Of a stretch of 64,000 nucleotides of DNA, positions 1 to 64,000 are shown piece by piece. The notes under the pieces were generated by a model. That model searched no databases, was not told the DNA's origin, and was given only the letters and a program-made list of their open reading frames with translations. Source of the DNA: Anaerolineales bacterium. GTDB taxonomy: Bacteria > Chloroflexota > Anaerolineae > Aggregatilineales > UBA2796. The stretch is taken from the NCBI GenBank assembly GCA_015075625.1, contig JABTTZ010000003.1:682001-746000 (forward strand). Reading direction: 5' to 3'. Every line of letters starts with the position of its first letter. Positions within the stretch are counted from its first letter, which is position 1. A program made the position numbers and the translations under genes.

Positions 1-156
1 GGAACTCATCGCGTTGAAGTAGCTGAAGGCGGCAAGGTTGCGGATGCCCTCGGCGCTGAGGGTAGACACCCACGCCACAGGGCGTGGGGTGATGGTGGTG
101 GTGATCAGGTTGTAAACGACGTTTGGTTGGAGCGTCTGTGGGTCAAAGGTGAGCAA
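1..156 (-). CDS. Flavin reductase-like FMN-binding protein, N-terminal part (cut by window edge)
   Basis: The minus-strand frame entering from the left edge reads LTFDPQTLQPNVVYNLI, then TPRPVAWVSTLS and RNLAAFSYFNAMSS. That is the N-terminal signature of the flavin reductase/DIM6-NTAB FMN-binding fold: a PRPVAWVST strand, then the FSYFN segment that contacts FMN. About 52 codons are visible and the remainder lies outside. I place the start at the TTG at 156-154 because a GAGG Shine-Dalgarno core lies 8 nt upstream and no ATG or GTG in frame fits. It is co-directional with the ATPase gene that ends 54 nt upstream, so it could be the last gene of that operon or an independent housekeeping gene. 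Family assignment is by eye; the exact substrate is unknown. Confidence 0.68.
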   Translation of the reverse strand, partial: MLTFDPQTLQPNVVYNLITTTITPRPVAWVSTLSAEGIRNLAAFSYFNAMSS

Positions 157-210
157 TAGGATGACCTCATGAGAAGATGAACGGACACCTTCTCAATTGT
201 AACAAAGAGG

Positions 211-1602
211 TTACGCTAACCCCTTCTCTAATTCCCGTTGGAGGCGATTCGGATCGTAATCTTGATGAACGTACATGAGATCACAAATGGTTACTGCCAA
301 ACGGATCAATTCGCGGATATTGATTTGGCGATTTTTAAGGCTTCGTGAGAGCAACGCAGAGGTTTCCCTGAGAAGATTTTGGTAGCGTTCTTTGGACGGG
401 TTGCGATAGTCAAAGGCAACGCTATGATAGCGTAGAACCATCTTCAGAAATTTATCAATGTCTTCTTTCAAAAAGCGATTGTCTAAACGAACGACCTGAG
501 AGGGGGTAAGCCATACTTCAACGGGCATCCGACTTTCGCTTTCGGTGGAGGCGAACAAAAAGAGGAGGTGTGCGTCGTCGGTGAAATTGACCGGATAATC
601 CGCCCGCAGGTGATTGGGAATGGTCTCAGGATCGATCAAGCTGGCAGAGGGTCCCATCGCAGCGTGAATAAGCGCTTTGAAGAAGGCATCGGCACGCTCT
701 CGCTGGGCTGTTTTCAAAAGTGAATAATGTTCGGACTCGTCAATCAAGACCACCAATCCGGCATAGCCAAGAGAGGCAGCTAAAGCGCTTATGGCTGTCA
801 AGAGGTAGGCATATTGACGCGCCACCTCGCCGTTGACATAGAGAGGTGGCGGTTTTTTGAAGAATTGCCGCATGGCAGCCGTAGGTTTGATTTGAGCGCT
901 GAGCCAATAAGCGATGTCTTCGGCAGCTTGGGCATTGTCACACAGGGATAAGGATTCAAGGGCTAGACATAGCGGGCAATCATCAATAGGACTGCGGTTC
1001 ACAAAGGCACCGAGTTGATGAGGACTTTCTAGCGCCTTTTGCAAAAGGGGTTTCAAGCCGCCTTCATCATGATCCGGGTAGCGAAGCGAGGCGATCAGAG
1101 ATCGATAAATCTCGCGTGCCTTGCCCGGCGGCACTTCAACGAGATCAAGGCTGGTATTGGCAACCAAAAAATTTTTTTCAAGGGCTTTCTGGGCGGTTAG
1201 CTCAACAAAATGGCTTTTCCCAAAACCATAGTCAGCAATGACTGCCATTGCCTCGCCGCCGTGTTCCAATGCCCGTGCGATGGCACGATCAAGGCTTGTT
1301 TGTTCTGCCTCCAAGCCAATGGTGAGGTCTTTGACCTGTTTTATCGGGACGACACCCGCACGCAGCGCCTCTAACGTCTGACGATTCAGGAATTGATCGG
1401 TTTGGGGTGGTGGAGGGACAGGATGATACCCGTTGTGGGTTGGGATATGGGCGTGAATGGACTCCGCCTCGAATTCATGGGAATGGAGGCGATAGCGCTG
1501 TCCTGAGGCGAACTTCACTTCCCAAATATAGCCACCCATAATGCTTTTGAGAAGGATGCCTTCACCAAGAGTAGGGTGTTTCACCCGACGTGCGGTTGTC
1601 AT
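211..1602 (-). CDS. BREX-type (BrxD/DUF2791-like) P-loop ATPase with N-terminal extension
   Basis: The 463-residue protein has a Walker A loop ADYGFGKSH at about residues 123-131 and a Walker B LVVLIDESEH at about 281-290. This layout, with GKSH and an acidic DE pair, is that of the ATP-binding proteins of BREX defence systems (BrxC/BrxD, DUF2791) and of the related ATPase in Shango. Residues 1-60 form a small beta-rich extension (KHPTLGEGILLKS) resembling a CarD/TudorLike or SH3-type fold, followed by a proline linker (PVPPPPQ). It is the third gene of a minus-strand operon, 23 nt after the second ATPase. No transmembrane segment is seen, so it is probably cytosolic. A role in phage defence is inferred only from the ATPase family; the partners differ from those of known systems. 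Confidence 0.75.
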   Translation of the reverse strand: MTTARRVKHPTLGEGILLKSIMGGYIWEVKFASGQRYRLHSHEFEAESIHAHIPTHNGYHPVPPPPQTDQFLNRQTLEALRAGVVPIKQVKDLTIGLEAEQTSLDRAIARALEHGGEAMAVIADYGFGKSHFVELTAQKALEKNFLVANTSLDLVEVPPGKAREIYRSLIASLRYPDHDEGGLKPLLQKALESPHQLGAFVNRSPIDDCPLCLALESLSLCDNAQAAEDIAYWLSAQIKPTAAMRQFFKKPPPLYVNGEVARQYAYLLTAISALAASLGYAGLVVLIDESEHYSLLKTAQRERADAFFKALIHAAMGPSASLIDPETIPNHLRADYPVNFTDDAHLLFLFASTESESRMPVEVWLTPSQVVRLDNRFLKEDIDKFLKMVLRYHSVAFDYRNPSKERYQNLLRETSALLSRSLKNRQINIRELIRLAVTICDLMYVHQDYDPNRLQRELEKGLA

Positions 1603-1625
1603 GATGGACGTTCCTGCTTCATCGT

Positions 1626-2936
1626 CTACGCATTATCGGCGTCAGGATATTCAGTCAATGCATCGCCCTCGCCCTGAATGATCTTTTGGGCGTCGCTGCT
1701 ATTCAGCCTTTGTTCACCTTCTTCTTTTTGTCGAAACCATTCCCCAACCAACGCCTTGACGAATAACCGTCGATGGCTAATGGCTAAAAATGATTTCATG
1801 GAGGCTTCAGCAAGCACCATGATGTTTTGGGTTTGTATCTCGTGATTCATGGACGTGCCAAAGGCAACCTCGAAGATGGGAAGTAATTTTTGCCCAATCT
1901 GATTAAGCAGATCGGTATCAGCCATATCCAAATGGTCAAGGTTGATCTGGGGGCTGAAGGGGTTGGAGCGGGAAAAATAGCCGGGTGCTTGCACACGCTG
2001 CTGAAGGGCGGGGTATTTAGGAATCACATTATGGATGAAATCTGGGGGAACAGCATAGACAAAGAGCGTTCCGGGTAAATCATCCCGACAGCGATCAATG
2101 ACTTCCCGCAGGTTGTCTGTGGCAGCCTTTTCCGCTTTACCACTAAGGCTCAACATACGATCCCCTTCGTCAAAGAGGAGCGCCAAGCCATTACAACCAA
2201 AGACACGCACCATTTGGCAAAGAGAGCGGAGCATTTTAAAGGCATTGTTTTTGGTGATCTTTTCCGTCACCCCAATCTGCCGGAGTTCCTTCATGTCATC
2301 AGGGCTGCTCTCCTCGCCATGCAGCCAACGCTGAAGGGCATCCAGTTTTACCTCCCCATTTCCCAAAAGAGCATCCACATAGCCAATGATCGCTTTATGG
2401 TAGCTGAGGCTATCGCTTGGCGTGGTGAGAAGGGTTTGCCGAAGTGCCTGAATATCCGGTAAGGACAGCACCGCCTCGTCGTACAGATTCATTCCATGCG
2501 GGCTGACAATGCGCCGTAGTGTCCCTTCAATGAAACGGGTTATGCCACGCTCATCGTCATCATCACCCTCACTGTTATGACGAATCATGGCGGAGGCGAC
2601 TGCCCCGTACACTCGTTTTTGATCGTCGTAGGGGCATTCTTTAGGGCTAAGGTCAACCTTGCTAACAACGAAATTTCGCGCCCATGCCAAATCCCTTAGA
2701 CAGTATAAGAAGTGTGATTTGCCACTTCCATAATCGCCCACAACAAGTTTAAAAACCGCCCCACCATCCGCCAAATAGGAGGAGAGGTAATGTTTATCGA
2801 GGGCATCTAAAATGGATTCGTTCCCTACGTTGTAGTAGCTTACTCCCCTGCCTAGTGGCGTGCCGGATTGCCCTAAGACCTCAATGATTTGGCGGGCAAG
2901 TCTTGGTTCGGGGGCTTCGGGCATTTCAATCACCAT
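1626..2936 (-). CDS. BREX-type (BrxD/DUF2791-like) P-loop ATPase
   Basis: The 436-residue protein carries Walker A VVGDYGSGKSHFL at about residues 65-77, followed by the LYCLRDLAW helix and the VDLSPKECPYDD segment characteristic of BrxD-family ATPases. Walker B is GLALLFDEGDRML at about 249-261. The PLGRG and YYNVG stretches before the P-loop also match that family's N-terminus. It differs clearly from the downstream ATPase in length and motifs, so the pair is not a recent tandem duplication and may form a hetero-oligomer. It begins 5 nt after the stop of the helical first gene, which implies translational coupling. The internal acidic stretch GDDDDERG (about 124-131) is unusual. Biochemical role unknown; a DNA- or complex-remodelling ATPase is the likely role. 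Confidence 0.78.
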   Translation of the reverse strand: MVIEMPEAPEPRLARQIIEVLGQSGTPLGRGVSYYNVGNESILDALDKHYLSSYLADGGAVFKLVVGDYGSGKSHFLYCLRDLAWARNFVVSKVDLSPKECPYDDQKRVYGAVASAMIRHNSEGDDDDERGITRFIEGTLRRIVSPHGMNLYDEAVLSLPDIQALRQTLLTTPSDSLSYHKAIIGYVDALLGNGEVKLDALQRWLHGEESSPDDMKELRQIGVTEKITKNNAFKMLRSLCQMVRVFGCNGLALLFDEGDRMLSLSGKAEKAATDNLREVIDRCRDDLPGTLFVYAVPPDFIHNVIPKYPALQQRVQAPGYFSRSNPFSPQINLDHLDMADTDLLNQIGQKLLPIFEVAFGTSMNHEIQTQNIMVLAEASMKSFLAISHRRLFVKALVGEWFRQKEEGEQRLNSSDAQKIIQGEGDALTEYPDADNA

Positions 2937-2941
2937 GAGGT

Positions 2942-4009
2942 TTATTTACCCTCTTTCTGAAAGACAAGATCGCCAACATAACGTCCATCATGGGGAGCGT
3001 TTCCGCTAACTACCCATACACTACGTTCAGCATTATCGGTGTTCGCTTTGATCGCCACATGAATAACGGCTTGGAAGCCCTTATAGGCTAAGGGTTGGTG
3101 GGCAAGATAACGATCTAAATCATAGGCAAATTGGGCGCGGGTGTAGTCCACAAAGCTATGTTTACTGGGGACAGCCCGAAAGGTTTTCGCTTGACGGAGC
3201 AAGACCATCTCAAAATAGCACTCCACGATGTTTGCCCGTAGATCAGCCCCCTCGCGCCGACCACGCACCGTATTCCATGCCTCGTAAAGGTGACGTATCC
3301 ATGTTGTGCCATCTTCAGGGCGATTGATAATGGCTTTTTGTTCACGCTCATAGGCTTTAATCAAGCCATCGACGCTGAGCGGAAGCCCCTTTGCCACAAC
3401 CTCTTTGCCATAGCTCAGGGTTGCTTTGCGTTTGATGAAATCAACACTAATCTCGAATCGCCCAATGGTCATGGTGGGCGGTCTACCACCGAGTTCTAAC
3501 CCTTTTTCGGCAAGGGCATCGCGCAGCGCAGCGCCAAACATCGTGCCGAGCGCCCGCTGCCCTTCTTCCAATTCGCCTTCGATCTCTCTAAACACATCGG
3601 GCAAGGCAGCATCGGTAATTTTTATTTTTTTCAGCGACTCATAAGTTTTGCCGAGCTTGACGACATCAGGATATTCGCCACGTAATGCCACTTCAAGATT
3701 ACGAAGGGAAGCAACAAATGTACTGAGCGTTTTGATCTCTCGTTTAAGTTCAGGCACTAAGGGGTCAATGACTGTTTCTTTTAACTGTATATCGGCTAGA
3801 CGCTGCGCTGTGCTTTGGGCTTTGCTCAGAGCCGTTTCAGAATTCAGGACGGGTGTGTACGCTGTGTAATCATTAAAGGCTTTCTGGGCTTTAGTCGATG
3901 ACTTGAACGTGGTTTCGAGGGCAGTGAGAAGTGTGGTCGCAGATTTTGCCTGTTGTGCATAGGTTTCGCGCAGAGTGGCTAAGGTTTCGCGCAGTACAGT
4001 TGATGGCAT
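2942..4009 (-). CDS. Unknown helical protein, first gene of the two-ATPase operon
   Basis: I do not recognise this 355-residue family. Residues 1-160 are strongly helical and rich in Ala, Thr, Leu, Glu and Lys with heptad-like spacing (LRETLATLRETYAQQAKSA), suggesting a coiled coil. Residues 160-355 look like a mixed alpha/beta domain with aromatic-rich helices (EAWNTVRGRREGAD, NIVECYFEMVLLR, YTRAQFAYDLDRYL). There is no signal peptide, membrane segment or obvious catalytic motif. The start is supported by an AGGAA-type ribosome site about 9 nt upstream and by a good promoter 30 nt further up. As the first gene before two BREX-type ATPases it is probably their dedicated partner or sensor. BrxA, BrxB and TerB-like identity could not be supported by any motif. 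Confidence 0.7.
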   Translation of the reverse strand: MPSTVLRETLATLRETYAQQAKSATTLLTALETTFKSSTKAQKAFNDYTAYTPVLNSETALSKAQSTAQRLADIQLKETVIDPLVPELKREIKTLSTFVASLRNLEVALRGEYPDVVKLGKTYESLKKIKITDAALPDVFREIEGELEEGQRALGTMFGAALRDALAEKGLELGGRPPTMTIGRFEISVDFIKRKATLSYGKEVVAKGLPLSVDGLIKAYEREQKAIINRPEDGTTWIRHLYEAWNTVRGRREGADLRANIVECYFEMVLLRQAKTFRAVPSKHSFVDYTRAQFAYDLDRYLAHQPLAYKGFQAVIHVAIKANTDNAERSVWVVSGNAPHDGRYVGDLVFQKEGK

Positions 4010-4039
4010 AGAGAGTTTTCCTGTGTGTCACATAGCAAA

Positions 4040-4068
4040 AGTTTAGACTATAACTGAACGTGTGTCAA
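4040..4068 (-). promoter_or_regulatory. Sigma70-type promoter of the two-ATPase operon
   Basis: On the minus strand a perfect -35 TTGACA (4068-4063) is followed after exactly 17 bp by TAAACT (4045-4040). It lies about 30 bp upstream of the start at 4009. A nearby TATAGT could serve as an alternative -10. Confidence 0.65.
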
Positions 4069-4153
4069 CGAAATAGATACAGGTCAGTTTTGTCTGAGAG
4101 GGTATACGGAAAGAGGTGTAATGGGTAAAGAGGAAAAGATAAAGGGAAACAAG

Positions 4154-4288
4154 ATGGCACACAAAGCCTACCTAAGTGACCTGAGCGATGCTGAATGGGC
4201 TATTCTAGAGTCATTGATACCAGCCCCCAAAAGGGGTGGTTGTCTAGCCAAGCAGAGTCGGCGGGAAATTGTGAATGCCATACAGTGA
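4154..4288 (+). pseudogene. IS5-family transposase N-terminal fragment
   Basis: An ATG frame encodes MAHKAYLSDLSDAEWAILE, then SLIPAPKRGGCLAKQSRREIVN, and stops after 44 codons. The D-x-EW-xxLE-xLIP...REIVNAI pattern is the N-terminal DUF4096 domain of IS5-family (IS1031/ISL2-like) transposases. In intact proteins the text continues into a DDE domain, which is absent here. The fragment runs straight into a REP-like hairpin at its stop codon, so the rest was deleted or replaced. It lies between the promoter of the ATPase operon and hflX. Confidence 0.7.
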
Positions 4289-4289
4289 T

Positions 4290-4336
4290 CCCGCCGCTAA
4301 AGCAGCGGGCTGAAAGCAGCCACCCCTTCGGGGCTT
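4290..4336 (+). repeat. REP-like hairpin doublet, copy 1
   Basis: Two adjacent small hairpins: an imperfect one (CCCGCCGCT, AA, AGCAGCGGG) and a second with CCCC-TTC-GGGG. The same two hairpins in the same order occur in inverted orientation at 51785-51832. Paired palindromes of this type resemble REP elements mobilised by IS200-like REP-associated transposases, but no such gene is in the window. Confidence 0.6.
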
Positions 4337-4344
4337 GGAACCCC

Positions 4345-4435
4345 TACCCCCGTAAACAGAGAGCGGGACTCTCTCCCTCTGTCCCTGTGTACTAGGACAA
4401 GGGGGAGGGGGTTCTTCTAGAAATGACTGTGAGAG
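4345..4435. repeat. Member of a dispersed pyrimidine/purine-run intergenic repeat
   Basis: A segment with CCCTACCCCCGTAAAC, a CCCTCTGTCCCTGT/ACAAGGGGGAGGG imperfect fold, and a GGGGTTCTTCTAGAAAT tail. The tail recurs near 55345-55380 (GGGGTTCTTTAGAAATCA), placing it in the same intergenic repeat family seen at 20.4, 26.5, 55.2 and 63.96 kb. No gene is visible between 4289 and the hflX promoter. Confidence 0.4.
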
Positions 4436-4528
4436 GCACTAGCCTGAGAACCTATCACGTAAAGACGATGGAGGAGATCATTGTCCTATCACCCGTTTCG
4501 GCGCTAGTGCTATCTGCGGTTTTGACGG

Positions 4529-4558
4529 TTTACAGGTCGCCCTCTCTCGTCCTACAAT
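4529..4558 (+). promoter_or_regulatory. Candidate hflX promoter
   Basis: TTTACA (4529-4534) and TACAAT (4553-4558) are separated by 18 bp, about 30 bp before the chosen hflX start. A TTGACG at 4522 would give a 25-bp spacer and is therefore less likely to be the -35. Confidence 0.45.
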
Positions 4559-4588
4559 ACAAGAGATCGCTTGGATGGAGAATTCTTT

Positions 4589-5923
4589 ATGTCACTTTAT
4601 GACCTTACGAACGAAAACGCCGAACGCGGCTACCTTGTGGCGGCGGAGGTGAAACAATCTCGCCCCCTCATCCGGGCGGAAGATTCCCTTGACGAGTTAG
4701 CACTGCTGGCAAAGACCGCTGGAATCACTGTCGTTGGGCAAGCCGTCCAACACCTGCGCCAGATCGACCCCTCTACCTATATTGGGTCGGGGAAGGTGCA
4801 AGAAATCTATGAGGATGTCCAGCGTTTGAACGCCACTATCGTCCTTTTTGATGATGAGCTGTCCCCCCGCCACCAGCGCGAGTTGGAGGCGGTTTTTGGC
4901 GAATCGATCAAGGTGTTGGATCGCTCGGCGTTGATTTTGGACATCTTCGCCCAACACGCCCGCACACGGGAAGGGGCGCTTCAGGTTGAACTTGCCCAGT
5001 ACGAATACCGCCTTCCGCGGCTGACACGGCAGTGGACGCACTTGGCACGGCAGGCGGGCGGCGGCGGTGGACGCGGCGGGAACGCCGGCGTGGGCTTACG
5101 CGGACCCGGTGAAACGCAGCTTGAGGTTGACCGGCGGGACATCAGCCGCCGCATCAGCAAGCTAAAAGAAGACCTTGAAGAGGTTCGCGCTCACCGCCAG
5201 CGCCACCGCGCCCAACGAGTGCGGCAAGGCGTTCCGGTGGTTGCCCTTGTGGGCTATACGAACGCCGGAAAGTCTACACTGCTGAATCGCTTGACAGGGG
5301 CGGATGTTTATGCGGCAAACCAACTCTTTGCCACGCTTGACCCAACAACGCGCCAATTAGCCCTGCCCGGTGGCAAGAACGTGCTGCTTTCCGATACGGT
5401 AGGGTTCATCCAAAAACTACCCACGACGCTGATTGCCGCCTTCCGCGCCACCTTAGAAGAAGTGGTGGCGGCAGATGTGATCATTCATGTGGTCGATGCG
5501 TCTCACCCTATGATGCGCGAACAGATTGAGACGGTGGAAGATACGTTGGCGCAGATCGAGACACCAAACCTGCCGCTCATTCTGGTGCTGAACAAGATCG
5601 ACGCGCTTGAGGGGCAACCAACGCCCGATCTGAGCGGCTTTGGGGGGACGGATCGCTACAGCCGCTATGCGGCGGTTGTGCCGCTTTCGGCGCGGACGGG
5701 AACAGGGACGGAGGGGCTGCTAACGGAGATCGCTCAGGTGTTGCAAGAAGCGCTGATCGCTGTACACGTGACGCTGCCCTATCAGCGCGGCGATCTGGTT
5801 GCCTTGATTCACGATCAAGGCGTAGTGAACGAGGAAAGCCATACGGAGACGGGTGTCGTCATTGATGCCCATGTCCCCCCACGCCTTGCAGCGATTTTGG
5901 CAGAGGTCAAAATCACGGCATAA
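4589..5923 (+). CDS. hflX: GTPase HflX
   Basis: HflX is a ribosome-associated GTPase that splits stalled or hibernating 70S ribosomes, especially under heat stress. The product of 444 residues carries the HflX N-terminal domain (IDPSTYIGSGKVQEI), the glycine-rich GGGGGRGGNAGVGLRGPGE linker, the ETQLEVDRR motif, then G1 GYTNAGKST (about 221-229), G3 DTVGFI and G4 NKID. Its length is normal for the family. A TTG start is possible at 4571, but the ATG at 4589 has GGAG 8 nt upstream and is preferred. A small membrane protein gene follows 53 nt later. Confidence 0.95.
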   Translation: MSLYDLTNENAERGYLVAAEVKQSRPLIRAEDSLDELALLAKTAGITVVGQAVQHLRQIDPSTYIGSGKVQEIYEDVQRLNATIVLFDDELSPRHQRELEAVFGESIKVLDRSALILDIFAQHARTREGALQVELAQYEYRLPRLTRQWTHLARQAGGGGGRGGNAGVGLRGPGETQLEVDRRDISRRISKLKEDLEEVRAHRQRHRAQRVRQGVPVVALVGYTNAGKSTLLNRLTGADVYAANQLFATLDPTTRQLALPGGKNVLLSDTVGFIQKLPTTLIAAFRATLEEVVAADVIIHVVDASHPMMREQIETVEDTLAQIETPNLPLILVLNKIDALEGQPTPDLSGFGGTDRYSRYAAVVPLSARTGTGTEGLLTEIAQVLQEALIAVHVTLPYQRGDLVALIHDQGVVNEESHTETGVVIDAHVPPRLAAILAEVKITA

Positions 5924-5976
5924 TTAGAGTGTTATGCCAAGATGATTCAGGGCGCCTTTGAAGGGGACACCGTGCG

Positions 5977-6249
5977 ATGATTAAACGACTTATCAGCGGG
6001 ATCGACAAATCCCCTCGCCTCGCTGCGATCCTGAAGTGGTTTCGGACGACCCTTCCCGCCCGCCGGGGGCTTATGCTCTTTGTGGCAATGGGGGTGATCT
6101 TTCTCAGTTTGATCGTCCATATTCTGTGGGTGATCAGCGGGAGCGTTTTCCTTGCCATCTGCGGCTTTGTTTTGCTGCACTTTGCCGTTATAGGAGGCTT
6201 CTTCGGCATCTTGCTGGGAGAGGCGCTAGGGCGGGGCTATCGGGAATAG
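5977..6249 (+). CDS. Small two-helix membrane protein of unknown function
   Basis: A 90-residue product starts with a basic amphipathic segment (MIKRLISGIDKSPRLAAILKW). Two hydrophobic helices follow, at about residues 32-54 (LMLFVAMGVIFLSLIVHILW) and 58-82, ending in RGYRE. The gene lies 53 nt after hflX in the same direction and could be cotranscribed. No family is recognised. The inverted dispersed repeat begins 11 nt after its stop. The coding call rests on the clean hydrophobicity pattern and the plausible operon position. Confidence 0.6.
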   Translation: MIKRLISGIDKSPRLAAILKWFRTTLPARRGLMLFVAMGVIFLSLIVHILWVISGSVFLAICGFVLLHFAVIGGFFGILLGEALGRGYRE

Positions 6250-6259
6250 CGCAAAATAC

Positions 6260-6426
6260 TATTGCAGTATCCTCACTGGTTGGGCTGCAACTAGCCTTCT
6301 TACAAGAAGGGCGGGCGTCGTTCGTTTACCCCTTAGATCACCACCCCCTAGTCCATCGGTAAGTACATCGTGATAAGTGGGGCTGTCAACCACTATGGGA
6401 TCTATCTCCTTGAAAAATGCTGTAGG
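6260..6426 (+). repeat. 167-bp dispersed repeat, copy 1 (inverted relative to 53.4 kb)
   Basis: From TATTGCAGTA to CTGTAGG this segment matches the reverse complement of 53341-53506 along its whole length, with only scattered substitutions and single-base indels. Strongly conserved stretches include CAGCCTTCTTACAAGAAGG, CGTCGTTCGTTTACCCCTT and TCTCCTTGAAAAATGCTGTA. It contains the palindrome CTTCTTACAAGAAG. There is no ORF and no clear terminal inverted repeat, so it could be a MITE remnant or a structured intergenic element. Confidence 0.8.
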
Positions 6427-6474
6427 TCAATTCCCTAGCCCTTGCTCCTAGATGGAGTAGGGGTTGAATACCCT

Positions 6475-7191
6475 TCAGGCGGCGAGTGCCGCCATCCCCA
6501 AAAAGTAGGCGTTCGCCAAGAATGCCAGGGTGAGCATGGCGATATACCCTAAGAGGGCAAGTGCCAAGAAGATCAGGGCGATGAGGACGGCAAGGGTTGA
6601 CGCTGTTGCCACAACGCTGAGAGCGAATAGAAACAGCGCCCCGGCAACAACCGAGAGTAAGATGAGTAGAAACGTCAGCAGCGTCTCATAGAGAAACAGC
6701 ATTCCAAATACAGCACGCCCCCCCCGTGCGTCGCGCAGGCGCTCACCAATGGTCACATAGCTGGCAAACTGATCGCGTTGGGCAAAGCGTGTATGCCCCG
6801 TCCAGAGGACATAAGACATAAGCAGGCTGTAAAGCGCAGCAAGGGCAAAGCCCACACACCGCAGCGCCTCAAACCCACCGCCAACGCGCCCCCCCAAGAC
6901 GAGCGAAACTCCAGTCAGACAGCCAATCAGAAACAAAGCAGGGATCAGATAAAAGGCTGTGGCAGCAATGCTCAGTAAGCCGCGCACGGCAATATCTGCC
7001 CAATCCCCCCATCCGGGCAAGGGTAAATCGCTCCCGCGAGCGATGTTGCGTGCGGTGGTCACCGCATAGCCAGACCAAAGAATGATATTCAGCCCCGGAA
7101 CAAAGCCAACGACAAGGAAAATCAGTAATTTCTGCGCCCATTGGGGGTCTTCAAAGGGGTAGGTTACGGAGCGTCCAATATCAAACTGCAT
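6475..7191 (-). CDS. DUF4013-family polytopic membrane protein
   Basis: The 238-residue protein starts with SVTYPFEDPQWAQKLLI, then GFVPGLNIILWSGYAV, ARGSDLPLPGWGDW and ADIAVRGLLSI. This is the characteristic N-terminal arrangement of DUF4013 membrane proteins, whose function is unknown. Five or six hydrophobic segments follow, up to the C-terminus (LTLAFLANAYFLGMAALAA). Its ATG overlaps the stop of the upstream thioredoxin-like gene by one base (TGATG), so the two are translationally coupled. It is the last gene of the five-gene minus-strand unit that begins at 10542. Confidence 0.8.
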   Translation of the reverse strand: MQFDIGRSVTYPFEDPQWAQKLLIFLVVGFVPGLNIILWSGYAVTTARNIARGSDLPLPGWGDWADIAVRGLLSIAATAFYLIPALFLIGCLTGVSLVLGGRVGGGFEALRCVGFALAALYSLLMSYVLWTGHTRFAQRDQFASYVTIGERLRDARGGRAVFGMLFLYETLLTFLLILLSVVAGALFLFALSVVATASTLAVLIALIFLALALLGYIAMLTLAFLANAYFLGMAALAA

Positions 7192-7793
7192 CAGCGTCGT
7201 TCCGCCATAGCCTTCAGATAACCGTCAAGGTCATCCGCCCGCAAGCCACCAATATGACGGTAGCGCACAACCCCTTCTGGATCAATGAAGTAGGTCATGG
7301 GGAGATTGACGCCCCCGTAATTTGTTGTCACCCGCCCATCAGTGTCCATCGCCACCGACATGGAGAGGTTAAGTTCCGTCATAAACTCACGAATGGTGGG
7401 GGCATCCTCAGCGCGGTTGATGGTGATCAGGCGAACGCCGCCCGGGACATCATTCGCCGCCGCGAACGTGCCATCCTGAAAGGACTGTAAGAGGGGCATT
7501 TCCTCTTTGCAGGGCAAGCACCATGTTGCCCATAGGTTGACGATCACCCACCCCCCGCGATAAGTGCCGAGATCAATCGTTGTCCCCTCTAGGGAGGCAA
7601 GCTGAAAGGGAGGGGCAGGTTTGTCTATCAGACTGAAGACGGCAAAGGTGGCGGCAGGGGGGGTGGGCGTTAGTGTCGCCCCCCCACTACCGCCGCTGAT
7701 TAAAATCGCCGTGAACATCGCCAAAATCGGCATGATCAGAAAGATCACAAGGATAGGGCGTGGACGGTAAGGTGGGTAAGGGTGATTGCTCAT
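7191..7793 (-). CDS. TlpA/ResA-like membrane-anchored thiol-disulfide oxidoreductase
   Basis: The 200-residue protein has one N-terminal membrane anchor (about residues 15-35) and then a thioredoxin fold of the TlpA/ResA type. The VNLWATWCLPCKEEMPLLQ region carries the redox-active CxxC (WCLPCKEEMP), and a cis-Pro loop lies at LPMTYFIDPEGVV. Such proteins reduce or rearrange disulfides outside the membrane, for example in cytochrome maturation. It starts 4 nt after the cNMP-binding gene and overlaps the DUF4013 gene. The partner substrate cannot be told from the sequence. Confidence 0.88.
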   Translation of the reverse strand: MSNHPYPPYRPRPILVIFLIMPILAMFTAILISGGSGGATLTPTPPAATFAVFSLIDKPAPPFQLASLEGTTIDLGTYRGGWVIVNLWATWCLPCKEEMPLLQSFQDGTFAAANDVPGGVRLITINRAEDAPTIREFMTELNLSMSVAMDTDGRVTTNYGGVNLPMTYFIDPEGVVRYRHIGGLRADDLDGYLKAMAERR

Positions 7794-7797
7794 GTCC

Positions 7798-9267
7798 TCA
7801 CGATTTTAACGCATTCGATTTGACTTGCGCCAAGACTGCCTCCGTCAAGAGCGTAAAGGATTCTGGGATGGGAGCGGGTGCGCCAATGGGTGGAATGGTT
7901 TCCACATAGGGTAGATCGATCTCTATCCCCTCAGGAGCGGGCATCGTCTGATGTTCGGGTTTTGTCCGTTTTAGGATATGGCGCACGTGGAGATGTGCCA
8001 TCGGCATAATTTTACTAAAGAAAGCCATGAATTTCTCGAAGCGCCCGACATTATCAGGGTCGGGGGTGCGCACGACAACGACCTGATCGGCATAGGGTGT
8101 CAGGTAGCAGATGATCTCTTCTGTCCAGCCGGGGACACCGATCACCAAGTTTTTGTAGCGGTTTACCAAACTTTCATAAACAAGGGTTGCCCGCATCGGC
8201 GCAGGCATAGCGGCAAAACCGGGGTTAATGATCGCCTCATAGCCGCTGGCGTGCCGCACCCGTTCGGTGATGGGGGGGATGCCATAGACTCCAGCGAGGC
8301 GTTGGGCATCAGGATGCTCTGTATAGGCGGTGGGTTCACCCGTTCCCTCAGCAATGGCACGGGCAAGCGTCGCGGCAAGGGTTGTTAGCCCTACCCCCAA
8401 CCCCACGCCAATGACTAAAACAAGGTGCGTCCCCATCACCTTGCTGTAGTGGGCATCGTCGTGAATGTACCGCCCGACGATCATCCGTACCAACTCAATG
8501 CCTACATTCGGATAACGCCCCATGAGGGCAAAAACATCCGCCCGCTTCAAAAAGACCGTCTCCACTGGCGTAAGCGCCGTTGCCGAGACCCCCGCCATGC
8601 TTGCTTGGTCAGGGAGCAAGCTATATGTGCCGAACATTTCCCCAGAGCGCAAGAAGGCAAGCGCCCGCTGTGTAGTTCGGGCGGGCAAGCGCCGAGTGAT
8701 CCCGACCAAGCCATTTTTGATCAGGTAAAGGTGTTCGCTCGGTTTGCCTTGTTCTTGAATGATCTCACCGGGTTGGAAGCGGCGTTCGCCTAGCAAGCGG
8801 GCAACCTCGCGGAGATGATCTTCGTTCAAGCCCCGGAAAAGGGAAGTCTGCTTGAGAAAGGTCATGTGATCGAGATCAACCTTCGTCCAAATTTCGCTGG
8901 AAAGCCCGACGGGTCCACGGCGCACCGTCCCCCGCATATGGACATGGTATTCCTTGCCGTTCGCCCCCTCAAGAACTTGAATGTAGTCGGCGCTGAGGAG
9001 TTCGGTGATCTGAGCCTCTAGGGATGCCTCATCACTGCCAAAAGACGCCGCCAACTCGGCGAGGGTTGCCCCCTTTTTGCGGGAGAGCCAATTCACAATT
9101 TTGCGCTGGGGGGCGGGCAAAGCGAGCAGATCAAGGGGGGTAATGCCCCCTGCCGAAGCAGGTGCGGAAGATGGGGCGGGCGTCTCAGCGGCGTTGGCGG
9201 CGTTTGGGTCTGGCGCAGGCTGGCGCTTGCCCAGCAAACTGCTTAATAAATCATCGCGGTTTGTCAT
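7798..9267 (-). CDS. Winged-helix / cyclic-nucleotide-binding protein with degenerate ParA/MinD-like domain
   Basis: The 489-residue product has four parts. A Pro/Ala-rich linker covers residues 1-45. A winged helix-like segment follows (about 48-115: LPAPQRKIVNWLSRKKGATLAEL). A cyclic-nucleotide-binding (Crp-type) domain lies at about 135-265 (FRGLNEDHLREVARLL, FQPGEIIQEQGKPSEHLYLIKNG, FGTYSLL). The C-terminal region (about 283-470) looks like a deviant-Walker NTPase. Where ParA/MinD proteins have KGGxGKTT, this has GVGLGVGLTTLA with no lysine, so ATP hydrolysis is doubtful. It sits between a response regulator and a TlpA-like gene and is probably a regulatory scaffold that senses a cyclic nucleotide. 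No characterised relative with this architecture is known to me. Confidence 0.72.
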   Translation of the reverse strand: MTNRDDLLSSLLGKRQPAPDPNAANAAETPAPSSAPASAGGITPLDLLALPAPQRKIVNWLSRKKGATLAELAASFGSDEASLEAQITELLSADYIQVLEGANGKEYHVHMRGTVRRGPVGLSSEIWTKVDLDHMTFLKQTSLFRGLNEDHLREVARLLGERRFQPGEIIQEQGKPSEHLYLIKNGLVGITRRLPARTTQRALAFLRSGEMFGTYSLLPDQASMAGVSATALTPVETVFLKRADVFALMGRYPNVGIELVRMIVGRYIHDDAHYSKVMGTHLVLVIGVGLGVGLTTLAATLARAIAEGTGEPTAYTEHPDAQRLAGVYGIPPITERVRHASGYEAIINPGFAAMPAPMRATLVYESLVNRYKNLVIGVPGWTEEIICYLTPYADQVVVVRTPDPDNVGRFEKFMAFFSKIMPMAHLHVRHILKRTKPEHQTMPAPEGIEIDLPYVETIPPIGAPAPIPESFTLLTEAVLAQVKSNALKS

Positions 9268-9300
9268 CGAAAGCCCCCTGTCGATGGTGATTGATGGTTG

Positions 9301-10125
9301 CTATGGTTGGTCGTTTAGTTTTTTTCCACTTTTTTTGGTCAATTTTTGATCGCGGGGATGATGTTCCATCGGGCGCGACGGGCGTGTAGAATCGTCGCTT
9401 TGCGGATCATCAAGTGCGGTGAAGCGCATGAACGCACGCTCCAACGGACTCATTTCTTCGGGAAAATCGGTATCATCATGAAGTTCCATGATGCGATAGC
9501 CCTCTTTGATATAACTGCGAATGGTGTGCGGGCTAATGCCCATTTCGTCAGCGGCAAGCTGTGCGGGCATACCTTCCACCACACAAAGCCAAAGCGCCTG
9601 CCGGATGCGTTCCGTCATTTCGGGGAACTCACGTTCGTGGGGGAGCAGTTTCGCCTCTTGCAGCCATGCCTCGTTGGGAGGGGTGTTTGCTTGGACGCTC
9701 TCGGTGATCATAAAACGGCGGTGTTTTACGGCATAAATCACCGCCCCAACCAGTTTTAAGCGAAGGTCATTACGCACCAAAAAGCCCATGGCGCCAGCTT
9801 GGTGCGCCGCGGCTGCCCATGCGGAATCGGGGTGGTGGGCAATACACAATACAAGCAGATCGCGCACCATTCCCCGAAACCGTTGGATCGTCTCCGCCAA
9901 CCCATCGGGATCGGCAAAAAGGTGAATGTCTAGGATGAGGATATTGGGATGTTCAATGGGCGAGATCGATTTCAAGAAATCAAATGCCGCCTCCACCGTC
10001 TCTGGGATGGCGATCACCCGTGTGCGGCGATCCCACGCCAAATAACTATTTATGGCGCGGCTGGCATAGAAATCCCAAACGAGAACCATCACCTTTAGGT
10101 TGAGGTAAATTGTGCTGTTTAGCAT
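9301..10125 (-). CDS. NarL/FixJ-like response regulator
   Basis: The 274-residue protein has a receiver-like domain (about 12-130) with the candidate phospho-acceptor Asp66 in ILILDIHLF. A later KHRRFMI segment corresponds to the end of the receiver fold. A LuxR-type helix-turn-helix follows (about 170-215: EMTERIRQALWLCVVEGMPAQLAADEMGISPHTIRSYI). A basic, Pro-rich tail of about 50 residues (RPSRPMEHHPRDQKLTKKSG) is unusual. The acidic pair expected near the start of the receiver is not obvious (VLVWDFYASR), so phosphorylation may be atypical. No histidine kinase is adjacent. It lies 33 nt from each neighbour in the unit starting at 10542. Confidence 0.75.
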   Translation of the reverse strand: MLNSTIYLNLKVMVLVWDFYASRAINSYLAWDRRTRVIAIPETVEAAFDFLKSISPIEHPNILILDIHLFADPDGLAETIQRFRGMVRDLLVLCIAHHPDSAWAAAAHQAGAMGFLVRNDLRLKLVGAVIYAVKHRRFMITESVQANTPPNEAWLQEAKLLPHEREFPEMTERIRQALWLCVVEGMPAQLAADEMGISPHTIRSYIKEGYRIMELHDDTDFPEEMSPLERAFMRFTALDDPQSDDSTRPSRPMEHHPRDQKLTKKSGKKLNDQP

Positions 10126-10158
10126 AGCGTGGTGATTATCTTCCTCGCCCGTCGTTAC

Positions 10159-10542
10159 CTAATCCCGAACGCGCTCGGCACGGCGCAAATCAGATGGGTT
10201 AATCTCCAGCAATACAGCGCCGCAATCGCGGCAGGCTACCGCATCCAATTTGAGAAGTCCCTTCCATGGGCGGAGGTTGAAGATAGAGTTTAGCCAATTC
10301 AGGCTCAGCTTGCGGGGGGCAAAGCGCACCTGTTCAAATTTATCGCTGTAATCGACAACGATCCCCCGCGCCAAATTGGTTGACCCACAGCGAACGCACA
10401 TGAACCGTTCGGGAATCACTCGGTGGGTTACATAGGGATTTCCCCCCGGTGCAACCTCCTCCTCCGGCAGTTCGGGCAGTTCTGGTATGTCCGGCATGTC
10501 GGGTGTGTCGTCGGTATAGGGTGGAGCGGGCTTTTCGGTCAT
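10159..10542 (-). CDS. Small zinc-ribbon protein
   Basis: A 127-residue protein with an acidic Pro-rich N-terminus (DDTPDMPDIPELPELPEEE) and two CxxC knuckles, FMCVRCGS at Cys49/Cys52 and VACRDCGA at Cys104/Cys107. This forms a zinc ribbon interrupted by a 50-residue basic/aromatic segment (KFEQVRFAPRKLSLNWLNSIF). It is the first gene of the minus-strand unit with the response regulator, cNMP protein, TlpA-like protein and DUF4013 protein. Function is unknown; a nucleic-acid or protein-binding adaptor is possible. Confidence 0.65.
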   Translation of the reverse strand: MTEKPAPPYTDDTPDMPDIPELPELPEEEVAPGGNPYVTHRVIPERFMCVRCGSTNLARGIVVDYSDKFEQVRFAPRKLSLNWLNSIFNLRPWKGLLKLDAVACRDCGAVLLEINPSDLRRAERVRD

Positions 10543-10628
10543 GACGAAAACCTTCCTGTTTTCATGTCTTACAGGCGAGTATCTCTAGTGTACCTTACCC
10601 CGCAAGAGTTTGCTGTTTTAGGGAAATA

Positions 10629-10660
10629 AAAAAGACAGGGCGTTCATGCCCTGTCTTTTT
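10629..10660 (-). terminator. Rho-independent terminator after rpoC (bidirectional form)
   Basis: A 13-bp perfect stem, AAAAAGACAGGGC / GCCCTGTCTTTTT, with loop GTTCAT. It lies 42 bp past the rpoC stop and its A/T tracts work in both orientations. It isolates rpoC from the unit starting at 10542. Confidence 0.85.
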
Positions 10661-10701
10661 ATGTTAGGTTGGTAGCCGTGTACTAAGGCGCGGGTGAAGG
10701 G

Positions 10702-13700
10702 TTAGCTGCCCATCTCGCCATCGTCCAAACCGGGCGAGTCGGAGATCAGGTCAAGATCGATCTCGGCATCTTTATCCAACGCGCCCTGACTTTCCAAGGT
10801 GGCATTAGGGGCGATCCGTTCGCGGTCTTGATAGGTGTGGAAGCCCGTCCCAGCAGGGATCAACTTCCCAATGATCACGTTTTCCTTCAAGCCATACAGA
10901 CGGTCTTCCTTGCCTTCAATTGCCGCCCCCGCCAACACTTTGATCGTGTGTTGGAAGCTGGATGCAGACAGGAAACTATCTGTGCTGAGGGCGCACTTCG
11001 TGATTCCTAACAAAACGGGAACACCCGCTGCGGGTTCTTTCCCCTCGTTGATCAGTTTGTCGTTTGTCTCCAAGAGGATCAGCCGATCAATGAGTTCACC
11101 GGGGAGCAGATCGCTGCCGCCGCTCTTGGTTAGCTGCACCCGCGAGAGCATTTTACGGATCATGATCTCAAAGTGCTTATCGGCAATGTTCACACCCTGA
11201 TTGCGGTAGACATCTTGCACCTCGGAGAGCAGGTACAACTCACAGGCAGCCGACCCTTGAATACGCAAGATGCGGTGGGGGTTTTTCGACCCCTCAGTGA
11301 TCGGATCACCCGCTTTAAGCTGTGCGCCATCAAAGGCTTTTGCCGTCAGACGGGCGCTAGAGGGGATTTCGTAAGAAACTTCCTCACGCCGTTCATAGCG
11401 GATGTACAGCGTATGCCCTTCGATGTGGGTTATGCCGGTCATCTTGGCGACAAGGGAGCCAACAACATTCCCCTCGTTATCGATCTGGTGGGCGAGGACT
11501 TGCCCCTCCTTGATCTCTTGCTCATCTTCTACCACCAGTTCCCAATCGATAGGAATATGGTGTTCCTCGTTGAACATCTCGCTGTTGATGACGATTGCCT
11601 TACGGACGCCATCTTCCTTGACGATGCGCAGCACGCCGTCAATATCGGTCATGACGGCTTCGCCCTTCGGCTTCTTCCGCGCCTCAAAGAGTTCCTCAAC
11701 GCGGGGGAGACCGCTGGTGATGTCACCGGAGGCTTGCGCCGTCCCGCCTGTGTGGAAGGTGCGGAGCGTCAATTGCGTTCCCGGCTCGCCAATGGATTGG
11801 GCCGCGACGATGCCGACGGCTGAGCCAATTTCGACCAGTTCGCCGCGTCCCATATCCCGCCCATAGCAGTGCGCACAAATCCCATGAATCAGGGCGCAGG
11901 TCAGCGGGCTGCGGACATCAATTTCTTCGAGACCGGAGGCGGCAAGCTCATCGGCTTTGTCTTCATCGATCATCCCGTTGCGTTCGATGATCAACTCGCC
12001 GGTCTCTGGATGGTAGTGGCTCTTTGCCGCACAGCGTCCCATGATCCGCTCTTGGAGGGATTGCCCGGCGACATTTTCGGATTTATGGATGGTTAGACAT
12101 TGATCCGTTCCGCAGTCGAGGCGGTTGACGATCACATCTTGCGCCACATCGACCAAGCGGCGAGTCAGGTAGCCAGCGTCAGCAGTACGCAGGGCTGTAT
12201 CTGCCAAGCCCTTCCGCGCCCCGTGTGTGGAGATGAAGTATTCCAACGCCGTCAGCCCCATACGGAAGTGGCTGCGGATGGGGAGTTCGATGATACGCCC
12301 GGAGGGGTCTGCCATGAGACCGCGCATCCCCGCCAACTGCGTAATCGGACCAAAGCCACCTTTTGTTGACCCCGAAATTGCCATGATCGCCACCGGACCA
12401 AAGGGATCAATCGTGTCTTTGATGATGTCACCCAGTTTGTCACGGGCGACGTTCCATGTATTGACAGCCTTTTGGTAGCGTTCTTCGTCGGTCATCAGAC
12501 CGCGCTTGTAGTCCCGATCTGCATATTCAATGTCGGCGTTGGCGCTGCTGATGATCTCGTCGCGCTCTACCGGAATGGTAATGTCTGAGACGGCAATGGT
12601 CGTCCCAGAGATGGTGGCATAGTGGAAGCCAATGTCTTTGATGGCGTCTACTACATCGGTGGTCACGTCGGAACCGAATTTCTGGTAGCACCTCGCTACG
12701 AGTGTTTGCAGCTGCTTTTTGCCCATCGTATCTTGGACAAAGCGCAGTTCGTCAGGCAAAATTCGGTTAAAAATTGCCCGCCCAATAGTTGTGATTTCTG
12801 GCTTTGGCTGGGCTAACCCCTTGTCATAGTAGTTGCCAAGTAGGATTGGCGTGTGCAGACCAACCACCCCCAAGCCATAGAGGTATTCCGCCTCATCCAT
12901 ATCGGCAACCATCTGCCGCTCATGGAGATTGGCGATGTCTAACTTGGCATAGGTGGGGTCTTTCGCCTGCATCTTTTGGAAGTCGTAGGCATTAAAGACG
13001 GCAACATCGATCTTGCCTTCCAACAAGGCATTCAGCAGGTTGACCTCGCCAGAGATCGGCTTGCCGGCTTTTTTGCCCGGTTCAGGGGGGGGCGGCGCAC
13101 TGGGTCTGAAGATGATGATCTCGTTGCCCAGATCAAGCTCATAGCGTTCCACCCACCGATGCCCAGAGGTGTTGTAGGCAGCGCCAACTTTATAGCCCTT
13201 CCCACGAACATCGGCAAGGTGGCGGAAGGGTTTCGTTTTCCCTTTCAAGGCGATCAAGTCGGCAGTGGGGTCCATCGTCAGGTAATACGCGCCCAGTACC
13301 ATATCCTTTGAAGGACCAACGACGGGCTGACCGTCGGCGGGCTTCAACAGGTTTTTCGTGCTGAGCATGAGACGACGGGCTTCTTCAACCGCCTTTGTCG
13401 AAAGCGGCACATGGACAGCCATTTGGTCACCATCGAAGTCAGCATTGAACGCCGAGCAGACGAGGGGGTGAATTTGGATCGCCTTGCCCTCAACAAGCTG
13501 CGGCTCAAACGCCTGAATGCCGAGGCGATGGAGCGTGGGGGCGCGGTTGAGCAGCACTGGACGCTCTTTGATCACTTCCTCAAGAACTTCCCATACTTCG
13601 GGGCGTTCCTTTTCGATCAGGCGGCGGGCACCCTTCACATTGCTGATATAGCCATACTTGACGAGTTTGCTGATCACAAAGGGGCGATACAGTTCAAGTG

Positions 13701-15318
13701 CCATCGTCTTGGGCAAGCCACATTGGTGGAGCTTCAGCTTGGGACCAATGACGATCACCGAACGCCCAGAGTAATCGACACGCTTTCCGAGCAGGTTGCG
13801 GCGGAAACGCCCCTTCTTGCCTTTCAGCATATCTGAGAGCGATTTCAGTTCGCGGCGTCCGCGACGGCTGAGCGCCTTCCCGCGCTGGCTGTTATCGACC
13901 AAGCTATCGACGGCTTCTTGCAACATGCGTTTTTCGTTGCGAACAATGACATCCGGGGCGCCGAGTTCCATGAGCCGTTTCAGACGGTTGTTGCGGTTGA
14001 TCACACGGCGGTAGAGATCGTTCAGATCGCTGGTGGCAAAGCGCCCCCCATCCAACTGCACCATTGGGCGCAGATCGGGCGGGATGACCGGCAGGATGGT
14101 CATGATCATCCATTCGGGGCGATTCCGGCTCTTACGCAAACTTTCCACCACGCGCAGGCGCTTTGTCGCCTTCTTTTTGCGCTGCTTCGATTTTGAGGAA
14201 CGTACATCGTCCCACAATTCAACAGCGAGTTTCTCAAGGTTCATGTTCTTCAAGATTTCATGGAACGCCTCAGCGCCCATATCCGCCTTGAACACATTCC
14301 CATATTTCGCCTTCAGTTCGCGGTAACGCCCATCGGTGAGGAAGGTGAGAACTTGGAAATTGGCGAGTTCTTGCCGTGCCTCAATTGCCAACCCACGCGC
14401 CCGCGTCATTTTTGTGTTCGTCTGCCCTTGCAGCGCCTCAATCTGGCTGGCGGCTTCGGCAGAGCGTTCATCGGCAACAACATCAAGCTGCGCCATCTCT
14501 TGTTGGCGGCGTTCCTCAATCTCGACTTGGATTTCGCTGAGGCGGGCAGAGACGACGCGCTGAATACGGCTGAGGACTTCGTTGGTAATCACCTCGCCAG
14601 AATCAACGACAAGCTCGCTGGCACTCTCAAAGAGAATCGGGTCAGAAAGCGTCTGCCCGCGCATGTTCTCCACACGGCGCTGGAGAAGTTGGGCTTCTTT
14701 CATCACATCTTCGATGAGGCTGTTCTGCTCATCGTTGAAACGTTCGTTAATGGCGTCAATCTGCCCTTGAATCTCGCCAAGTCGCTCGTCGCGGTTGGTT
14801 TTGATCGCCTCGATTTGCCCGCCGATGTTGGCGTTTGCCTCTGTCTCTTGGCGGGAAAGTTCCTCGTCAATGCGCTTGAGGGCGCGGCCGCGGGCTTCCT
14901 CATCAATGTAGGTGATCACATATTGGGCAAAATACAAGACGCGATCCAAGTTGCGGCGGCTGACATCCAGCAGCAGCCCCATATAGCTAGGGACGCGGCG
15001 CGTGTACCAGACATGGGCAACGGGGGCGGCAAGTTTGATATGCCCCATGCGCTCACGGCGGACGGCAGCACGGGTCACTTCGACACCGCACTTATCACAG
15101 ATCACGCCTTTATAGCGGACATTCTTATACTTGCCGCAGTAACACTGCCAGTCTTTCGTCGGACCAAAAATCGCCTCGCAAAAGAGACCGTCTTTTTCGG
15201 GGCGCAGCCGTCGGTAGTTGATCGTCTCTGGCTTCAGCACTTCACCATAAGACCATGATTGAATGGTTTCTGGTGAAGCCAAACTGATGCGCAGTGCGCT
15301 AAAATCTTTCGCCTCCAA
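10702..15318 (-). CDS. rpoC: DNA-directed RNA polymerase subunit beta'
   Basis: The 1538-residue beta' subunit forms the catalytic clamp half of RNA polymerase. The N-terminal zinc site uses Cys59, Cys61, Cys74 and Cys77. The catalytic [12 protein letters not shown] Mg-binding motif is at about residue 628, and the bridge-helix/trigger-loop region includes [17 protein letters not shown] second zinc site is formed by CGTDQC, GRC and the later [13 protein letters not shown]. Residues about 145-335 are a Glu/Gln/Arg-rich coiled-coil insert ([19 protein letters not shown]) of the lineage-specific type known from Thermus and Chloroflexota. The start is TTG with GGAGG 8 nt upstream. rpoB, which normally precedes rpoC, is not adjacent: the next gene upstream is divergent. 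Confidence 0.98.
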
Positions 15319-15752
15319 CGTGGCTTCCTCCTTGCGCTCGACGGATACGGGTATAGGTTAGTGGCTCGGACATTTCTCTATTTGCAACCGGAAACGCCCA
15401 ACGGATTCACCGCTGGGGTGGTGACGCTTAACTGAAAAAGCGGTGTGCATGGGCATATGAAATGCAAAAACAGCACATGGAGTCTAGTTTTCCAGCGCCC
15501 TCAGTGTGGAGATGATAAGCGTATTCCGCCGTTTGCATCGTAACCACAAGATGATATTCACTTTTCTCGAAATGTCAAGCCTGAGGATTGAAAGAAGTCT
15601 GTACTTGTGAAAGGCTAGCACGCCCTTCACAATGGACTTTCACAGTTACGTTTGTCCAAACGACTCCCCCCCGAATATGTGGCAATCCGGCGCAACCTGA
15701 TCTACACTGTCCAGTAGGTTGCCAAGCGCTTTATACGCACGGAGCGTACTTC
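15319..15752. other. 434-bp divergent intergenic region, rpoC / dehydrogenase-like gene
   Basis: This holds the control regions of two divergent genes. No remnant of rpoB, no ribosomal protein gene and no RNA gene was seen. A reading frame open from 15588 into the downstream gene lacks a ribosome site and reads as non-coding (CTCERLARPSQWTFTV), so I exclude it from the CDS. No confident -35/-10 pair was identified for rpoC. Confidence 0.5.
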
Positions 15753-16697
15753 ATGCCCCGGATCATTTATCAATCCCTCAGCAGTGTTAACGAGATGCGC
15801 CTTACAGCGTTGATCACCAAACCTGAATGGACACACTACCGGGCAGCGTTAAACCTCCCACTTGTCGTTCAAGCTGAACCCACGACGGGTGGTAGCGCCT
15901 ACCTTGATTATCTAGCTGCGAATTTGCCCTCGGCGGTGGCGGTCATTTACGCGCTTGGTGAGGGGACTATGCTCGATATTGGGCGCGAGGTTGCCCACCG
16001 GAGCGGAAAGCCGCTCGTTCTCGTCCCAACGATGATTAACGATGATCGTGTGCTAAGAGCCGGCGAGGGCGACACGGTGATTCTTGATCTGGAGGTGATC
16101 AGCGCAGCGCCTAGCGATCAACGCGGAGCGGGTATTGTCGATGTTTTGTCTATCGTCACTGCTCTGATGGATTGGGGCTATGCGGCACAGAAAAATCAGC
16201 TTCCGCCAACGCAGCCATTTTCGGCATGGGGGGCGGGTATTGCCGCCGGGATTGTCCAGCAGGCGCTTAAGTTAGCGCCTGGGATTGGCAAAGGTGAGGT
16301 AGACAGTCTCAAGGGATTAATCACGCTCCTTGCCCTAACAGCGACACTGGATAACCACTTGGGACATCGGCGGGCATCGCAAGGGGCTGAACACCTTTTG
16401 GCAGATCTGCTCAGCAAGCAGCCGTCATCAGAAGGGCTACCCTATGCTGAACGGTTGGCGGCGGGTATCTTAATCACTTCGGCGCTGCATAACCGTGATG
16501 TTGCCCCCCTAAAAGGGGCGTTGGAAGCAGCCGGTGTTCGTTCTAGCGCTGTGAAAAAAGCCGAGGCATTAGCCGCCCTTTGGGATGCCCCCAGTGCCGT
16601 TAGAACGCTGAACGCCCCCCCCACAATTTTGAACGATCTCGAGGCAAACCCGGAAAAATTGGCTGAAACGCTGGCAAAAAGCACATTAAGCATCTGA
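15753..16697 (+). CDS. Glycerol-1-phosphate dehydrogenase-like protein, metal site partly lost
   Basis: The 314-residue product looks like a member of the iron-ADH/dehydroquinate-synthase superfamily nearest to sn-glycerol-1-phosphate or glycerol dehydrogenase. It has a nucleotide loop ALGEGTMLDIGREVA (canonical GGGxxxD), then KPLVLVPTM. RGAGIVDVLSIVTALMDW supplies the first metal Asp (Asp130) and SQGAEHLLAD supplies His204. At the third ligand position (canonical HGE) the sequence reads YAERLAAGIL, so the His appears replaced. The GGG loop is also altered to GEG. It is therefore either a diverged enzyme or a non-catalytic relative. The start at 15753 has GGAG 8 nt upstream; the longer frame from 15588 does not. 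Confidence 0.68.
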   Translation: MPRIIYQSLSSVNEMRLTALITKPEWTHYRAALNLPLVVQAEPTTGGSAYLDYLAANLPSAVAVIYALGEGTMLDIGREVAHRSGKPLVLVPTMINDDRVLRAGEGDTVILDLEVISAAPSDQRGAGIVDVLSIVTALMDWGYAAQKNQLPPTQPFSAWGAGIAAGIVQQALKLAPGIGKGEVDSLKGLITLLALTATLDNHLGHRRASQGAEHLLADLLSKQPSSEGLPYAERLAAGILITSALHNRDVAPLKGALEAAGVRSSAVKKAEALAALWDAPSAVRTLNAPPTILNDLEANPEKLAETLAKSTLSI

Positions 16698-16744
16698 CAA
16701 GTGTCTGATAAATGGTGTCCTAAGCGGCTGAGATAGGGAATCCC

Positions 16745-18034
16745 ATGCCCATCCCTGTACCGAATATTTGGCAGTTACAAACACGCGGTGATGTGGACGC
16801 GCTGAGCGAGGCACTTCGCCACCCCGACTCTGGCACACGGCGAGGGGCGGCAGCGGCACTGCGGGCGCTTGGCGCGTGGCAAGCTGTGCCAGCCTTGCAA
16901 GCCGCCCTAGCCGTGGAAAACGATTGGCAAGTTCACGCGGCACTTACGGCTGCCATCGATTACCTTGATTACGATATTCATATCGAAACCTTAATTCGGA
17001 ACAAAGATGTACGCGGGCTATCGAAGATGCTGAACAGCAACCGCGCTGAGGATATTATCACCGCCTGCCGTGCCTTAGGGTCGATTGGCGAAAAGCTCGC
17101 CGTAGAACCGCTCGTCATGGTCTTTCGCAACCCCATGCTCCCCGCCCGTGTTCGTTTGGAATCAGCCGAAGCGCTGCTGAAGCTAAAGAACCCACCGGCG
17201 GTTGTCACCCTTTTGGGGGCGCTGCGCCGTGATGATTGGCAAGTGCGCCGCAATGCAGCCGGTGTTTTAGGGCAGCTTGGCGCAAATTGGGCGCTTGACC
17301 CGCTGATCAAGGCTTTGGAGGATGTTCACCCCAGTGTGCGTCGCACGGCGGCAGCCGCCCTTCGGCGCATTGGCACATCGGAAGCGCTGGAAGCGGTAGA
17401 GCGTTATGAGCGGACGCTGCTCCCCGAAGATGTAGATGCCGAGACAAGCGACGAAGCCACCCTCGGCGAAGCCCGTTCCACCGAGCCAAAACCACCCACC
17501 GCCGCACAAGCAGCAACGGAATCACAGCGCAAGAAACTTTCTGACATTATCACCAACTTGCGGGCAAATTTTGCCTCCGAAAAAGACGCCGGTACAGGGA
17601 ATCTGGGTGATGGCGGAAAATCGGCAGAGAAAAGCAGCGAGGATGGGGCAGCGATCAAAAAGCGCGACACCCAACCCCTTCCCCGCCCCGGCACCAGCCC
17701 CTTAAACCGCGAGACAAAGCCGAGACCACCGGGGCAGCTTGGGCAGCCAGCAGTGATCAGCGGGGGGATGCCCTCTGTTGTAAATGACACGCCGCCCACC
17801 AAGAAGAAAACGACGGACAAACTGCCTGACTTACCCAGTGAACCCGCCAAACCACGCTACGATCCCGCCAATCTTCCTAAAACGGGACGGCTGCCCTCGT
17901 TACCGCCTGTCCCTAGCCAAGCCGATTCCCCTCGCGTGGTTCGTTCGGGGACGGGAACACTGACCCCGCCGGGTGGTGGGACGGGGAAATTGAACGATGA
18001 CCTGCCGCCTGGGGAGAAACCCAAACCCGATTAG
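16745..18034 (+). CDS. HEAT-repeat protein with long Pro-rich disordered tail
   Basis: The 429-residue protein has about six HEAT/PBS-lyase-type repeats in residues 10-220 (GTRRGAAAALRALGAWQAV, DDWQVRRNAAGVLGQLG, SVRRTAAAALRRIG), a solenoid for protein binding. Residues 235-429 are low complexity and rich in Pro, Lys, Thr, Gly and Asp (TKKKTTDKLPDLPSEP), probably disordered. There is no signal peptide or membrane segment. It starts 47 nt after the dehydrogenase-like gene and is followed directly by the SRP RNA promoter. It is probably a scaffold, but nothing in the sequence names its partner. Confidence 0.78.
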   Translation: MPIPVPNIWQLQTRGDVDALSEALRHPDSGTRRGAAAALRALGAWQAVPALQAALAVENDWQVHAALTAAIDYLDYDIHIETLIRNKDVRGLSKMLNSNRAEDIITACRALGSIGEKLAVEPLVMVFRNPMLPARVRLESAEALLKLKNPPAVVTLLGALRRDDWQVRRNAAGVLGQLGANWALDPLIKALEDVHPSVRRTAAAALRRIGTSEALEAVERYERTLLPEDVDAETSDEATLGEARSTEPKPPTAAQAATESQRKKLSDIITNLRANFASEKDAGTGNLGDGGKSAEKSSEDGAAIKKRDTQPLPRPGTSPLNRETKPRPPGQLGQPAVISGGMPSVVNDTPPTKKKTTDKLPDLPSEPAKPRYDPANLPKTGRLPSLPPVPSQADSPRVVRSGTGTLTPPGGGTGKLNDDLPPGEKPKPD

Positions 18035-18042
18035 CGTGCGGT

Positions 18043-18071
18043 TTGACAACCCTTCCCCGCTCTGTTATCAT
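18043..18071 (+). promoter_or_regulatory. Strong sigma70-type promoter of the SRP RNA
   Basis: A perfect -35 TTGACA (18043-18048) and TATCAT (18066-18071) are separated by 17 bp. The predicted transcript start falls 6-7 bp later, at the 5' end of the SRP RNA stem. Confidence 0.8.
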
Positions 18072-18077
18072 GACTTG

Positions 18078-18185
18078 TGATGAGGTTGGGTCCTGCGCGG
18101 CGGAGTCCTCGAACCGCGTCAGGTCCTGACGGAAGCAGCGCTAAGGGGTATACTCCGGGTGCCGCAGGGGTGCCTGACCTCATCA
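18078..18185 (+). ncRNA. ffs: Signal recognition particle RNA (4.5S-type, small bacterial form)
   Basis: The ends pair as TGATGAGG with CCTCATCA. The apical part contains GTCAGGTCCTGACGGAAGC and then AGC, the near-invariant helix-8 core bound by Ffh (GGTCCGGAAGGAAGCAGC-type), and TCCTCGAACCGCG on the 5' arm. The length of about 108 nt fits the Alu-less bacterial form. Its dedicated promoter ends 6 bp upstream. It guides cotranslational targeting of membrane proteins with Ffh and FtsY, neither of which is in the window. The following gene begins about 20 nt after its 3' end. Confidence 0.9.
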
Positions 18186-18207
18186 ATTTCAACCCGTGAG
18201 GAGTAGG

Positions 18208-19386
18208 TTGGATACCCAAACACCTATGGAAATGCCTCACCCACCCCGCAGCGAAACCCGTCAGGGCATCCGTCAAGAGAATCGTCAACCATCCGAAAAA
18301 GACTACACGCCGCGCCCGCCTTTACGCCCATTTCTCCTCTTGGCAGCGGCTTTTATCCTACTGTTCCTTCTTGCTGGTGTTGGTGTTTATGTGTTGAGTG
18401 CGCGTCTGCTTACGCTGGTGATAGACGGCGAAGCACGGAGTTTGCGTACCCATCAGACAACAGTGGGGGCGTTTTTGCGGGAAGTGGGAATCTATCTAGA
18501 CCCTGTGGATCGCCTGATGCCCGATGGTGCTGAGCCAATCACACCGAACATGACGATCATCATAGGCAAAGCACGCCCCATCCTTGTTTCTGCTGACGGG
18601 GCAAGCCAACGCCTGCTGACCCATGCGCGGCGTATCCCAGATATCCTCACCGAAGCGGGCGTCATGCTCCGCAAGGCAGATCGTCTCTTTGCCAATGGGT
18701 CTTTGCTGATTGCAGATAGCCGCGAGTTGCCCGCAGAAGCCGTTCCAGTATCGCTGCGAGTCGTTCGCGCCCGCCCACTGAGCATTCGTGACGGGGAACG
18801 CCTGACGACGCACATCACTGCTGCTGATACCGTTGGCGAGGCGCTTGCCGAAGCAGGCATAACGTTGACACTGGCAGATGAGATTCGCCCCATCCCTGAA
18901 ACGTTGATCACAGATGGGTTGGTGGTGGAGATTGTCCGTGCGGTTGCCTTCAGTGTGCAGGTTGATGGTGAGATGCTGACGACCTACGCCCGTGCCGATA
19001 CCATCGGTGAAGGATTGGCAAAGACAGGGATCGCGCTGATCGGCTTGGACTATACCATCCCTAAAGAGGACACACCGCTTACGGCGGGAATGCGCGTGCG
19101 CATTGTGCGGGTGACGGAGATCGATGAGGTTGAGGCGCGGGAAATTGACTTCCCCACCGTTATGCAGCCGGATACGACACTCCCCCCAAACGAGACTCGC
19201 GTCATCCAAAACGGGGAAAAGGGCATTGAGGAACGGCGCGTTCGGGTGCGGAAGGAAGACGGTGTAGAAGTTCACCGTTCTATGCCCCAGTTGGTGGTTG
19301 TCCGTCCCCCACGAGAGGCGATCATCGCGGTCGGGGCAACGCCTGCACTTTACAGCACAGAAACACCCACACCAACAACACCGTGA
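18208..19386 (+). CDS. Membrane-anchored DUF348/G5-domain protein
   Basis: The product of about 392 residues has a cytoplasmic Pro/Arg-rich N-terminus and one transmembrane helix (about 42-65, PFLLLAAAFILLFLLAGVGVYVL). Three DUF348 (ubiquitin-like) repeats follow, each with the TTVGAFLREVGI/DTVGEALAEAGI pattern, then a G5 domain near the end (NETRVIQNGEKGIEERRVRVRKEDG). This is the non-catalytic part of YabE/resuscitation-promoting-factor-like cell-wall proteins; no lytic or 3D domain follows. I choose TTG 18208 because GAGGAG lies just upstream; GTG 18196 is also open but has no ribosome site. Likely binds peptidoglycan or glycans outside the membrane. Confidence 0.82.
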   Translation: MDTQTPMEMPHPPRSETRQGIRQENRQPSEKDYTPRPPLRPFLLLAAAFILLFLLAGVGVYVLSARLLTLVIDGEARSLRTHQTTVGAFLREVGIYLDPVDRLMPDGAEPITPNMTIIIGKARPILVSADGASQRLLTHARRIPDILTEAGVMLRKADRLFANGSLLIADSRELPAEAVPVSLRVVRARPLSIRDGERLTTHITAADTVGEALAEAGITLTLADEIRPIPETLITDGLVVEIVRAVAFSVQVDGEMLTTYARADTIGEGLAKTGIALIGLDYTIPKEDTPLTAGMRVRIVRVTEIDEVEAREIDFPTVMQPDTTLPPNETRVIQNGEKGIEERRVRVRKEDGVEVHRSMPQLVVVRPPREAIIAVGATPALYSTETPTPTTP

Positions 19387-19520
19387 GGCACTGGCGAAAA
19401 ACCACGAACGCCCCACCGCGAAACGAGTAAGAGCGTTTGCTTGGATCGTGTGGAACAGCGCTTTAGAAAGTTTGCCAATCCTCATCAGGGTGATTCGCTA
19501 CCATGTGTGGGAGGCTTAGA

Positions 19521-20354
19521 ATGCACGCGAAATACCTCTTGGATAGCCACGACATTGCTCCGAAGAAAAGTCTGGGGCAAAACTTTCTTCACGACCCGCA
19601 TGCGTTAGGGAAGATCGTTGCCGCTGCGGAACTAACCTCGGACGAAGCCGTTTTGGAGATTGGCGCGGGGACAGGGGCGCTGACTGTGCCTCTAGCGCAG
19701 ACGAATGCGCCGATCACTGCGGTGGAGATTGACGAACGGTTAATCCCCATCCTTGCCCAACAGCTTGCCGACTTTCCCAATGTGCGCATTGTTCATACCG
19801 ATATTTTGGATCACGATCCAGCCCGTTTGGTGGGGGAGATGCCCTATGTCGTGGTGGCAAATTTGCCCTATTACATCACGAGTCTCATTTTACGGGGGCT
19901 GTTGGAACGTGCCAGCCGAAAACCGCGCCGCCTTGTCCTGACCATTCAGCAAGAGGTAGCCGAGCGGATCACCGCCAAACCCGGCGATATGAGCCTACTG
20001 GCAGTGAGCGTCCAGTTTTACGGCGTTCCCAAGATTGTTGGACGGATCAGCGCCGGAGCATTTTTTCCTCGCCCAGAGGTTGATTCGGCAATCCTTCGGG
20101 TTGACCTTCATCCCACGCCTGCCATCGCCATTGACGAGGCGGCTTTTTTCACCGTTGTACGGGCGGGCTTTGCCCAAAAACGCAAACAATTGAAAAACGC
20201 CCTCGGCAGCGGATTAGGCATTTCCCATCCAGAGGCGGCGGCGATCCTGACCGCAGCGGGGATTGATCCGGCACGACGGGCAGAGACATTAACCTTGCCC
20301 GAATGGGGTGCGGTGACGACGGTAGCAACACAGACCTTGCCCGCACTGTCTTAG
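19521..20354 (+). CDS. rsmA: 16S rRNA (adenine(1518)-N6/adenine(1519)-N6)-dimethyltransferase
   Basis: RsmA/KsgA dimethylates two adjacent adenines in the 3'-terminal hairpin of 16S rRNA as a late check on small-subunit assembly. The 277-residue protein shows the N-terminal PKKSLGQNFLHDP signature, SAM motif I VLEIGAGTGALT, motif IV VVANLPYYITS and the C-terminal KRKQLKNAL helix. An ATG at 19503 is in frame, but GGGAGG six nt before the ATG at 19521 fixes the start there (MHAKYLLD). It lies 134 bp after the G5-domain gene. Confidence 0.96.
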   Translation: MHAKYLLDSHDIAPKKSLGQNFLHDPHALGKIVAAAELTSDEAVLEIGAGTGALTVPLAQTNAPITAVEIDERLIPILAQQLADFPNVRIVHTDILDHDPARLVGEMPYVVVANLPYYITSLILRGLLERASRKPRRLVLTIQQEVAERITAKPGDMSLLAVSVQFYGVPKIVGRISAGAFFPRPEVDSAILRVDLHPTPAIAIDEAAFFTVVRAGFAQKRKQLKNALGSGLGISHPEAAAILTAAGIDPARRAETLTLPEWGAVTTVATQTLPALS

Positions 20355-20397
20355 TATCTTAGCATCTATTCGTAAACGAAACGTGAAGCATAGGAGT

Positions 20398-20520
20398 AAA
20401 CCCTTCACCCCCTAACCCCTCTCCCGCTGTGCGGGAGAGGGGAGATAACGTTTTTTGGGAGAGGCGCTGCCCTCCCCCACCCCTTAGAGAGGAGGCAGTT
20501 GCCAAGAGGGGAGGCTCACA
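20398..20520. repeat. Dispersed CCCCTAACCCC-type intergenic repeat
   Basis: The CACCCCCTAACCCCTCTCCC block with the hairpin CTCTCCCGC/GCGGGAGAG, then CGTTTTTTGGGAGAGGC and further C-runs. It shares layout (C-run, GGGAGA hairpin, TTTTTGAGGGGG) with segments at 26.46, 55.2 and 63.96 kb. No gene lies between rsmA and 20630. Confidence 0.5.
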
Positions 20521-20629
20521 CCTCACAACCGAATTTACGGATAGGCTCTTAACCTATTCCTGTAATGTACATATAAATACACAGAGTGTATAAAACGCTA
20601 ATCAACTGGAGCAGAGGAGTCCCTTCACT

Positions 20630-21517
20630 ATGACTGATAGCACAGAGGCGCTAAACCGCTTCAACACCCTTCACAGCAAGGCGAAAAACATTCTCGATGG
20701 AGTGTCTCTATCGGGGATTACGAACGACCTGAAAGAGACGATGACTGCCGTCATGCGTCTGCCTACCGAAATTCAACGGGCGCGGGGGCGCGGGTATACC
20801 GTCCAGCCCGAATTAGAGGGACGCGCCCGTGAATTCGTTCAGTTGTGGGAGCGCCTTAGCCGAGAGGCGACCAGCCTGATCGAAACGGAAGGGTTCGTCT
20901 TGCGCAATGAGGCACGGCAGGTCGAAATCATCATTGCCCAATCGGGCTTTGCTCAGAACAACCCCACTGAGCTTGACCGCCTGGGGAGTCTGTTGGAACG
21001 AGAGATCGCTGATGCCGAGGGGAAGATTGAGGAGTCAGAGCGCCGCATCCGCAATCATTACGAGCCAACCCAAAACGAGATCACCCAACTTGTTGAGCAA
21101 CTCACGGACATTCACTGGTTTCTCGATCACCTTGCCGAGGCAACCTTTACCCTAAACAGCGGCGAGAGCCTCGTCATGGCGGCGACTGCCGAATGGGTGG
21201 CGACGGGCAAAGGCAAGGATGATCCCGATGGCATTCTCTTTCTCACCGATAAGCGCCTGATCTTTGAGCAGAAAGAAACCACCGGCAAAACATTGGGGAT
21301 GTTTGGCGGGAAAAAGGTGCAGGAAGTGAAATGGGATGTGCCGCTCTCTCAAGTAGAGGCGGTCAGCACAGAGCGAAAGGGACTGCTTGGCGGCAAAGAC
21401 ATGATCACCCTGACGCTGCGTTCTGGCGCACCGCTGGCGACGATTACGCTTGAGGTGAAGGGGAAGGCAAAGAATACCATTTGGGCAGAGCAAATCAAGA
21501 AACAGATGGGGAGTTAA
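20630..21517 (+). CDS. Coiled-coil protein with C-terminal bacterial PH-like domain
   Basis: The 295-residue protein is helical in residues 1-175 (ELDRLGSLLEREIADAEGKIEESERRIRNHY), consistent with a coiled coil. A C-terminal beta-rich domain of the bacterial pleckstrin-homology/GRAM type follows (about 180-292): LNSGESLVMAATAEW, GILFLTDKRLIFEQKE, VPLSQVEAVSTERKG and ITLTLRSG, closed by a helix. Such domains mediate protein or membrane interactions. There is no signal peptide or TM segment. An AGAGGAG site precedes the ATG by about 11 nt. Standing alone between repeats, it has no functional context. Confidence 0.72.
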   Translation: MTDSTEALNRFNTLHSKAKNILDGVSLSGITNDLKETMTAVMRLPTEIQRARGRGYTVQPELEGRAREFVQLWERLSREATSLIETEGFVLRNEARQVEIIIAQSGFAQNNPTELDRLGSLLEREIADAEGKIEESERRIRNHYEPTQNEITQLVEQLTDIHWFLDHLAEATFTLNSGESLVMAATAEWVATGKGKDDPDGILFLTDKRLIFEQKETTGKTLGMFGGKKVQEVKWDVPLSQVEAVSTERKGLLGGKDMITLTLRSGAPLATITLEVKGKAKNTIWAEQIKKQMGS

Positions 21518-21583
21518 CCCTAAGCGGTATCCACAGACTACCAGTCATTTCAAAACCCCGCCCCTTGCCCCCTCCCCATTCAT

Positions 21584-22204
21584 GGCTGAGGAGAGGACAT
21601 ATTTGGAAGGCGGGTTGAAAAATAGGGAGTTCATCGTTCAAACTGGAAATCGACCAAGAAACCCAGTGAGGAACGATGAACTACAAACTACTGTACCAAT
21701 TAGAGCAGCACTTGTCAGCCCATCTACCGTGTTTCAATAGTTGGCAGCCGCAAAATGTAAGCCTGTTTAGCTATGGGGTGATTCAAGCGGAGAGCTGTCA
21801 GCAAGGAGCGATTGCGCGGGCGGTGAGTTGCGGGGAGCAGGTAGAGAGTACGGCGCGGCGCTTTCGCCGCTGGCTCGCTAATAAAGCGCTCGACCTAACA
21901 GCCTTTTTTGCCGAAGGACAGGTGGAGATGATTCGCGCCCTGCTGGAAGCAGCATCTCGCCAACCGGCTGGTTCTGTTGACCATTGCCTACACATGGGTG
22001 GTCGCCCTCGGCAGCCAAGCCGTTGCTGCTGGCATCGCCCAACCGCTCGTTCGTCGTCCCGACGGGTCGTTCCGGCGGCTCTGGAGCTTGTTTCGGGAAG
22101 GCTTGCGCTACTTCGTGCAAGTTGTTCAACGCCAAACCTTGTGTTTAGGATTACCCTTTATCCCAGACATAAGGTTTACTTGAAAACATGTCCTCTCCTC
22201 AGCC
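21584..22204 (+). mobile_element. Internally deleted IS4-like element, copy 1 (MITE-like)
   Basis: A 621-bp unit bounded by inverted repeats: left GGCTGAGGAGAGGACAT (21584-21600) and the same sequence inverted at 22188-22204. It is nearly identical to 47459-48079, which has the same length and the same internal structure. The homology also covers 41 bp left of the terminal repeat (from 21543). It encodes only the first and last parts of a transposase, in different frames, so it cannot move by itself. Confidence 0.8.
21676..22183 (+). pseudogene. IS4-like transposase, N- and C-terminal parts fused by deletion
   Basis: From ATG 21676 the frame reads MNYKLLYQLEQHLSAHLP and later STARRFRRWLANKALDL, the N-terminal helix-turn-helix region of IS4-type DDE transposases, to about 21960. 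The sequence then shifts frame and continues as AYTWVVALGSQAVAAG and RRLWSLFREGLRYFVQ to a stop at 22183, a transposase C-terminus. The central DDE catalytic core is missing. The fusion point is the same in the copy at 47.5 kb. The apparent 194-codon open frame running on to 22260 is a frame artefact. Confidence 0.75.
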
Positions 22205-22356
22205 CTAACACAGAGAGGGACAACAAGGGGTGGGATTTTGAAATGCTTTGTATTTTTTAGCACCGAACTTCATTCCTCACCCCTCTCCAGCACAGGCGAA
22301 TTATTACACATTTGAAACCCCTTTTTCCGCCGCGTTTTCGTTGTTGTTCTCTCCCC

Positions 22357-22385
22357 TTGCCTTGCTTTGTGAAAAGGCGTACAAT
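22357..22385 (+). promoter_or_regulatory. Candidate promoter of the substrate-binding protein gene
   Basis: TTGCCT (22357-22362) and TACAAT (22380-22385) are separated by 17 bp, about 68 bp before the start at 22453. Confidence 0.5.
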
Positions 22386-22452
22386 ACAATTTAGAACATT
22401 CAAAACTTTTTGAACGTTGTGGAAAATCACATTCACCATTGGAGAACGAACG

Positions 22453-23490
22453 ATGGTCAAACGTCTAGGGTTGCTTATGTTGGCGGCGCTTGTGTTGCTG
22501 AGCGCCGTGCGGAATACAACGGCACAAAGCGGGATGGAAAAAGTTCGCTTGGGCTATGTCCCCGTAATGATTTACGCCCCTCTTTTCATCGCCGCAGAGC
22601 GCGGCTACTTCACCGCAGAAGGGATTGAGGTTGAACTGCTTCCCATTCAGGGGGGCAGTGATTCCGTCGTCCAGTTGGCGGCGGGAAATTTTGATGTTGC
22701 CGTTGGCGGTGTGGGGGCTGGTCTGTTGAATGCCGCCCATCAGGGGTTGGAATTTAAGATCGTCGCCCCAATGCACACCGAGCGTCCGCCGCTTGCCAGC
22801 CCACTAGTCATCTCCAGCAAGCGTGTCGATGAAATCAAAAGCGTTGCCGACCTCAAAGGCAAAAAAGTATCCATCAATGCGACAGGCGCTGCGACGGAAT
22901 ACTGGGTCTATTCTGCCCTGACCAAAGCGGGTTTGACGATGAACGACATCACGCTGACAACCGTTGGTTTCCGCGATGTTCCGGCGGCATTGGAAAGCGG
23001 CAGCGTTGATGCGTCCATCTTGGGTGAGCCGCTGGTGACACTCCAAAAGGATGCAGGCGTGGTAAGTGTCCTCGCTGAGGATTTTGTCGATGGCATTACC
23101 GTCACCTACCTCTACATGGGACTGCCCATTCTGAATGACCGTCCAGCGGTGGCTGAGGGGTTTGTGCGAGCCTATTTGAAGGCACTTCGTGACCTTCAGG
23201 GTGAGGGCTGGTTGAACCCAGAGAGCGCGGCGATCATCGAAAAATACACGAACGTTCCGGCGGCGGTTGCCCTGCGGGCAAACCGTCCCTACTACGATCC
23301 AAATGGGGTTGTTCCCGCCGAGGATATTGAGGAATTGCAGCGCTATTTCCTCACTCGTGATGTATTGGAATATACCGAGACGCAAGATATAACACAATTC
23401 ATCGATACGTCGTTGGTGGAAAAAGCTGTTGAAGCGTTGGGCGAATACACCGACCCCGCCGCTACACCGGAAGCGACTAAAGCTCCCTAG
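22453..23490 (+). CDS. ABC transporter substrate-binding protein, NMT1/SsuA-like
   Basis: The 345-residue secreted protein has a signal peptide (MVKRLGLLMLAALVLLSAV... TTAQ) and no lipobox Cys. The mature part begins VRLGYVPVMIYAPLFIAAERGYF, the opening of the NMT1/THI5 and SsuA family that binds sulfonates, nitrate, bicarbonate or pyrimidine precursors. KGKKVSINATGAATEYW and ALESGSVDASILGEPLV are further family segments. The start is set by GGAG 8 nt before ATG 22453. No permease or ATPase gene is adjacent, so its transporter must lie elsewhere or be lost. Ligand cannot be assigned. Confidence 0.88.
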   Translation: MVKRLGLLMLAALVLLSAVRNTTAQSGMEKVRLGYVPVMIYAPLFIAAERGYFTAEGIEVELLPIQGGSDSVVQLAAGNFDVAVGGVGAGLLNAAHQGLEFKIVAPMHTERPPLASPLVISSKRVDEIKSVADLKGKKVSINATGAATEYWVYSALTKAGLTMNDITLTTVGFRDVPAALESGSVDASILGEPLVTLQKDAGVVSVLAEDFVDGITVTYLYMGLPILNDRPAVAEGFVRAYLKALRDLQGEGWLNPESAAIIEKYTNVPAAVALRANRPYYDPNGVVPAEDIEELQRYFLTRDVLEYTETQDITQFIDTSLVEKAVEALGEYTDPAATPEATKAP

Positions 23491-23524
23491 AGCATCGTAA
23501 GCAGGGGGGTAAAACGGGGTGAGA

Positions 23525-23561
23525 TAGGGGCGGGTCTTCAACAGTCGCCCCTAATTTTATT
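23525..23561 (+). terminator. Probable terminator after the substrate-binding protein gene
   Basis: Stem TAGGGGCG / CGCCCCTA (23525-23532 and 23546-23553), followed by ATTTTATT, 35 bp past the stop. Confidence 0.55.
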
Positions 23562-23580
23562 CCCGTTATCGAGTGATCCT

Positions 23581-25314
23581 TTAACGTGGTTTGAAGCTCG
23601 GCGGAATGGGATCAACACCGCAGGCTGGATAGCCATAACAGGCATCGGGGAGAATGTATCCGTTTTCATCAAAGCGCCCGCTGCGAATATTGTTCAGGTC
23701 AAGGAGAGTGGATTGATTGGGATTGGGCATAACACAATCCACCGCCCCTAGAGGGTTATCAGGAATACGTGGGGTTACTTCCGGTGTCCCCGGATTGAAG
23801 AAGTTATAGACAATGCGCGAAACGCCTTCCATAACCTCCCAGGGAAGGAGCGTCCCAATGCCTGATTCGCTCGCCTTCGATTCCCACATATAAGCAACCA
23901 GAATGTAATTCCCCGCTGGCGAATAGACAATTGCCGCGTCAGAGACATTCGCGCCAGTGTTTGCCGTGCCACCCCATCCATTTTTGTGAGCAACCTTCGT
24001 CCCACGTGGCACGCCCAGTTCAATCAACCGCCCGATGATATTCCCGCTGAGGAGTTCAACCATCTGTTGGCACTCCAACTGAGTGAACGCCTCTGGTTGG
24101 GCGGCGGCTAAGCCGCTCCCATATTCGGCGCAGTCATAGATCATCTGGAGCATCCTCGCCATGTCTTGCGGCGTCGTGCGTGACCACAAATCCGGTTTGG
24201 CGTCATAGAGGGGGTTAGGCACGGGCGGCGGCGTGTTTGTGAGCGACCAAACATAATTTGGATCACCGACATAAAGCGGGGCATTGATAAAGGTATAGGT
24301 TGCCCCTAGTGCCGTCACCGTCTCGGTGACTTGCTTCAAGCCATCGGCAAGTTTTGCCCGCGCATTTCCGCCCTGCCCCGGAATCTGCAAGAGAAAATTG
24401 GAGGCGCTGTTTGCGCTACACAAGATCGAGGCGCCCATCAACCATTTCACATCATTATCGGGGGCAAATGCCAGCTTGCTAAAGATATTGATCAGAATGG
24501 GAATTTTGATCGTACTCATCGCGCTGTAAGCAATATCTGGATTGATCCACATTTCCTCCCCAGTTTGGAGGTCGATCACCCCGATACTGCCTAGTGTGCT
24601 GGGACCATCAGGCTCAAAGGTCATTGTCTGCATATAGGCATGAAGCGCCCCCTCAAGAGTCTTCATGTCCGCCCGCCTTCCTCCCTCATTTTGCATGGGA
24701 AGGGCAACTTGGCGTTCGGTGGGTCGGTAGAGTGTCTCGCGGATGAGGTCTATCGCCTTATCTATATCGAGACGAAGCCCGGATGACCCGGTGTTAAAGG
24801 TGAATGTATTGAGGTCAAACCCTGCCCGCCCTGCCACCTGATCATAGCGAACGGCAACATTTGTGAGAAACTCTCGCAGACGCGCCTCGGAATAATCAGC
24901 ACTTAAGGCAACTTCCACGGGGGCAGTAGGCTGCTGCCAGAGGAAATTCCAAAAATCCGTCCAATAATTCGAGTTATTCACTAAGCGCGAGCGAATTTCT
25001 TCTTGCATCTGGGCGCTGTTCACCCGAAAGCCAATATCCGAAGGGTAAAGCAAGATGGGGTGTCCCTGATAGGTTAGGGCAATAGGCTGCTCATACACAT
25101 TTTGCCATGTTGCCGCCGCCTCAGAAAGTGTTAAGCCCGTAACGGGAACACCCGCTACGGTAATATCCGTTTGGAGCTTGTCGCGGCTGAGGGAGAAATT
25201 CGTCAGTTGGACAGCAAAGACGATCAATGCGGCAATGAGGCAGCCGCCAGAGAGGAGGGGGAGAAACGGTAACCGTACCCCGCGTTCTTTCGTACCAAGC
25301 CCTGTGAGTGACAT
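23581..25314 (-). CDS. Membrane-anchored serine hydrolase of the class A beta-lactamase fold
   Basis: The 577-residue protein has an N-terminal TM anchor (about 20-45). A region resembling the YkuD/VanW-associated peptidoglycan-binding domain follows (about 50-200: TVAGVPVTGLTLSEAAATW, HPILLYPSDIGFRVN). Then comes a penicillin-recognising domain with SxxK (AMSTIKIPIL, Ser about 262), an SxN-like SASNFLL segment and a K-N-G box (HKNGWGGTAN, about 442) in place of KTG. A Pro/Asp/Cys-rich tail closes it. This is the serine hydrolase family related to beta-lactamases; whether it acts on peptidoglycan or beta-lactams is not shown. It faces the outside of the membrane. Confidence 0.8.
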   Translation of the reverse strand: MSLTGLGTKERGVRLPFLPLLSGGCLIAALIVFAVQLTNFSLSRDKLQTDITVAGVPVTGLTLSEAAATWQNVYEQPIALTYQGHPILLYPSDIGFRVNSAQMQEEIRSRLVNNSNYWTDFWNFLWQQPTAPVEVALSADYSEARLREFLTNVAVRYDQVAGRAGFDLNTFTFNTGSSGLRLDIDKAIDLIRETLYRPTERQVALPMQNEGGRRADMKTLEGALHAYMQTMTFEPDGPSTLGSIGVIDLQTGEEMWINPDIAYSAMSTIKIPILINIFSKLAFAPDNDVKWLMGASILCSANSASNFLLQIPGQGGNARAKLADGLKQVTETVTALGATYTFINAPLYVGDPNYVWSLTNTPPPVPNPLYDAKPDLWSRTTPQDMARMLQMIYDCAEYGSGLAAAQPEAFTQLECQQMVELLSGNIIGRLIELGVPRGTKVAHKNGWGGTANTGANVSDAAIVYSPAGNYILVAYMWESKASESGIGTLLPWEVMEGVSRIVYNFFNPGTPEVTPRIPDNPLGAVDCVMPNPNQSTLLDLNNIRSGRFDENGYILPDACYGYPACGVDPIPPSFKPR

Positions 25315-25392
25315 GGAGAAGATTGTACCGATTTTGCGGCGGTTAGCAGGAAAAGATTCACCGGATGTTTAGCTGAGGATCGTTTTTTCCCT

Positions 25393-25418
25393 GTGAGGCG
25401 CAAGGGACTGCGCCTCAC
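25393..25418. other. 10-bp perfect hairpin between two minus-strand genes
   Basis: GTGAGGCGCA / TGCGCCTCAC with a 6-nt loop AGGGAC. On the strand of the neighbouring genes it is followed by A-rich, not T-rich, sequence, so it is not a canonical terminator for the PucR-type gene ending at 25433. Confidence 0.5.
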
Positions 25419-25432
25419 AACGTCATTCAAGG

Positions 25433-26317
25433 TTAGGAGGCAACCCCGGCACAGAGAATTTCCTGTGCTTTTAGGGCGAGGTGTAGATTTAAGCGTACAT
25501 CGGCATCCTCTAGATCGAGGCAGGTGATCTCAGCAATGCGGTTCAGCCGATAGGCAAGCGTGTTCCGATGGATACCCAAGACATTGGCGGTGAGTGCGGT
25601 GTTGCCATTGTTGGCGAAATATGCCCGCAGTGTCGCCAAGAGATCGCTGTGCTGACGCGAGTCATAGGTAATCAACTCCGCCAACCAATTATCGCAAAAA
25701 CGCTGCAAAGACAGGGGATTGTGTGTTGAGCGCAGCAGGTTGAACAAACTGGAGTTGCCAAAAAACGTCGTCCGCGATTCGCTGTTCAATTCCCCGCTCA
25801 ATTGAAGGGCATCTTCCGCTTCATGGAAGGAGTGCCGCAAGCCATCCATCCCTTGGGCAGGTCGCCCAACGCCACAATGAATGTCCACATCGCCAAAACG
25901 GATGGAAAGCTGCTTACGAATCACTTCTGTTTTCAACTTCAAACGGGCAGATTGCTGCGGGTCTTCCACTGGGTGAAACAAGACGGCAGTCCCTTGCCCA
26001 TAGAGAGCAACGGGTCCGCAAATGTTTCGTCGGACTGCTTCGGTTTGGAGCGTCGTCACAAATTGAGTGGGATTCACCGCAACTTTTCGCTCTGGGCGAT
26101 AGAGAACAACAGCATAGTAGAGATCAGCCTGAAAGCCCGCGCTCTCCAACGTCGTCGTATCAAGGCTTTCACCTCCCAACCAGAGCGACAACCAATCGCT
26201 GCGCACCGGGCGGGGCGCTGCCAGACGTGGATTTGACGATGGTAAATAGTGTTGGTCAGCCACAGACGGTTTCTCCCAACTTCCACAGAAGAATCGCTTC
26301 TTGAACCTAAGCATCAT
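25433..26317 (-). CDS. PucR/CdaR-type transcriptional regulator
   Basis: The 294-residue protein ends in the PucR-family helix-turn-helix (LLATLRAYFANNGNTALTA, then VLGIHRNTLAYRLNRIAEIT, about 225-280), whose HRNTLxYRL recognition helix is diagnostic. The central region (about 60-190) resembles the degenerate GGDEF-like domain found upstream of this motif (IHCGVGRPAQGMDGLRHSFHEAEDAL). These regulators often control purine, sugar-diacid or amino-acid use. Its upstream sensory domain is short. It is not obviously linked to its neighbours, though purH is encoded upstream on the same strand beyond a 240-bp repeat-bearing gap. Confidence 0.86.
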   Translation of the reverse strand: MMLRFKKRFFCGSWEKPSVADQHYLPSSNPRLAAPRPVRSDWLSLWLGGESLDTTTLESAGFQADLYYAVVLYRPERKVAVNPTQFVTTLQTEAVRRNICGPVALYGQGTAVLFHPVEDPQQSARLKLKTEVIRKQLSIRFGDVDIHCGVGRPAQGMDGLRHSFHEAEDALQLSGELNSESRTTFFGNSSLFNLLRSTHNPLSLQRFCDNWLAELITYDSRQHSDLLATLRAYFANNGNTALTANVLGIHRNTLAYRLNRIAEITCLDLEDADVRLNLHLALKAQEILCAGVAS

Positions 26318-26461
26318 TCTAAAAGCCCTTCATGGGGAGGGGGTGTGGGCAATGTGTTCAAAGTTTCACGAGTCGTACTGTGCAAGATGCACAAGAGGCA
26401 ACATGAGCAAGTAGATTTGCCTTTGCTCACGATTTATTGTTAGGCGTTATGCTGTATTCAT

Positions 26462-26550
26462 CGAAAGGGGGCGTGAGGGGGAAACCCCCTCATCCCCCTC
26501 ACCCCCTTCTCCCCATGTGGGAAATGGGGCTGAGGGGGATGAGGGCAACT
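26462..26550. repeat. Dispersed CCCTCATCCCCC-type intergenic repeat
   Basis: GGGGGCGTGAGGGGGAAACC and CCCTCATCCCCCTCACCCCC, then the hairpin CCCCAT/ATGGGG-like core and GGCTGAGGGGGATGAGGGCA. Same family as 20.4, 55.2 and 63.96 kb. It lies between purH and the PucR-type gene. An upstream TATTCATCGAAAG (26455) recurs at about 50910. Confidence 0.5.
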
Positions 26551-26559
26551 GAGTAAGGC

Positions 26560-28110
26560 TTAATGCCGAAAGTGTCTGATCCCTGTAAAAATCATGGCGA
26601 TGTCCGCCTCATCTGCGGCGGCGATCACATCGGCATCCCGCACAGAGCCACCCGGTGCAATCACAGCGGTGATCCCTGCCTCAGCGCCAACCTGTAATCC
26701 ATCGGCAAAGGGAAAGAAGGCATCGGATGCCATTACCGCCCCGTGGGCTTTCTCACCCGCTTTGCCCACCGCAAGGCGAGCCGCATCAACGCGGCTGGGC
26801 AGCCCACCACCGATCCCTAACGTCGTTTGGGCGTTGGCGATCACAATCGCGTTTGATTTCACCGCTTGAACGGCATTCCACGCAAAACGAAGGGCGTTCA
26901 TTTCGGTATCGGATGGGGCGCGTTTGGTGACGACTCGCCACTGGGCATCATGTGGGTCGCCGCGATCTATCGTTTGGATAAGGACACCGCCGCGCACTGC
27001 CCGCAGTTCTACATGGGCAAGAGCGCGGGGGGGGAGGTGATCCTCCATACGCAAAAGACGGCAGTTGCGGCGGTTGGTGGCGAGTAGTTCCTGTGCCAAC
27101 GAGGTGAAATCTGGGGCGGCGATTGCCTCCACAAAGAGATCGCCCATCGCCGCCACAAAGTCATCATCGACAATCTGGTTGACGGCGATCACCCCCCCAA
27201 AGGCGGACATGGGATCGCTGGCAACGGCATCTTGGAGGGCGACGGCAAGGTTTGTATTCACCGCAATCCCCGCCGGATTCATGTGTTTGACAATGACGAC
27301 TGCTGGCGTCCTAAAGCTCTCCACAGCCCGCCATGCGGCGTCAAGGTCAAGCAGGTTGTTGTAGGAAAGCGCTTTGCCGCCGAGGACTTTCCCGCCAAGC
27401 GCCCCTTTGCTGGCGGGGTAGGCATAAAACGCGCCCTTTTGATGGGGGTTTTCGCCATAACGTAAGGGATGCGTTTTCCGCAGATCAAGGCGAATCACAT
27501 CAGGTAGTTCGGCATCCGCTCCGGGGGCTGGTTGATCATGTTCGCTGTCGCCCAAATACTCCGCGATCAAGGAGTCATATTCGCGGGTGAGAGCGAATGC
27601 CTTCGCCGCCAACCCGCGCCGCATGGTCGGCTCAAGAACCCCCATCATCTTGTAAATGGCGAAGGCGTGTTCATAGTCGTGTGGGTCGCTGAGGACAACG
27701 ACGCGCTCAAAGTTTTTTGCCGCTGCCCGCAGCAGGCTGACTCCGCCAATATCGATCTGCTCAATCGCCTCGGCAAGAGTGACATTTGCCTTCGCTATGG
27801 TCTCTTTGAAGGGGTAAAGATTGCAGATTACAAGATCAATGGGGCGGTAGCCAAGCGTTGCCAATTCGGGCAAATCCCCTTCACGGGCAAGGATTCCAGC
27901 ATAAATTGCTGGATGAAGGGTTTTTACCCGCCCGCCAAACATTTCGGGGACTCCGGTGAGCGTTTCCACCGGGGTGACGGCGATTCCAGCATCGGTGAGT
28001 GCCTTCGCCGTGCCGCCGCTGGCGACCAAATCCCATCCCATCTGGGCAAGGAGGGGGGCATATTCCGCTAAACCCGTTTTATCGTAAACACTGATCAGTG
28101 CAGTGGGCAT
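26560..28110 (-). CDS. purH: Bifunctional AICAR transformylase / IMP cyclohydrolase
   Basis: PurH catalyses the last two steps of IMP synthesis. The 516-residue protein has the N-terminal methylglyoxal-synthase-like cyclohydrolase domain (TALISVYDKTGL, ASGGTAKALTDAGI, PEMFGGRVKTLHPAIYAGIL) and the C-terminal transformylase with the catalytic VIVKHMNPAGIA motif, AFGGVIAVN and GAVMASDAFFPF. The end (IFTGIRHFRH) is complete. It begins 6 nt after the acetyltransferase gene, as the last gene of a maeB-acetyltransferase-purH unit, 30 kb away from the main purine operon. Confidence 0.97.
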   Translation of the reverse strand: MPTALISVYDKTGLAEYAPLLAQMGWDLVASGGTAKALTDAGIAVTPVETLTGVPEMFGGRVKTLHPAIYAGILAREGDLPELATLGYRPIDLVICNLYPFKETIAKANVTLAEAIEQIDIGGVSLLRAAAKNFERVVVLSDPHDYEHAFAIYKMMGVLEPTMRRGLAAKAFALTREYDSLIAEYLGDSEHDQPAPGADAELPDVIRLDLRKTHPLRYGENPHQKGAFYAYPASKGALGGKVLGGKALSYNNLLDLDAAWRAVESFRTPAVVIVKHMNPAGIAVNTNLAVALQDAVASDPMSAFGGVIAVNQIVDDDFVAAMGDLFVEAIAAPDFTSLAQELLATNRRNCRLLRMEDHLPPRALAHVELRAVRGGVLIQTIDRGDPHDAQWRVVTKRAPSDTEMNALRFAWNAVQAVKSNAIVIANAQTTLGIGGGLPSRVDAARLAVGKAGEKAHGAVMASDAFFPFADGLQVGAEAGITAVIAPGGSVRDADVIAAADEADIAMIFTGIRHFRH

Positions 28111-28116
28111 AACGCG

Positions 28117-28575
28117 CTAACTATCCTTCATAGGGGTGTCAAAATTCAACACATACACAGCTTCACCATCTTCGATTGTACCAGTATCGACAAACCCTAA
28201 ACTGGCATACAGCGTTCGGGCGGGTTCGTTCTCTGGCACAAAACTGATGTGAATGGCGGGCGTGGCGTGGCGCTCGCGCATTTCTTGGATAATGAGCGGG
28301 AGGGCTGTCCGCCCATAGCCACGCCGCTGATGATCGGCGGCGATCATAAACCGCACAACCCACCAGCGGGGATCGTCCGGGGCGCTGCCATAGAGGACAA
28401 ACCCAACAAGTGTCTCATCGTCGTAAATTGCCCGCGCTGTTCCCCACCCTTCATAGGCGATGAGCAAGAGCGAATGCCAATTGGGGGCAACATAGTGTTC
28501 CTGACCAGCTTTCAAGGGCAGGCGGCATACCGCCGCCCAATTGTCTTTCGTCACCTCATGGAGTTGGATCGCCAT
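28117..28575 (-). CDS. GNAT-family N-acetyltransferase (SpeG/BltD-like)
   Basis: The 152-residue protein carries the acetyl-CoA loop of the GNAT fold, RFMIAADHQRRGYGRTALPLI (motif A Q/RxxGxG/A), preceded by LVGFVLYGSAPDDPRWWVVR and followed by SFVPENEPARTLYASLGFVDTG. The VGFVLYG...DDPRWWVVRFMI and NEPARxLYxxLGF pattern is close to diamine/spermidine acetyltransferases, but the substrate is not certain. It lies 18 nt after maeB and 6 nt before purH on the same strand, so all three are probably cotranscribed. Confidence 0.85.
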   Translation of the reverse strand: MAIQLHEVTKDNWAAVCRLPLKAGQEHYVAPNWHSLLLIAYEGWGTARAIYDDETLVGFVLYGSAPDDPRWWVVRFMIAADHQRRGYGRTALPLIIQEMRERHATPAIHISFVPENEPARTLYASLGFVDTGTIEDGEAVYVLNFDTPMKDS

Positions 28576-28593
28576 TGTCCCATCCTGTCCAGA

Positions 28594-30867
28594 TCATGCC
28601 ATAAATCCTTTTTTGATCGTCCGGTTGTGGGCATCCATGACCGCAACAGAGGTAATCGCCACAATATCATCCACCGAATCGCCATTTTGCAGGACATGAA
28701 CCGGCGCCCCTATCCCCAAAAGGACGGGTCCGATTGCCTGTGCGCCACCCAGACTAGAGAGGAGTTTATAAGCAGTATTGGCGCTCTCCAAATCTGGAAA
28801 AACAAGGACGTTGGCATCCATCACACGGCTGAAAGGGAAACGCCCGACCATCATCTCCGCCGAAACGGCCACATCGGCTTGCACTTCACCGTCAATCACA
28901 AGGTCGGGGCGCTTTTTCCGCACCAGCGTGACGGCATCGCGCACTTTGTTGCTCAGGGGGTGATGAGTGCTGCCAAAATTGCTGAACGAGAGCATAGCGA
29001 TACGTGGGGTGAGATCAAGGTCTTTGGCAAAATCTGCCGCCAAAATAGCAATTTCGGCAAGTTGTTCGGCATCTGGCTCGATATTCACCGTTGCGTCAGT
29101 GAATAAGTAGATTTTCTCATTGGCGATCATGACATACACACCGCTGGCGAATTTGACGCCCGGTTGGGTATGGAAAATTTGAAGGGCAGGGCGAATCACC
29201 TCTGGGTATTCATAGGTCAAGCCGCTGATGTAAACATCGGCGTCCCCTTGATGAACCATCATTGCCCCATACACATTTGCCGTCCGCAGGGCTTGTTCCG
29301 CCATTTGACGGCTGACGCCGCGCCGCTGGCGAAGGGTGTAGTATGCCTCTGTGTAGGCATTCAATGTTTCCGAGGTTGCTGGATCAACAATCTGCGGGCG
29401 GAAGCCATCTAAGCCCAATTCGCGGACTGCCTCGCGGATCACATCTCGTCGTCCGATCAAGATCGGCTGCCCAATGCCTTCATCAGCAATAATCGCCGCC
29501 GCACGGATGATTTTTAGTTCCTCGCCCTCGCCAAAGACAACGCGCTTTTTCCCGCCCATTTTTGCTTTTTGCATCATTTCGATGCGGAAGCGCTGCCCAC
29601 GTCCACGCCGAGCGGTGAGCATTTCGCGGTACTCATCCAAATCAAGCTGGCGACGGGCGACGCCTGTCTCCATAGCCGCCTTCGCCACCGCCGGCGCAAC
29701 ATAGGTCAACACACGGGGATCAAGCGGTTTCGGAATCAGGTATTCATCGCTGAATTTGAGGGAGGTTTTTCCGTAAGCGTTTAGGACGCTATCCGGCACA
29801 TCCTCGTGAGTGAGTTCAGCAAGGGCATAGGCAGCGGCGAGCTTCATTTCCTCGTTGATCGTTCGGGCGCGAACATCCAGCGCCCCTCGGAAAATGAACG
29901 GAAAGCCGAGGACATTGTTCACTTGGTTGGGAAGGTCGCTGCGTCCAGTGGCGATCAGTGCGTCGGGGCGTACTTCCCGCGCCAATTCATACTTGATCTC
30001 TGGATCGGGATTCGCCAATGTAAAGAGAATGGGGCGTTCTGCCATGCTCTCCAGCATATGCGGCGTGACAATATCTGCCGAACTTAAGCCGAGGAACATA
30101 TCTGCCCCGTTGAGCGCATCCTCAAGGGTGCGGGCATCGGTGTCGTTGGCAAAGGGCGCTTTGTACTCGTTCATATTCTCGGAGCGCCCGCTGAAGATAA
30201 CCCCTTTGGAATCTACCATCAGCATGTTTTGGGGGTCCATCCCCAGTTTGATGTAGAGAAGCGCCGTAGAGATTGCCGAAGCGCCCGCGCCGGAAATGAC
30301 CAATTTCAAGTCTTCAATCTTTTTCCCGACAATGCGGAGTGCATTCAAGAGGGCAGCGCTGCTGATGATTGCTGTGCCATGCTGATCGTCATGAAAGACC
30401 GGAATATCCAGCATCTCCCGTAGGCGGCGCTCGATATAGAAACATTCTGGGGCGCGAATATCTTCAAGGTTGATTCCCCCAAACGTAGGGGCGAGGGCGC
30501 GGCATATTTCAATGATCGCGTCGGGATCAAGGGTATCTAATTCAATATCAAAGACATCGACATCGGCAAACACCTTAAAGAGGACGCCTTTTCCCTCCAT
30601 AACGGGTTTGCTGGCAAGAGCGCCAAGATTGCCCAAACCGAGAATTGCCGTCCCATTGCTTACAACGGCAACCAGATTGCCGCGTGCGGTGTAATCAAAG
30701 GCTTTGTCGGGGTCTCCCTTGATCGCCTTGACCACCTCCGCCACGCCGGGCGAATAGGCGAGAGAGAGATCACGTTGGGTAGCGAGAGGTTTTGTGGGGC
30801 GAACTTCAATTTTTCCGGCGCGTCCACGAGTGTGGTATTCAAAGACATCTTCGGGTGTGATAGACAT
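28594..30867 (-). CDS. maeB: NADP-dependent malic enzyme with C-terminal phosphotransacetylase-like domain
   Basis: MaeB decarboxylates malate to pyruvate, producing NADPH. The 757-residue length matches the large hybrid form. Residues 1-430 are malic enzyme (GKIEVRPTKPLATQRDLSL, YSPGVAEV, NGTAILGLGNLGALASKPV, VFHDDQHGTAI, LVISGAGASAISTA). Residues 431-757 resemble phosphotransacetylase (KKRVVFGEGEELKIIRAA, FSNFGSTHHPLSNKVRDAV). In known MaeB proteins the second part has no transacetylase activity and binds acetyl-CoA as a regulator. It starts the unit with the acetyltransferase and purH. Confidence 0.96.
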   Translation of the reverse strand: MSITPEDVFEYHTRGRAGKIEVRPTKPLATQRDLSLAYSPGVAEVVKAIKGDPDKAFDYTARGNLVAVVSNGTAILGLGNLGALASKPVMEGKGVLFKVFADVDVFDIELDTLDPDAIIEICRALAPTFGGINLEDIRAPECFYIERRLREMLDIPVFHDDQHGTAIISSAALLNALRIVGKKIEDLKLVISGAGASAISTALLYIKLGMDPQNMLMVDSKGVIFSGRSENMNEYKAPFANDTDARTLEDALNGADMFLGLSSADIVTPHMLESMAERPILFTLANPDPEIKYELAREVRPDALIATGRSDLPNQVNNVLGFPFIFRGALDVRARTINEEMKLAAAYALAELTHEDVPDSVLNAYGKTSLKFSDEYLIPKPLDPRVLTYVAPAVAKAAMETGVARRQLDLDEYREMLTARRGRGQRFRIEMMQKAKMGGKKRVVFGEGEELKIIRAAAIIADEGIGQPILIGRRDVIREAVRELGLDGFRPQIVDPATSETLNAYTEAYYTLRQRRGVSRQMAEQALRTANVYGAMMVHQGDADVYISGLTYEYPEVIRPALQIFHTQPGVKFASGVYVMIANEKIYLFTDATVNIEPDAEQLAEIAILAADFAKDLDLTPRIAMLSFSNFGSTHHPLSNKVRDAVTLVRKKRPDLVIDGEVQADVAVSAEMMVGRFPFSRVMDANVLVFPDLESANTAYKLLSSLGGAQAIGPVLLGIGAPVHVLQNGDSVDDIVAITSVAVMDAHNRTIKKGFMA

Positions 30868-30964
30868 GATGTGTCTTCCTGAGGGTAGACTTTCTAACCT
30901 CAGTGAGTATATCCCTAATTGTGTTCTTAAGGGTGGATGATGTGTGTCTAATCGTGAAGGGAGC

Positions 30965-30997
30965 GGCTTGTAGGGAAAGCCCCTACAAGCCTTTTTT
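30965..30997 (+). terminator. Intrinsic-terminator-like hairpin with no plus-strand gene before it
   Basis: Stem GGCTTGTAGGG / CCCTACAAGCC (11 bp, loop AAAGC), followed on the plus strand by TTTTTT. Both flanking genes are on the minus strand, for which the hairpin is followed by no T-run. Confidence 0.6.
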
Positions 30998-31008
30998 CCG
31001 ACGGCGGG

Positions 31009-32886
31009 TTAGGGTTTGGGGGGGCGGTTGGCGGTGATGAACCCTTTGGGGTTGAGGTAATCACGCTGGATGCGTCCAGCATCTAGCCAAGGCCAATCGC
31101 CCGGCGCTGTCTCGAAAATTCGTGTAGGGCTAATGTCATAGTGCAAATGAGGCGCGTTTTGGAAAACGCCAAAGGCATCGCCTATATCCGCGATATGCTG
31201 CCCCCGCGAGACACGATCTCCCGCTTTCACTTGCATGTTCTCCACATGCCCATAGCGGCTGTAGACAATCTTCCCCGTCGTGATCTGCGGATCGTGGCGG
31301 ATAATGACTACATTGCCCCAACTGCCCCAATTCGGCGCTTTGCCCGCCCGCTGCGCATAGACCACTTCCCCAGAGGCAACAGCGTAAATCTGCTGTCCCT
31401 TCGTCTTGCCCCGTTTGCTGACGAGATCATCGCCTGTGTGGAGCGATTCCCGCCCCAAAAGGGCATAGCGCACCGCATAGCCTAGCGTCAATAACCACGT
31501 TGGCGGATATGGCGTCCCGCTGTAAATGGCATTCCGTTCGGGGTCTAAGCCCACCGGCGCATCAAACCCATCGGCAACATAGCGGGGCGGACGCTGCCAG
31601 CCGATCACCTGCCGCCAGCGGATCGCATCAAACACAACTTCCCGTCCGGCTTCGCCAGTGAGGTCGTTCAGAAAGACGATACCCGTATTCGGTTTTGTAA
31701 TGTCAAATTGATATACGCCCAACGATGCCCACGCTGAATCAAGTTTTGTCTGGGGAATGGCAACTTCCAGATCCCCCGGCTGCCCAACAATACCGTTTAT
31801 TTTGTAGCGAGCATTGTTCGTCGTCCCATGCTGGGAGGGAATGAAGGCGCTGATCTCATAAAACCCGCTGGCGGGGAGGCGCGGTTCGTAGCGCACCCAA
31901 ACGCGGCTGCTGAAGGGCGAACTGGTGAAATAGCGGCTTGTCCAGCCTTCCTCGTTTGTAAAACTACGCAGCGGGCTTGGCGCACCGTCATAGGTTCCCT
32001 CGCGGTAGCCACCATCATTCGGCTTGACTACAACTTCCGCGCCATAGCGCCCCACCCCAACGGGCGTCCCCTGATCGCCGCCGGGGACACTGCCATCAAT
32101 ATTGACATTGACAGGTGGAAACAGCGCTTTGTTCAGTGTGCCAAAGCGAAACCAACTGAGTCCCGGCGTTTTGTAAGTTTCGAGGGCGATCACGCGGGCG
32201 CGATCCATCCCATCGGCAGTGATCTTATCGCCGCGCCCCTGAAACCCCTGTAAAACGGGAATGAGGGGAATGCCATAACTGCCCCATCGTCCATATGCCT
32301 GCTGAAAGCCGGAATCCGGCGTCAAGCCGAACTCTGCCCAATAGATTTGAGGATGGACGCTGTTTAAGAAAGGGCGCCATTCGTCAGGGAAAATCGGGTC
32401 GTAGTGCCAGGGGCGCGGGTCAACGCTCATCCCAATGTGAAAATCAGCCGGCACGCCGCTTTTCAAACGGAGCATGAAAGGGCGGATGGCGGCACGCCCA
32501 CCGCTGAAGTACCCCTCAAACGGCTCAACATCCAAAATGAGCGATTTCACGCCGGGACGCTTACAGGCTTGAATCAAGAAATCCGCTTCAGCGGTGGGGT
32601 TCTTTCCGTAGGGGATTGCCCATGCATGAAAATCCAGCCCAACAGCGGCGAGCTTGCTCACCCAACGGTCAATATCTGCCAGCGAACGAATGGCGAGGTC
32701 GGGCTTGGGGTCGCCCGCACCGAGATTGCCGATCCACTGGCTGCCCTCGCCAATCTTGACGAACAGGGCATCCACCGCCGGGGCATAGGTGCGGATGGTA
32801 TCGATCAACTCATCCAGGGTGTTTTCGCCAACGGTACGCCCATGAACATACCACAGGGCGACTTTCCCATCATAGGGGGTGGGCAT
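31009..32886 (-). CDS. Glycoside-hydrolase-like TIM barrel fused to M23 peptidase, no signal peptide
   Basis: The 625-residue protein has three parts. A TIM-barrel region resembling glycoside-hydrolase-like proteins covers about 5-265 (KVALWYVHGRTVGENTLDEL, VKSLILDVEPFEGYF, VHPQIYWAEFG). A beta-sandwich region covers about 285-430 (SSRVWVRYEPRLPASGFYEIS), resembling golvesin/CBM-type modules. An M23 zinc endopeptidase domain covers about 480-600, with SLHTGDDL and NAPHLHYD supplying the HxxxD and HxH metal ligands. M23 enzymes cut peptidoglycan cross-links outside the cell. The start is firm (AGGAG 8 nt upstream, in-frame stop before it), yet no signal peptide or anchor is visible. It follows the helical-repeat gene by 24 nt. 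Confidence 0.78.
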   Translation of the reverse strand: MPTPYDGKVALWYVHGRTVGENTLDELIDTIRTYAPAVDALFVKIGEGSQWIGNLGAGDPKPDLAIRSLADIDRWVSKLAAVGLDFHAWAIPYGKNPTAEADFLIQACKRPGVKSLILDVEPFEGYFSGGRAAIRPFMLRLKSGVPADFHIGMSVDPRPWHYDPIFPDEWRPFLNSVHPQIYWAEFGLTPDSGFQQAYGRWGSYGIPLIPVLQGFQGRGDKITADGMDRARVIALETYKTPGLSWFRFGTLNKALFPPVNVNIDGSVPGGDQGTPVGVGRYGAEVVVKPNDGGYREGTYDGAPSPLRSFTNEEGWTSRYFTSSPFSSRVWVRYEPRLPASGFYEISAFIPSQHGTTNNARYKINGIVGQPGDLEVAIPQTKLDSAWASLGVYQFDITKPNTGIVFLNDLTGEAGREVVFDAIRWRQVIGWQRPPRYVADGFDAPVGLDPERNAIYSGTPYPPTWLLTLGYAVRYALLGRESLHTGDDLVSKRGKTKGQQIYAVASGEVVYAQRAGKAPNWGSWGNVVIIRHDPQITTGKIVYSRYGHVENMQVKAGDRVSRGQHIADIGDAFGVFQNAPHLHYDISPTRIFETAPGDWPWLDAGRIQRDYLNPKGFITANRPPKP

Positions 32887-32910
32887 AAGGCTGTTCTCCT
32901 GAAGGGACGG

Positions 32911-33756
32911 CTAATTTCCAGTCAAATCCTTATAGTCGCGGCGGGTGATTAGGTTCGCTTGCAGCGCAGCGTCGGGGTTTGCCTTGATGTAGCGCTGGAC
33001 AGCCTGATTCGCCATGTGGTTAGGGGGATAGGTCTCTTCCAGCCCTTTGATCCACTCCACCACAGATGGCTCGTGAATGATGATCTCACCGAGATAATCG
33101 ACGCCCGCCGCCAGGAAATATTCAGCGGCATCGTCGGTATCCCCCATCAGGGTGAGCATCCGATCTAAGACGGCTTTCCAATCGCGGCTGTCATGGAGGT
33201 AGGAGAGGAGGCGCAACGCATGGTAAGAAACACCCTGATCAAGGTCGTGAATCAAGCGCCGTGCGGTATCTGCCACCTCACGCGGCAGCCCCCGCCGCGA
33301 AGACCGTCCGGCATCGCGCAGAAGGGCGTACTTTACTTCGGGGATTTCGGTGGGCATGAGCAGAATCTGATTCACCAATGCCGAGGCTTCGTCATAATAG
33401 CCATCGAGCATCGAAAACAAAATTTGGAATTGTTCGGCGGCGTTGGTGCGCATCACCGGATTGGGGTGGCGCAGCAGCTTTAGCATCAGCTTGTGGTTTC
33501 GGCGCTGGATAGCGATCTCAAGGATATTCAGGGGGTATTCCAATTTCCCCCCCCGCGCAATGGGGGCAATCCAGTGTTCCGCTGCCAGCGCCTCAATGTG
33601 TTCCATGGGCAGCGCTTCATGGAGATTCGCCTGTTTTGCCTGTTTCGCTACATCAATAACAAACCGTTCGGGGTCATTGCGTAATTTTGCCGATTGGCGT
33701 GCTTGATGGGCGATATTTTCGAGCTTATCGAGAGCAACTGTGTTTGTCATAGCCAT
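32911..33756 (-). CDS. Helical-repeat protein of unknown function
   Basis: The 281-residue product is almost entirely alpha-helical, with repeat-like helix pairs (NILEIAIQRRNHKLMLKLLRHPNPVMRTNAAEQFQ-like, then EVKYALLRDAGRSSRRGLP and SYHALRLLSYLHDSRDWKAVLDRML). This suggests an ARM/HEAT-type solenoid. There is no signal peptide or TM segment. It is the first gene of a two-gene unit with the TIM-barrel/M23 protein, so the two may work together. No enzyme motif is visible and no named family is recognised. Confidence 0.65.
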   Translation of the reverse strand: MAMTNTVALDKLENIAHQARQSAKLRNDPERFVIDVAKQAKQANLHEALPMEHIEALAAEHWIAPIARGGKLEYPLNILEIAIQRRNHKLMLKLLRHPNPVMRTNAAEQFQILFSMLDGYYDEASALVNQILLMPTEIPEVKYALLRDAGRSSRRGLPREVADTARRLIHDLDQGVSYHALRLLSYLHDSRDWKAVLDRMLTLMGDTDDAAEYFLAAGVDYLGEIIIHEPSVVEWIKGLEETYPPNHMANQAVQRYIKANPDAALQANLITRRDYKDLTGN

Positions 33757-33940
33757 TAACCGTAAATCAACAATGGGAATCGCCGCTGCCAGTCTGAAAG
33801 TAGCGATCTAAAGAACAAAGAGCCGCCGATCAAAACACCCCTATAATAGCCTACAATGGGCTGAAGCGCCTTGACCCTACTTCGTCTACGTCCAGTACCC
33901 CCATTCCACGCCCCTCACCACAGGGCTATGGAATTCTACC

Positions 33941-35836
33941 TTAACGTACCTCATAGACCCGCGCCCCATCTGACTCAAACACCAATTTTAAATAGGGGAG
34001 ATCATCGGTTGGCACACCATAAGCGGCGGCTTCGGGGAGCGGCAGACGCCAACGGTACATCTCACGAAGTGCTACCGGGTTGCCAAACACTTGCGGGACA
34101 ATGACATAGTTAACCCCGTATTGGTGCAGCAAGGCTGCGTTTTCCGGCGCGGCGGGATCGCGCCAAAAGGCTTTGAGGGCGGCTTGCCGTGCCTCTACGA
34201 TCTCCGTCCCGCGAAAGAAGGGTTGCGGACGAAAATACACAGTCTGTCGGGCAGTAATGACCGGAATCCAATCCCCTTCATGGGGACCGGGATGATTCAA
34301 AATCAGGGTATCGCGGGGGGTGTTCTCTCGCAGCCACGTTGCCGCTCGAACATCGGCATAGCTGGCGAACGCCCCAAACATCTGAAAGGCGGTGCTTTTA
34401 CTCCACGTTGTAAGCGCCTGCGCATTGGCACCAACGAGGATACCAATCAGCATGATTCCCCCAATGAGCGGGAGGCTGAAGCGCCGCACCCATGCGGTGG
34501 TTCTTTCTACGCCAAGTCGATCTGTAATCCACAACAAGGCGATTGCGGCGAAATATAGGTAGGGAATGATCGCCCCATGCCACGCCACACTAAAGGGGTA
34601 ATCGTACTTGAAAATAGGCAGCCAACCGAGGATTGCCCGCGTGATCCCGATGCTGCTGTTATCCAAAATCAAGAGAATCCAGACCAACATGAGGTTATCA
34701 ACCGTGTTACGCCGCCGCAGAGCGATCCACATGCCGCCGAGGGCAAAGGGGACGATCACCACCCCTTGATAAACGGTTAAGACGAGGAGATGTGCCAGAT
34801 CGGTATGGAAGGGGGAGGCAATATCCGAGGTTAAGAGCGGTGCAAGCTGTGCCAGCCATGGCAGCAACCCGATGAATGCCAAGCCGGGGATGCCGGCTGC
34901 CAAGCCAAGCCAACGGGGAAAGAATTCCCGAAAAATAGGGCGCGGCTTGGTAAACCACAACCCGATTAACCAGGGGACATAGCCAAACATGAGGATGATG
35001 GTCATATCCGGTTGGGAGAGCGGCACAGCCCCTAAGCAAAGCACTGCGGCAAAAAAATCGGCACGCCGCCCTTCGCGGTGAAAACGTAAGGCAAAGGTGA
35101 GAAAGGCAAGGCTAAAGACCAACCCCAACAAGGCGGTAAAGTGGGAATCGAGATAGGCGCTGAAGAGTCCCCCGCTTAGCAAGGCGGCGATCCCAAAGAC
35201 AATGCCCATCCGGCGGGATTCCCCTGGATCGAGTTCATTGCCAAAATCGTAGGCAATCCAAACAAATAAGATAGCGAGGACAGCCCCCACCGCAAACTGA
35301 ATGGTGTGGATGCCAGCGTTCAACCGCGCCCCTAGATAGGCGATAATTGCCGGAAAGCCGGGCGAATACAAGTAGCTGATCTCTGGATGGAAGGGGGCTA
35401 GGGTCGTCAGACTGCCGCTGTCACGTAGGGTTAGACTGAGGACGCCAAAGCCTTGTGCGTCAGTATCCAACGGCACAGGCAAGATGAGGGCGGGCAAGGT
35501 AAAAAGAAAGGCGACAAGGGCAAAAAAAGCGAGTTCACGGGGACCCGCCCATCCACTGTAGGTGCGCGTGCCGCCTTCTGCCTCTGTACGGAACATACCC
35601 GCCGAGAGCGTCCCCGTGAAGAAAATGCCAACAATGGCAGCAAACCACATGTAATCGATGAGCAGTGTATCCCAACCGAAAAGAGCGGCGAGGAAGATTC
35701 CGCCCGTTGTGATGAAGGCAAGGGTGAGCGCTCCGGCAAGCCCCACGCGAGGCCCATAGGTTGGCAAGGCAGGGGAGAGCATTGCGCCCGCCCCAAAAAT
35801 CACCGAGGCAAAGACAAACAAGACAAATATAGGCAT
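33941..35836 (-). CDS. Polytopic membrane protein, glycosyltransferase-like (GT-C type)
   Basis: The 631-residue protein has roughly 11-13 hydrophobic helices through residue 500. A soluble C-terminal domain of about 130 residues follows (ADVRAATWLRENTPRDTLIL, then HPGPHEGDWIPVITARQTVYF). Helical bundle plus an extracytoplasmic tail with ATWLRENTP, and a first-loop acidic pair, is the usual plan of GT-C transferases of the PMT/ArnT kind that use lipid-linked sugars. The specific family is not recognised. It lies alone between two unlinked minus-strand genes; 136 bp separate it from the beta-propeller gene. Confidence 0.68.
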   Translation of the reverse strand: MPIFVLFVFASVIFGAGAMLSPALPTYGPRVGLAGALTLAFITTGGIFLAALFGWDTLLIDYMWFAAIVGIFFTGTLSAGMFRTEAEGGTRTYSGWAGPRELAFFALVAFLFTLPALILPVPLDTDAQGFGVLSLTLRDSGSLTTLAPFHPEISYLYSPGFPAIIAYLGARLNAGIHTIQFAVGAVLAILFVWIAYDFGNELDPGESRRMGIVFGIAALLSGGLFSAYLDSHFTALLGLVFSLAFLTFALRFHREGRRADFFAAVLCLGAVPLSQPDMTIILMFGYVPWLIGLWFTKPRPIFREFFPRWLGLAAGIPGLAFIGLLPWLAQLAPLLTSDIASPFHTDLAHLLVLTVYQGVVIVPFALGGMWIALRRRNTVDNLMLVWILLILDNSSIGITRAILGWLPIFKYDYPFSVAWHGAIIPYLYFAAIALLWITDRLGVERTTAWVRRFSLPLIGGIMLIGILVGANAQALTTWSKSTAFQMFGAFASYADVRAATWLRENTPRDTLILNHPGPHEGDWIPVITARQTVYFRPQPFFRGTEIVEARQAALKAFWRDPAAPENAALLHQYGVNYVIVPQVFGNPVALREMYRWRLPLPEAAAYGVPTDDLPYLKLVFESDGARVYEVR

Positions 35837-35972
35837 AGAGTCAGCCGTTCAGTCCATAGTCAATTCAGGGTAACACAGCGGAGTGCAATTTTAGCGAACG
35901 TATCTAAACCTGAGTGAACACAGGGGCATTGATCCCCCCCGCTGTTAGGGGCAGCGGGGGAGGTACGCCAAC

Positions 35973-37577
35973 CTATTGGCACGCCTTAGGGACTTTACCA
36001 AGCCCCGGCGCGGTGGGCAAATAGGCGGCGCTGAAGGCAGTGACCGTTGAGACAAGCCCCATAAAAATGGGCGCTTTCCCCGGCGGCTGCACACTGAAGG
36101 AAAGCTGCTCATCACGCCCGCGCACGGCATACAACACCGTGCCATCCGCCAGCCACTGAATTTCATAGAGATTATCCGCAGCGGGCGGCACAAAGTCTGA
36201 GCGGCTATCCCCATTAATGCCCAAATAGGCTACGCGGGTGTCCGGTGTGGTGTAGACAATCCCCTTGCTGTCCGGCGTCCAATTAAAGAGATACTGGACA
36301 GGCGGCAGCGTTTGAATCACTTGCCCACTTGCTGGGTTTTGGATACGCCAGCGCGACCCCACCCCAACGAGGAGCATTTTGCCATCTGGCGAGGGAATCA
36401 CGTAATCATCGGCGCTGATCTCCGGCGGCACACCCATATTTTGGGGTTGCCCAATGAGCGGGACAAACCACAACCGCCCGGCAATAGGATCGTTTGGCGG
36501 GGTTTCTTCCGCATAGGGGATATAGGTGTAGAAGCCCTTCCCATCCGTCGCCCACGAAATTGCCGGAGGGAGCATGGCGCGAATGTCGCCAATACCCAAC
36601 TTGGGGACGAATTCAAGAAGGGCGGGTGGCTCATCCGTCTCTGTGGCAGGGTATTTGACCATGTCGTTGGCGCTTAGCAAGACAACGCTGGTACGTTGGG
36701 TGTTGCGCCGAACCCCGTCACGGGGTTGGTTGCCGCGATCCACGCGGAAGGGTTGTGTCAAGCCATCAAGGGGGAGACTAAAGATAGGGTAGCTGTACTC
36801 GTCGTCGCGAATGTCTTCAATCTCTACGCCTGCAATATTTGTCCCCGGAATCCATGTTACACGGCGGGGATAAGCGTCTTGTTCTAAGGCAAAGGTTGTG
36901 GCGTCTGCCATAAGCGCCATTTGCCCAGTGAGCAGTTCCACCCAATAAATCCCGTTGTAGGTGGTAACCAGTGCCGCCGTGCCATCAGGGGCAAGGTCAA
37001 CACTGAGCGGGGGCGGGTTGAACTGGGCGACGATGCGCGGCGGACCGAAGTTATCGGAATAGGACAACGACCCATCCGCTCCGGCAAAAATAGCCCGAAA
37101 CGTCCCCCCGCTAACCGTTTCCCCTTCTGGGATTGCCGTTGGCAGCGGGGAAACGTTGGGCTGAATACAGCGCAAGAGGGGTAAGATCGTACTGGGCAAC
37201 GGAGTAGGGACCTCCCCCGTGAATGGCTCAAGAACGTAATCCACACCAACGGATTCAGCGATCCACCCCTTCAAATCGCCAAGCTGTCCTTGCCACCACC
37301 GCCCCCCTTCAAAAGTGCAAGTGAACTCGCCGCTGACGGTGAGTACTGTTCCCATCGGCAGATAGCGCAGCACAGGGGCTTGAATAGCGGGGTCTGGTTT
37401 GAGGTAAGCGCCGGGGATAAAGGGGCTGTTTGAGCCAACGACTAATGCCATTCCGCCATCGGCAAGGCGCGATTCGGGCAAGCCATCACAATCGCTATTT
37501 TGAGCGCGGGTGGGGAGGTTACTCCCGACCATCGCCCAGAAAAGAACACTTATCACCATCAGGCGTTGTAAGATCAT
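35973..37577 (-). CDS. Secreted SH3-like / beta-propeller protein
   Basis: The 534-residue protein has a signal peptide (MILQRLMVISVLFWAMVGSN... TRAQ). A bacterial SH3-like domain follows (about 50-115: LKPDPAIQAPVLRYLPMGT, RWWQGQLGDLKGWIAESVG). After it lies a WD40/TolB-type beta-propeller with repeated ISWATDGKGFYTYIP, YVIPSPDGKMLLVGVGSRW and FNWTPDSKGIVYTT blades. No catalytic motif was seen. It is likely an exported scaffold or binding protein. It is transcribed divergently from the FecR-domain gene across 272 bp. A C/G-rich hairpin (35936-35960) follows its stop but lacks a T-run. Confidence 0.75.
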   Translation of the reverse strand: MILQRLMVISVLFWAMVGSNLPTRAQNSDCDGLPESRLADGGMALVVGSNSPFIPGAYLKPDPAIQAPVLRYLPMGTVLTVSGEFTCTFEGGRWWQGQLGDLKGWIAESVGVDYVLEPFTGEVPTPLPSTILPLLRCIQPNVSPLPTAIPEGETVSGGTFRAIFAGADGSLSYSDNFGPPRIVAQFNPPPLSVDLAPDGTAALVTTYNGIYWVELLTGQMALMADATTFALEQDAYPRRVTWIPGTNIAGVEIEDIRDDEYSYPIFSLPLDGLTQPFRVDRGNQPRDGVRRNTQRTSVVLLSANDMVKYPATETDEPPALLEFVPKLGIGDIRAMLPPAISWATDGKGFYTYIPYAEETPPNDPIAGRLWFVPLIGQPQNMGVPPEISADDYVIPSPDGKMLLVGVGSRWRIQNPASGQVIQTLPPVQYLFNWTPDSKGIVYTTPDTRVAYLGINGDSRSDFVPPAADNLYEIQWLADGTVLYAVRGRDEQLSFSVQPPGKAPIFMGLVSTVTAFSAAYLPTAPGLGKVPKACQ

Positions 37578-37774
37578 TTTAGGTTGCTACCCTCCACCTC
37601 AATCACCGTAAGCAAGGCACAAAAGAGACTGAATCTTGACGAGATTCGTACAATTTGCCGATCTAAACAAGCCCCATTCATGATACCATACGATGATGGA
37701 CTAAAACGCATCTAGTTATATCCGTTGAGGCGTATTATCTTCGCTATGGGGTGGGTGCATTTTTGTGAGAAATC

Positions 37775-37783
37775 TGATATGCT
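37775..37783 (+). promoter_or_regulatory. Candidate extended -10 promoter of the FecR-domain gene
   Basis: TGA-TATGCT has the TGN extension before a good -10 hexamer, about 67 bp before the start at 37850. No strong -35 lies at the usual distance, as is common for extended -10 promoters. Confidence 0.4.
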
Positions 37784-37849
37784 AGAAAATGTGGTATTAT
37801 TCAGGTCTCACGTCGTCAGGCAAACTTTGCAAAAAGGGTGAGTGGCTTT

Positions 37850-39064
37850 ATGAAGATCAACCGTCTTGCCAAGCCGATCAGCGTCATGTTGATCACGGCA
37901 GCGTTGATGATGACCTTGCTGCCGTCAATGATCACGCCGCGAGCGCAGAGCTTTTCGGCTACATTGACGCCTATTGCTGGGCTTGTGCAGGTTCTTCCCA
38001 TGGGACAAACCGAATGGAAGACCGTTACCAAAACTACCCTTTTAAATCAGGGTGATCAGGTGCGCACAGGCAGTACAGGGATCGGAAACATCAATGTTGT
38101 CTCCGGTATCGAAGTCGATATTTATCCTGTGACCGTTGTTGAACTCCATGATTTGCGTCTGGGAGACAGCACGCGCCAAGGGATGGTGTTCAATCTATTC
38201 CATCTTGTTGGGGCGGTGTTCATGAAGGTCGATATGGAAGTGACCGCTCGTGACCGCATTGAAACAACATTGCCTTTGGCAGGCGTTAAGGTTGAGGGGA
38301 CAAAGTGGTATACCTTTGTCACCCCTAAGATGGACGCGCTTGTTGTTCCCGCCGAAGACCAGGTAACCATTCGCGGCGTCACCGGCTCGCGCTATGTCAT
38401 TGACCCTGAAGAAGCCTATTGGGTCTTCGTCACAGCGCAATCGAACCCGCTTGTTTGTACCGCAGATTTCCTCCGTCGCGGCATTGGCGAACGGTTGATC
38501 TCCGAAAAGAAAGCCGGGGCAGCCGATGTAACCGGCTTGCGCGATCACTTGAAGGAAGACCTCATCCGCAATGTGAATCCGCAGTACCGCAACTTCCTGC
38601 ACGATCAATTGAACATCCCCCAAGAAGACTTCATCACGATGACTCTTGAGGATGAAGACACGGCGTTGAAAGACCTTGTGCCGTTGATCGATAAGTTCGA
38701 TGCGAAGGGCGAGCGTCTGCCGAAGTTCTTAGAGATTTACCGCGATTTCTGGTCAACCTATTGGACACAGGTTCAAGATACCCCCATGGCGCTGGAAACC
38801 TGCGGAAATAACGTAGAGGACGCCGGCGAAACCGAGGACAACTGCGAAAACGACTTCAATTTCAAGCCCTACTGCGGTAACGGCTTCTGCGAGACAGATC
38901 GTTTCCGCCCCGGTATCTTGGGTGAGTCTTCGATCAACTGCCCCGATGACTGCCGGATCGGTGGCGGGCTGGATCAAAGCTGCGCGTTGGTCACTAACAA
39001 CCTTCTGAACCCGCCCCCGCCAACAGGCGGTGGTCGTCCGACGCCTTCTGGTGTAGGGCGCTAA
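37850..39064 (+). CDS. Secreted FecR-domain protein with Cys-rich C-terminus
   Basis: The product of about 404 residues has a signal peptide (MKINRLAKPISVMLITAALMM... RAQS) and then a FecR-like beta domain (about 45-200): LTPIAGLVQVLPMGQTEWK, LLNQGDQVRTGSTGIGNIN, ETTLPLAGVKVEGTKW. The middle is helical. The C-terminus has CGNNVEDAGETEDNCEND, CGNGFCETDRF and SINCPDDC, a pattern seen in calcium- or disulfide-stabilised repeats of exported proteins, then Pro/Gly. No TonB or sigma-factor partner is near, so iron signalling is unlikely; extracellular binding is more plausible. ATG 37850 is preferred over GTG 37838. A terminator follows at 39092. Confidence 0.8.
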   Translation: MKINRLAKPISVMLITAALMMTLLPSMITPRAQSFSATLTPIAGLVQVLPMGQTEWKTVTKTTLLNQGDQVRTGSTGIGNINVVSGIEVDIYPVTVVELHDLRLGDSTRQGMVFNLFHLVGAVFMKVDMEVTARDRIETTLPLAGVKVEGTKWYTFVTPKMDALVVPAEDQVTIRGVTGSRYVIDPEEAYWVFVTAQSNPLVCTADFLRRGIGERLISEKKAGAADVTGLRDHLKEDLIRNVNPQYRNFLHDQLNIPQEDFITMTLEDEDTALKDLVPLIDKFDAKGERLPKFLEIYRDFWSTYWTQVQDTPMALETCGNNVEDAGETEDNCENDFNFKPYCGNGFCETDRFRPGILGESSINCPDDCRIGGGLDQSCALVTNNLLNPPPPTGGGRPTPSGVGR

Positions 39065-39091
39065 TAAACCCACTGAGTTTAGATGGTGAAT

Positions 39092-39126
39092 AAAAAGGGC
39101 GAGTCGTGAGACTCGCCTTTTTGTTT
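39092..39126 (+). terminator. Rho-independent terminator after the FecR-domain gene
   Basis: Stem AAAAGGGCGAGTC / GACTCGCCTTTT with loop GTGA and a TTTTTGTTTTG tail, 28 bp past the stop. Flanking A/T tracts would let it work both ways. Confidence 0.85.
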
Positions 39127-39287
39127 TGTCACGTAAATCCCTTTGGATTCCCGCCAACAGAATCAGGTTAATCCCACACCCTCTGGAAAAGAGTGATCAT
39201 GTTTCATGAAGATCGCTTCCCACACCGTGTAATGTTGCTACGAATCATCGGAATCAGTGTAAGATTGCCGAAAAGGAACGGTGATTT

Positions 39288-40439
39288 ATGCCTCGCATCA
39301 CAACCCGCGCCTCATTGGAAGAGCGCGAATTGGCAACCCTTGCCCCTTATGCACTCACCGCACAGGGAAGCGCCGGACGTCGCCACCCCGAGCCAGAAGA
39401 CCCTCACCGCACGGCATTTCAACGGGATCGGGATCGCATCCTCCACACAACAGCATTTCGGCGCTTGGAATACAAAACACAAGTTTTCGTCAACTATGAA
39501 GGGGATTACTATCGCACGCGCCTGACCCACTCTTTGGAAGTGGCACAGATTGGGCGAACCATTGCACGGGCGCTTGGCGCAAACGAAGATCTGGTGGAGG
39601 GGATTTGCCTCTCGCACGATCTCGGACACTCCCCGTTCGGTCACGCCGGGGAGGATGTGCTAAACCATCTTATGCGCGATCACGGCGGGTTTAACCACAA
39701 CGTGCAGAGCTACCGCATCGTGACCAAACTAGAACGGCGCTACCCTGGCTGGCAGGGCTTAAATCTGACCCATGAGCTTTTGGAAGGCATTGCCAAACAT
39801 GAGACGGATTATGATGTCAGCGCCGTTGCCGATTTTGATGCCCACTTGCGTGGCAGTCTAGAAGCACAGATTGCCAATGTTGCTGATGAGCTTGCCTATA
39901 ATGCGCATGATTTGGACGACGGCTTGCGGGCAGGCTTGCTCCGTGTAGAGCAGATTCAACCTCTGGCAATCTGGGCGCTGATAGGGCAAACAATCACAAC
40001 AACCGGATTCGATGATGTGGCACGTCACCAAATTCATCGGGCGTTGATTAGTGCCTTACTAGAGGATGTGGTGACGACGACGGCGGCGGCAATTGAGGGG
40101 GCAAAGGTGGTCACCCCGCTCGATATTCAACGCCTGTCCGCGAATGTGATCGGCTATAGTCCGGCGCTTGCCGAGGCAAACCGCGAACTGAAACGGTTTC
40201 TCTATGAGAATCTCTACTATCACTATCGTGTGATTCGGATGACAGTGAAAGCAAGGCGTTTCCTCAGCGAGTTGTTTGCATCCTACGCTGCTGAGCCAAA
40301 ACAACTCCCCCCAGAAACGCAGCGGCATATCGAGAGCAAAGGACTGTACCGAACGATCTGCGATTACATTGCTGGCATGACAGATCGTTATGCACTCCAA
40401 GAATGGGAACGCCTGAACGATCCCTTCACACGCACCTGA
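39288..40439 (+). CDS. HD-domain deoxynucleoside triphosphate triphosphohydrolase (dGTPase-like)
   Basis: The 383-residue protein has the dGTPase plan: N-terminal DRDRILHTTAFRRLEYKTQVF, the HD metal site RLTHSLEVAQIGR and CLSHDLGHSPFGHAGEDVL, then FNHNVQSYRIVTKLERRYP and DEVAYN-like DELAYNAHDLDDGL. These enzymes remove tripolyphosphate from dNTPs, setting pool size; relatives deplete dNTPs during phage infection. The size is that of the short bacterial form (dGTPase-like family type 2). An AAGGAACGGTGA site precedes the ATG. It converges on lgt with no intergenic gap, so the two stops meet end to end. Confidence 0.9.
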   Translation: MPRITTRASLEERELATLAPYALTAQGSAGRRHPEPEDPHRTAFQRDRDRILHTTAFRRLEYKTQVFVNYEGDYYRTRLTHSLEVAQIGRTIARALGANEDLVEGICLSHDLGHSPFGHAGEDVLNHLMRDHGGFNHNVQSYRIVTKLERRYPGWQGLNLTHELLEGIAKHETDYDVSAVADFDAHLRGSLEAQIANVADELAYNAHDLDDGLRAGLLRVEQIQPLAIWALIGQTITTTGFDDVARHQIHRALISALLEDVVTTTAAAIEGAKVVTPLDIQRLSANVIGYSPALAEANRELKRFLYENLYYHYRVIRMTVKARRFLSELFASYAAEPKQLPPETQRHIESKGLYRTICDYIAGMTDRYALQEWERLNDPFTRT

Positions 40440-41270
40440 TTATTCAGCGGGAATCCCTTCTGCGGTAGAGGATTCCCGCCCACCTATGCGCTGGCGAATG
40501 AGAATCACCCCGCCAGCGAGGATGAATACAAGGAAGGAAATAACTTGTGCCGTTGTTAGCCCGCCGCCAAGCGTGTGGCTATCGAGACGGACAAAATCGA
40601 GCAAGAAGCGGATCAGTGCGTAGGACATCAAGTAGAGCAAAATAACTGCGCCGTTCCGCAAGCGCTTTCCCCAACGGCGATCCACATAGATCAGGATCAA
40701 GCACGTCGCCACCATCCATAGTGACTCATAGAGGAACAATGGGTGGAAGCGCTCAAACGACTCGTATCCAGGGAGGCGGTTGGTGCGATCAATGCTGATC
40801 GCCCAGGGAAGGTCGCTTGGTGCGCCGTAAAGTTCCTGATTGACAAAATTGCCCCACCGCCCGATTGCCTGCCCAAGCGCCATTCCGGGCGCAATGACAT
40901 CCAACCAACGGATGATCGGCTCTTTCTGGCGCAGTCCGTAGATTACAATCCCCAAAAAGCCGCCGAGGATCGCCCCATAAATACCCAAGCCGCCCTTCCA
41001 AATGGCAAGGATTTCCAGTGGGTTTTGGAGGTAGTGTTCCGTCGTCAAGCCGCTGGCGGGTGAGGGCGTCAGCACATGGTAGAGTCGCGCCCCAATCAGT
41101 CCCGGCAGAAGCGCCCAGAAAAAGCCGTTCCAGATGTGTTCCGTGTTCAACCCGCGCCGCGCCGCCCGCTGTGCGGTGAGCCACAATCCGGCAAGCATCC
41201 CGGCGATCAAAAAAAGAGCGTAAAAGCGAATGTAGATCGGACCCACGTGGATACCGAGCGAATCGATCAT
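40440..41270 (-). CDS. lgt: Prolipoprotein diacylglyceryl transferase
   Basis: Lgt moves a diacylglyceryl group from phosphatidylglycerol to the lipobox cysteine of prolipoproteins in the membrane. The 276-residue protein has about seven TM helices, the IRFYALFLIAGML first segment, the ARLYHVL region and the signature GRWGNFVNQELYGAP. PLFLYESLWM and a C-terminal RFLLDFVRLDS follow. Length is normal. Its start is 129 bp from the stop of the receptor-like gene with a hairpin between. No lsp is in the window. Confidence 0.95.
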   Translation of the reverse strand: MIDSLGIHVGPIYIRFYALFLIAGMLAGLWLTAQRAARRGLNTEHIWNGFFWALLPGLIGARLYHVLTPSPASGLTTEHYLQNPLEILAIWKGGLGIYGAILGGFLGIVIYGLRQKEPIIRWLDVIAPGMALGQAIGRWGNFVNQELYGAPSDLPWAISIDRTNRLPGYESFERFHPLFLYESLWMVATCLILIYVDRRWGKRLRNGAVILLYLMSYALIRFLLDFVRLDSHTLGGGLTTAQVISFLVFILAGGVILIRQRIGGRESSTAEGIPAE

Positions 41271-41298
41271 GATCTGGTGTTGTCCTTGTTACAAAGGG

Positions 41299-41322
41299 CG
41301 GGCGACCCCCAAAGGTCGCCCG
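41299..41322 (-). other. Hairpin between the receptor-like gene and lgt
   Basis: CGGGCGACC / GGTCGCCCG, 9 bp perfect, loop CCCAAA (plus strand). On the minus strand it is followed by CCCTTTGT, a weak T-run, so it may act as a partial terminator after the gene ending at 41400. Confidence 0.5.
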
Positions 41323-41399
41323 TGATGTCTATACCTTGATTTTACACGCTAGAGCGGGCGCACGAACCTGTACGCCCACTGAATCTATGTTCGTGATGG

Positions 41400-43247
41400 T
41401 TACGGCTGCAACTCGTAGGTGATTTCCGGCTTGTTGTTTGCCTCCCCAGAAGGACCTTCATCGACCTGAAGATTGAGGTCAAGGACGATGGCGATCTTAA
41501 AGACGCCCCCACCAGTGACCCCTGCATAGGGGATGTTCACGGTGACTTGCTGCCCGGCAGCCAACCCAGAAAGGTTTGTTGCCCCAAAAACGCCACCCGG
41601 ATCAAAGGCGGCGGCAATGGCAAAGGGACCAGCATCGCGCCCGCCTGCATTGCGGATCGTCGCCGTTAGGGTGAAGGGCTGCCCACTCTTGAGCGGGTAT
41701 GGCGAGAGTGAGGCGTTCACCAAAACGATGTCTGCGAAGGGAGCGAGGGTCGGCGTTGCCGTTGCTGCCGGTGTAGGCGTTGGCGGGACGGGAACAACGG
41801 GCAGTGAGAACAGATCGCCAAAGATGCTGACTAGATTCGGATCGCTGGAAATCCAGCCCTGCTGCCCACCAAAATTGATTGTGTACCACAAGCGATCCGG
41901 CGATGCGCCGAACAATTGAACTTGCTGCCCGCGTTGCAGCGCTCCAATCGGTGGGTTGTAGTTTGTGCCGGGTCCGGAACGAATGTTGAGCCGATCACTG
42001 ATCACCGTCGCCACAACGCCCGCTGGCGTGGCGGTGGGGATTGCCGTCGGTGGGAGGGCGAGGGTGGGCGTAGCCAGCGGGACGAACGGTGTAGCGGTAG
42101 GGATCACCTCGGCAACGAGGGACTGCCGTTGATTGTTATCATAACGGGCAACGAGGATCGGACCACCGCTCACATTCGTGCGGATAACATATGCCCCACT
42201 GGTCAGTTCGCCATTCCCCGCACTGGGGTTCAGCGTCCCTTGCAGCCCGCTAAAGGGCGGCTGACGAAGCAACCCCGCCAAAAGCGCCCCCGGCTCACTG
42301 CCGGCAAAGTTGATCGCCTGTAAGAGCAGTGATGCGCTGTCATAGGCTGCGGCGGAGAGCGAATCGGGGACATCGGCAAAGGCGGCGACGTAATCTTGGA
42401 TAAAGTCATTGCTGACGAGGGTTCGCGCCGCCACCGTCCAACCGGTGACGCCATAAATACCCCCGCGCAGATCGGGCTTGACGCCCCGTAGGAAGGCGCG
42501 ATCATCGGCGCGATCTGTGGCGAAATTCCCTATAAACCCGCTTGCCCGCAGCGCGTTGTAGAGTTCTACCAATTGCTCTGGTGTGCCGAAGGCAGCAATC
42601 GTATCTGGCTGGCTTTGCAGCAAGACGGGGATGGCCTCGCTGACAGGGCGGGCGGGGTCTTGGAGGACAACGTTCGCACTGATACTGCGGGAGGCAAAGG
42701 CGGCAACGAGCGCCCCCGTTGCCGAGGCAGCCCCAGCCCCGCCCTGATAAATGGCGATCCGTGTCGCCCGTGCCTCACTGATCAGGGCATCGGCAAGGGC
42801 ATTCATACGGAAGCTGTCGTTCGCCCGGCTGCGTTGGACAAATCCCCCCACACGGACGATGCTGCTCGTCGCACCAGTGAAGACGGGGACGCCAGAGACG
42901 GATAAGATGATTGAGGAATCGGCTGCCAATTGATCTTCATCGGGTCCGAAAATGGCAATCGCGCCGAGTTGCTTCAACTGATCGACAGCAGCTTGCACCG
43001 CACCGCCAGCATCAACAGCGACAACCCGCAAGTTGTAGGGCGTCCCATTCGGGAGCGTCAACCCTGCGGCATTTGCTTGTTCGGTCAAGAGCGAGACGCC
43101 GCGCAGCGTAGGACCATCAATTGCCCCAATGACACCTATGGTGAGGGTCTGTCCGGCTTGTGTGGCACGGATGGGTGTGGGCAGTGCCGTCCCGCCGATC
43201 AGGGCGGTCAGGATCACAACCAATAGGACGATACGTAATTTAGCCAT
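41400..43247 (-). CDS. Secreted periplasmic-binding-protein / SH3 / CARDB fusion
   Basis: The 615-residue protein has a signal peptide (MAKLRIVLLVVILTALIGG). A Leu/Ile/Val-type ligand-binding fold follows (about 35-380: LTIGVIGAIDGPTLRGVSLL, LKQLGAIAIFGPDEDQLAA, SLSAAAYDSASLLLQAINF). Then come a Pro/Ala/Thr linker, an SH3-like domain (about 415-475: SDRLNIRSGPGTNYNPPIGAL, QGWISSDP), a second linker and a CARDB domain (about 510-610: YPLKSGQPFTLTATIRNAG, LDLNLQVDEG). Binding and adhesion modules joined this way suggest a surface sensor or scaffold; no ABC permease or ATPase is next to it. Confidence 0.82.
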   Translation of the reverse strand: MAKLRIVLLVVILTALIGGTALPTPIRATQAGQTLTIGVIGAIDGPTLRGVSLLTEQANAAGLTLPNGTPYNLRVVAVDAGGAVQAAVDQLKQLGAIAIFGPDEDQLAADSSIILSVSGVPVFTGATSSIVRVGGFVQRSRANDSFRMNALADALISEARATRIAIYQGGAGAASATGALVAAFASRSISANVVLQDPARPVSEAIPVLLQSQPDTIAAFGTPEQLVELYNALRASGFIGNFATDRADDRAFLRGVKPDLRGGIYGVTGWTVAARTLVSNDFIQDYVAAFADVPDSLSAAAYDSASLLLQAINFAGSEPGALLAGLLRQPPFSGLQGTLNPSAGNGELTSGAYVIRTNVSGGPILVARYDNNQRQSLVAEVIPTATPFVPLATPTLALPPTAIPTATPAGVVATVISDRLNIRSGPGTNYNPPIGALQRGQQVQLFGASPDRLWYTINFGGQQGWISSDPNLVSIFGDLFSLPVVPVPPTPTPAATATPTLAPFADIVLVNASLSPYPLKSGQPFTLTATIRNAGGRDAGPFAIAAAFDPGGVFGATNLSGLAAGQQVTVNIPYAGVTGGGVFKIAIVLDLNLQVDEGPSGEANNKPEITYELQP

Positions 43248-43472
43248 GAAACGCTGTCTCCTTTTGGAAGGTGTCTTTGTATTGTATTGACCGTCTCAAG
43301 CGGAGAGAGGTGTTGGACGCTTGCCCACCCCTTTCCCTACGGGATACCGCCCTGTCAAATGTGCCACAACGAGGGGAGAAATGGACGGCTGCCAATTGGG
43401 TCATTGGTTTATCATTATAGCCTGTATCGTCATAGGGCGCATGGCGGGTGCAAGGCGGCTGCGACACATTGT

Positions 43473-43501
43473 TTGAATTTCGTTTAGAGATTCGCTATAC
43501 T
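43473..43501 (+). promoter_or_regulatory. Promoter of the glycosyltransferase / GpgS unit
   Basis: TTGAAT (43473-43478) and TATACT (43496-43501) with a 17-bp spacer, 35 bp before the TTG start, which is itself preceded by GGAGGTGA. Confidence 0.6.
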
Positions 43502-43536
43502 CCCACTCCCGTTCATCTTCAATTCACGGAGGTGAT

Positions 43537-44802
43537 TTGACGGAAATAGCGATCTTGCATTACGCTGCTCCTCCTACGGTGGGTGGCGTCGAGACAACCA
43601 TCGCCCACCATGCACGGGGACTCCGCCGCATGGGGTATCGTGTGCGGCTTATTGCCGGTGCGCCAAGCAGTTGGGACGCCTCCGAAACATCCATTCCCCT
43701 TCTTGTAGACTCACGCTTCAGTTCAAGTGATGCTCATGTTTTGGCACTCAAACGCGATTTAGATCGCGGTATTGTCCCAGAGGGATTTAGTGCGTTTCAA
43801 AAGGAGGTGACGAATGCCCTACGCGATGCGCTGCGTGGCTGCCCAATTTGTATTGCGCATAACGTCCCCACGCTGCACAAAAATTTGGCGCTTAGCGCCG
43901 CATTGGAAACCCTTTGCCAAGAAGGGGCGATCCGCCTCATTGCGTGGTGTCATGATCTGGCATGGACAAACGATCTCTACGCCCCAGAGCTCCATCCCGG
44001 TGAGGCATGGGACGTGATTCGCCGAAGTTGGGTGGGAACACGTTATGTAACGGTTTCAGAGGCGCGTCGGCAAGAAGTGGCTCGGCTGCTCGACTTACCC
44101 CCGCCATCGGTAATGGTCATTCCCCCAGGGGTTGACTTAGTGGCGTTCCTTCACTGGACGCCTGCCATGCAGCACCTTGCAGAGATGCTGAACCTCCCCG
44201 CTGCGGACGTTATTCTACTCTTGCCTGCCCGCCTCACCCGCCGTAAAAACATCGCCCTCGCGCTGAGCGTCTTAGCCCATCTACGCCGCCTTTCAGGGGC
44301 AGATGTGCGGTTGGTGGTGACCGGTCCGCCGGGGGCGCACAACCCCGCCAACCCGGGTTATTTGGGAGAACTTCTCAATCAGCGGGCGGCGCTCGGTTTA
44401 GAGGACTCCGCCCACTTCCTCTATGCTCTCGGTGAAGGCGATACCCCCTTCATCCCCGACGATGCCACCCTTGCCAACCTATATGGGCTTGCCGATGCGT
44501 TATTCTTCCCCTCTACACAAGAAGGGTTCGGCATCCCCATGTTGGAAGCGGGGCTTGTTGGCTTGCCCATTTTCTGCGCCGATTTGCCCCCTCTACGAGA
44601 AACGGGCGGCGAGACAGCCACCTATTTTGATCCTGTAAACGCCGCTCCTCAAGACCTTGCGGCAGCAATTTGGAACGCTTTGCGTACTAATCCACTGCAC
44701 ACAATGCGCGTCCGCGTGCGACAGCACTATTGCTGGGAGGCGATTCTCCGCAACCACCTACACCCCTTGATTCAGTCTCTTTTGGAGGATACGGATAGAT
44801 GA
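43537..44802 (+). CDS. GT4-family glycosyltransferase coupled to a GpgS-like gene
   Basis: The 421-residue GT-B enzyme opens with AILHYAAPPTVGGVETTIAHHARGL, the glycine-rich acceptor loop of GT4 proteins. It has the middle WCHDLAWTND, VTVSEARRQEVARLL and VIPPGVDLVAFL, then LLLPARLTRRKNIALAL and the donor-site ALFFPSTQEGFGIPMLEAG (EX7E). It starts at TTG after GGAGGTGA. Its last four bases overlap the start of the GpgS-like gene as ATGA. That coupling suggests it adds a second sugar to the product of the downstream enzyme, as in mannosylglucosylglycerate synthesis; this is an inference from context. Confidence 0.85.
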   Translation: MTEIAILHYAAPPTVGGVETTIAHHARGLRRMGYRVRLIAGAPSSWDASETSIPLLVDSRFSSSDAHVLALKRDLDRGIVPEGFSAFQKEVTNALRDALRGCPICIAHNVPTLHKNLALSAALETLCQEGAIRLIAWCHDLAWTNDLYAPELHPGEAWDVIRRSWVGTRYVTVSEARRQEVARLLDLPPPSVMVIPPGVDLVAFLHWTPAMQHLAEMLNLPAADVILLLPARLTRRKNIALALSVLAHLRRLSGADVRLVVTGPPGAHNPANPGYLGELLNQRAALGLEDSAHFLYALGEGDTPFIPDDATLANLYGLADALFFPSTQEGFGIPMLEAGLVGLPIFCADLPPLRETGGETATYFDPVNAAPQDLAAAIWNALRTNPLHTMRVRVRQHYCWEAILRNHLHPLIQSLLEDTDR

Positions 44803-46625
44803 TCGCACCAACCAACCTTGCGCGTATCGATGATGCGCGTTCAGAGGCTCAGCGCGTGATGCTTGTTTTGGAAGATGAAACCGATCTGAGCGCTTGGGTG
44901 CGCCTTGCCACTGCCCTTTGCGCCTCTAGCGGCGAAATCCATCTACGGGGAGTGATCACGATTCCCGAAGGGACATCGCTAAGCGAAGGGGCAACCCGCG
45001 CCCGGAACTTCCGTGAGGCGCTCGATCAGGTTGCCCGTGATTTGCCGCTGGTGCATGATGAAGCACTGGTCACGGTGGATCACCACCCGATGGATCGCTT
45101 GATCCCCGAAATCAGCACCCGTCAGATTGATTTGGTGATTGTCCGTTGGGTTGCGCCGGATATGCTTGTTGGTGGCGTGCCGGTTGATGATGTCTTGCGG
45201 CGCGTCCCTTGCGATCTTGTTTTGTTGAACCGTGTCCCCGAAGAATCAAGCGCTCCCGTGCTGCTCTCTCTGCGCGGCGGTCCGAATATTGGGCTTGGGC
45301 TGCGGGTGGCAAAGGCGCTCGCAGAACAGGCGACAATCACCGTCTTTCATGCGGCGGATACGGCTCAGACGATCCCTAACCTAAGTGGGATCATGCGTGC
45401 TGACCCGCAGATTACGCGCACAGTAACGCTGATCAGCCAGGTGGCACGAGGGATTCTCCATGAGGCGCATACCCACAAGGCAATTGTTATGGGGGCAACC
45501 TTTCGTCAGCCTCAGTTTGCCACCAGCACAACCAGCCCCATTTTTAGCAAGATTTTTGAGGTGGTAACAATTCCTGTGGCGATGGTTCGCGCTTACCAAC
45601 CAGAAGCAGAAGCCTTTCATGTCCCGCGCCGTGCGCCAAAGGCAAAGCCTGCTGAAACGCTCTCCGTGCGTGTGGATCGCTGGTTTGCCGAGAATACCTT
45701 TCACAGCCGTGAGTTTGTCGATGTTGCCGCGTTGGTTGCCCTGAAAGAGCGGCAAAACCTCACAATCAGCTTGTGTCTGCCCGCCCTGAATGAGGAAGGG
45801 ACGGTGGGCAATGTCATCACAACGATGAAAAAGGCACTCATGGAGGATTTTCCCCTCCTAGATGAGATCGTCCTGATTGACAGCCAATCGACTGATCAGA
45901 CCGTCGCCATAGCCGAATCATTGGGCATACCTGTTTACAAACATCCCGATCTGCTGCCGGAGATGGGATCGTATGTGGGCAAGGGCGAGGCGCTCTGGAA
46001 AAGCCTCTCGGTGTTGAAGGGTGATCTGATTGCGTGGATCGATACCGACATCACGAACATTCACCCGCGTTTTGTCTATGGCTTGTTAGGACCGCTGCTC
46101 AAACGACAGGCAATTCAGTATGTGAAAGGGTTTTATCAGCGCCCGTTAACGATTGGGGATACCCTCCATGCGGTTGGCGGGGGGCGCGTCACGGAGTTGG
46201 TCGCCCGACCTTTGCTAAATCTGTTTTACCCAGAGCTATCAGGGATTATCCAGCCGCTCTCTGGGGAGTATGCCGGACGGCGCAGCGCCCTTCAGCAGAT
46301 GCCGTTTTTCAGCGGCTATGGTGTGGAGACAGGGCTTCTCATCGACCTTCACGAGCGCTTTGGATTGGAGGGAATTGCACAGGTAGACCTAGAGGAACGC
46401 ATCCATTACAACCAACCGCTGATGGGCCTTAGCAAAATGTCATTTGCCATTCATCAGGTGTTTATCGCCCGTATTGAGCAGCGCTATGGGGTAGAACTGC
46501 TTGACAGGGCAAACCGCAGCATGAAGTTAATCATTCATGAACCAGAGCGCTTTGCCCTTGATGTTGCCGAGATACGGGATGTTGAACGCCCACCCATTGC
46601 CAACCTGAACCTCGTGTCAGTTTAG
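44799..46625 (+). CDS. gpgS: Glucosyl-3-phosphoglycerate-synthase-like enzyme with N-terminal UspA-like domain
   Basis: GpgS transfers glucose from NDP-glucose to 3-phosphoglycerate, making the precursor of the solute glucosylglycerate. Residues about 320-600 match it well: LCLPALNEEGTVGNVI, DSQSTDQTVAIAESLGI, GKGEALWKSL, IDTDITNIHPRFV (donor DxD site), VKGFYQRPL and GGGRVTELVARPLLNL. Residues 15-270 form a universal-stress-protein-like region in two parts (AQRVMLVLEDETDLSAWVR, KAIVMGATFRQPQF, ATSTTSPIFSKIFEVVTIPVAMVR), not present in usual GpgS of about 320 residues. The gene symbol applies to the C-terminal half only. No GpgP phosphatase is adjacent. Confidence 0.82.
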   Translation: MIAPTNLARIDDARSEAQRVMLVLEDETDLSAWVRLATALCASSGEIHLRGVITIPEGTSLSEGATRARNFREALDQVARDLPLVHDEALVTVDHHPMDRLIPEISTRQIDLVIVRWVAPDMLVGGVPVDDVLRRVPCDLVLLNRVPEESSAPVLLSLRGGPNIGLGLRVAKALAEQATITVFHAADTAQTIPNLSGIMRADPQITRTVTLISQVARGILHEAHTHKAIVMGATFRQPQFATSTTSPIFSKIFEVVTIPVAMVRAYQPEAEAFHVPRRAPKAKPAETLSVRVDRWFAENTFHSREFVDVAALVALKERQNLTISLCLPALNEEGTVGNVITTMKKALMEDFPLLDEIVLIDSQSTDQTVAIAESLGIPVYKHPDLLPEMGSYVGKGEALWKSLSVLKGDLIAWIDTDITNIHPRFVYGLLGPLLKRQAIQYVKGFYQRPLTIGDTLHAVGGGRVTELVARPLLNLFYPELSGIIQPLSGEYAGRRSALQQMPFFSGYGVETGLLIDLHERFGLEGIAQVDLEERIHYNQPLMGLSKMSFAIHQVFIARIEQRYGVELLDRANRSMKLIIHEPERFALDVAEIRDVERPPIANLNLVSV

Positions 46626-46726
46626 GTGAGGATTGTCCACATTTGGCATGACCAATGTCAGGCAAAAGCCTGATAGGATGTAAACACCCCTTAAGGATAG
46701 AACCGCAGTATCAGGAGGATTCAATC

Positions 46727-47314
46727 ATGGCACAGGTACAGCATCAGGTTGCCACCAAAGGTGGCGTAATGATCGAAAATCCACCGTTGGCTCGCTTCCT
46801 TTTTGAAGACACCCGCTTCGCATGGTTTTGGGCAATTGTCCGCGTGGCACTAGGGATTCAATGGTTGCAATCTGGGTGGGGAAAATTGAGTACCCCAGCA
46901 TGGATGCAAACAGGTGATGCCTTGAAAGGGTTCTGGGAGCGTGCCGCCGCCATTCCCGAAGGTGGGCGTCCCCCAATTATCTTTGATTGGTATCGGGATT
47001 TCATTCAAGGGTTGTTGAATGCCGGGGCGTACACATGGTTCGCCAAGCTGATTACCTTTGGCGAAATTGCCATTGGCGCAGCACTTATCCTCGGTGCGTT
47101 CACCGGTATTGCCGCCTTCTTTGGGGCATTCATGAACTGGAACTTTATCATGGCGGGGACGGCAAGCAGCAACGCGCTTTTGGCACTGGGAGCGCTGTTC
47201 CTCATCTTGGCATGGAAAACTGCTGGCTGGTGGGGCTTGGATCGGTTCTTGCTCCCCCGTTTGGGAACGCCATGGTCGCCACGCAAGCCAAAATCAGAGG
47301 GCGGCGGCGACTAA
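46727..47314 (+). CDS. DoxX/DoxD-family membrane protein
   Basis: The 195-residue protein has four TM helices. The first carries RVALGIQWLQSGWGKL, typical of DoxX family proteins (quinone- or thiol-linked small membrane subunits). Later helices read LITFGEIAIGAALILGAFTG and LLALGALFLILAWKTAGWWGLDRFL. A frame open from 46655 is not used: AGGAGG before ATG 46727 fixes the start. It follows the GpgS-like gene by about 100 bp in the same direction. The electron donor and partner are unknown. Confidence 0.85.
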   Translation: MAQVQHQVATKGGVMIENPPLARFLFEDTRFAWFWAIVRVALGIQWLQSGWGKLSTPAWMQTGDALKGFWERAAAIPEGGRPPIIFDWYRDFIQGLLNAGAYTWFAKLITFGEIAIGAALILGAFTGIAAFFGAFMNWNFIMAGTASSNALLALGALFLILAWKTAGWWGLDRFLLPRLGTPWSPRKPKSEGGGD

Positions 47315-47340
47315 GCGCTTTTTCCCCTCAACACTAAACC

Positions 47341-47395
47341 TCTACTTTGCTTAGCCCCCTTTCCCCATGTGTGAGAAAGGGTTTTTTCTTCTAAG
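47341..47395. repeat. Short segment of the dispersed C-run intergenic repeat
   Basis: TTAGCCCCCTTTCCCC, then GTGAGAAAGGGTTTTTTCTT. It may also serve as a terminator for doxX, since GAAAGGG pairs with CCCTTTC before T-rich sequence. Confidence 0.4.
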
Positions 47396-47458
47396 GCATA
47401 TTTTGCCAATGAATTCAAGTCATTTCAAAACCCTGCCCCTTGCCCCCTCTCCATTCAT

Positions 47459-48079
47459 GGCTGAGGAGAGGACATATTTGGAAGGCGGGTTGAAAAATAG
47501 GGAGTTCATCGTTCAAACTGGAAATCGACCAAGAAACCCAGTGAGGAACGATGAACTACAAACTACTGTACCAATTAGAGCAGCACTTGTCAGCCCATCT
47601 ACCGTGTTTCAATAGTTGGCAGCCGTAAAATGTAAGCTTGTTTAGCTATGGGGTGATCCAAACGGAGAGCTATCAGCAAGGAGCGATTGCGCGGGCGGTG
47701 AGTTGCGGGGAACAGGTAGAGAGTACGGCGCGGCGCTTTCGCCGCTGGCTCGCTAATAAAGCGCTCGACCTGACAGCCTTTTTCGCCGAAGGACAAGTGG
47801 AGATGATTCGCGCCCTGCTGGAAGCATCATATCGCCAACCGGCTGGTTCTGTTGACCATTGTCTACACGTGGGTGGTCGCCCTCGGCAGCCAAGCCGTTG
47901 CTGTTGGCATTGCCCAACCGCTCGTTCGTCGTCCCGACGGGTCGTTCCGGCGGCTCTGGAGCTTGTTTCGGGAAGGCTTGCGCTACTTCGTGCAAGTTGT
48001 TCAACGCCAAACCTTATGTCTAGGATTACCCTTTATCCCAGACATAAGGTTTACTTGAAAACATGTCCTCTCCCCAGCC
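47459..48079 (+). mobile_element. Internally deleted IS4-like element, copy 2 (MITE-like)
   Basis: The same 621-bp element as at 21584, in the same orientation, with the same terminal inverted repeats (GGCTGAGGAGAGGACAT at 47459; inverse ending at 48079, with ATGTCCTCTCCCCAGCC, one base changed). It has the same internal junction. Homology again begins 41 bp left of the terminal repeat (47418), so 664 bp are shared between the two loci. The flanks on the right differ completely. Confidence 0.8.
47551..48058 (+). pseudogene. IS4-like transposase remnant, copy 2 (deleted core plus nonsense codon)
   Basis: It reads as copy 1 from MNYKLLYQLEQHLSAH, but the 26th codon is TAA at 47626 where copy 1 has CAA. 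The frame reopens with SYGVIQTESYQQGAIARAV, meets the same deletion junction near 47835, and continues in another frame as YTWVVALGSQAVAVG to the stop at 48058. Copy 2 thus carries an extra lesion relative to copy 1. Confidence 0.72.
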
Positions 48080-48081
48080 CT

Positions 48082-48498
48082 CCACCGTGAAGTTCCGCAC
48101 GCTTGCGGCACGCACGATGAACTCTAGGTGGGCTTCTCAGTCACAGACCGTAGCCCACACGCACTATCCCGCTCCCGCCCCCCATTTGTCGCTCTCTTTG
48201 TCTTCAAATACGTTCGCACGCCGTTCTGCCTCTGCTCCCACCCACACTCGCTGCGCCACCACCCCCAACGGCACCCCAAGTTCGCTCACCGCCAAGATGC
48301 TATGCACAAACAGCCCTCATCCTTTCCTTTGACGAGTTTCAGTACCCTCAACGGGCTGGACGTGGTTGCAACTGGCTGCAATACCTTCAGGAAAGGGTAT
48401 GTCTCCCCGATGATCATCGCTTTATAAAACGGTATATCAGGAAGGGATTTGCGAACCCCCCCCGAAAACGCCCTGTTTTGCCCCCTTCAACGATCTTG
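48082..48498. other. Stretch of about 417 bp without a convincing gene
   Basis: Three frames are partly open but compositionally poor (Ser/Thr/Pro runs), and none starts with a ribosome site. One frame at about 48300-48450 reads LILSFDEFQYPQRAGRG, NWLQYLQERV and IKRYIRKGF, which looks more protein-like and could be the end of a decayed gene or IS, not identified. It converges on the site-2 protease gene. Confidence 0.4.
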
Positions 48499-49617
48499 TC
48501 AGGTTCGGTAAATAATATCGCGGCGGTTCAACATCCCCACAAATTGTTCCCCGGCATACACTGGGGCGTGATTCACCTTGCCCGTGTCCAATGCCTTCAG
48601 GGTTGTCTCTAGGTCGTCCTCCACACCGACGAGGATCAACTGCTCACGAGGGATCATGTACTCGCCAACGCGGTGCTTGCCCCACTCCAAGCGGGGCAGA
48701 TGCTCAATCTGGGCAAGGGTGATCATCCCCTGGAGGGCATCGCCGACCATGACCGGGAACGCCTGATCGTGGGCATGGTCAAGGTAACGCCAGGCAAAAA
48801 TGGCAAGGCGCATGTCGGGATCGATGATCGGGATGTGCGAACGCATCACCCGCTGAACGCTCAGGTCGGCGGGTTTAGTCAGGGGCATCCCCCCACCCAC
48901 TGTGCGGTAGCTCAGCAGCGAGAGGGTGTAGAGGTAAAAACCTGTCATAGCGATCAGCACGGCACTGATCACCCCACCCTGCACGAAAATGGCAAAACCA
49001 AAGAGCATGATCCCGCCCGCCACCCACTGACCGGCGCGGCTGGCGGCAGTCGTCGCCCGGCGATAGCTGCCCCACCGCCACCACAACAGCGCCCGCAGCA
49101 CGCGCCCGCCATCGAGCGGAAAGCCGGGCAGTAGGTTGAAGATCGCCAGCGTCATGTTCACCGCCGAAAGCCACCCACAGGCGACCCCCGCTATTCCGGG
49201 CAGCCACGCGGCAACCTGAAAAAAAACGGCGAGGAACAAACTGGAGAGCGGTCCGGCAAGGGCGATCCAGAATTCGTGTTCGGGGCGCTCCGGCTCACGG
49301 GTGATCTGCGCCTGCCCACCGAAGATGTTTAAGACGACCCGCGCCACCGGCACGTGGTAGCGCTGTGCCATCAGCACATGCGCCATCTCGTGCCAAAGGA
49401 CAGAGGCGACCAGCAGCGCCGAGGCGATCCCTCCGGCAAGCCATGCCGCCAGCGGGGAATGGTCTGCCACCGCACGGGGGAAAATCTGCGTCGCCAGAGT
49501 CAGGGCGACAATTCCCGCAATGATCAGCAGGCTTGGATCAACGCGAATCTCCACCCCACCGAGGTCGCCTAAGCGCCAGCCGCCGCGCATCCGCCGAATC
49601 TGCTGCCCTCTTGCCAT
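48499..49617 (-). CDS. Site-2 protease family (M50) zinc metalloprotease with CBS domains
   Basis: The 372-residue membrane protease has the zinc motif VLWHEMAHVLMAQRY (HExxH) in its second TM region. The second metal site NLLPGFPLDGGRVLRALLWW (NxxPxxPLDGG) is in the later TM region. About five TM helices precede a cytoplasmic C-terminus (about 245-372) with two CBS motifs (VQRVMRSHIPIIDPDMRL, VGEYMIPREQLILVG), which usually bind adenosyl ligands and gate activity. M50B proteases cut membrane-bound regulators within the bilayer. ATG 49617 has GGGGAG 10 nt upstream and is preferred over GTG 49635. No anti-sigma factor is nearby. Confidence 0.92.
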   Translation of the reverse strand: MARGQQIRRMRGGWRLGDLGGVEIRVDPSLLIIAGIVALTLATQIFPRAVADHSPLAAWLAGGIASALLVASVLWHEMAHVLMAQRYHVPVARVVLNIFGGQAQITREPERPEHEFWIALAGPLSSLFLAVFFQVAAWLPGIAGVACGWLSAVNMTLAIFNLLPGFPLDGGRVLRALLWWRWGSYRRATTAASRAGQWVAGGIMLFGFAIFVQGGVISAVLIAMTGFYLYTLSLLSYRTVGGGMPLTKPADLSVQRVMRSHIPIIDPDMRLAIFAWRYLDHAHDQAFPVMVGDALQGMITLAQIEHLPRLEWGKHRVGEYMIPREQLILVGVEDDLETTLKALDTGKVNHAPVYAGEQFVGMLNRRDIIYRT

Positions 49618-49832
49618 GTCTAATCTGCTCCCCACCCGATAACGTGTGCGTTGGCGTCTAGGGGATGATTTGTTTCTGATGATCGTTAATGATACATGGG
49701 ATTCGCCGTGAACGGCGATCTATGCCTCCCTCTTTGATCTCTGTCCATGCCTGATTCTTACCCTGCTTACTGATTACGCTCTGGCGTCGGTTCGGTGGGT
49801 TTCGATGCCACAGCACCTTCGCCGCATTCTAG

Positions 49833-50718
49833 TAACCGTTGGTGCTAGTTCACAGAGCAAACTGAGCAAGATGATAAAGGCGATCCATGGGATCAGCCTC
49901 CAGTTGTAAAGTGCGATTGAGTCCGAGCAGCACCTTGAACATAGCAGCCACATAGACTAGACGAGCGTCAAAATGGGTAGGAGAGCGATGAAAGACCTTT
50001 TTCAAGCTGCAAACAGTCGTCACCAGCGAGAGTGCGGTTTCCACCAACATGAGTGCGTTCCAAGTCCCTCACCGACAAAGCTTGAGATTGGACAGAATAC
50101 CCTCGGCGGCGTTGAAGCCGGTGTCGGACAGCACGATGCTCACCTCTTCCAACGCCTTCACCAGGGGCAAGAGCCTCCGGTCATGGACATTTGCTGTATC
50201 CCATACCCAACTGACACCCTGCCCATCGCATTAATCAGCCAACACAACTTCATGCCCACCATCCAGCGCCCGTTGGATTTGCCTTTCTTGCCGATTTGCC
50301 CCTCACTACACCCTTCGCGGATGGGATGGATCCATTCGATGCCATAGCTATCGATGACGGTGAAGAGACTCGGTTCCGCCAGAAAACCCTGACACCAATC
50401 CCGATGTGTACGCAGCAGGCGCTGCAAGCGCATGCGATAGGGCAGTCCCGCCGAACAGCCCATCGAAATCGCGCGCCAGCCAGCGGTAGAAGGCACGAAA
50501 GTAGCCTCCTTTGAGGGCAACCAGCACCCCAATCGTGACCAGTTCACTCCGATACTGCTTAGCTCGCGCGTGTTTGGGCACATTGGGCATCCGCTCATCT
50601 ATCGCATAGAACACAGCGATGATAAGCTCTTCCGTAGTTACGGTGCATACTCCCTACAGTTGGATGACTATCGGTTGTATGCTGTCCGTGACCTTTTTTC
50701 AACTAGCACCAACGGTTA
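49833..50718 (-). mobile_element. Decayed insertion sequence with 18-bp perfect terminal inverted repeats
   Basis: TAACCGTTGGTGCTAGTT occurs at 49833-49850 and, inverted, at 50701-50718, bounding an 886-bp element that contains a broken transposase on the minus strand. No unambiguous target duplication was found at the flanks. The element size and the full-length terminal repeats show that the IS inserted whole and later decayed by point changes. Confidence 0.8.
49850..50614 (-). pseudogene. DDE transposase with two frameshifts and one nonsense codon
   Basis: From ATG 50614 the frame reads MPNVPKHARAKQYRSELVTIG, then GGYFRAFYRWLARDFDGLFGG. It shifts near 50455 to a second frame with YRMRLQRLLRTHRDWCQGF, FTVIDSYGIEWIHPIREG and GKKGKSNGRWMVGMKLCW (first DDE Asp in VIDSYG). 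It shifts again near 50205 to a third frame with LSDTGFNAAEGI, an in-frame TGA near 50081, then MLVETALSLVTTVCSLKKVF to the end. The organisation resembles IS982/IS4-type DDE transposases; the exact family is not assigned. Confidence 0.78.
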
Positions 50719-51075
50719 GTAAAGGAGGCATCTATGCCGGGTTTTCTCGCTATCGGAAATGTCAGGATTCCGCCTATCACATTTTCCTGAACGATAATAA
50801 CTATCTCAAAAAAATATCGTAAATAACGCTAACGAAGGGCTAAATTGTGGGAAAATAGGTGTATAGTACTCCTATAGAACTTATGCCAGTTGAACTTGTT
50901 TACCCTATATTCATCGAAAGAGGCAGTTTGAGGGTAAGCCCGCAATTTATGCACTAATAGGTTTTGCGCGGTTGCCCCATTTGTCTCTGATCTGCCAAAC
51001 GAGCAGATTGAGTGAGAAATGAGGATGATCACGTAAATCCCTAATTTGTATGTTCATGCTATGAGGTATACAACG
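50719..51075. other. AT-rich intergenic stretch before a secreted-protein gene
   Basis: 357 bp of AT-richer sequence (for example AATAACTATCTCAAAAAAAT and GGTGTATAGTACTCCTATAG) with no coding frame. It contains TATTCATCGAAAG at about 50910, also found at about 26455. Promoter elements for the following gene probably lie here but no clear pair was seen. Confidence 0.4.
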
Positions 51076-51723
51076 ATGAAACGAATTTTGTTCACCTGTG
51101 CTATCGTCGCCCTCCTGATTACGGTATCGTTTGGTGGCGCACAGTCTGCTGCTGCCCAAAGCGAGTATCTCGTCATGACCTACCCCGGAGGGGCGATTTG
51201 TACGTCAACGTTCATTTTTATGCCGTTCTATATCGAAAGCTATCTGGATGCTCCAACTCCCTTTTCTGAAACAGGTTACGTCAATGGCGTCGCAGTTTAC
51301 AGCCTTAACGGGGTACAATCCGCTGGCTTTTCTTCCTACCTAGGTAATGTTCCTTTTGGCTTCGCCCCACCTGAGGAATTTCCCTATACCTTTCAAGTAA
51401 TTGCCGACTTCAACGGCAAATTCGTTGTCACGATCAATGGGGTTTGTTATGGCGAAGGGCAAGAACCCGTCGTCAGTTTTGCTGATAGCGTTGCTGAGGG
51501 GCGTTCTCCCGATGCCTCGTTTGAACTGCGCTATATCACCTGCACAACAGGTCTCTATGATATGCCTGCTGGCAAGCAATTAGAAACGGGCGAATTTGTC
51601 AAAGAGGGACAGACATGGTTTGTCAACCCCACGCCAGTCAAAGGCGCAGACGGTCGCTCGTGGACGGAAATTTTCGTTAGCGGAGCGCGAAACGCCTATC
51701 TACCAACTGCCTGTGTAGGATAA
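51076..51723 (+). CDS. Small secreted protein of unknown function
   Basis: The 215-residue product has a clear signal peptide (MKRILFTCAIVALLITVSFGG, cut near AAAQS). The mature domain is mostly beta and rich in Phe, Tyr and Gly (FNGKFVVTINGVCYGEGQEP, DASFELRYITCTTGLYDMPAG), with four Cys that could form two disulfides. The part DASFELRYITCTTGLYDMP...QTWFVNP...WTEIFVSG resembles SH3-like/GW wrapping seen in exported Chloroflexota proteins, but no family is named. GAGG 9 nt before ATG 51076 fixes the start against earlier in-frame starts. It stands alone, 350 bp from an IS. Confidence 0.68.
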   Translation: MKRILFTCAIVALLITVSFGGAQSAAAQSEYLVMTYPGGAICTSTFIFMPFYIESYLDAPTPFSETGYVNGVAVYSLNGVQSAGFSSYLGNVPFGFAPPEEFPYTFQVIADFNGKFVVTINGVCYGEGQEPVVSFADSVAEGRSPDASFELRYITCTTGLYDMPAGKQLETGEFVKEGQTWFVNPTPVKGADGRSWTEIFVSGARNAYLPTACVG

Positions 51724-51784
51724 CCGACAGGCGGGCGCATACCATACGTCCTTACGGAGTGTGGGGGAGGGCATCTTTTGCTTT

Positions 51785-51832
51785 CAAGCCCCGTAGGGGT
51801 GGTCCGTCTTAGCCCGCTGCTTTGGCGGCGGG
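51785..51832 (-). repeat. REP-like hairpin doublet, copy 2
   Basis: CAAGCCCCGTAGGGGTGG, then AGCCCGCTGC and GGCGGCGGGC. In reverse complement it carries the same two hairpins in the same order as 4290-4336, with the spacer between them diverged. Confidence 0.6.
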
Positions 51833-51942
51833 CGCTATGATGAGGGCGGATGAGGGCGCGACTCACACTGCCTTTTTGATGAATATGGGGCAAGCAGGTT
51901 CAACTGTGTACGTTCTGCCCTCTGTGTGATGAGTTGCCCTCG

Positions 51943-53181
51943 CTAGGCTGTGGCTACTTTGGGCTCTGGTTTTACGCTGATCCGCAGCGCTAACCCCGCC
52001 GCCACCAAACCCAATACGGCTGCTGAAATAAAAATCAGGTGGTAATCGCCCAAGAGATCGCGGAAAAAGCCTCCCGCATAGCTGGCAACCCCCGCCCCGA
52101 TCATGTGAGAACAAAATATCCAACCGTAGATCAGACTCAACGACTGCCGTCCGAAACGTTTTACGGTGAGGTTCACCGTTGGGGGGACAGTGGCAACCCA
52201 ATCTAGCCCATAAATGATTGAGAAAATAAGCATCCCTTGCATTTCAAGGACAAAGGGCAAAAACGCCAGCGAGACGCCCCGAAACCCGTAGTAAATTGCC
52301 AATAAGCGACGGTTGTCATAGCGATCACTCAGCCAACCAGAGGCAAGAGTCCCAAAAATATTCATTACCCCCATGATCGCCAGCGCATAACTGATGTCTC
52401 CTTGGACGAAGCCGTGTTCTAAGGTGTGGGGGAGCAAGTGAGTCCCGATCAAGCCGTTCGTTGTATAGCCACAGATGAAGAAACTCCCCGCCAAAAGCCA
52501 AAAATCGCGGGTGCGAAGCGCCTCACGAAGGGAGGTTTTCCGCATATCCAGTTGGAGCGTTGCTGGCGTCACCCCGCCAACAGGCTCTAATTTCATTCCC
52601 TCTGGATGGTTGCGCATGAGCAGAAACACACAGGGAATCAAGATCGCAGAGACGATCCCAATCAGGGTGAGGACAGCACGCCAACCGGAGCTTGAGCCCA
52701 AGGCGATCAGGCTAGGGACAAAGATCAACTGCCCGGTGGCTGATGCTGCGCTGAAGATGCCGAGGACGATCCCCCGATATTTGTTGAACCAATTGAGGGC
52801 GGTGGTAGCCCCCAATGTTCCTGATAACATCCCTGTGGCAACACCGACAACCACCCCCCAAAGGAGATGCAACTGCCAAAGGGTATTTATCCCCGTCAGA
52901 AGGAACAAGCCTGCTGCATTCAGCGTCAAACCGACGAGCATGACCCGACGCACCCCTAAACGTCCCACCAGCAGCCCACCAAGCGGCGCCCCAAAGCCAA
53001 AGACGAACAAACTAATGGCAACGGCGAAGGATACTTCCGAGCGCGTCCAGAGGAATTCTCCCTCGAGGGGCTTGATGATGATGCTAGGTGCAGTGCGTGT
53101 TCCCGCCGAGGTAAGCAAGACGCAGAAGGTGATCAAAACGACGACAAAGGCATAGTGAAACCGGCGCGTTGGGAGAGGCAT
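51943..53181 (-). CDS. MFS transporter (monocarboxylate/OFA-like)
   Basis: The 412-residue protein has 12 predicted TM helices. The MFS loop 2-3 motif is GAPLGGLLVGRLGVRRVMLVG, and the equivalent in the second half is ASGWLSDRYDNRRLLAIYYG. SIIIKPLEGEFLWTRSEVSFAVAI near TM1-2 (the P-x-x-x-E-F-x-W-x-R/S segment) is typical of the monocarboxylate/oxalate-formate type. A frame extends to 53274, but the ATG at 53181 begins directly before TM1. Likely an organic-acid exchanger; the substrate is unproven. Standalone. Confidence 0.88.
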   Translation of the reverse strand: MPLPTRRFHYAFVVVLITFCVLLTSAGTRTAPSIIIKPLEGEFLWTRSEVSFAVAISLFVFGFGAPLGGLLVGRLGVRRVMLVGLTLNAAGLFLLTGINTLWQLHLLWGVVVGVATGMLSGTLGATTALNWFNKYRGIVLGIFSAASATGQLIFVPSLIALGSSSGWRAVLTLIGIVSAILIPCVFLLMRNHPEGMKLEPVGGVTPATLQLDMRKTSLREALRTRDFWLLAGSFFICGYTTNGLIGTHLLPHTLEHGFVQGDISYALAIMGVMNIFGTLASGWLSDRYDNRRLLAIYYGFRGVSLAFLPFVLEMQGMLIFSIIYGLDWVATVPPTVNLTVKRFGRQSLSLIYGWIFCSHMIGAGVASYAGGFFRDLLGDYHLIFISAAVLGLVAAGLALRISVKPEPKVATA

Positions 53182-53340
53182 TGACGGTCTTTCTTCGCGT
53201 ATAAGGGGACATTGCCCGACACAAGATTCAAGTGGACTGATCAAAGGATAAATCCCCACAGGTTTAGATGTCAATCAAAATAGGATAGAAAAAAGTGATA
53301 GCGTTTATCATTCATAGCGAACTTAGGCGTCTCGTTCTCT

Positions 53341-53506
53341 CCTACAGCATTTTTCAAGGAGATTGACCCCTTAGTGGTCAACAGCCCTGCTTATCACGAT
53401 ATACTTACCAATGGGCTAGGGGGTGGTGATCAAGGGGTAAACGAACGACGCTCGCCCTTCTTGTAAGAAGGCTGGTTGCAGTCTAACCAGTGAGGGTACT
53501 GCAATA
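53341..53506 (-). repeat. Dispersed repeat, copy 2 (inverted relative to 6.3 kb)
   Basis: Reverse complement of 6260-6426 with scattered changes; about 90 percent identical by eye. It fills most of the 418-bp gap between the MFS gene and the LysM-M23 gene, and no other feature is seen in that gap. It retains the palindrome CTTCTTGTAAGAAG in slightly altered form (one central base changed). Confidence 0.8.
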
Positions 53507-53599
53507 AATGTCTAAACATCCTCTCACCCCCTGCCCTTGCCAGACCGTCCTGAATCCGGTAGGATGCGCCTTCGATCTTTCGGTTGGAGTTAGCCCTTT

Positions 53600-55030
53600 A
53601 TGGTTGATCATACTGATCACAACGCCTCTCATGAGCATGATTCGCTTGATCCATTGGCGGTGAACGAACCGCTTTATGATCCCAACGACACCCCACCACG
53701 TGGCACAAGTACAGCAAAAACTCCGGCACGAGGGTTGAACATGACCACCCTCTTGCCCGCTGCCCCTGCTGCCCCCAAGACGAATCCCTCATTGCGGATG
53801 GAACGCTTGGAAGATACCACTCCGCGCAGACTGCGTGCGGGGGGCGGATTCAATTTGCTCATTTTGGGAGCAGCGGCGATCATCACGATCATTGCGGCGG
53901 GGGTTTACCTGACGCAAACTACCAGCACGCCGCCCCTTCCGACAGCGGTAGTGGAGGCACACCCCACCGCCACAGAAGCACTTAGCACAGCAACGAACCC
54001 TCCCCCGCCAACGGATGCGCCCTCGCCCATCCCCCCATCACCTATTCCAGTGGCAGCACTGGAGGATAACACCGTCCCGCCCGATGTCGTCGCTGAACTC
54101 TTGCGCCAACCGGGAATCACCGCCCCGCCTGCGGACGCCTTTTTTCGGATGCAAAACCCGTATACGATTGCCCCTGTGCGGGCGCGAAGCGGGGTGATTA
54201 GTTACCGCATTCGCCCCGGCGATAATCTGGACAAAATCGCCGCCTATTTTGGGCTATCCCTTGATACGCTCATCTGGAATAACGATGGCATTTATGTCAA
54301 CCGGCTGATCCCGGGCGAAGAACTCAAAATCATGCCCGAAAACGGGATTCTCTATAAGACGACGGGGGAGGAAAGCCTGCAATCCATTGCCGATAAATTC
54401 AAAGTCTCCCCCTACGCGATTATTGACTCAGAGTACAACCCACACCTGCAACGGACCCGTCCGGCAACTTTGCTCACACCGGGGATTGAGGTCTTTGCGC
54501 CGGGCGGCGTTAGTGATAAAAAGGCAATCTATTGGGACCCAGGGATTGAGTACGCGGGGGGGACAAACGAGGTCGATGAGAAAGGGCGTCCGCGCTCCCT
54601 CGGCGGGACGGTCTCCTTTGGCGGGGGTCCCGGATCGTGCGGGGCGCAGCCCAATGTGGGTGGATCGGGATCATTCGCCATCCCCTTGCCGCCCACCTAC
54701 ACCGTTCAGCGGGGGTTCACCAGCTATCACAGCGGAATTGACCTTTCTACGGCGACAGGGACAACCGTATTTGCCGCCGATGGGGGGACGGTCATCTTTG
54801 CCGGTTGGAGCAACTGGGGGTATGGAAACGCCATTGTCCTTGCACACGGGCGCTTTCTGACGCTGTACGGGCATCTCAACGCGATCAATGTTAGCTGTGG
54901 GCAGTCTGTTGGGCGCGGCGCACCGATTGGCGCAGTGGGCAGTACAGGCAATTCCAGCGGACCACACCTCCATTTTGAGGTTCGTGTTGGGCAGCAGCCG
55001 GATAATCCAGAAAATTATCTCGCTTTCTAA
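53600..55030 (+). CDS. Membrane-anchored LysM / M23 zinc endopeptidase
   Basis: The 476-residue protein has a cytoplasmic N-terminus of about 90 residues, one TM helix (about 92-113, LLILGAAAIITIIAAGVYL) and a Pro/Thr linker. Two LysM-like units follow (ISYRIRPGDNLDKIAAYFGLS; YKTTGEESLQSIADKFKVS). The C-terminal M23 domain (about 365-472) has SYHSGIDLS and GPHLHFEVR supplying the metal ligands HxxxD and HxH. It binds and cuts peptidoglycan, probably in cell-wall turnover or division. The linker and N-terminus are unusually long. The start follows GGAG at 11 nt. No FtsX-like partner is adjacent. Confidence 0.92.
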   Translation: MVDHTDHNASHEHDSLDPLAVNEPLYDPNDTPPRGTSTAKTPARGLNMTTLLPAAPAAPKTNPSLRMERLEDTTPRRLRAGGGFNLLILGAAAIITIIAAGVYLTQTTSTPPLPTAVVEAHPTATEALSTATNPPPPTDAPSPIPPSPIPVAALEDNTVPPDVVAELLRQPGITAPPADAFFRMQNPYTIAPVRARSGVISYRIRPGDNLDKIAAYFGLSLDTLIWNNDGIYVNRLIPGEELKIMPENGILYKTTGEESLQSIADKFKVSPYAIIDSEYNPHLQRTRPATLLTPGIEVFAPGGVSDKKAIYWDPGIEYAGGTNEVDEKGRPRSLGGTVSFGGGPGSCGAQPNVGGSGSFAIPLPPTYTVQRGFTSYHSGIDLSTATGTTVFAADGGTVIFAGWSNWGYGNAIVLAHGRFLTLYGHLNAINVSCGQSVGRGAPIGAVGSTGNSSGPHLHFEVRVGQQPDNPENYLAF

Positions 55031-55204
55031 CGTCCCTTCCAATAAGGGCGTATCTTATGCGCCGAACGCAATCGCCCGATGTTAAAAGGCTTGTCCGGTA
55101 AGAAAAAGAAGGTGTTGCCTATGGACAATCCAAGACACCAACAAGAGCATTGAACAATGGCTATGGCTACCTTCTTCACCGAATGATACGTGTAAATGTT
55201 ACAC

Positions 55205-55385
55205 AGTTGCCCTCATGCCCCTGCCCCCTTTTCTCTGTGGGAGAAGGGGAAATCACGTTTTTGAGGGGGCTTCCCCCTCACCCCCTCGCCGCATAAATTC
55301 TCCCCCTTTCCCTGCCTACGGGGAAAGGCAACTGCTGCGCAGTAACCGGGGAGGATAGGGGTTCTTTAGAAATCACTGTGGTCAA
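55205..55385. repeat. Dispersed GTTGCCCTCAT-type intergenic repeat, long copy
   Basis: GTTGCCCTCATGCCCCTGCC, TGTGGGAGAAGGGG, TTTTGAGGGGGCTTCCCCC and CTACGGGGAAAGGCAACTG, then GGGGTTCTTTAGAAATCACTG. It contains two C-run/G-run palindromes. It shares blocks with 4.35, 20.4, 26.46 and 63.96 kb. Confidence 0.5.
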
Positions 55386-55573
55386 CCACTAGTTCCCGGA
55401 TAAGCCTTAAACCGTCAGGACTAAGACTGACCAGGGCTGCCGGGCTTGAAGGCATTTGCCCCTTTGTAGATACTGCGCCTCACCCTAATGGTGGGGTTGT
55501 GCTGTGAGCAAGCTGTCTAGTCTCGTGATGCAATGTGCCATTGCTCCCCCATTCCCCCGCGCCTCTTTTCCGC

Positions 55574-55579
55574 TATAAT
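55574..55579 (+). promoter_or_regulatory. -10 box of the purine operon
   Basis: A perfect TATAAT 24 bp before the first start codon (55604); no convincing -35 at 16-18 bp. The short leader carries GAGGGAGGGTGACC as the ribosome site. Confidence 0.4.
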
Positions 55580-55603
55580 TTCCTAAACGAGGGAGGGTGA
55601 CCA

Positions 55604-55819
55604 ATGACAAACCTTGATGATCTGCGTAATGAAGTCCTCACCGACGAATTTGAGACTCAATTTGATGTTCGTGAACGGCGTGTCACAGAAGTCAGCGATG
55701 GGCGCATCTTCGGTATGACGGCGGGCGAACGGATGATTCTTTCCGTGATTTTATTCCTTGCCGTCAGCGTGATGAGCGTTGCCGTCTTATTCATGACGAA
55801 TACGATTCGGCTGCCGTAG
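55604..55819 (+). CDS. Small membrane-anchored protein, first gene of the purine operon
   Basis: A 71-residue product with an acidic N-terminal half (NEVLTDEFETQFDVRERRVTE) and one C-terminal TM helix (about 44-66, ERMILSVILFLAVSVMSVAVLFM). It has a strong GGAGGG ribosome site and ends 7 nt before purF, so it is probably translated with it. No family is recognised. It may be unrelated in function to purine synthesis; gene position is the only clue. Confidence 0.65.
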   Translation: MTNLDDLRNEVLTDEFETQFDVRERRVTEVSDGRIFGMTAGERMILSVILFLAVSVMSVAVLFMTNTIRLP

Positions 55820-55826
55820 CTGTCCC

Positions 55827-57320
55827 TTGCCAAACATCGTGCAGCGGCGTGATCTAGAAACTCTGGACAAGCCCCGTGAAGAATGCGGGGTTTTTGGGAT
55901 TTTCGCGCCTGTCCTCGATGTGGCGCGGATTTCGTTTTTTGCTCTCTATGCCCTTCAGCACCGGGGGCAAGAAGGGGCGGGGATCGTCACCTGTGATGGG
56001 CGCTCTGCCTACACCCATAAGGGGATGGGCTTGGTGGCACAGGTCTTTAACGAAGACAATCTCCGTCCCCTGAAAGGCTACCTTGCCATTGGGCATACCC
56101 GCTATTCCACGACGGGCGGTTCGCATCTACGCAACGTTCAGCCCTACCTTGTGGAGACAACACACGGACCACTTGGCGTAGCCCATAACGGCAATCTGAC
56201 AAACGCCCTTGATTTGCGCCGTAAACTTCTGGAACGGGGCGTTGGGCTGACCTCCACCACCGATACGGAAGTGATCGTTCAGATGCTTGCTGCACCCGTC
56301 CCAGAAGTAGACCCCGCCAAAGGGCTGGATATATGGACGGCACGTATTCAGGCGTTTATGGCGGTGGCAGAAGGCGCGTATTCCCTGACTATCCTCACCC
56401 GCAATGCGATCTATACCGTGCGCGATCCACATGGGCTGCGCCCGCTTTGCTTAGGGAAAATGGAAGGTGGGTTCGTCGTCGCCTCGGAAACGTGCGCCCT
56501 CTCCACGATTGGTGCAACGTATGTCCGCGAGGTTGAACCGGGCGAGATCGTCAAAATTGACAAACAAGGCTTTACCTCGATTCGTGCGCTCACGGCAAAA
56601 AAGCATGCGCTGTGCATCTTTGAGTACGTGTACTTCGCCCGCCCCGATTCGATCCTCGAAGATCAGGTGATCCACGAGGTGCGCCAACGGATGGGGCAGC
56701 AGCTTGCCCGCGAAGCGCCCGCCAACGCCGATATTGTCGTCCCTGTACCGGATAGCGCCACTCCCGCCGCATTGGGCTACAGCGCCGAATCTGGGCTGCC
56801 CTTTACCGATGGGCTGATCAAAAATCGCTATATCGGGCGGACGTTCATCCAACCGGATGATCACCTTCGTAAGTTGGGCGTCCATTTGAAATACAACCCA
56901 CTGCCAAGCAACCTGAAAGGGAAACGTGTCGTCTTGGTGGACGATTCAATTGTGCGGGGGAATACCTCCGGTCCGCTGGTGCAGCTTCTGCGGGATGGCG
57001 GTGCGGCAGAGGTTCACGTTCGGGTGTCTTCGCCCCCCGTGCGTCACCCCTGTTTCATGGGCGTGGATATGGCAACGTACAAGGAATTGATCGCGGACAA
57101 ACTCGATATTGAGGGTATTCGGGCGCATATCGGCGCGGACAGCCTCGATTACCTCAGCCTTGCGGGGATGTTGACAGCAGTTCGGGCAGCACTTCCCACC
57201 CAAGAAGAACGTCACTGTACGGCGTGTTTCTCTGGTCAATATCCCGTTCACATCCCACAATGGTTGTTCACCGATGATCGAGAAAAGCTCGTCTTTGAGG
57301 AATCGTGGGGCGCATCATGA
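55827..57320 (+). CDS. purF: Amidophosphoribosyltransferase
   Basis: PurF makes phosphoribosylamine from PRPP and glutamine, the first committed step of purine synthesis. The 497-residue protein has a short propeptide ending at Cys20 (REECGVFGIFAP), the N-terminal nucleophile of the glutaminase domain. RGQEGAGIV and GHTRYSTTG follow. The transferase part has the PRPP loop VVLVDDSIVRGNTS, and CIFEYVYFARPDS plus HCTACFSGQYPV provide the Fe-S-type cysteine ligands of the Bacillus class. The start is TTG (MPNIVQRR); no strong ribosome site is seen, which fits coupling to the gene 7 nt upstream. The stop overlaps purD-purM by ATGA. Confidence 0.96.
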   Translation: MPNIVQRRDLETLDKPREECGVFGIFAPVLDVARISFFALYALQHRGQEGAGIVTCDGRSAYTHKGMGLVAQVFNEDNLRPLKGYLAIGHTRYSTTGGSHLRNVQPYLVETTHGPLGVAHNGNLTNALDLRRKLLERGVGLTSTTDTEVIVQMLAAPVPEVDPAKGLDIWTARIQAFMAVAEGAYSLTILTRNAIYTVRDPHGLRPLCLGKMEGGFVVASETCALSTIGATYVREVEPGEIVKIDKQGFTSIRALTAKKHALCIFEYVYFARPDSILEDQVIHEVRQRMGQQLAREAPANADIVVPVPDSATPAALGYSAESGLPFTDGLIKNRYIGRTFIQPDDHLRKLGVHLKYNPLPSNLKGKRVVLVDDSIVRGNTSGPLVQLLRDGGAAEVHVRVSSPPVRHPCFMGVDMATYKELIADKLDIEGIRAHIGADSLDYLSLAGMLTAVRAALPTQEERHCTACFSGQYPVHIPQWLFTDDREKLVFEESWGAS

Positions 57321-59629
57321 AGGTGCTGGTTATTGGTGGCGGGGGGCGCGAACATGCCCTTGTGTGGGCGCTGGCAAAATCCCCACAGGTCAGCCGTCTG
57401 TATGCCGCCTCCGGCAACGGCGGGACGGCGGCACTCGCTGAAAATGTTCCCATCCCCGCCGATGATCTTCCCGCTCTTTTAGCCTTTGCCCTTCGGGAAG
57501 GAATTGCCTATACCGTTGTCGGACCGGAGGCGCCGCTTGCCGCTGGGATTGTGGATCGCTTTCAAGAGGCTGGTTTAGCCATTTTTGGTCCGACAAAAGC
57601 GGCGGCACGGCTGGAATCATCGAAGGTGTTCGCCAAAACCTTCATGCGCGAGGAAGGGATTCCCACCGCCCCCTTCGCCGTGTTCACAAATTTGGGCGAG
57701 GCGCTCGATTATGTGGAGACGGCTGCTCATCGCCTTGTGGTGAAGGCGTCTGGCTTGGCGGCGGGGAAGGGTGTGATCGTCTGCGACAGCCGCGAAGAGG
57801 CAGCCGCAGCCGTGCGGCGGATGCTGCTTTTGAAGGAGTTTGGCGCGGCGGGCGAGGAGATTGTCATTGAGGAGTGTTTGACGGGCGCGGAACTCTCGGT
57901 GATGGCGTTTTGCGATGGCGAAACGATTGCCCTTATGCCCCCCGCCCGTGACCACAAGCGCGTTGGGGATGGCGATCAGGGGGCAAATACTGGCGGGATG
58001 GGCGCGTTTTCCCCTGTGCCGGGAATCACCCCGGAACAGCTAGGAGAGATACAGGATCGGGTGATTCTTCCGGTGGTGCGCGGCATGGCGCGGCGGGGGA
58101 CACCTTTTCAGGGCGTGTTGTATGCTGGCATTATGCTGACCCCAAAGGGAATCAGCGTGTTGGAGTTCAATACCCGCTTTGGCGATCCCGAAACACAGGT
58201 GGTTCTCCCTCTTTTGAAAGGCGATCTACTTGAGGTATTGACCGCCTGTAACACTGGAAAGCTTGCCGCTCTCCCCATCGTTTGGCAGGCGGGATCATGC
58301 GCGACGGTGGTTGCCGCTGCCCCCGGCTACCCTAACACCTACCCTACTGGGGCGCCGATTACCCTCCCCGACGCCTATCCCCCACATACCATGTTTTTTC
58401 AGGCGGGAACAGCACTTAAGGAACGGCAGCTTGTCACGGCGGGGGGGCGTGTTCTCTCCGTCAGCGGGCGGGGAGCAACCTTAGAGCAAGCGCTGGCGCG
58501 TGCTTATGCCGGAATGGATGCCGTTCACTTTGAGGGGATGCACTATCGGCGGGATATTGGCAAGACAAGCCTCATCTCTAATTCTTCTGCGCAGGAAGGG
58601 GAAACTCGAAGCGCTGAGGTCAGCGCTTATGCGGTTGCTGGAGTCAGCATCGATGCCGGAAATCAGGCAACACGGCTGATGTCCGCTGCGGTGAAAGCGA
58701 CCTATAATGCGCATGTCCTTGCTGGCATTGGTTCGTTTGGTGGTTTGTATTCGGCGGCAGCGCTGAAAGATATGTCTGCGCCTATCTTGGTTGCCTCCAC
58801 CGACGGCGTAGGAACAAAAACAAAAGTCGCCGCGCAGCTTGGACGGTGGGACACCATCGGACAAGACCTTGTAAACCACTGCTTGAATGATATTTTGGTG
58901 CAGGGAGCGCGCCCGCTTTTTTTCCTCGATTACGTTGCCTCTGCCAAACTTCACCCCGAACGGATGGCGGCGGTGGTCGGCGGTGTGGCAGCCGCTTGCC
59001 GTGCAGCAGACTGCGCCCTGATCGGCGGCGAGACGGCGGAGATGCCCGGCGTCTATCACGAGGGGGAGATCGATCTTGTAGGGACAGTCATTGGCGTGGT
59101 GGAACGCGCTCACCTTATTGACGGCAGCACGATTGAAGCGGGCGATGTGATCCTCGGCTTGCCCTCAGCGGGCTTGCACACAAACGGCTATTCGCTGGCG
59201 CGGCGTGCCCTCGCTGATCTCGATTGGCGCACGCCCCATCCCGACCTTGAAGGGGAATCAGTGGGAGATGTTCTTTTGCGTGTCCACCGTCCGTATGGGG
59301 CGTCCGTTGCTGCGCTGCAACGGGCGGGTGTCACCATTCGCGGCTTAGCGCATATCACTGGCGGGGGACTGCTTGAAAACCCACCGCGTATTTTTCCGCC
59401 CGGATTAGGGGCAACGATCCGGCGTGCAGCGTGGATTGTGCCGCCCATCTTCCGCCTCATCGAGCGCGTTGGAAAGGTGGACCCGCTGGAGATGTACCGC
59501 GTCTTTAACATGGGTATTGGCATGATCGCTGTGGTCCCACCGGAGCAAGCGGAGCGGGCGTTGGCGGCACTCCCCGCAGCCTACCGCATTGGGCAGATCG
59601 TGCGCGGGACGGGGGTGATGCTCACATGA
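57317..59629 (+). CDS. purD/purM: Fused phosphoribosylamine-glycine ligase / AIR synthetase (PurD-PurM)
   Basis: The 770-residue protein joins two enzymes that are separate in most bacteria. Residues 1-420 are PurD (GARS, ATP-grasp): MKVLVIGGGGREHALVWAL, VVGPEAPLAAGI, KASGLAAGKGVIV, ARDHKRVGDGDQGANTGGMG, VLEFNTRFGDPETQ. Residues about 440-770 are PurM (AIRS): VSAYAVAGVSIDAGNQAT, STDGVGTKTKVA, IGGETAEMPGVY, GLPSAGLHTNGYSLARRAL, HITGGGLLENPPRIFP. The PurM moiety begins with the usual YAxAGVSIDAGN signature, so it is complete. ATG 57317 overlaps the purF stop (ATGA), and the stop overlaps purN (ATGA). The same domain order occurs in yeast Ade5,7 and in animal GART. Confidence 0.95.
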   Translation: MKVLVIGGGGREHALVWALAKSPQVSRLYAASGNGGTAALAENVPIPADDLPALLAFALREGIAYTVVGPEAPLAAGIVDRFQEAGLAIFGPTKAAARLESSKVFAKTFMREEGIPTAPFAVFTNLGEALDYVETAAHRLVVKASGLAAGKGVIVCDSREEAAAAVRRMLLLKEFGAAGEEIVIEECLTGAELSVMAFCDGETIALMPPARDHKRVGDGDQGANTGGMGAFSPVPGITPEQLGEIQDRVILPVVRGMARRGTPFQGVLYAGIMLTPKGISVLEFNTRFGDPETQVVLPLLKGDLLEVLTACNTGKLAALPIVWQAGSCATVVAAAPGYPNTYPTGAPITLPDAYPPHTMFFQAGTALKERQLVTAGGRVLSVSGRGATLEQALARAYAGMDAVHFEGMHYRRDIGKTSLISNSSAQEGETRSAEVSAYAVAGVSIDAGNQATRLMSAAVKATYNAHVLAGIGSFGGLYSAAALKDMSAPILVASTDGVGTKTKVAAQLGRWDTIGQDLVNHCLNDILVQGARPLFFLDYVASAKLHPERMAAVVGGVAAACRAADCALIGGETAEMPGVYHEGEIDLVGTVIGVVERAHLIDGSTIEAGDVILGLPSAGLHTNGYSLARRALADLDWRTPHPDLEGESVGDVLLRVHRPYGASVAALQRAGVTIRGLAHITGGGLLENPPRIFPPGLGATIRRAAWIVPPIFRLIERVGKVDPLEMYRVFNMGIGMIAVVPPEQAERALAALPAAYRIGQIVRGTGVMLT

Positions 59630-60231
59630 GCCGCCCCCGCCTTGTTGTCCTGATCTCCGGCAACGGATCGAATTTGCAGGCATTGATAGACGCTGTGCGG
59701 GATGGACACCTCCCCGCTGAGATCGTCCTCGTCGTCTCCAACCGCAAAGATGCCTACGGACTTATACGGGCGCAAACCGCAAGCATCCCCACCCATTACG
59801 CTCCCCTGAAACCCTACACCGATTCTGGGCGTGGGCGCGAAGCCTATGACGCCGATTTAGCGGCAGTGGTACACGCCCATCAGCCCGATGTGATCGTCTG
59901 CGCCGGATGGATGCATGTCTTCACGCCGGTTTTCTTAGATGCTTTCCCCCATCGGGTGATTAACCTCCATCCTGCCTTGCCGGGTATGTTCTCCGGTACA
60001 GAGGCAATTCGACGGGCATTTGAGGCATACCAACGCGAGGACATCAACATGACGGGCTGCATGGTGCATGAGGTGATCCCAGAGGTTGACGCCGGAGCGG
60101 TGATCGCCAGTATGGACGTCCCCATTTATGAGGACGACACGCTGGCAGACTTGGAAGCGCGGATGCACAACGCCGAACACGGGCTAATTGTGCGGGCGGT
60201 TCGCATCGTTTTGGAGCAGATCAGCGAATGA
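59626..60231 (+). CDS. purN: Phosphoribosylglycinamide formyltransferase
   Basis: PurN transfers a formyl group from 10-formyl-THF to GAR. The 201-residue protein has [19 protein letters not shown] at the N-terminus (substrate loop SGNGSNL), [16 protein letters not shown] with catalytic Asn and His, and [19 protein letters not shown] with the catalytic Asp. Length and motifs are normal. ATGA overlaps on both sides with purD-purM and purK-purE indicate strict coupling, so the operon order PurD-PurM-PurN equals the domain order of animal GART. Confidence 0.96.
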
Positions 60232-61871
60232 CGCCTTTTCCCACGATTGGTATTCTCGGCGGCGGACAGTTGGGCTGGATGCTCGGCTTTGCAGCAAAGC
60301 GGATAGGGTTCACTCTCGCCATCCTTGACCCCGATCCGAACTGTCCGGCAAGCCAAATCGCAGATCGACTCGTCGTAGGCTCATTTCGTGATCCGGCGGC
60401 GATCCGCGACCTTGCCGCTGGCTGCGATGTAATCACCGTTGAGATTGAACACGTCGATACCGAGACGTTAGCGGCGCTGGAAGCGTCAGGGGTCAGTGTT
60501 CAGCCCTCGGCAGGGACGATTCGCCTGATCCAAGACAAATACCTCCAAAAGACTCATCTTGCCGCAGCGGGCGTACCGCTCCCTCCCTTTCGGATGGTGG
60601 CATCCGACACCGATCTAGAGGCGGCATGTGAATCGTTTGGTGTGCCGCTCATGCTGAAAACACGCCGCCTTGCCTATGACGGGCGCGGCAATGCCGTGAT
60701 CGAAACGCAGGCAGAACTTGAAAAGGTCGTGGAAACCCTCGGCGGCTACGATCAGGGCTTGTATGTAGAGGGCTGGATCCCTTTTGAGCGCGAACTCGCC
60801 GTGATGGTTGTGCGGACGCTGGATGGATCGCTACAAACGTTCCCCGTTGTGGAGACGATCCATCGCCGGAACATCTGCCATGTGGTGATCGCTCCCGCCC
60901 CTATCTCAACCATCCTTCAGCGTGAAGCGGAGCGGGTGGCACGCTTGGCGGTGGGAGCATTCGGCGGGGCGGGCATTTTTGGGGTGGAAATGTTCCTCAC
61001 CGAAGCGGGGCGGGTGCTGGTCAATGAGGTTGCCCCCCGTCCACACAATTCCGGGCATTACACTCTAGAGGCGTGCCACACCAGCCAGTTTGAGGCGCAT
61101 CTGAGGGCAATCACAGAACAGCCGCTTGGCGCGGCGGGCTTGAAGGTTGGGGCAGCAGCAATGGTGAACCTCCTTGGGGCAGCCGTGCCGGAGGCAACCC
61201 TCACCCTTTTGGAGGCGGCTCGAAACATCCCCGGCGCAGCACTTTATTGGTATGGCAAGGCGCTGCGGGCAAACCGCAAGGTTGGTCATGTGACACTCAC
61301 CGGAGGCGATTACAGCGAGATCGCCGCCCCGCTGGAACACCTCTCCGGCGTCACCATCACGCCGCCACCGCAGGTGGGGATCATCATGGGCAGCGATTCC
61401 GACCTCCCCACGATGCGCGAGGCGGCGCTCATTCTCCGGGATTTCGGGATTCATTTTGAGATCAACATCGTCTCCGCCCACCGCACCCCAGAGCGGATGG
61501 TGGCGTATGCCAAAACTGCCCACGAACGCGGCTTGAAGGTGATCATCGCCGGAGCGGGCGGCGCGGCACACCTGCCGGGGATGGTCGCCGCGCTGACTCC
61601 CCTCCCTGTAATCGGTGTCCCCGTCGCAATTGGTCACCTGAACGGGCAAGATGCCCTTTTGAGTATCGTCCAAATGCCAAAGGGAATTCCCGTAGCAACG
61701 GTGGCAATTGGCAACGCGGCAAATGCCGGACTCTTGGCAGTACGCCTTTTGGCGGCGGCGAACCCCTCCCTTTTGGAGAAGATGATCGCCTACCAACAAG
61801 GGCTTGCCGAAATGGTCATGGCGAAGGCTGATACACTGACCGCACAGGGGTGGGATCACCCTTTTCAGTAG
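60228..61871 (+). CDS. purK/purE: Fused N5-CAIR synthetase / N5-CAIR mutase (PurK-PurE)
   Basis: The 547-residue protein covers AIR to CAIR. Residues 1-375 are PurK (ATP-grasp): [65 protein letters not shown]. Residues about 380-547 are Pur[50 protein letters not shown]. Separate purE and purK are usual in bacteria; this PurK-then-PurE order is that of fungal Ade2. The start overlaps purN by ATGA and the downstream glycosyltransferase begins 5 nt after the stop. Both halves retain their catalytic motifs. Confidence 0.95.
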
Positions 61872-61876
61872 CCTTT

Positions 61877-62938
61877 ATGACGACGAAACTCACCGCATCC
61901 CGCTTTCTTGTTATGGCACGGCATTTTTCCACTCATGCGGCTCATTCCGGGCTGCTGCCCCTTGTTGCCGGACTGCCCCACACCCAGATCAAAGGGCGAG
62001 AGCGTAGCCTGTGGCGCTATCCCTCCCGCTTTCAGTGGTTTCGCCAAAGGGTGTTCGAGAAGTCCCGCCACCTTTACGGGCATCAAAGCGCCTCGCGAGA
62101 GACCGGCGCGATCCTGCGCATGGCACGTTCACGTTCGCCGGGGCTGGTCATGTACCTTTGGGGGGATTTTGATTATCTATATGGCGGGCGTTTTGCCCGA
62201 CGCTTTGGCTGGCAGACGGCGGCTTGGTTTCACACCGTTCCGGCGCTTTTGCCACAGTTCATCCCCGCTCCACAATCGCTTCGTTATCTTGATCTCGTTT
62301 TTTGCGTCAGCCGTTCACAGATTCCCTTTTTTCAGCAGCATCTCCCCGCTGAGCGTGTTCACTTCTTGCCGCTTGGTGTCGATACGGACTATTTCACACC
62401 GGATGAGACGATACCCTACCGCCCGTTGTGTTTGTTCGTCGGCTCAACGCTGCGCGATTACGCCCTGTTCAAAGCCGTTTGCGAGCGGATTAGGGCGCAA
62501 CTTCCCACTGTTGAATTGATCGCCGTGCTGCCCCCCAAAGCCGTGAAGCGGATGCCCGATATTCCGGGACTGCTGATCCAAACAGAGGTGAATGACGACA
62601 CCCTGCGCCATTACTACCGCACGGCGAGTCTGCTGCTGCTCCCTTTGGAAGATTGCAGTTCGAGTATTTCCCTGACGGAATCAATCGCCTGTGGGACGCC
62701 CGTCGTCACGAATCGGGTGGGCGGCGTCCCTGATTATCTTGATGAGTCCTGCGCGTTTCTCCACCCGCCGGGGGACGCCGAAGGCATGGCGGAGTCGGCA
62801 CTCTGCCTGCTCACGGACTCTGTCTTGAATCAACGGATGCGCCATGCTGCCCGCGCTCATGCTTTGAATTTTTCATGGGAGAAAATACAAGCAAGGTTGT
62901 TGGCACTCTATCAAGAGGTTTTGGGGGTCGTCCCCTGA
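61877..62938 (+). CDS. GT4-family glycosyltransferase
   Basis: The 353-residue GT-B protein has VMYLWGDFDYLYGGRFARRFG and WFHTVPALLPQF in the acceptor half, then LDLVFCVSRSQIPFF, VHFLPLGVDTDYF, CLFVGSTLRDYALFKAVC and the donor-site segment SSISLTESIACGTPVVTNRVGGVPDYL. The usual EX7E first Glu region reads LEDCSSSISLTE. It starts at ATG 61877, 5 nt after purK-purE; a GTG at 61850 would overlap that gene and is less likely. It is probably cotranscribed with the purine operon by position. The sugar and acceptor are unknown. Confidence 0.83.
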   Translation: MTTKLTASRFLVMARHFSTHAAHSGLLPLVAGLPHTQIKGRERSLWRYPSRFQWFRQRVFEKSRHLYGHQSASRETGAILRMARSRSPGLVMYLWGDFDYLYGGRFARRFGWQTAAWFHTVPALLPQFIPAPQSLRYLDLVFCVSRSQIPFFQQHLPAERVHFLPLGVDTDYFTPDETIPYRPLCLFVGSTLRDYALFKAVCERIRAQLPTVELIAVLPPKAVKRMPDIPGLLIQTEVNDDTLRHYYRTASLLLLPLEDCSSSISLTESIACGTPVVTNRVGGVPDYLDESCAFLHPPGDAEGMAESALCLLTDSVLNQRMRHAARAHALNFSWEKIQARLLALYQEVLGVVP

Positions 62939-62962
62939 CGCGCCCCGCGCTACACTCATACC

Positions 62963-63892
62963 ATGACGAGTCGTGATTCCTTTGCCAAACCTCCCCCACC
63001 GCCCGCCGATGCGCCGCGTGTGGTTGCCGTGATCCCCGCCTTTAACGAGGATCGTTTCATCGCCAGCGTGATCCTCAAAACGCGCCGGTTTGTCGATCAG
63101 GTGGTTGTTGTTGATGATGGCTCTAGCGACGAAACGGCATGGATTGCTGAACAATGTGGCGCGGTAGTGATCCGCCAGCCAAAGAATTTGGGCAAGGCGG
63201 CGGCAGTGAACGTTGGGTTGGCAACGGCACGCGAGCGCGGGGCGGCGGTGGTTATTCTGATTGATGCCGATGGGCAGCAAAACCCGAATGACATTCCAGC
63301 GATGATCGCCCCGATTCAAGCAGGGAAGGCAGATATTGTCGTTGGGTCACGCTTTTTGGGGGATAAAAGCCAAACTCCGGCGTGGCGCATTGTGGGGCAG
63401 CAGGCGCTGACCATTGCCACAAATGTTGCCTCTGGTGTCCCGCTCACCGATTCCCAAAGCGGGTTTCGCGCCCTTTCTCGTCGGGCGTTGGAGGCATTTC
63501 ATTTCCGCACCAGCGGGTTTTCCATCGAATCGGAAATGCAATTTTTGATCCGCGAACACAACTTTGTGGCGGCGGAAGTGCCAATCATTGTCAATTATGA
63601 TGAAGCACCGAAACGCAACCCCTTTAAGCATGGCTTGCAAGTTCTTAATGGGATCATTCAGATGGTCAGCCAAAACCGCCCGCTGTTCTTCTTTGGCGGT
63701 ATTGGCGGGGCAATTCTGCTTTTTGGCTTGTTGGTAGGGATTCGCTTGGTAAACCAATACAACGCCGATCCTGAGCCAAAACTAGCGGTGGGGACGGCGT
63801 TGATCGCGGTAGCAGCATCAATCATCGGGATGTTGACGGTGTTCACGGGGATCATTTTGCACGCCATTCGCGCCGCCATTCATGATCGGTGA
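62963..63892 (+). CDS. GT2-family (dolichyl-phosphate-mannose-synthase-like) glycosyltransferase
   Basis: The 309-residue GT-A protein has VVAVIPAFNEDRFIASVIL at the N-terminus, DQVVVVDDGSSDETAWIAEQ, RQPKNLGKAAAVNVGLATA and the metal-binding DADGQ (VILIDADGQQNPNDIPAM). SGFRALSRRALEAF and ESEMQFLIREHNFVAAEVPI follow, typical of polyprenyl-phosphate sugar transferases. Two TM helices close it (about 235-255 and 270-300). It probably makes or uses a lipid-linked sugar at the inner membrane. It begins 24 nt after the GT4 gene and is likely in the same transcript. Confidence 0.9.
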   Translation: MTSRDSFAKPPPPPADAPRVVAVIPAFNEDRFIASVILKTRRFVDQVVVVDDGSSDETAWIAEQCGAVVIRQPKNLGKAAAVNVGLATARERGAAVVILIDADGQQNPNDIPAMIAPIQAGKADIVVGSRFLGDKSQTPAWRIVGQQALTIATNVASGVPLTDSQSGFRALSRRALEAFHFRTSGFSIESEMQFLIREHNFVAAEVPIIVNYDEAPKRNPFKHGLQVLNGIIQMVSQNRPLFFFGGIGGAILLFGLLVGIRLVNQYNADPEPKLAVGTALIAVAASIIGMLTVFTGIILHAIRAAIHDR

Positions 63893-63956
63893 TTGCCTAG
63901 CACATCTTCTGAAAAATTTGACGCACTAGAGCGTTCATAGAGAGCGGTAAATCAGG

Positions 63957-64000
63957 CGCAGTTGCCCTCATCCCCCTAGCCCCCTTCCCCCGCAAGGGGA
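63957..64000. repeat. Dispersed GTTGCCCTCATCCCCC-type repeat (cut by window end)
   Basis: GCAGTTGCCCTCATCCCCCT, then AGCCCCCTTCCCCCGCAAGG. It opens like the copies at 55205 and 26480, so the same family sits at the end of the glycosyltransferase pair. Confidence 0.5.

Follow-up and report, generated by a model that had tools for sequence, protein, structure and literature searches.

The window is the entire stretch of DNA analysed here, 64,000 nucleotides of contig JABTTZ010000003.1 from an uncultured Anaerolineales bacterium of the phylum Chloroflexota, and it contains a pair of genes on the forward strand. The first gene (43537–44802, +) begins with a TTG start codon and encodes a GT4 glycosyltransferase of 421 residues. 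The assignment is based on its reading frame, its Pfam domains (PF13439 and PF00534) and its conservation as an upstream partner; the E-x7-E motif of the enzyme reads EGFGIPMLE. The second gene (44799–46625, +) begins with ATG and encodes a Usp-Usp-GpgS fusion protein of 608 residues, identified from its frame, profile and PDB matches, and matches in other genomes. An ATGA overlap at 44799–44802 joins the end of the GT4 gene to the start of the fused gene. Each start is preceded by a ribosome-binding-like element read from the sequence, GGAGGTG (43528–43534, +) before the TTG and GGAGGA (44784–44789, +) before the ATG. A sequence-only reading of the window had placed the pair at 43537–46625 with the same overlap, and these coordinates are correct.

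From the N to the C terminus, the fusion protein is divided into Usp-like domain 1 (residues 18–145; 44850–45233), Usp-like domain 2 (residues 152–266; 45252–45596), a linker (residues 267–288; 45597–45662) and a GpgS domain of family GT81 (residues 289–608; 45663–46622), all on the + strand. Domain 1 is delimited by AlphaFold models and fold matches, and domain 2 by a profile comparison with PDB sequences, an AlphaFold model and fold matches. The linker between the Usp module and GpgS corresponds to a low-confidence stretch of the AlphaFold model. Two short segments of the module are conserved in the alignment. The first, LSxGAxxARxxR, covers residues 61–72 (44979–45014, +). The second is an RGGP loop (residues 159–162; 45273–45284, +), which the model and the alignment place at the position of the Usp β1-α1 ligand loop.

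The C-terminal domain is a member of the GpgS family, as the sequence-only reading had recognized. Residues 291–603 score 376.4 bits with the NCBIfam GpgS model PRK13915/NF010496, above the cut-off of 262, and GpgS chains in the PDB match the fusion protein with an E-value of about 1e-67. The domain carries the motifs LPALNEE, GKGEALWKS, DTD, GGGRVTEL, GYGVE and RIHYNQ. D415-T-D417, K395, G461-G-R463-V-T465, E510 and H536 are invariant among 23 sequences and presumably constitute the donor and acceptor residues of the substrate site. Structural alignment reveals a GT-A fold with a DxD motif, with Z scores of 33–35 to GpgS chains and of 33–38 to the GpgS and MpgS chains of the PDB together. Judged from family membership and neighbouring genes, the domain is likely to transfer glucose from NDP-glucose to 3-phosphoglycerate.

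GpgS scores above the cut-off in 86 of 301 sampled Chloroflexota genomes, at 87 places with E ≤ 1e-60. At 84 of these places the open frame is at least 599 residues long, and the remaining three frames have 587, 480 and 309 residues. Twenty of the 87 places were inspected, including all three short frames. The Usp module is present in 19 of them (E ≤ 1.4e-35); in the twentieth, the frame of 309 residues, the N terminus is cut by a contig end. The frames of 587 and 480 residues also run into contig ends. Given the frame lengths and the 19 of 20 frames with a Usp module, GpgS in Chloroflexota seems to be a fusion protein as a rule. The usual length of about 320 residues assumed in the sequence-only reading thus fails for this phylum.

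Across a set of 61 genomes, strong full-length or near-full-length matches that reach the Usp part are found in 24, including the window's own genome. This is a count by eye; the higher automatic figure, 45 of 61, takes in weak GT2 matches as well. Named genomes were scanned too, and the best 80 loci from that scan were analysed. By title they are mostly from Chloroflexota, with some from Deltaproteobacteria, Armatimonadota and Bacteroidetes and one from Pleurocapsa. The matches in 24 of 61 genomes and at the best 80 named loci indicate that the fused frame is more than chance.

The neighbourhood of the fused gene points to a pathway. A GH13_18 protein is encoded nearby at 27 of the best 80 named loci, and all 27 proteins contain the sequence (T/S)ETN. 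According to PMC7178133, this is the signature of glucosylglycerate phosphorylase, and it was genes for GpgS and a phosphatase in the neighbourhood that led to the specificity of that enzyme. Phosphatase genes are neighbours at 29 of the best 80 named loci, 24 of the histidine type and five of the HAD MPGP type, and an MGH1-like hydrolase (PF22422) is a neighbour at 16. Antisense shadow frames that were also taken in by the neighbour clustering were disregarded. Gene content of this kind supports glucosylglycerate metabolism, and with it the glucosylglycerate-type pathway put forward in the earlier reading. Evidence against it comes from the window genome, which contains no GH13_18 at E ≤ 1e-60, no MGH1-like hydrolase at E ≤ 1e-30, no MggS-like GT4 at E ≤ 1e-30 and no HAD MPGP-type phosphatase that passes the cut-off; the closest histidine phosphatase encoded there is just 39% identical.

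The GT81 domain could alternatively be a mannosyl-3-phosphoglycerate synthase (MpgS), in which case the solute would be based on mannosylglycerate. The top structural match of the domain is the MpgS of R. xylanophilus, with a Z score of 37.9 compared with 35.1 for the best GpgS chain. MPGP-family HAD phosphatases at five of the best 80 named loci and the MGH1-like character of the adjoining hydrolase point in the same direction. However, GpgS chains mostly share more identical residues with the domain in the structural alignments (39–44%) than R. xylanophilus MpgS does (38%), and the domain passes the cut-off of a curated GpgS equivalog. The glucosylglycerate-phosphorylase signature in 27 of 27 neighbouring GH13_18 proteins also counts against MpgS. 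We regard the MpgS assignment as very improbable.

The GT4 gene lies directly upstream of the fused gene at 59 of the best 80 named loci, and at 57 of the 75 among them that have more than 700 bases of upstream sequence. The coupling of the two genes noticed in the window is thus a recurrent arrangement. Across the 61 genomes, the GT4 is found in 24 and the fusion in 24, and 21 genomes contain both. In the three genomes with the fusion only (G037, G052 and G060), the fused gene is at a contig end. As for the three genomes with the GT4 only, G008 involves a contig end, and G019 and G030 hold weaker homologues of 36–39%. In genus g12 the GT4 is not adjacent but is located about 4–8 kb upstream of the fusion.

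The sequence-only reading had suggested that the pair could make a disaccharide glycerate, with mannosylglucosylglycerate as an example, which would follow if the GT4 were the known mannosylglucosylglycerate synthase, MggS. The N-terminal half of GT4 enzymes binds the acceptor, and it is to this half of the window enzyme (residues 3–254) that the MggS model NF041101 aligns in register, with a whole-protein E-value of 2.6e-13. The score, however, is 49.5 bits against a cut-off of 640. In a GT4 tree of 57 rows, the MggS-like rows form a clade of their own with 99/99 support and a long branch, and the window GT4 is placed outside. Only this separation was used from the tree, in which the window genome's own paralogues have very long branches and are in some cases oddly joined. 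In addition, a separate MggS-like GT4 is present at 28 of the best 80 named loci, with two such frames near the pair in each of L064, L100 and L117. One cluster (L157) contains the fused GpgS, the GT4, a histidine phosphatase, an MggS-like GT4, an MGH1-like hydrolase and a GH13_18 protein. The identification of the window GT4 as MggS was therefore rejected, and mannosylglucosylglycerate made by a known MggS is a quite improbable outcome of the pair. The low model score, the separate clade and the occurrence of both kinds within one cluster place the GT4 in a type apart from MggS. It may nevertheless transfer a mannosyl group.

The MggS-like GT4 frames near the pair at those 28 loci are also relevant to the nature of the end product. 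They would suit a pair that primes a glucosylglycerate-based oligo- or polysaccharide, similar to the methylglucose lipopolysaccharide of mycobacteria, instead of making a free solute. Mycobacterial GpgS feeds such a polymer (see also PMC4555173). Yet the glucosylglycerate-type phosphorylase and the MGH1-like hydrolase among the neighbours suggest the turnover of a small glycoside, and no acyl- or methyltransferase was noticed by eye among the 40 largest neighbour clusters listed. A role in polysaccharide priming appears unlikely, and a free glucosylglycerate-based solute is the reading retained here.

The N-terminal region had been described in the sequence-only reading as two-part and universal-stress-like, and this was checked against the prospect of a non-Usp fold. 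AlphaFold predicts two Usp domains for the N-terminal part alone, with a pLDDT of 88.4 and a pTM of 0.85, which upholds the description. Pfam gives no match at E ≤ 1 for the first 285 residues of the window copy. Of the 72 sequences in the module alignment, 66 match the Usp family PF00582, and a profile built from the alignment reaches Usp chains in the PDB with E-values down to 1e-11.

In structural comparison by VIA-align, the solved folds closest to the module are the C-terminal domains of KCC3 (Z 19.1, rmsd 4.2 over 247 aligned residues), C. elegans KCC-1 (Z 19.0, rmsd 4.0 over 246) and the archaeal cotransporter 3g40 (Z 18.3, rmsd 3.2 over 223). The tandem Usp protein TTHA0350 ranks after these cotransporter domains (Z 16.7, rmsd 3.7 over 230). 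Foldseek gives a different order, with Rv2623 first (E 3e-11) and cotransporters from 2.5e-8 on, and the profile matches 3g40 weakly (E 0.67). With Rv2623 first in one ranking, a Z score of 19.1 versus 16.7 for TTHA0350 in the other and a weak match to 3g40, we do not assign the module to the cotransporter domains in particular. Outside GpgS proteins, the sequence in the 61 genomes that it matches best is the pair of Usp domains in a membrane protein of APC-Usp-Usp-DUF389 architecture (E 2.4e-8). A further match is to an APC permease that carries Usp domains.

The ATP-binding motif of UspFG-type Usp proteins is G-X2-G-X9-G-(S/T), as given in PMC8214093. Neither half of the window protein contains it, and it is present in one of 72 sequences for each half. 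Canonical Usp ATP sensing was therefore rejected as the default. The nucleotide sensing envisaged in the sequence-only reading is weakened in its canonical ATP/AMP form, the motif being absent from 71 of 72 sequences per half, and a non-canonical nucleotide is a possible ligand. PMC8214093 also describes two forms of c-di-AMP motif in KdpD, (A/G/C)XSXSX2N(Y/F) and SXS-X20-FTAXY. Each form is found in 0 of the 72 sequences of the module alignment, and binding of c-di-AMP through KdpD motifs was rejected.

The module nonetheless contains near-invariant residues. Among the 72 sequences, R72, R159 and G160 are each conserved in 71, G161 in 65 and G232 in all 72. G232 corresponds to the glycine that opens the ATP motif and is the only one retained in the second Usp domain. 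The Usp domains of KdpD that bind c-di-AMP likewise keep only this opening glycine, according to PMC8214093. In the transporter and cysteine-rich relatives L125–L128, which are four sequences only, the position of R159 is occupied by alanine or serine.

The module diverges faster than the enzyme, with a median pairwise identity of 26% for the Usp part versus 64% for GpgS among 75 sequences. The pairwise identities of the two parts are correlated over these 75 sequences (0.80), and none of 1000 permutations reaches such a value. By this sequence comparison, the module is co-inherited with GpgS and shares its history. Divergence at this pace is as compatible with loose constraint as it is with tuned sensing.

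Dimers are common among tandem Usp proteins, and the module might serve as a mere structural or oligomerisation scaffold that binds no regulatory ligand. Such a role would agree with the near absence of the ATP motif (one of 72 sequences per half), with the low median identity of the Usp part and with the escape of the window copy from Pfam Usp. The near-invariant polar and glycine residues at ligand-loop positions (R159, G160 and G232) and R72, however, exceed what a scaffold would need. We consider a pure scaffold somewhat unlikely.

A reasonably probable explanation of the locus is an operon of two genes that serves the synthesis of a compatible solute based on glucosylglycerate, with GpgS regulated by the tandem Usp module. 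The GpgS domain would form the glucosylated product from NDP-glucose and 3-phosphoglycerate. A phosphatase would then remove the phosphate; its gene is beside the pair in many relatives and presumably elsewhere in the window genome. The GT4 would add a second sugar to glucosylglycerate or to its phosphate. The tandem Usp module would control how active GpgS is, either through a small ligand that it binds or through a change of oligomeric state, by way of a conserved putative pocket in the second Usp domain that comprises R159-G-G-P and G232. It would thereby resemble in function the Usp-type domains at the C terminus of osmoregulated transporters, with which it shares its fold. On this reading, the fusion is an entry enzyme for such a solute, widespread in the phylum and probably regulated by a ligand.

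As a tentative and rather doubtful extension, Chloroflexota may have tied a tandem Usp module of the transporter type to the enzyme that commits the cell to osmolyte synthesis. One type of sensor, responding to an osmotic signal inside the cell, either ions or a nucleotide such as c-di-AMP, would then govern the flux of ions and the synthesis of solutes alike. The c-di-AMP reading is kept, although the KdpD motifs are absent, because a diadenylate cyclase is encoded in 58 of the 61 genomes searched, the window's own included, and because the only ATP-motif glycine retained is G232, as in KdpD.

There is as yet no settled answer to what the Usp-type regulatory domains of osmoregulatory proteins sense. 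PMC8280820 places the C-terminal domains of cotransporters in the context of volume and ion regulation. For KCC1, it describes a pocket for ATP or ADP, suggested to be an ancient property of osmoregulatory transporters, and leaves the effect on transport to future work. A similar fold occurs here on a soluble, phylum-conserved enzyme with a simple assay, so that ligand, effect and key residues are directly testable. If one type of sensor does govern both flux and synthesis, the signal to which such modules respond could be read directly from the catalytic rate of the soluble enzyme. The arrangement may let cells tune the production of a protectant directly, and it points to a little-studied solute pathway of Chloroflexota. 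GpgS itself is a known enzyme, and no description of a Usp-GpgS fusion was found in the literature searched.

Several known systems resemble parts of the pair. MggS is a GT4 enzyme like that of the window and is weakly similar to it in the N-terminal half, but the window enzyme falls far under the MggS cut-off and in another clade, and MggS-like proteins are additional genes in some clusters. Glucosylglycerate phosphorylase is a partner with its diagnostic motif at 27 of the best 80 named loci but is absent from the window genome at E ≤ 1e-60. Mycobacterial GpgS shares its GT81 catalytic domain, motifs and fold with the C-terminal part of the fusion. The solved mycobacterial chains, however, have about 326–344 residues and lack a Usp module, whereas the fusion carries about 285 additional tandem-Usp residues at the N terminus. 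The free-standing tandem Usp proteins Rv2623, UspE and TTHA0350 contain two Usp domains per chain, as does the module (Foldseek E 3e-11 to 4e-6, VIA Z 15–17), but the module is fused to a glycosyltransferase and its ATP-binding motif is nearly absent. In cation-chloride cotransporters (KCC, NKCC and 3g40), the regulatory domains at the C terminus share the tandem Usp-like fold of the module over almost its full length. These domains are attached to the membrane domain of a transporter, whereas the window module precedes GpgS, and at 11–12% identity the likeness is one of fold only.

Tandem Usp domains resembling the module fused to GpgS also occur on other proteins in the relatives. Two large membrane proteins, encoded at loci L125 (1268-4444, minus strand) and L127 (2-2635, plus strand), occur in the related genomes G012 and G040, and the Usp pair of each is similar to that of the fused GpgS. 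In the L125 protein, Pfam identifies DUF389 and a pair of Usp domains together with an APC-like permease region, and the L127 protein appears by eye to be similar in make-up. Another soluble protein bearing a comparable Usp pair is encoded in G004 (L128, 2841-4109, minus strand), where a cysteine-rich region precedes the two Usp domains.

In G019, a GT4 of 38% identity lies directly 3' of an MGH1-like hydrolase (L148, 9095-12935, plus strand). Fused GpgS was not found in the G019 genome. In G011, a GH13_18 gene directly follows an MggS-like GT4 (L161, 7278-10235, plus strand), and GpgS was not found in the G011 genome despite the presence of both genes.

In the window, a bacterial small signal recognition particle RNA is located at 18084-18182 on the plus strand (Rfam RF00169, 61.7 bits).

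The GT4 match in G005 lies at the end of a 1136-residue frame (L024, 9774-13184, minus strand; L061, 4569-7979, plus strand) and covers only query residues 142-413. The frame may represent a fusion or an assembly error. In genus g12 (L031-L034, L054, and L056), GT4 and fused GpgS are separated by several kilobases of other sequence, whereas the two genes overlap in other genomes.
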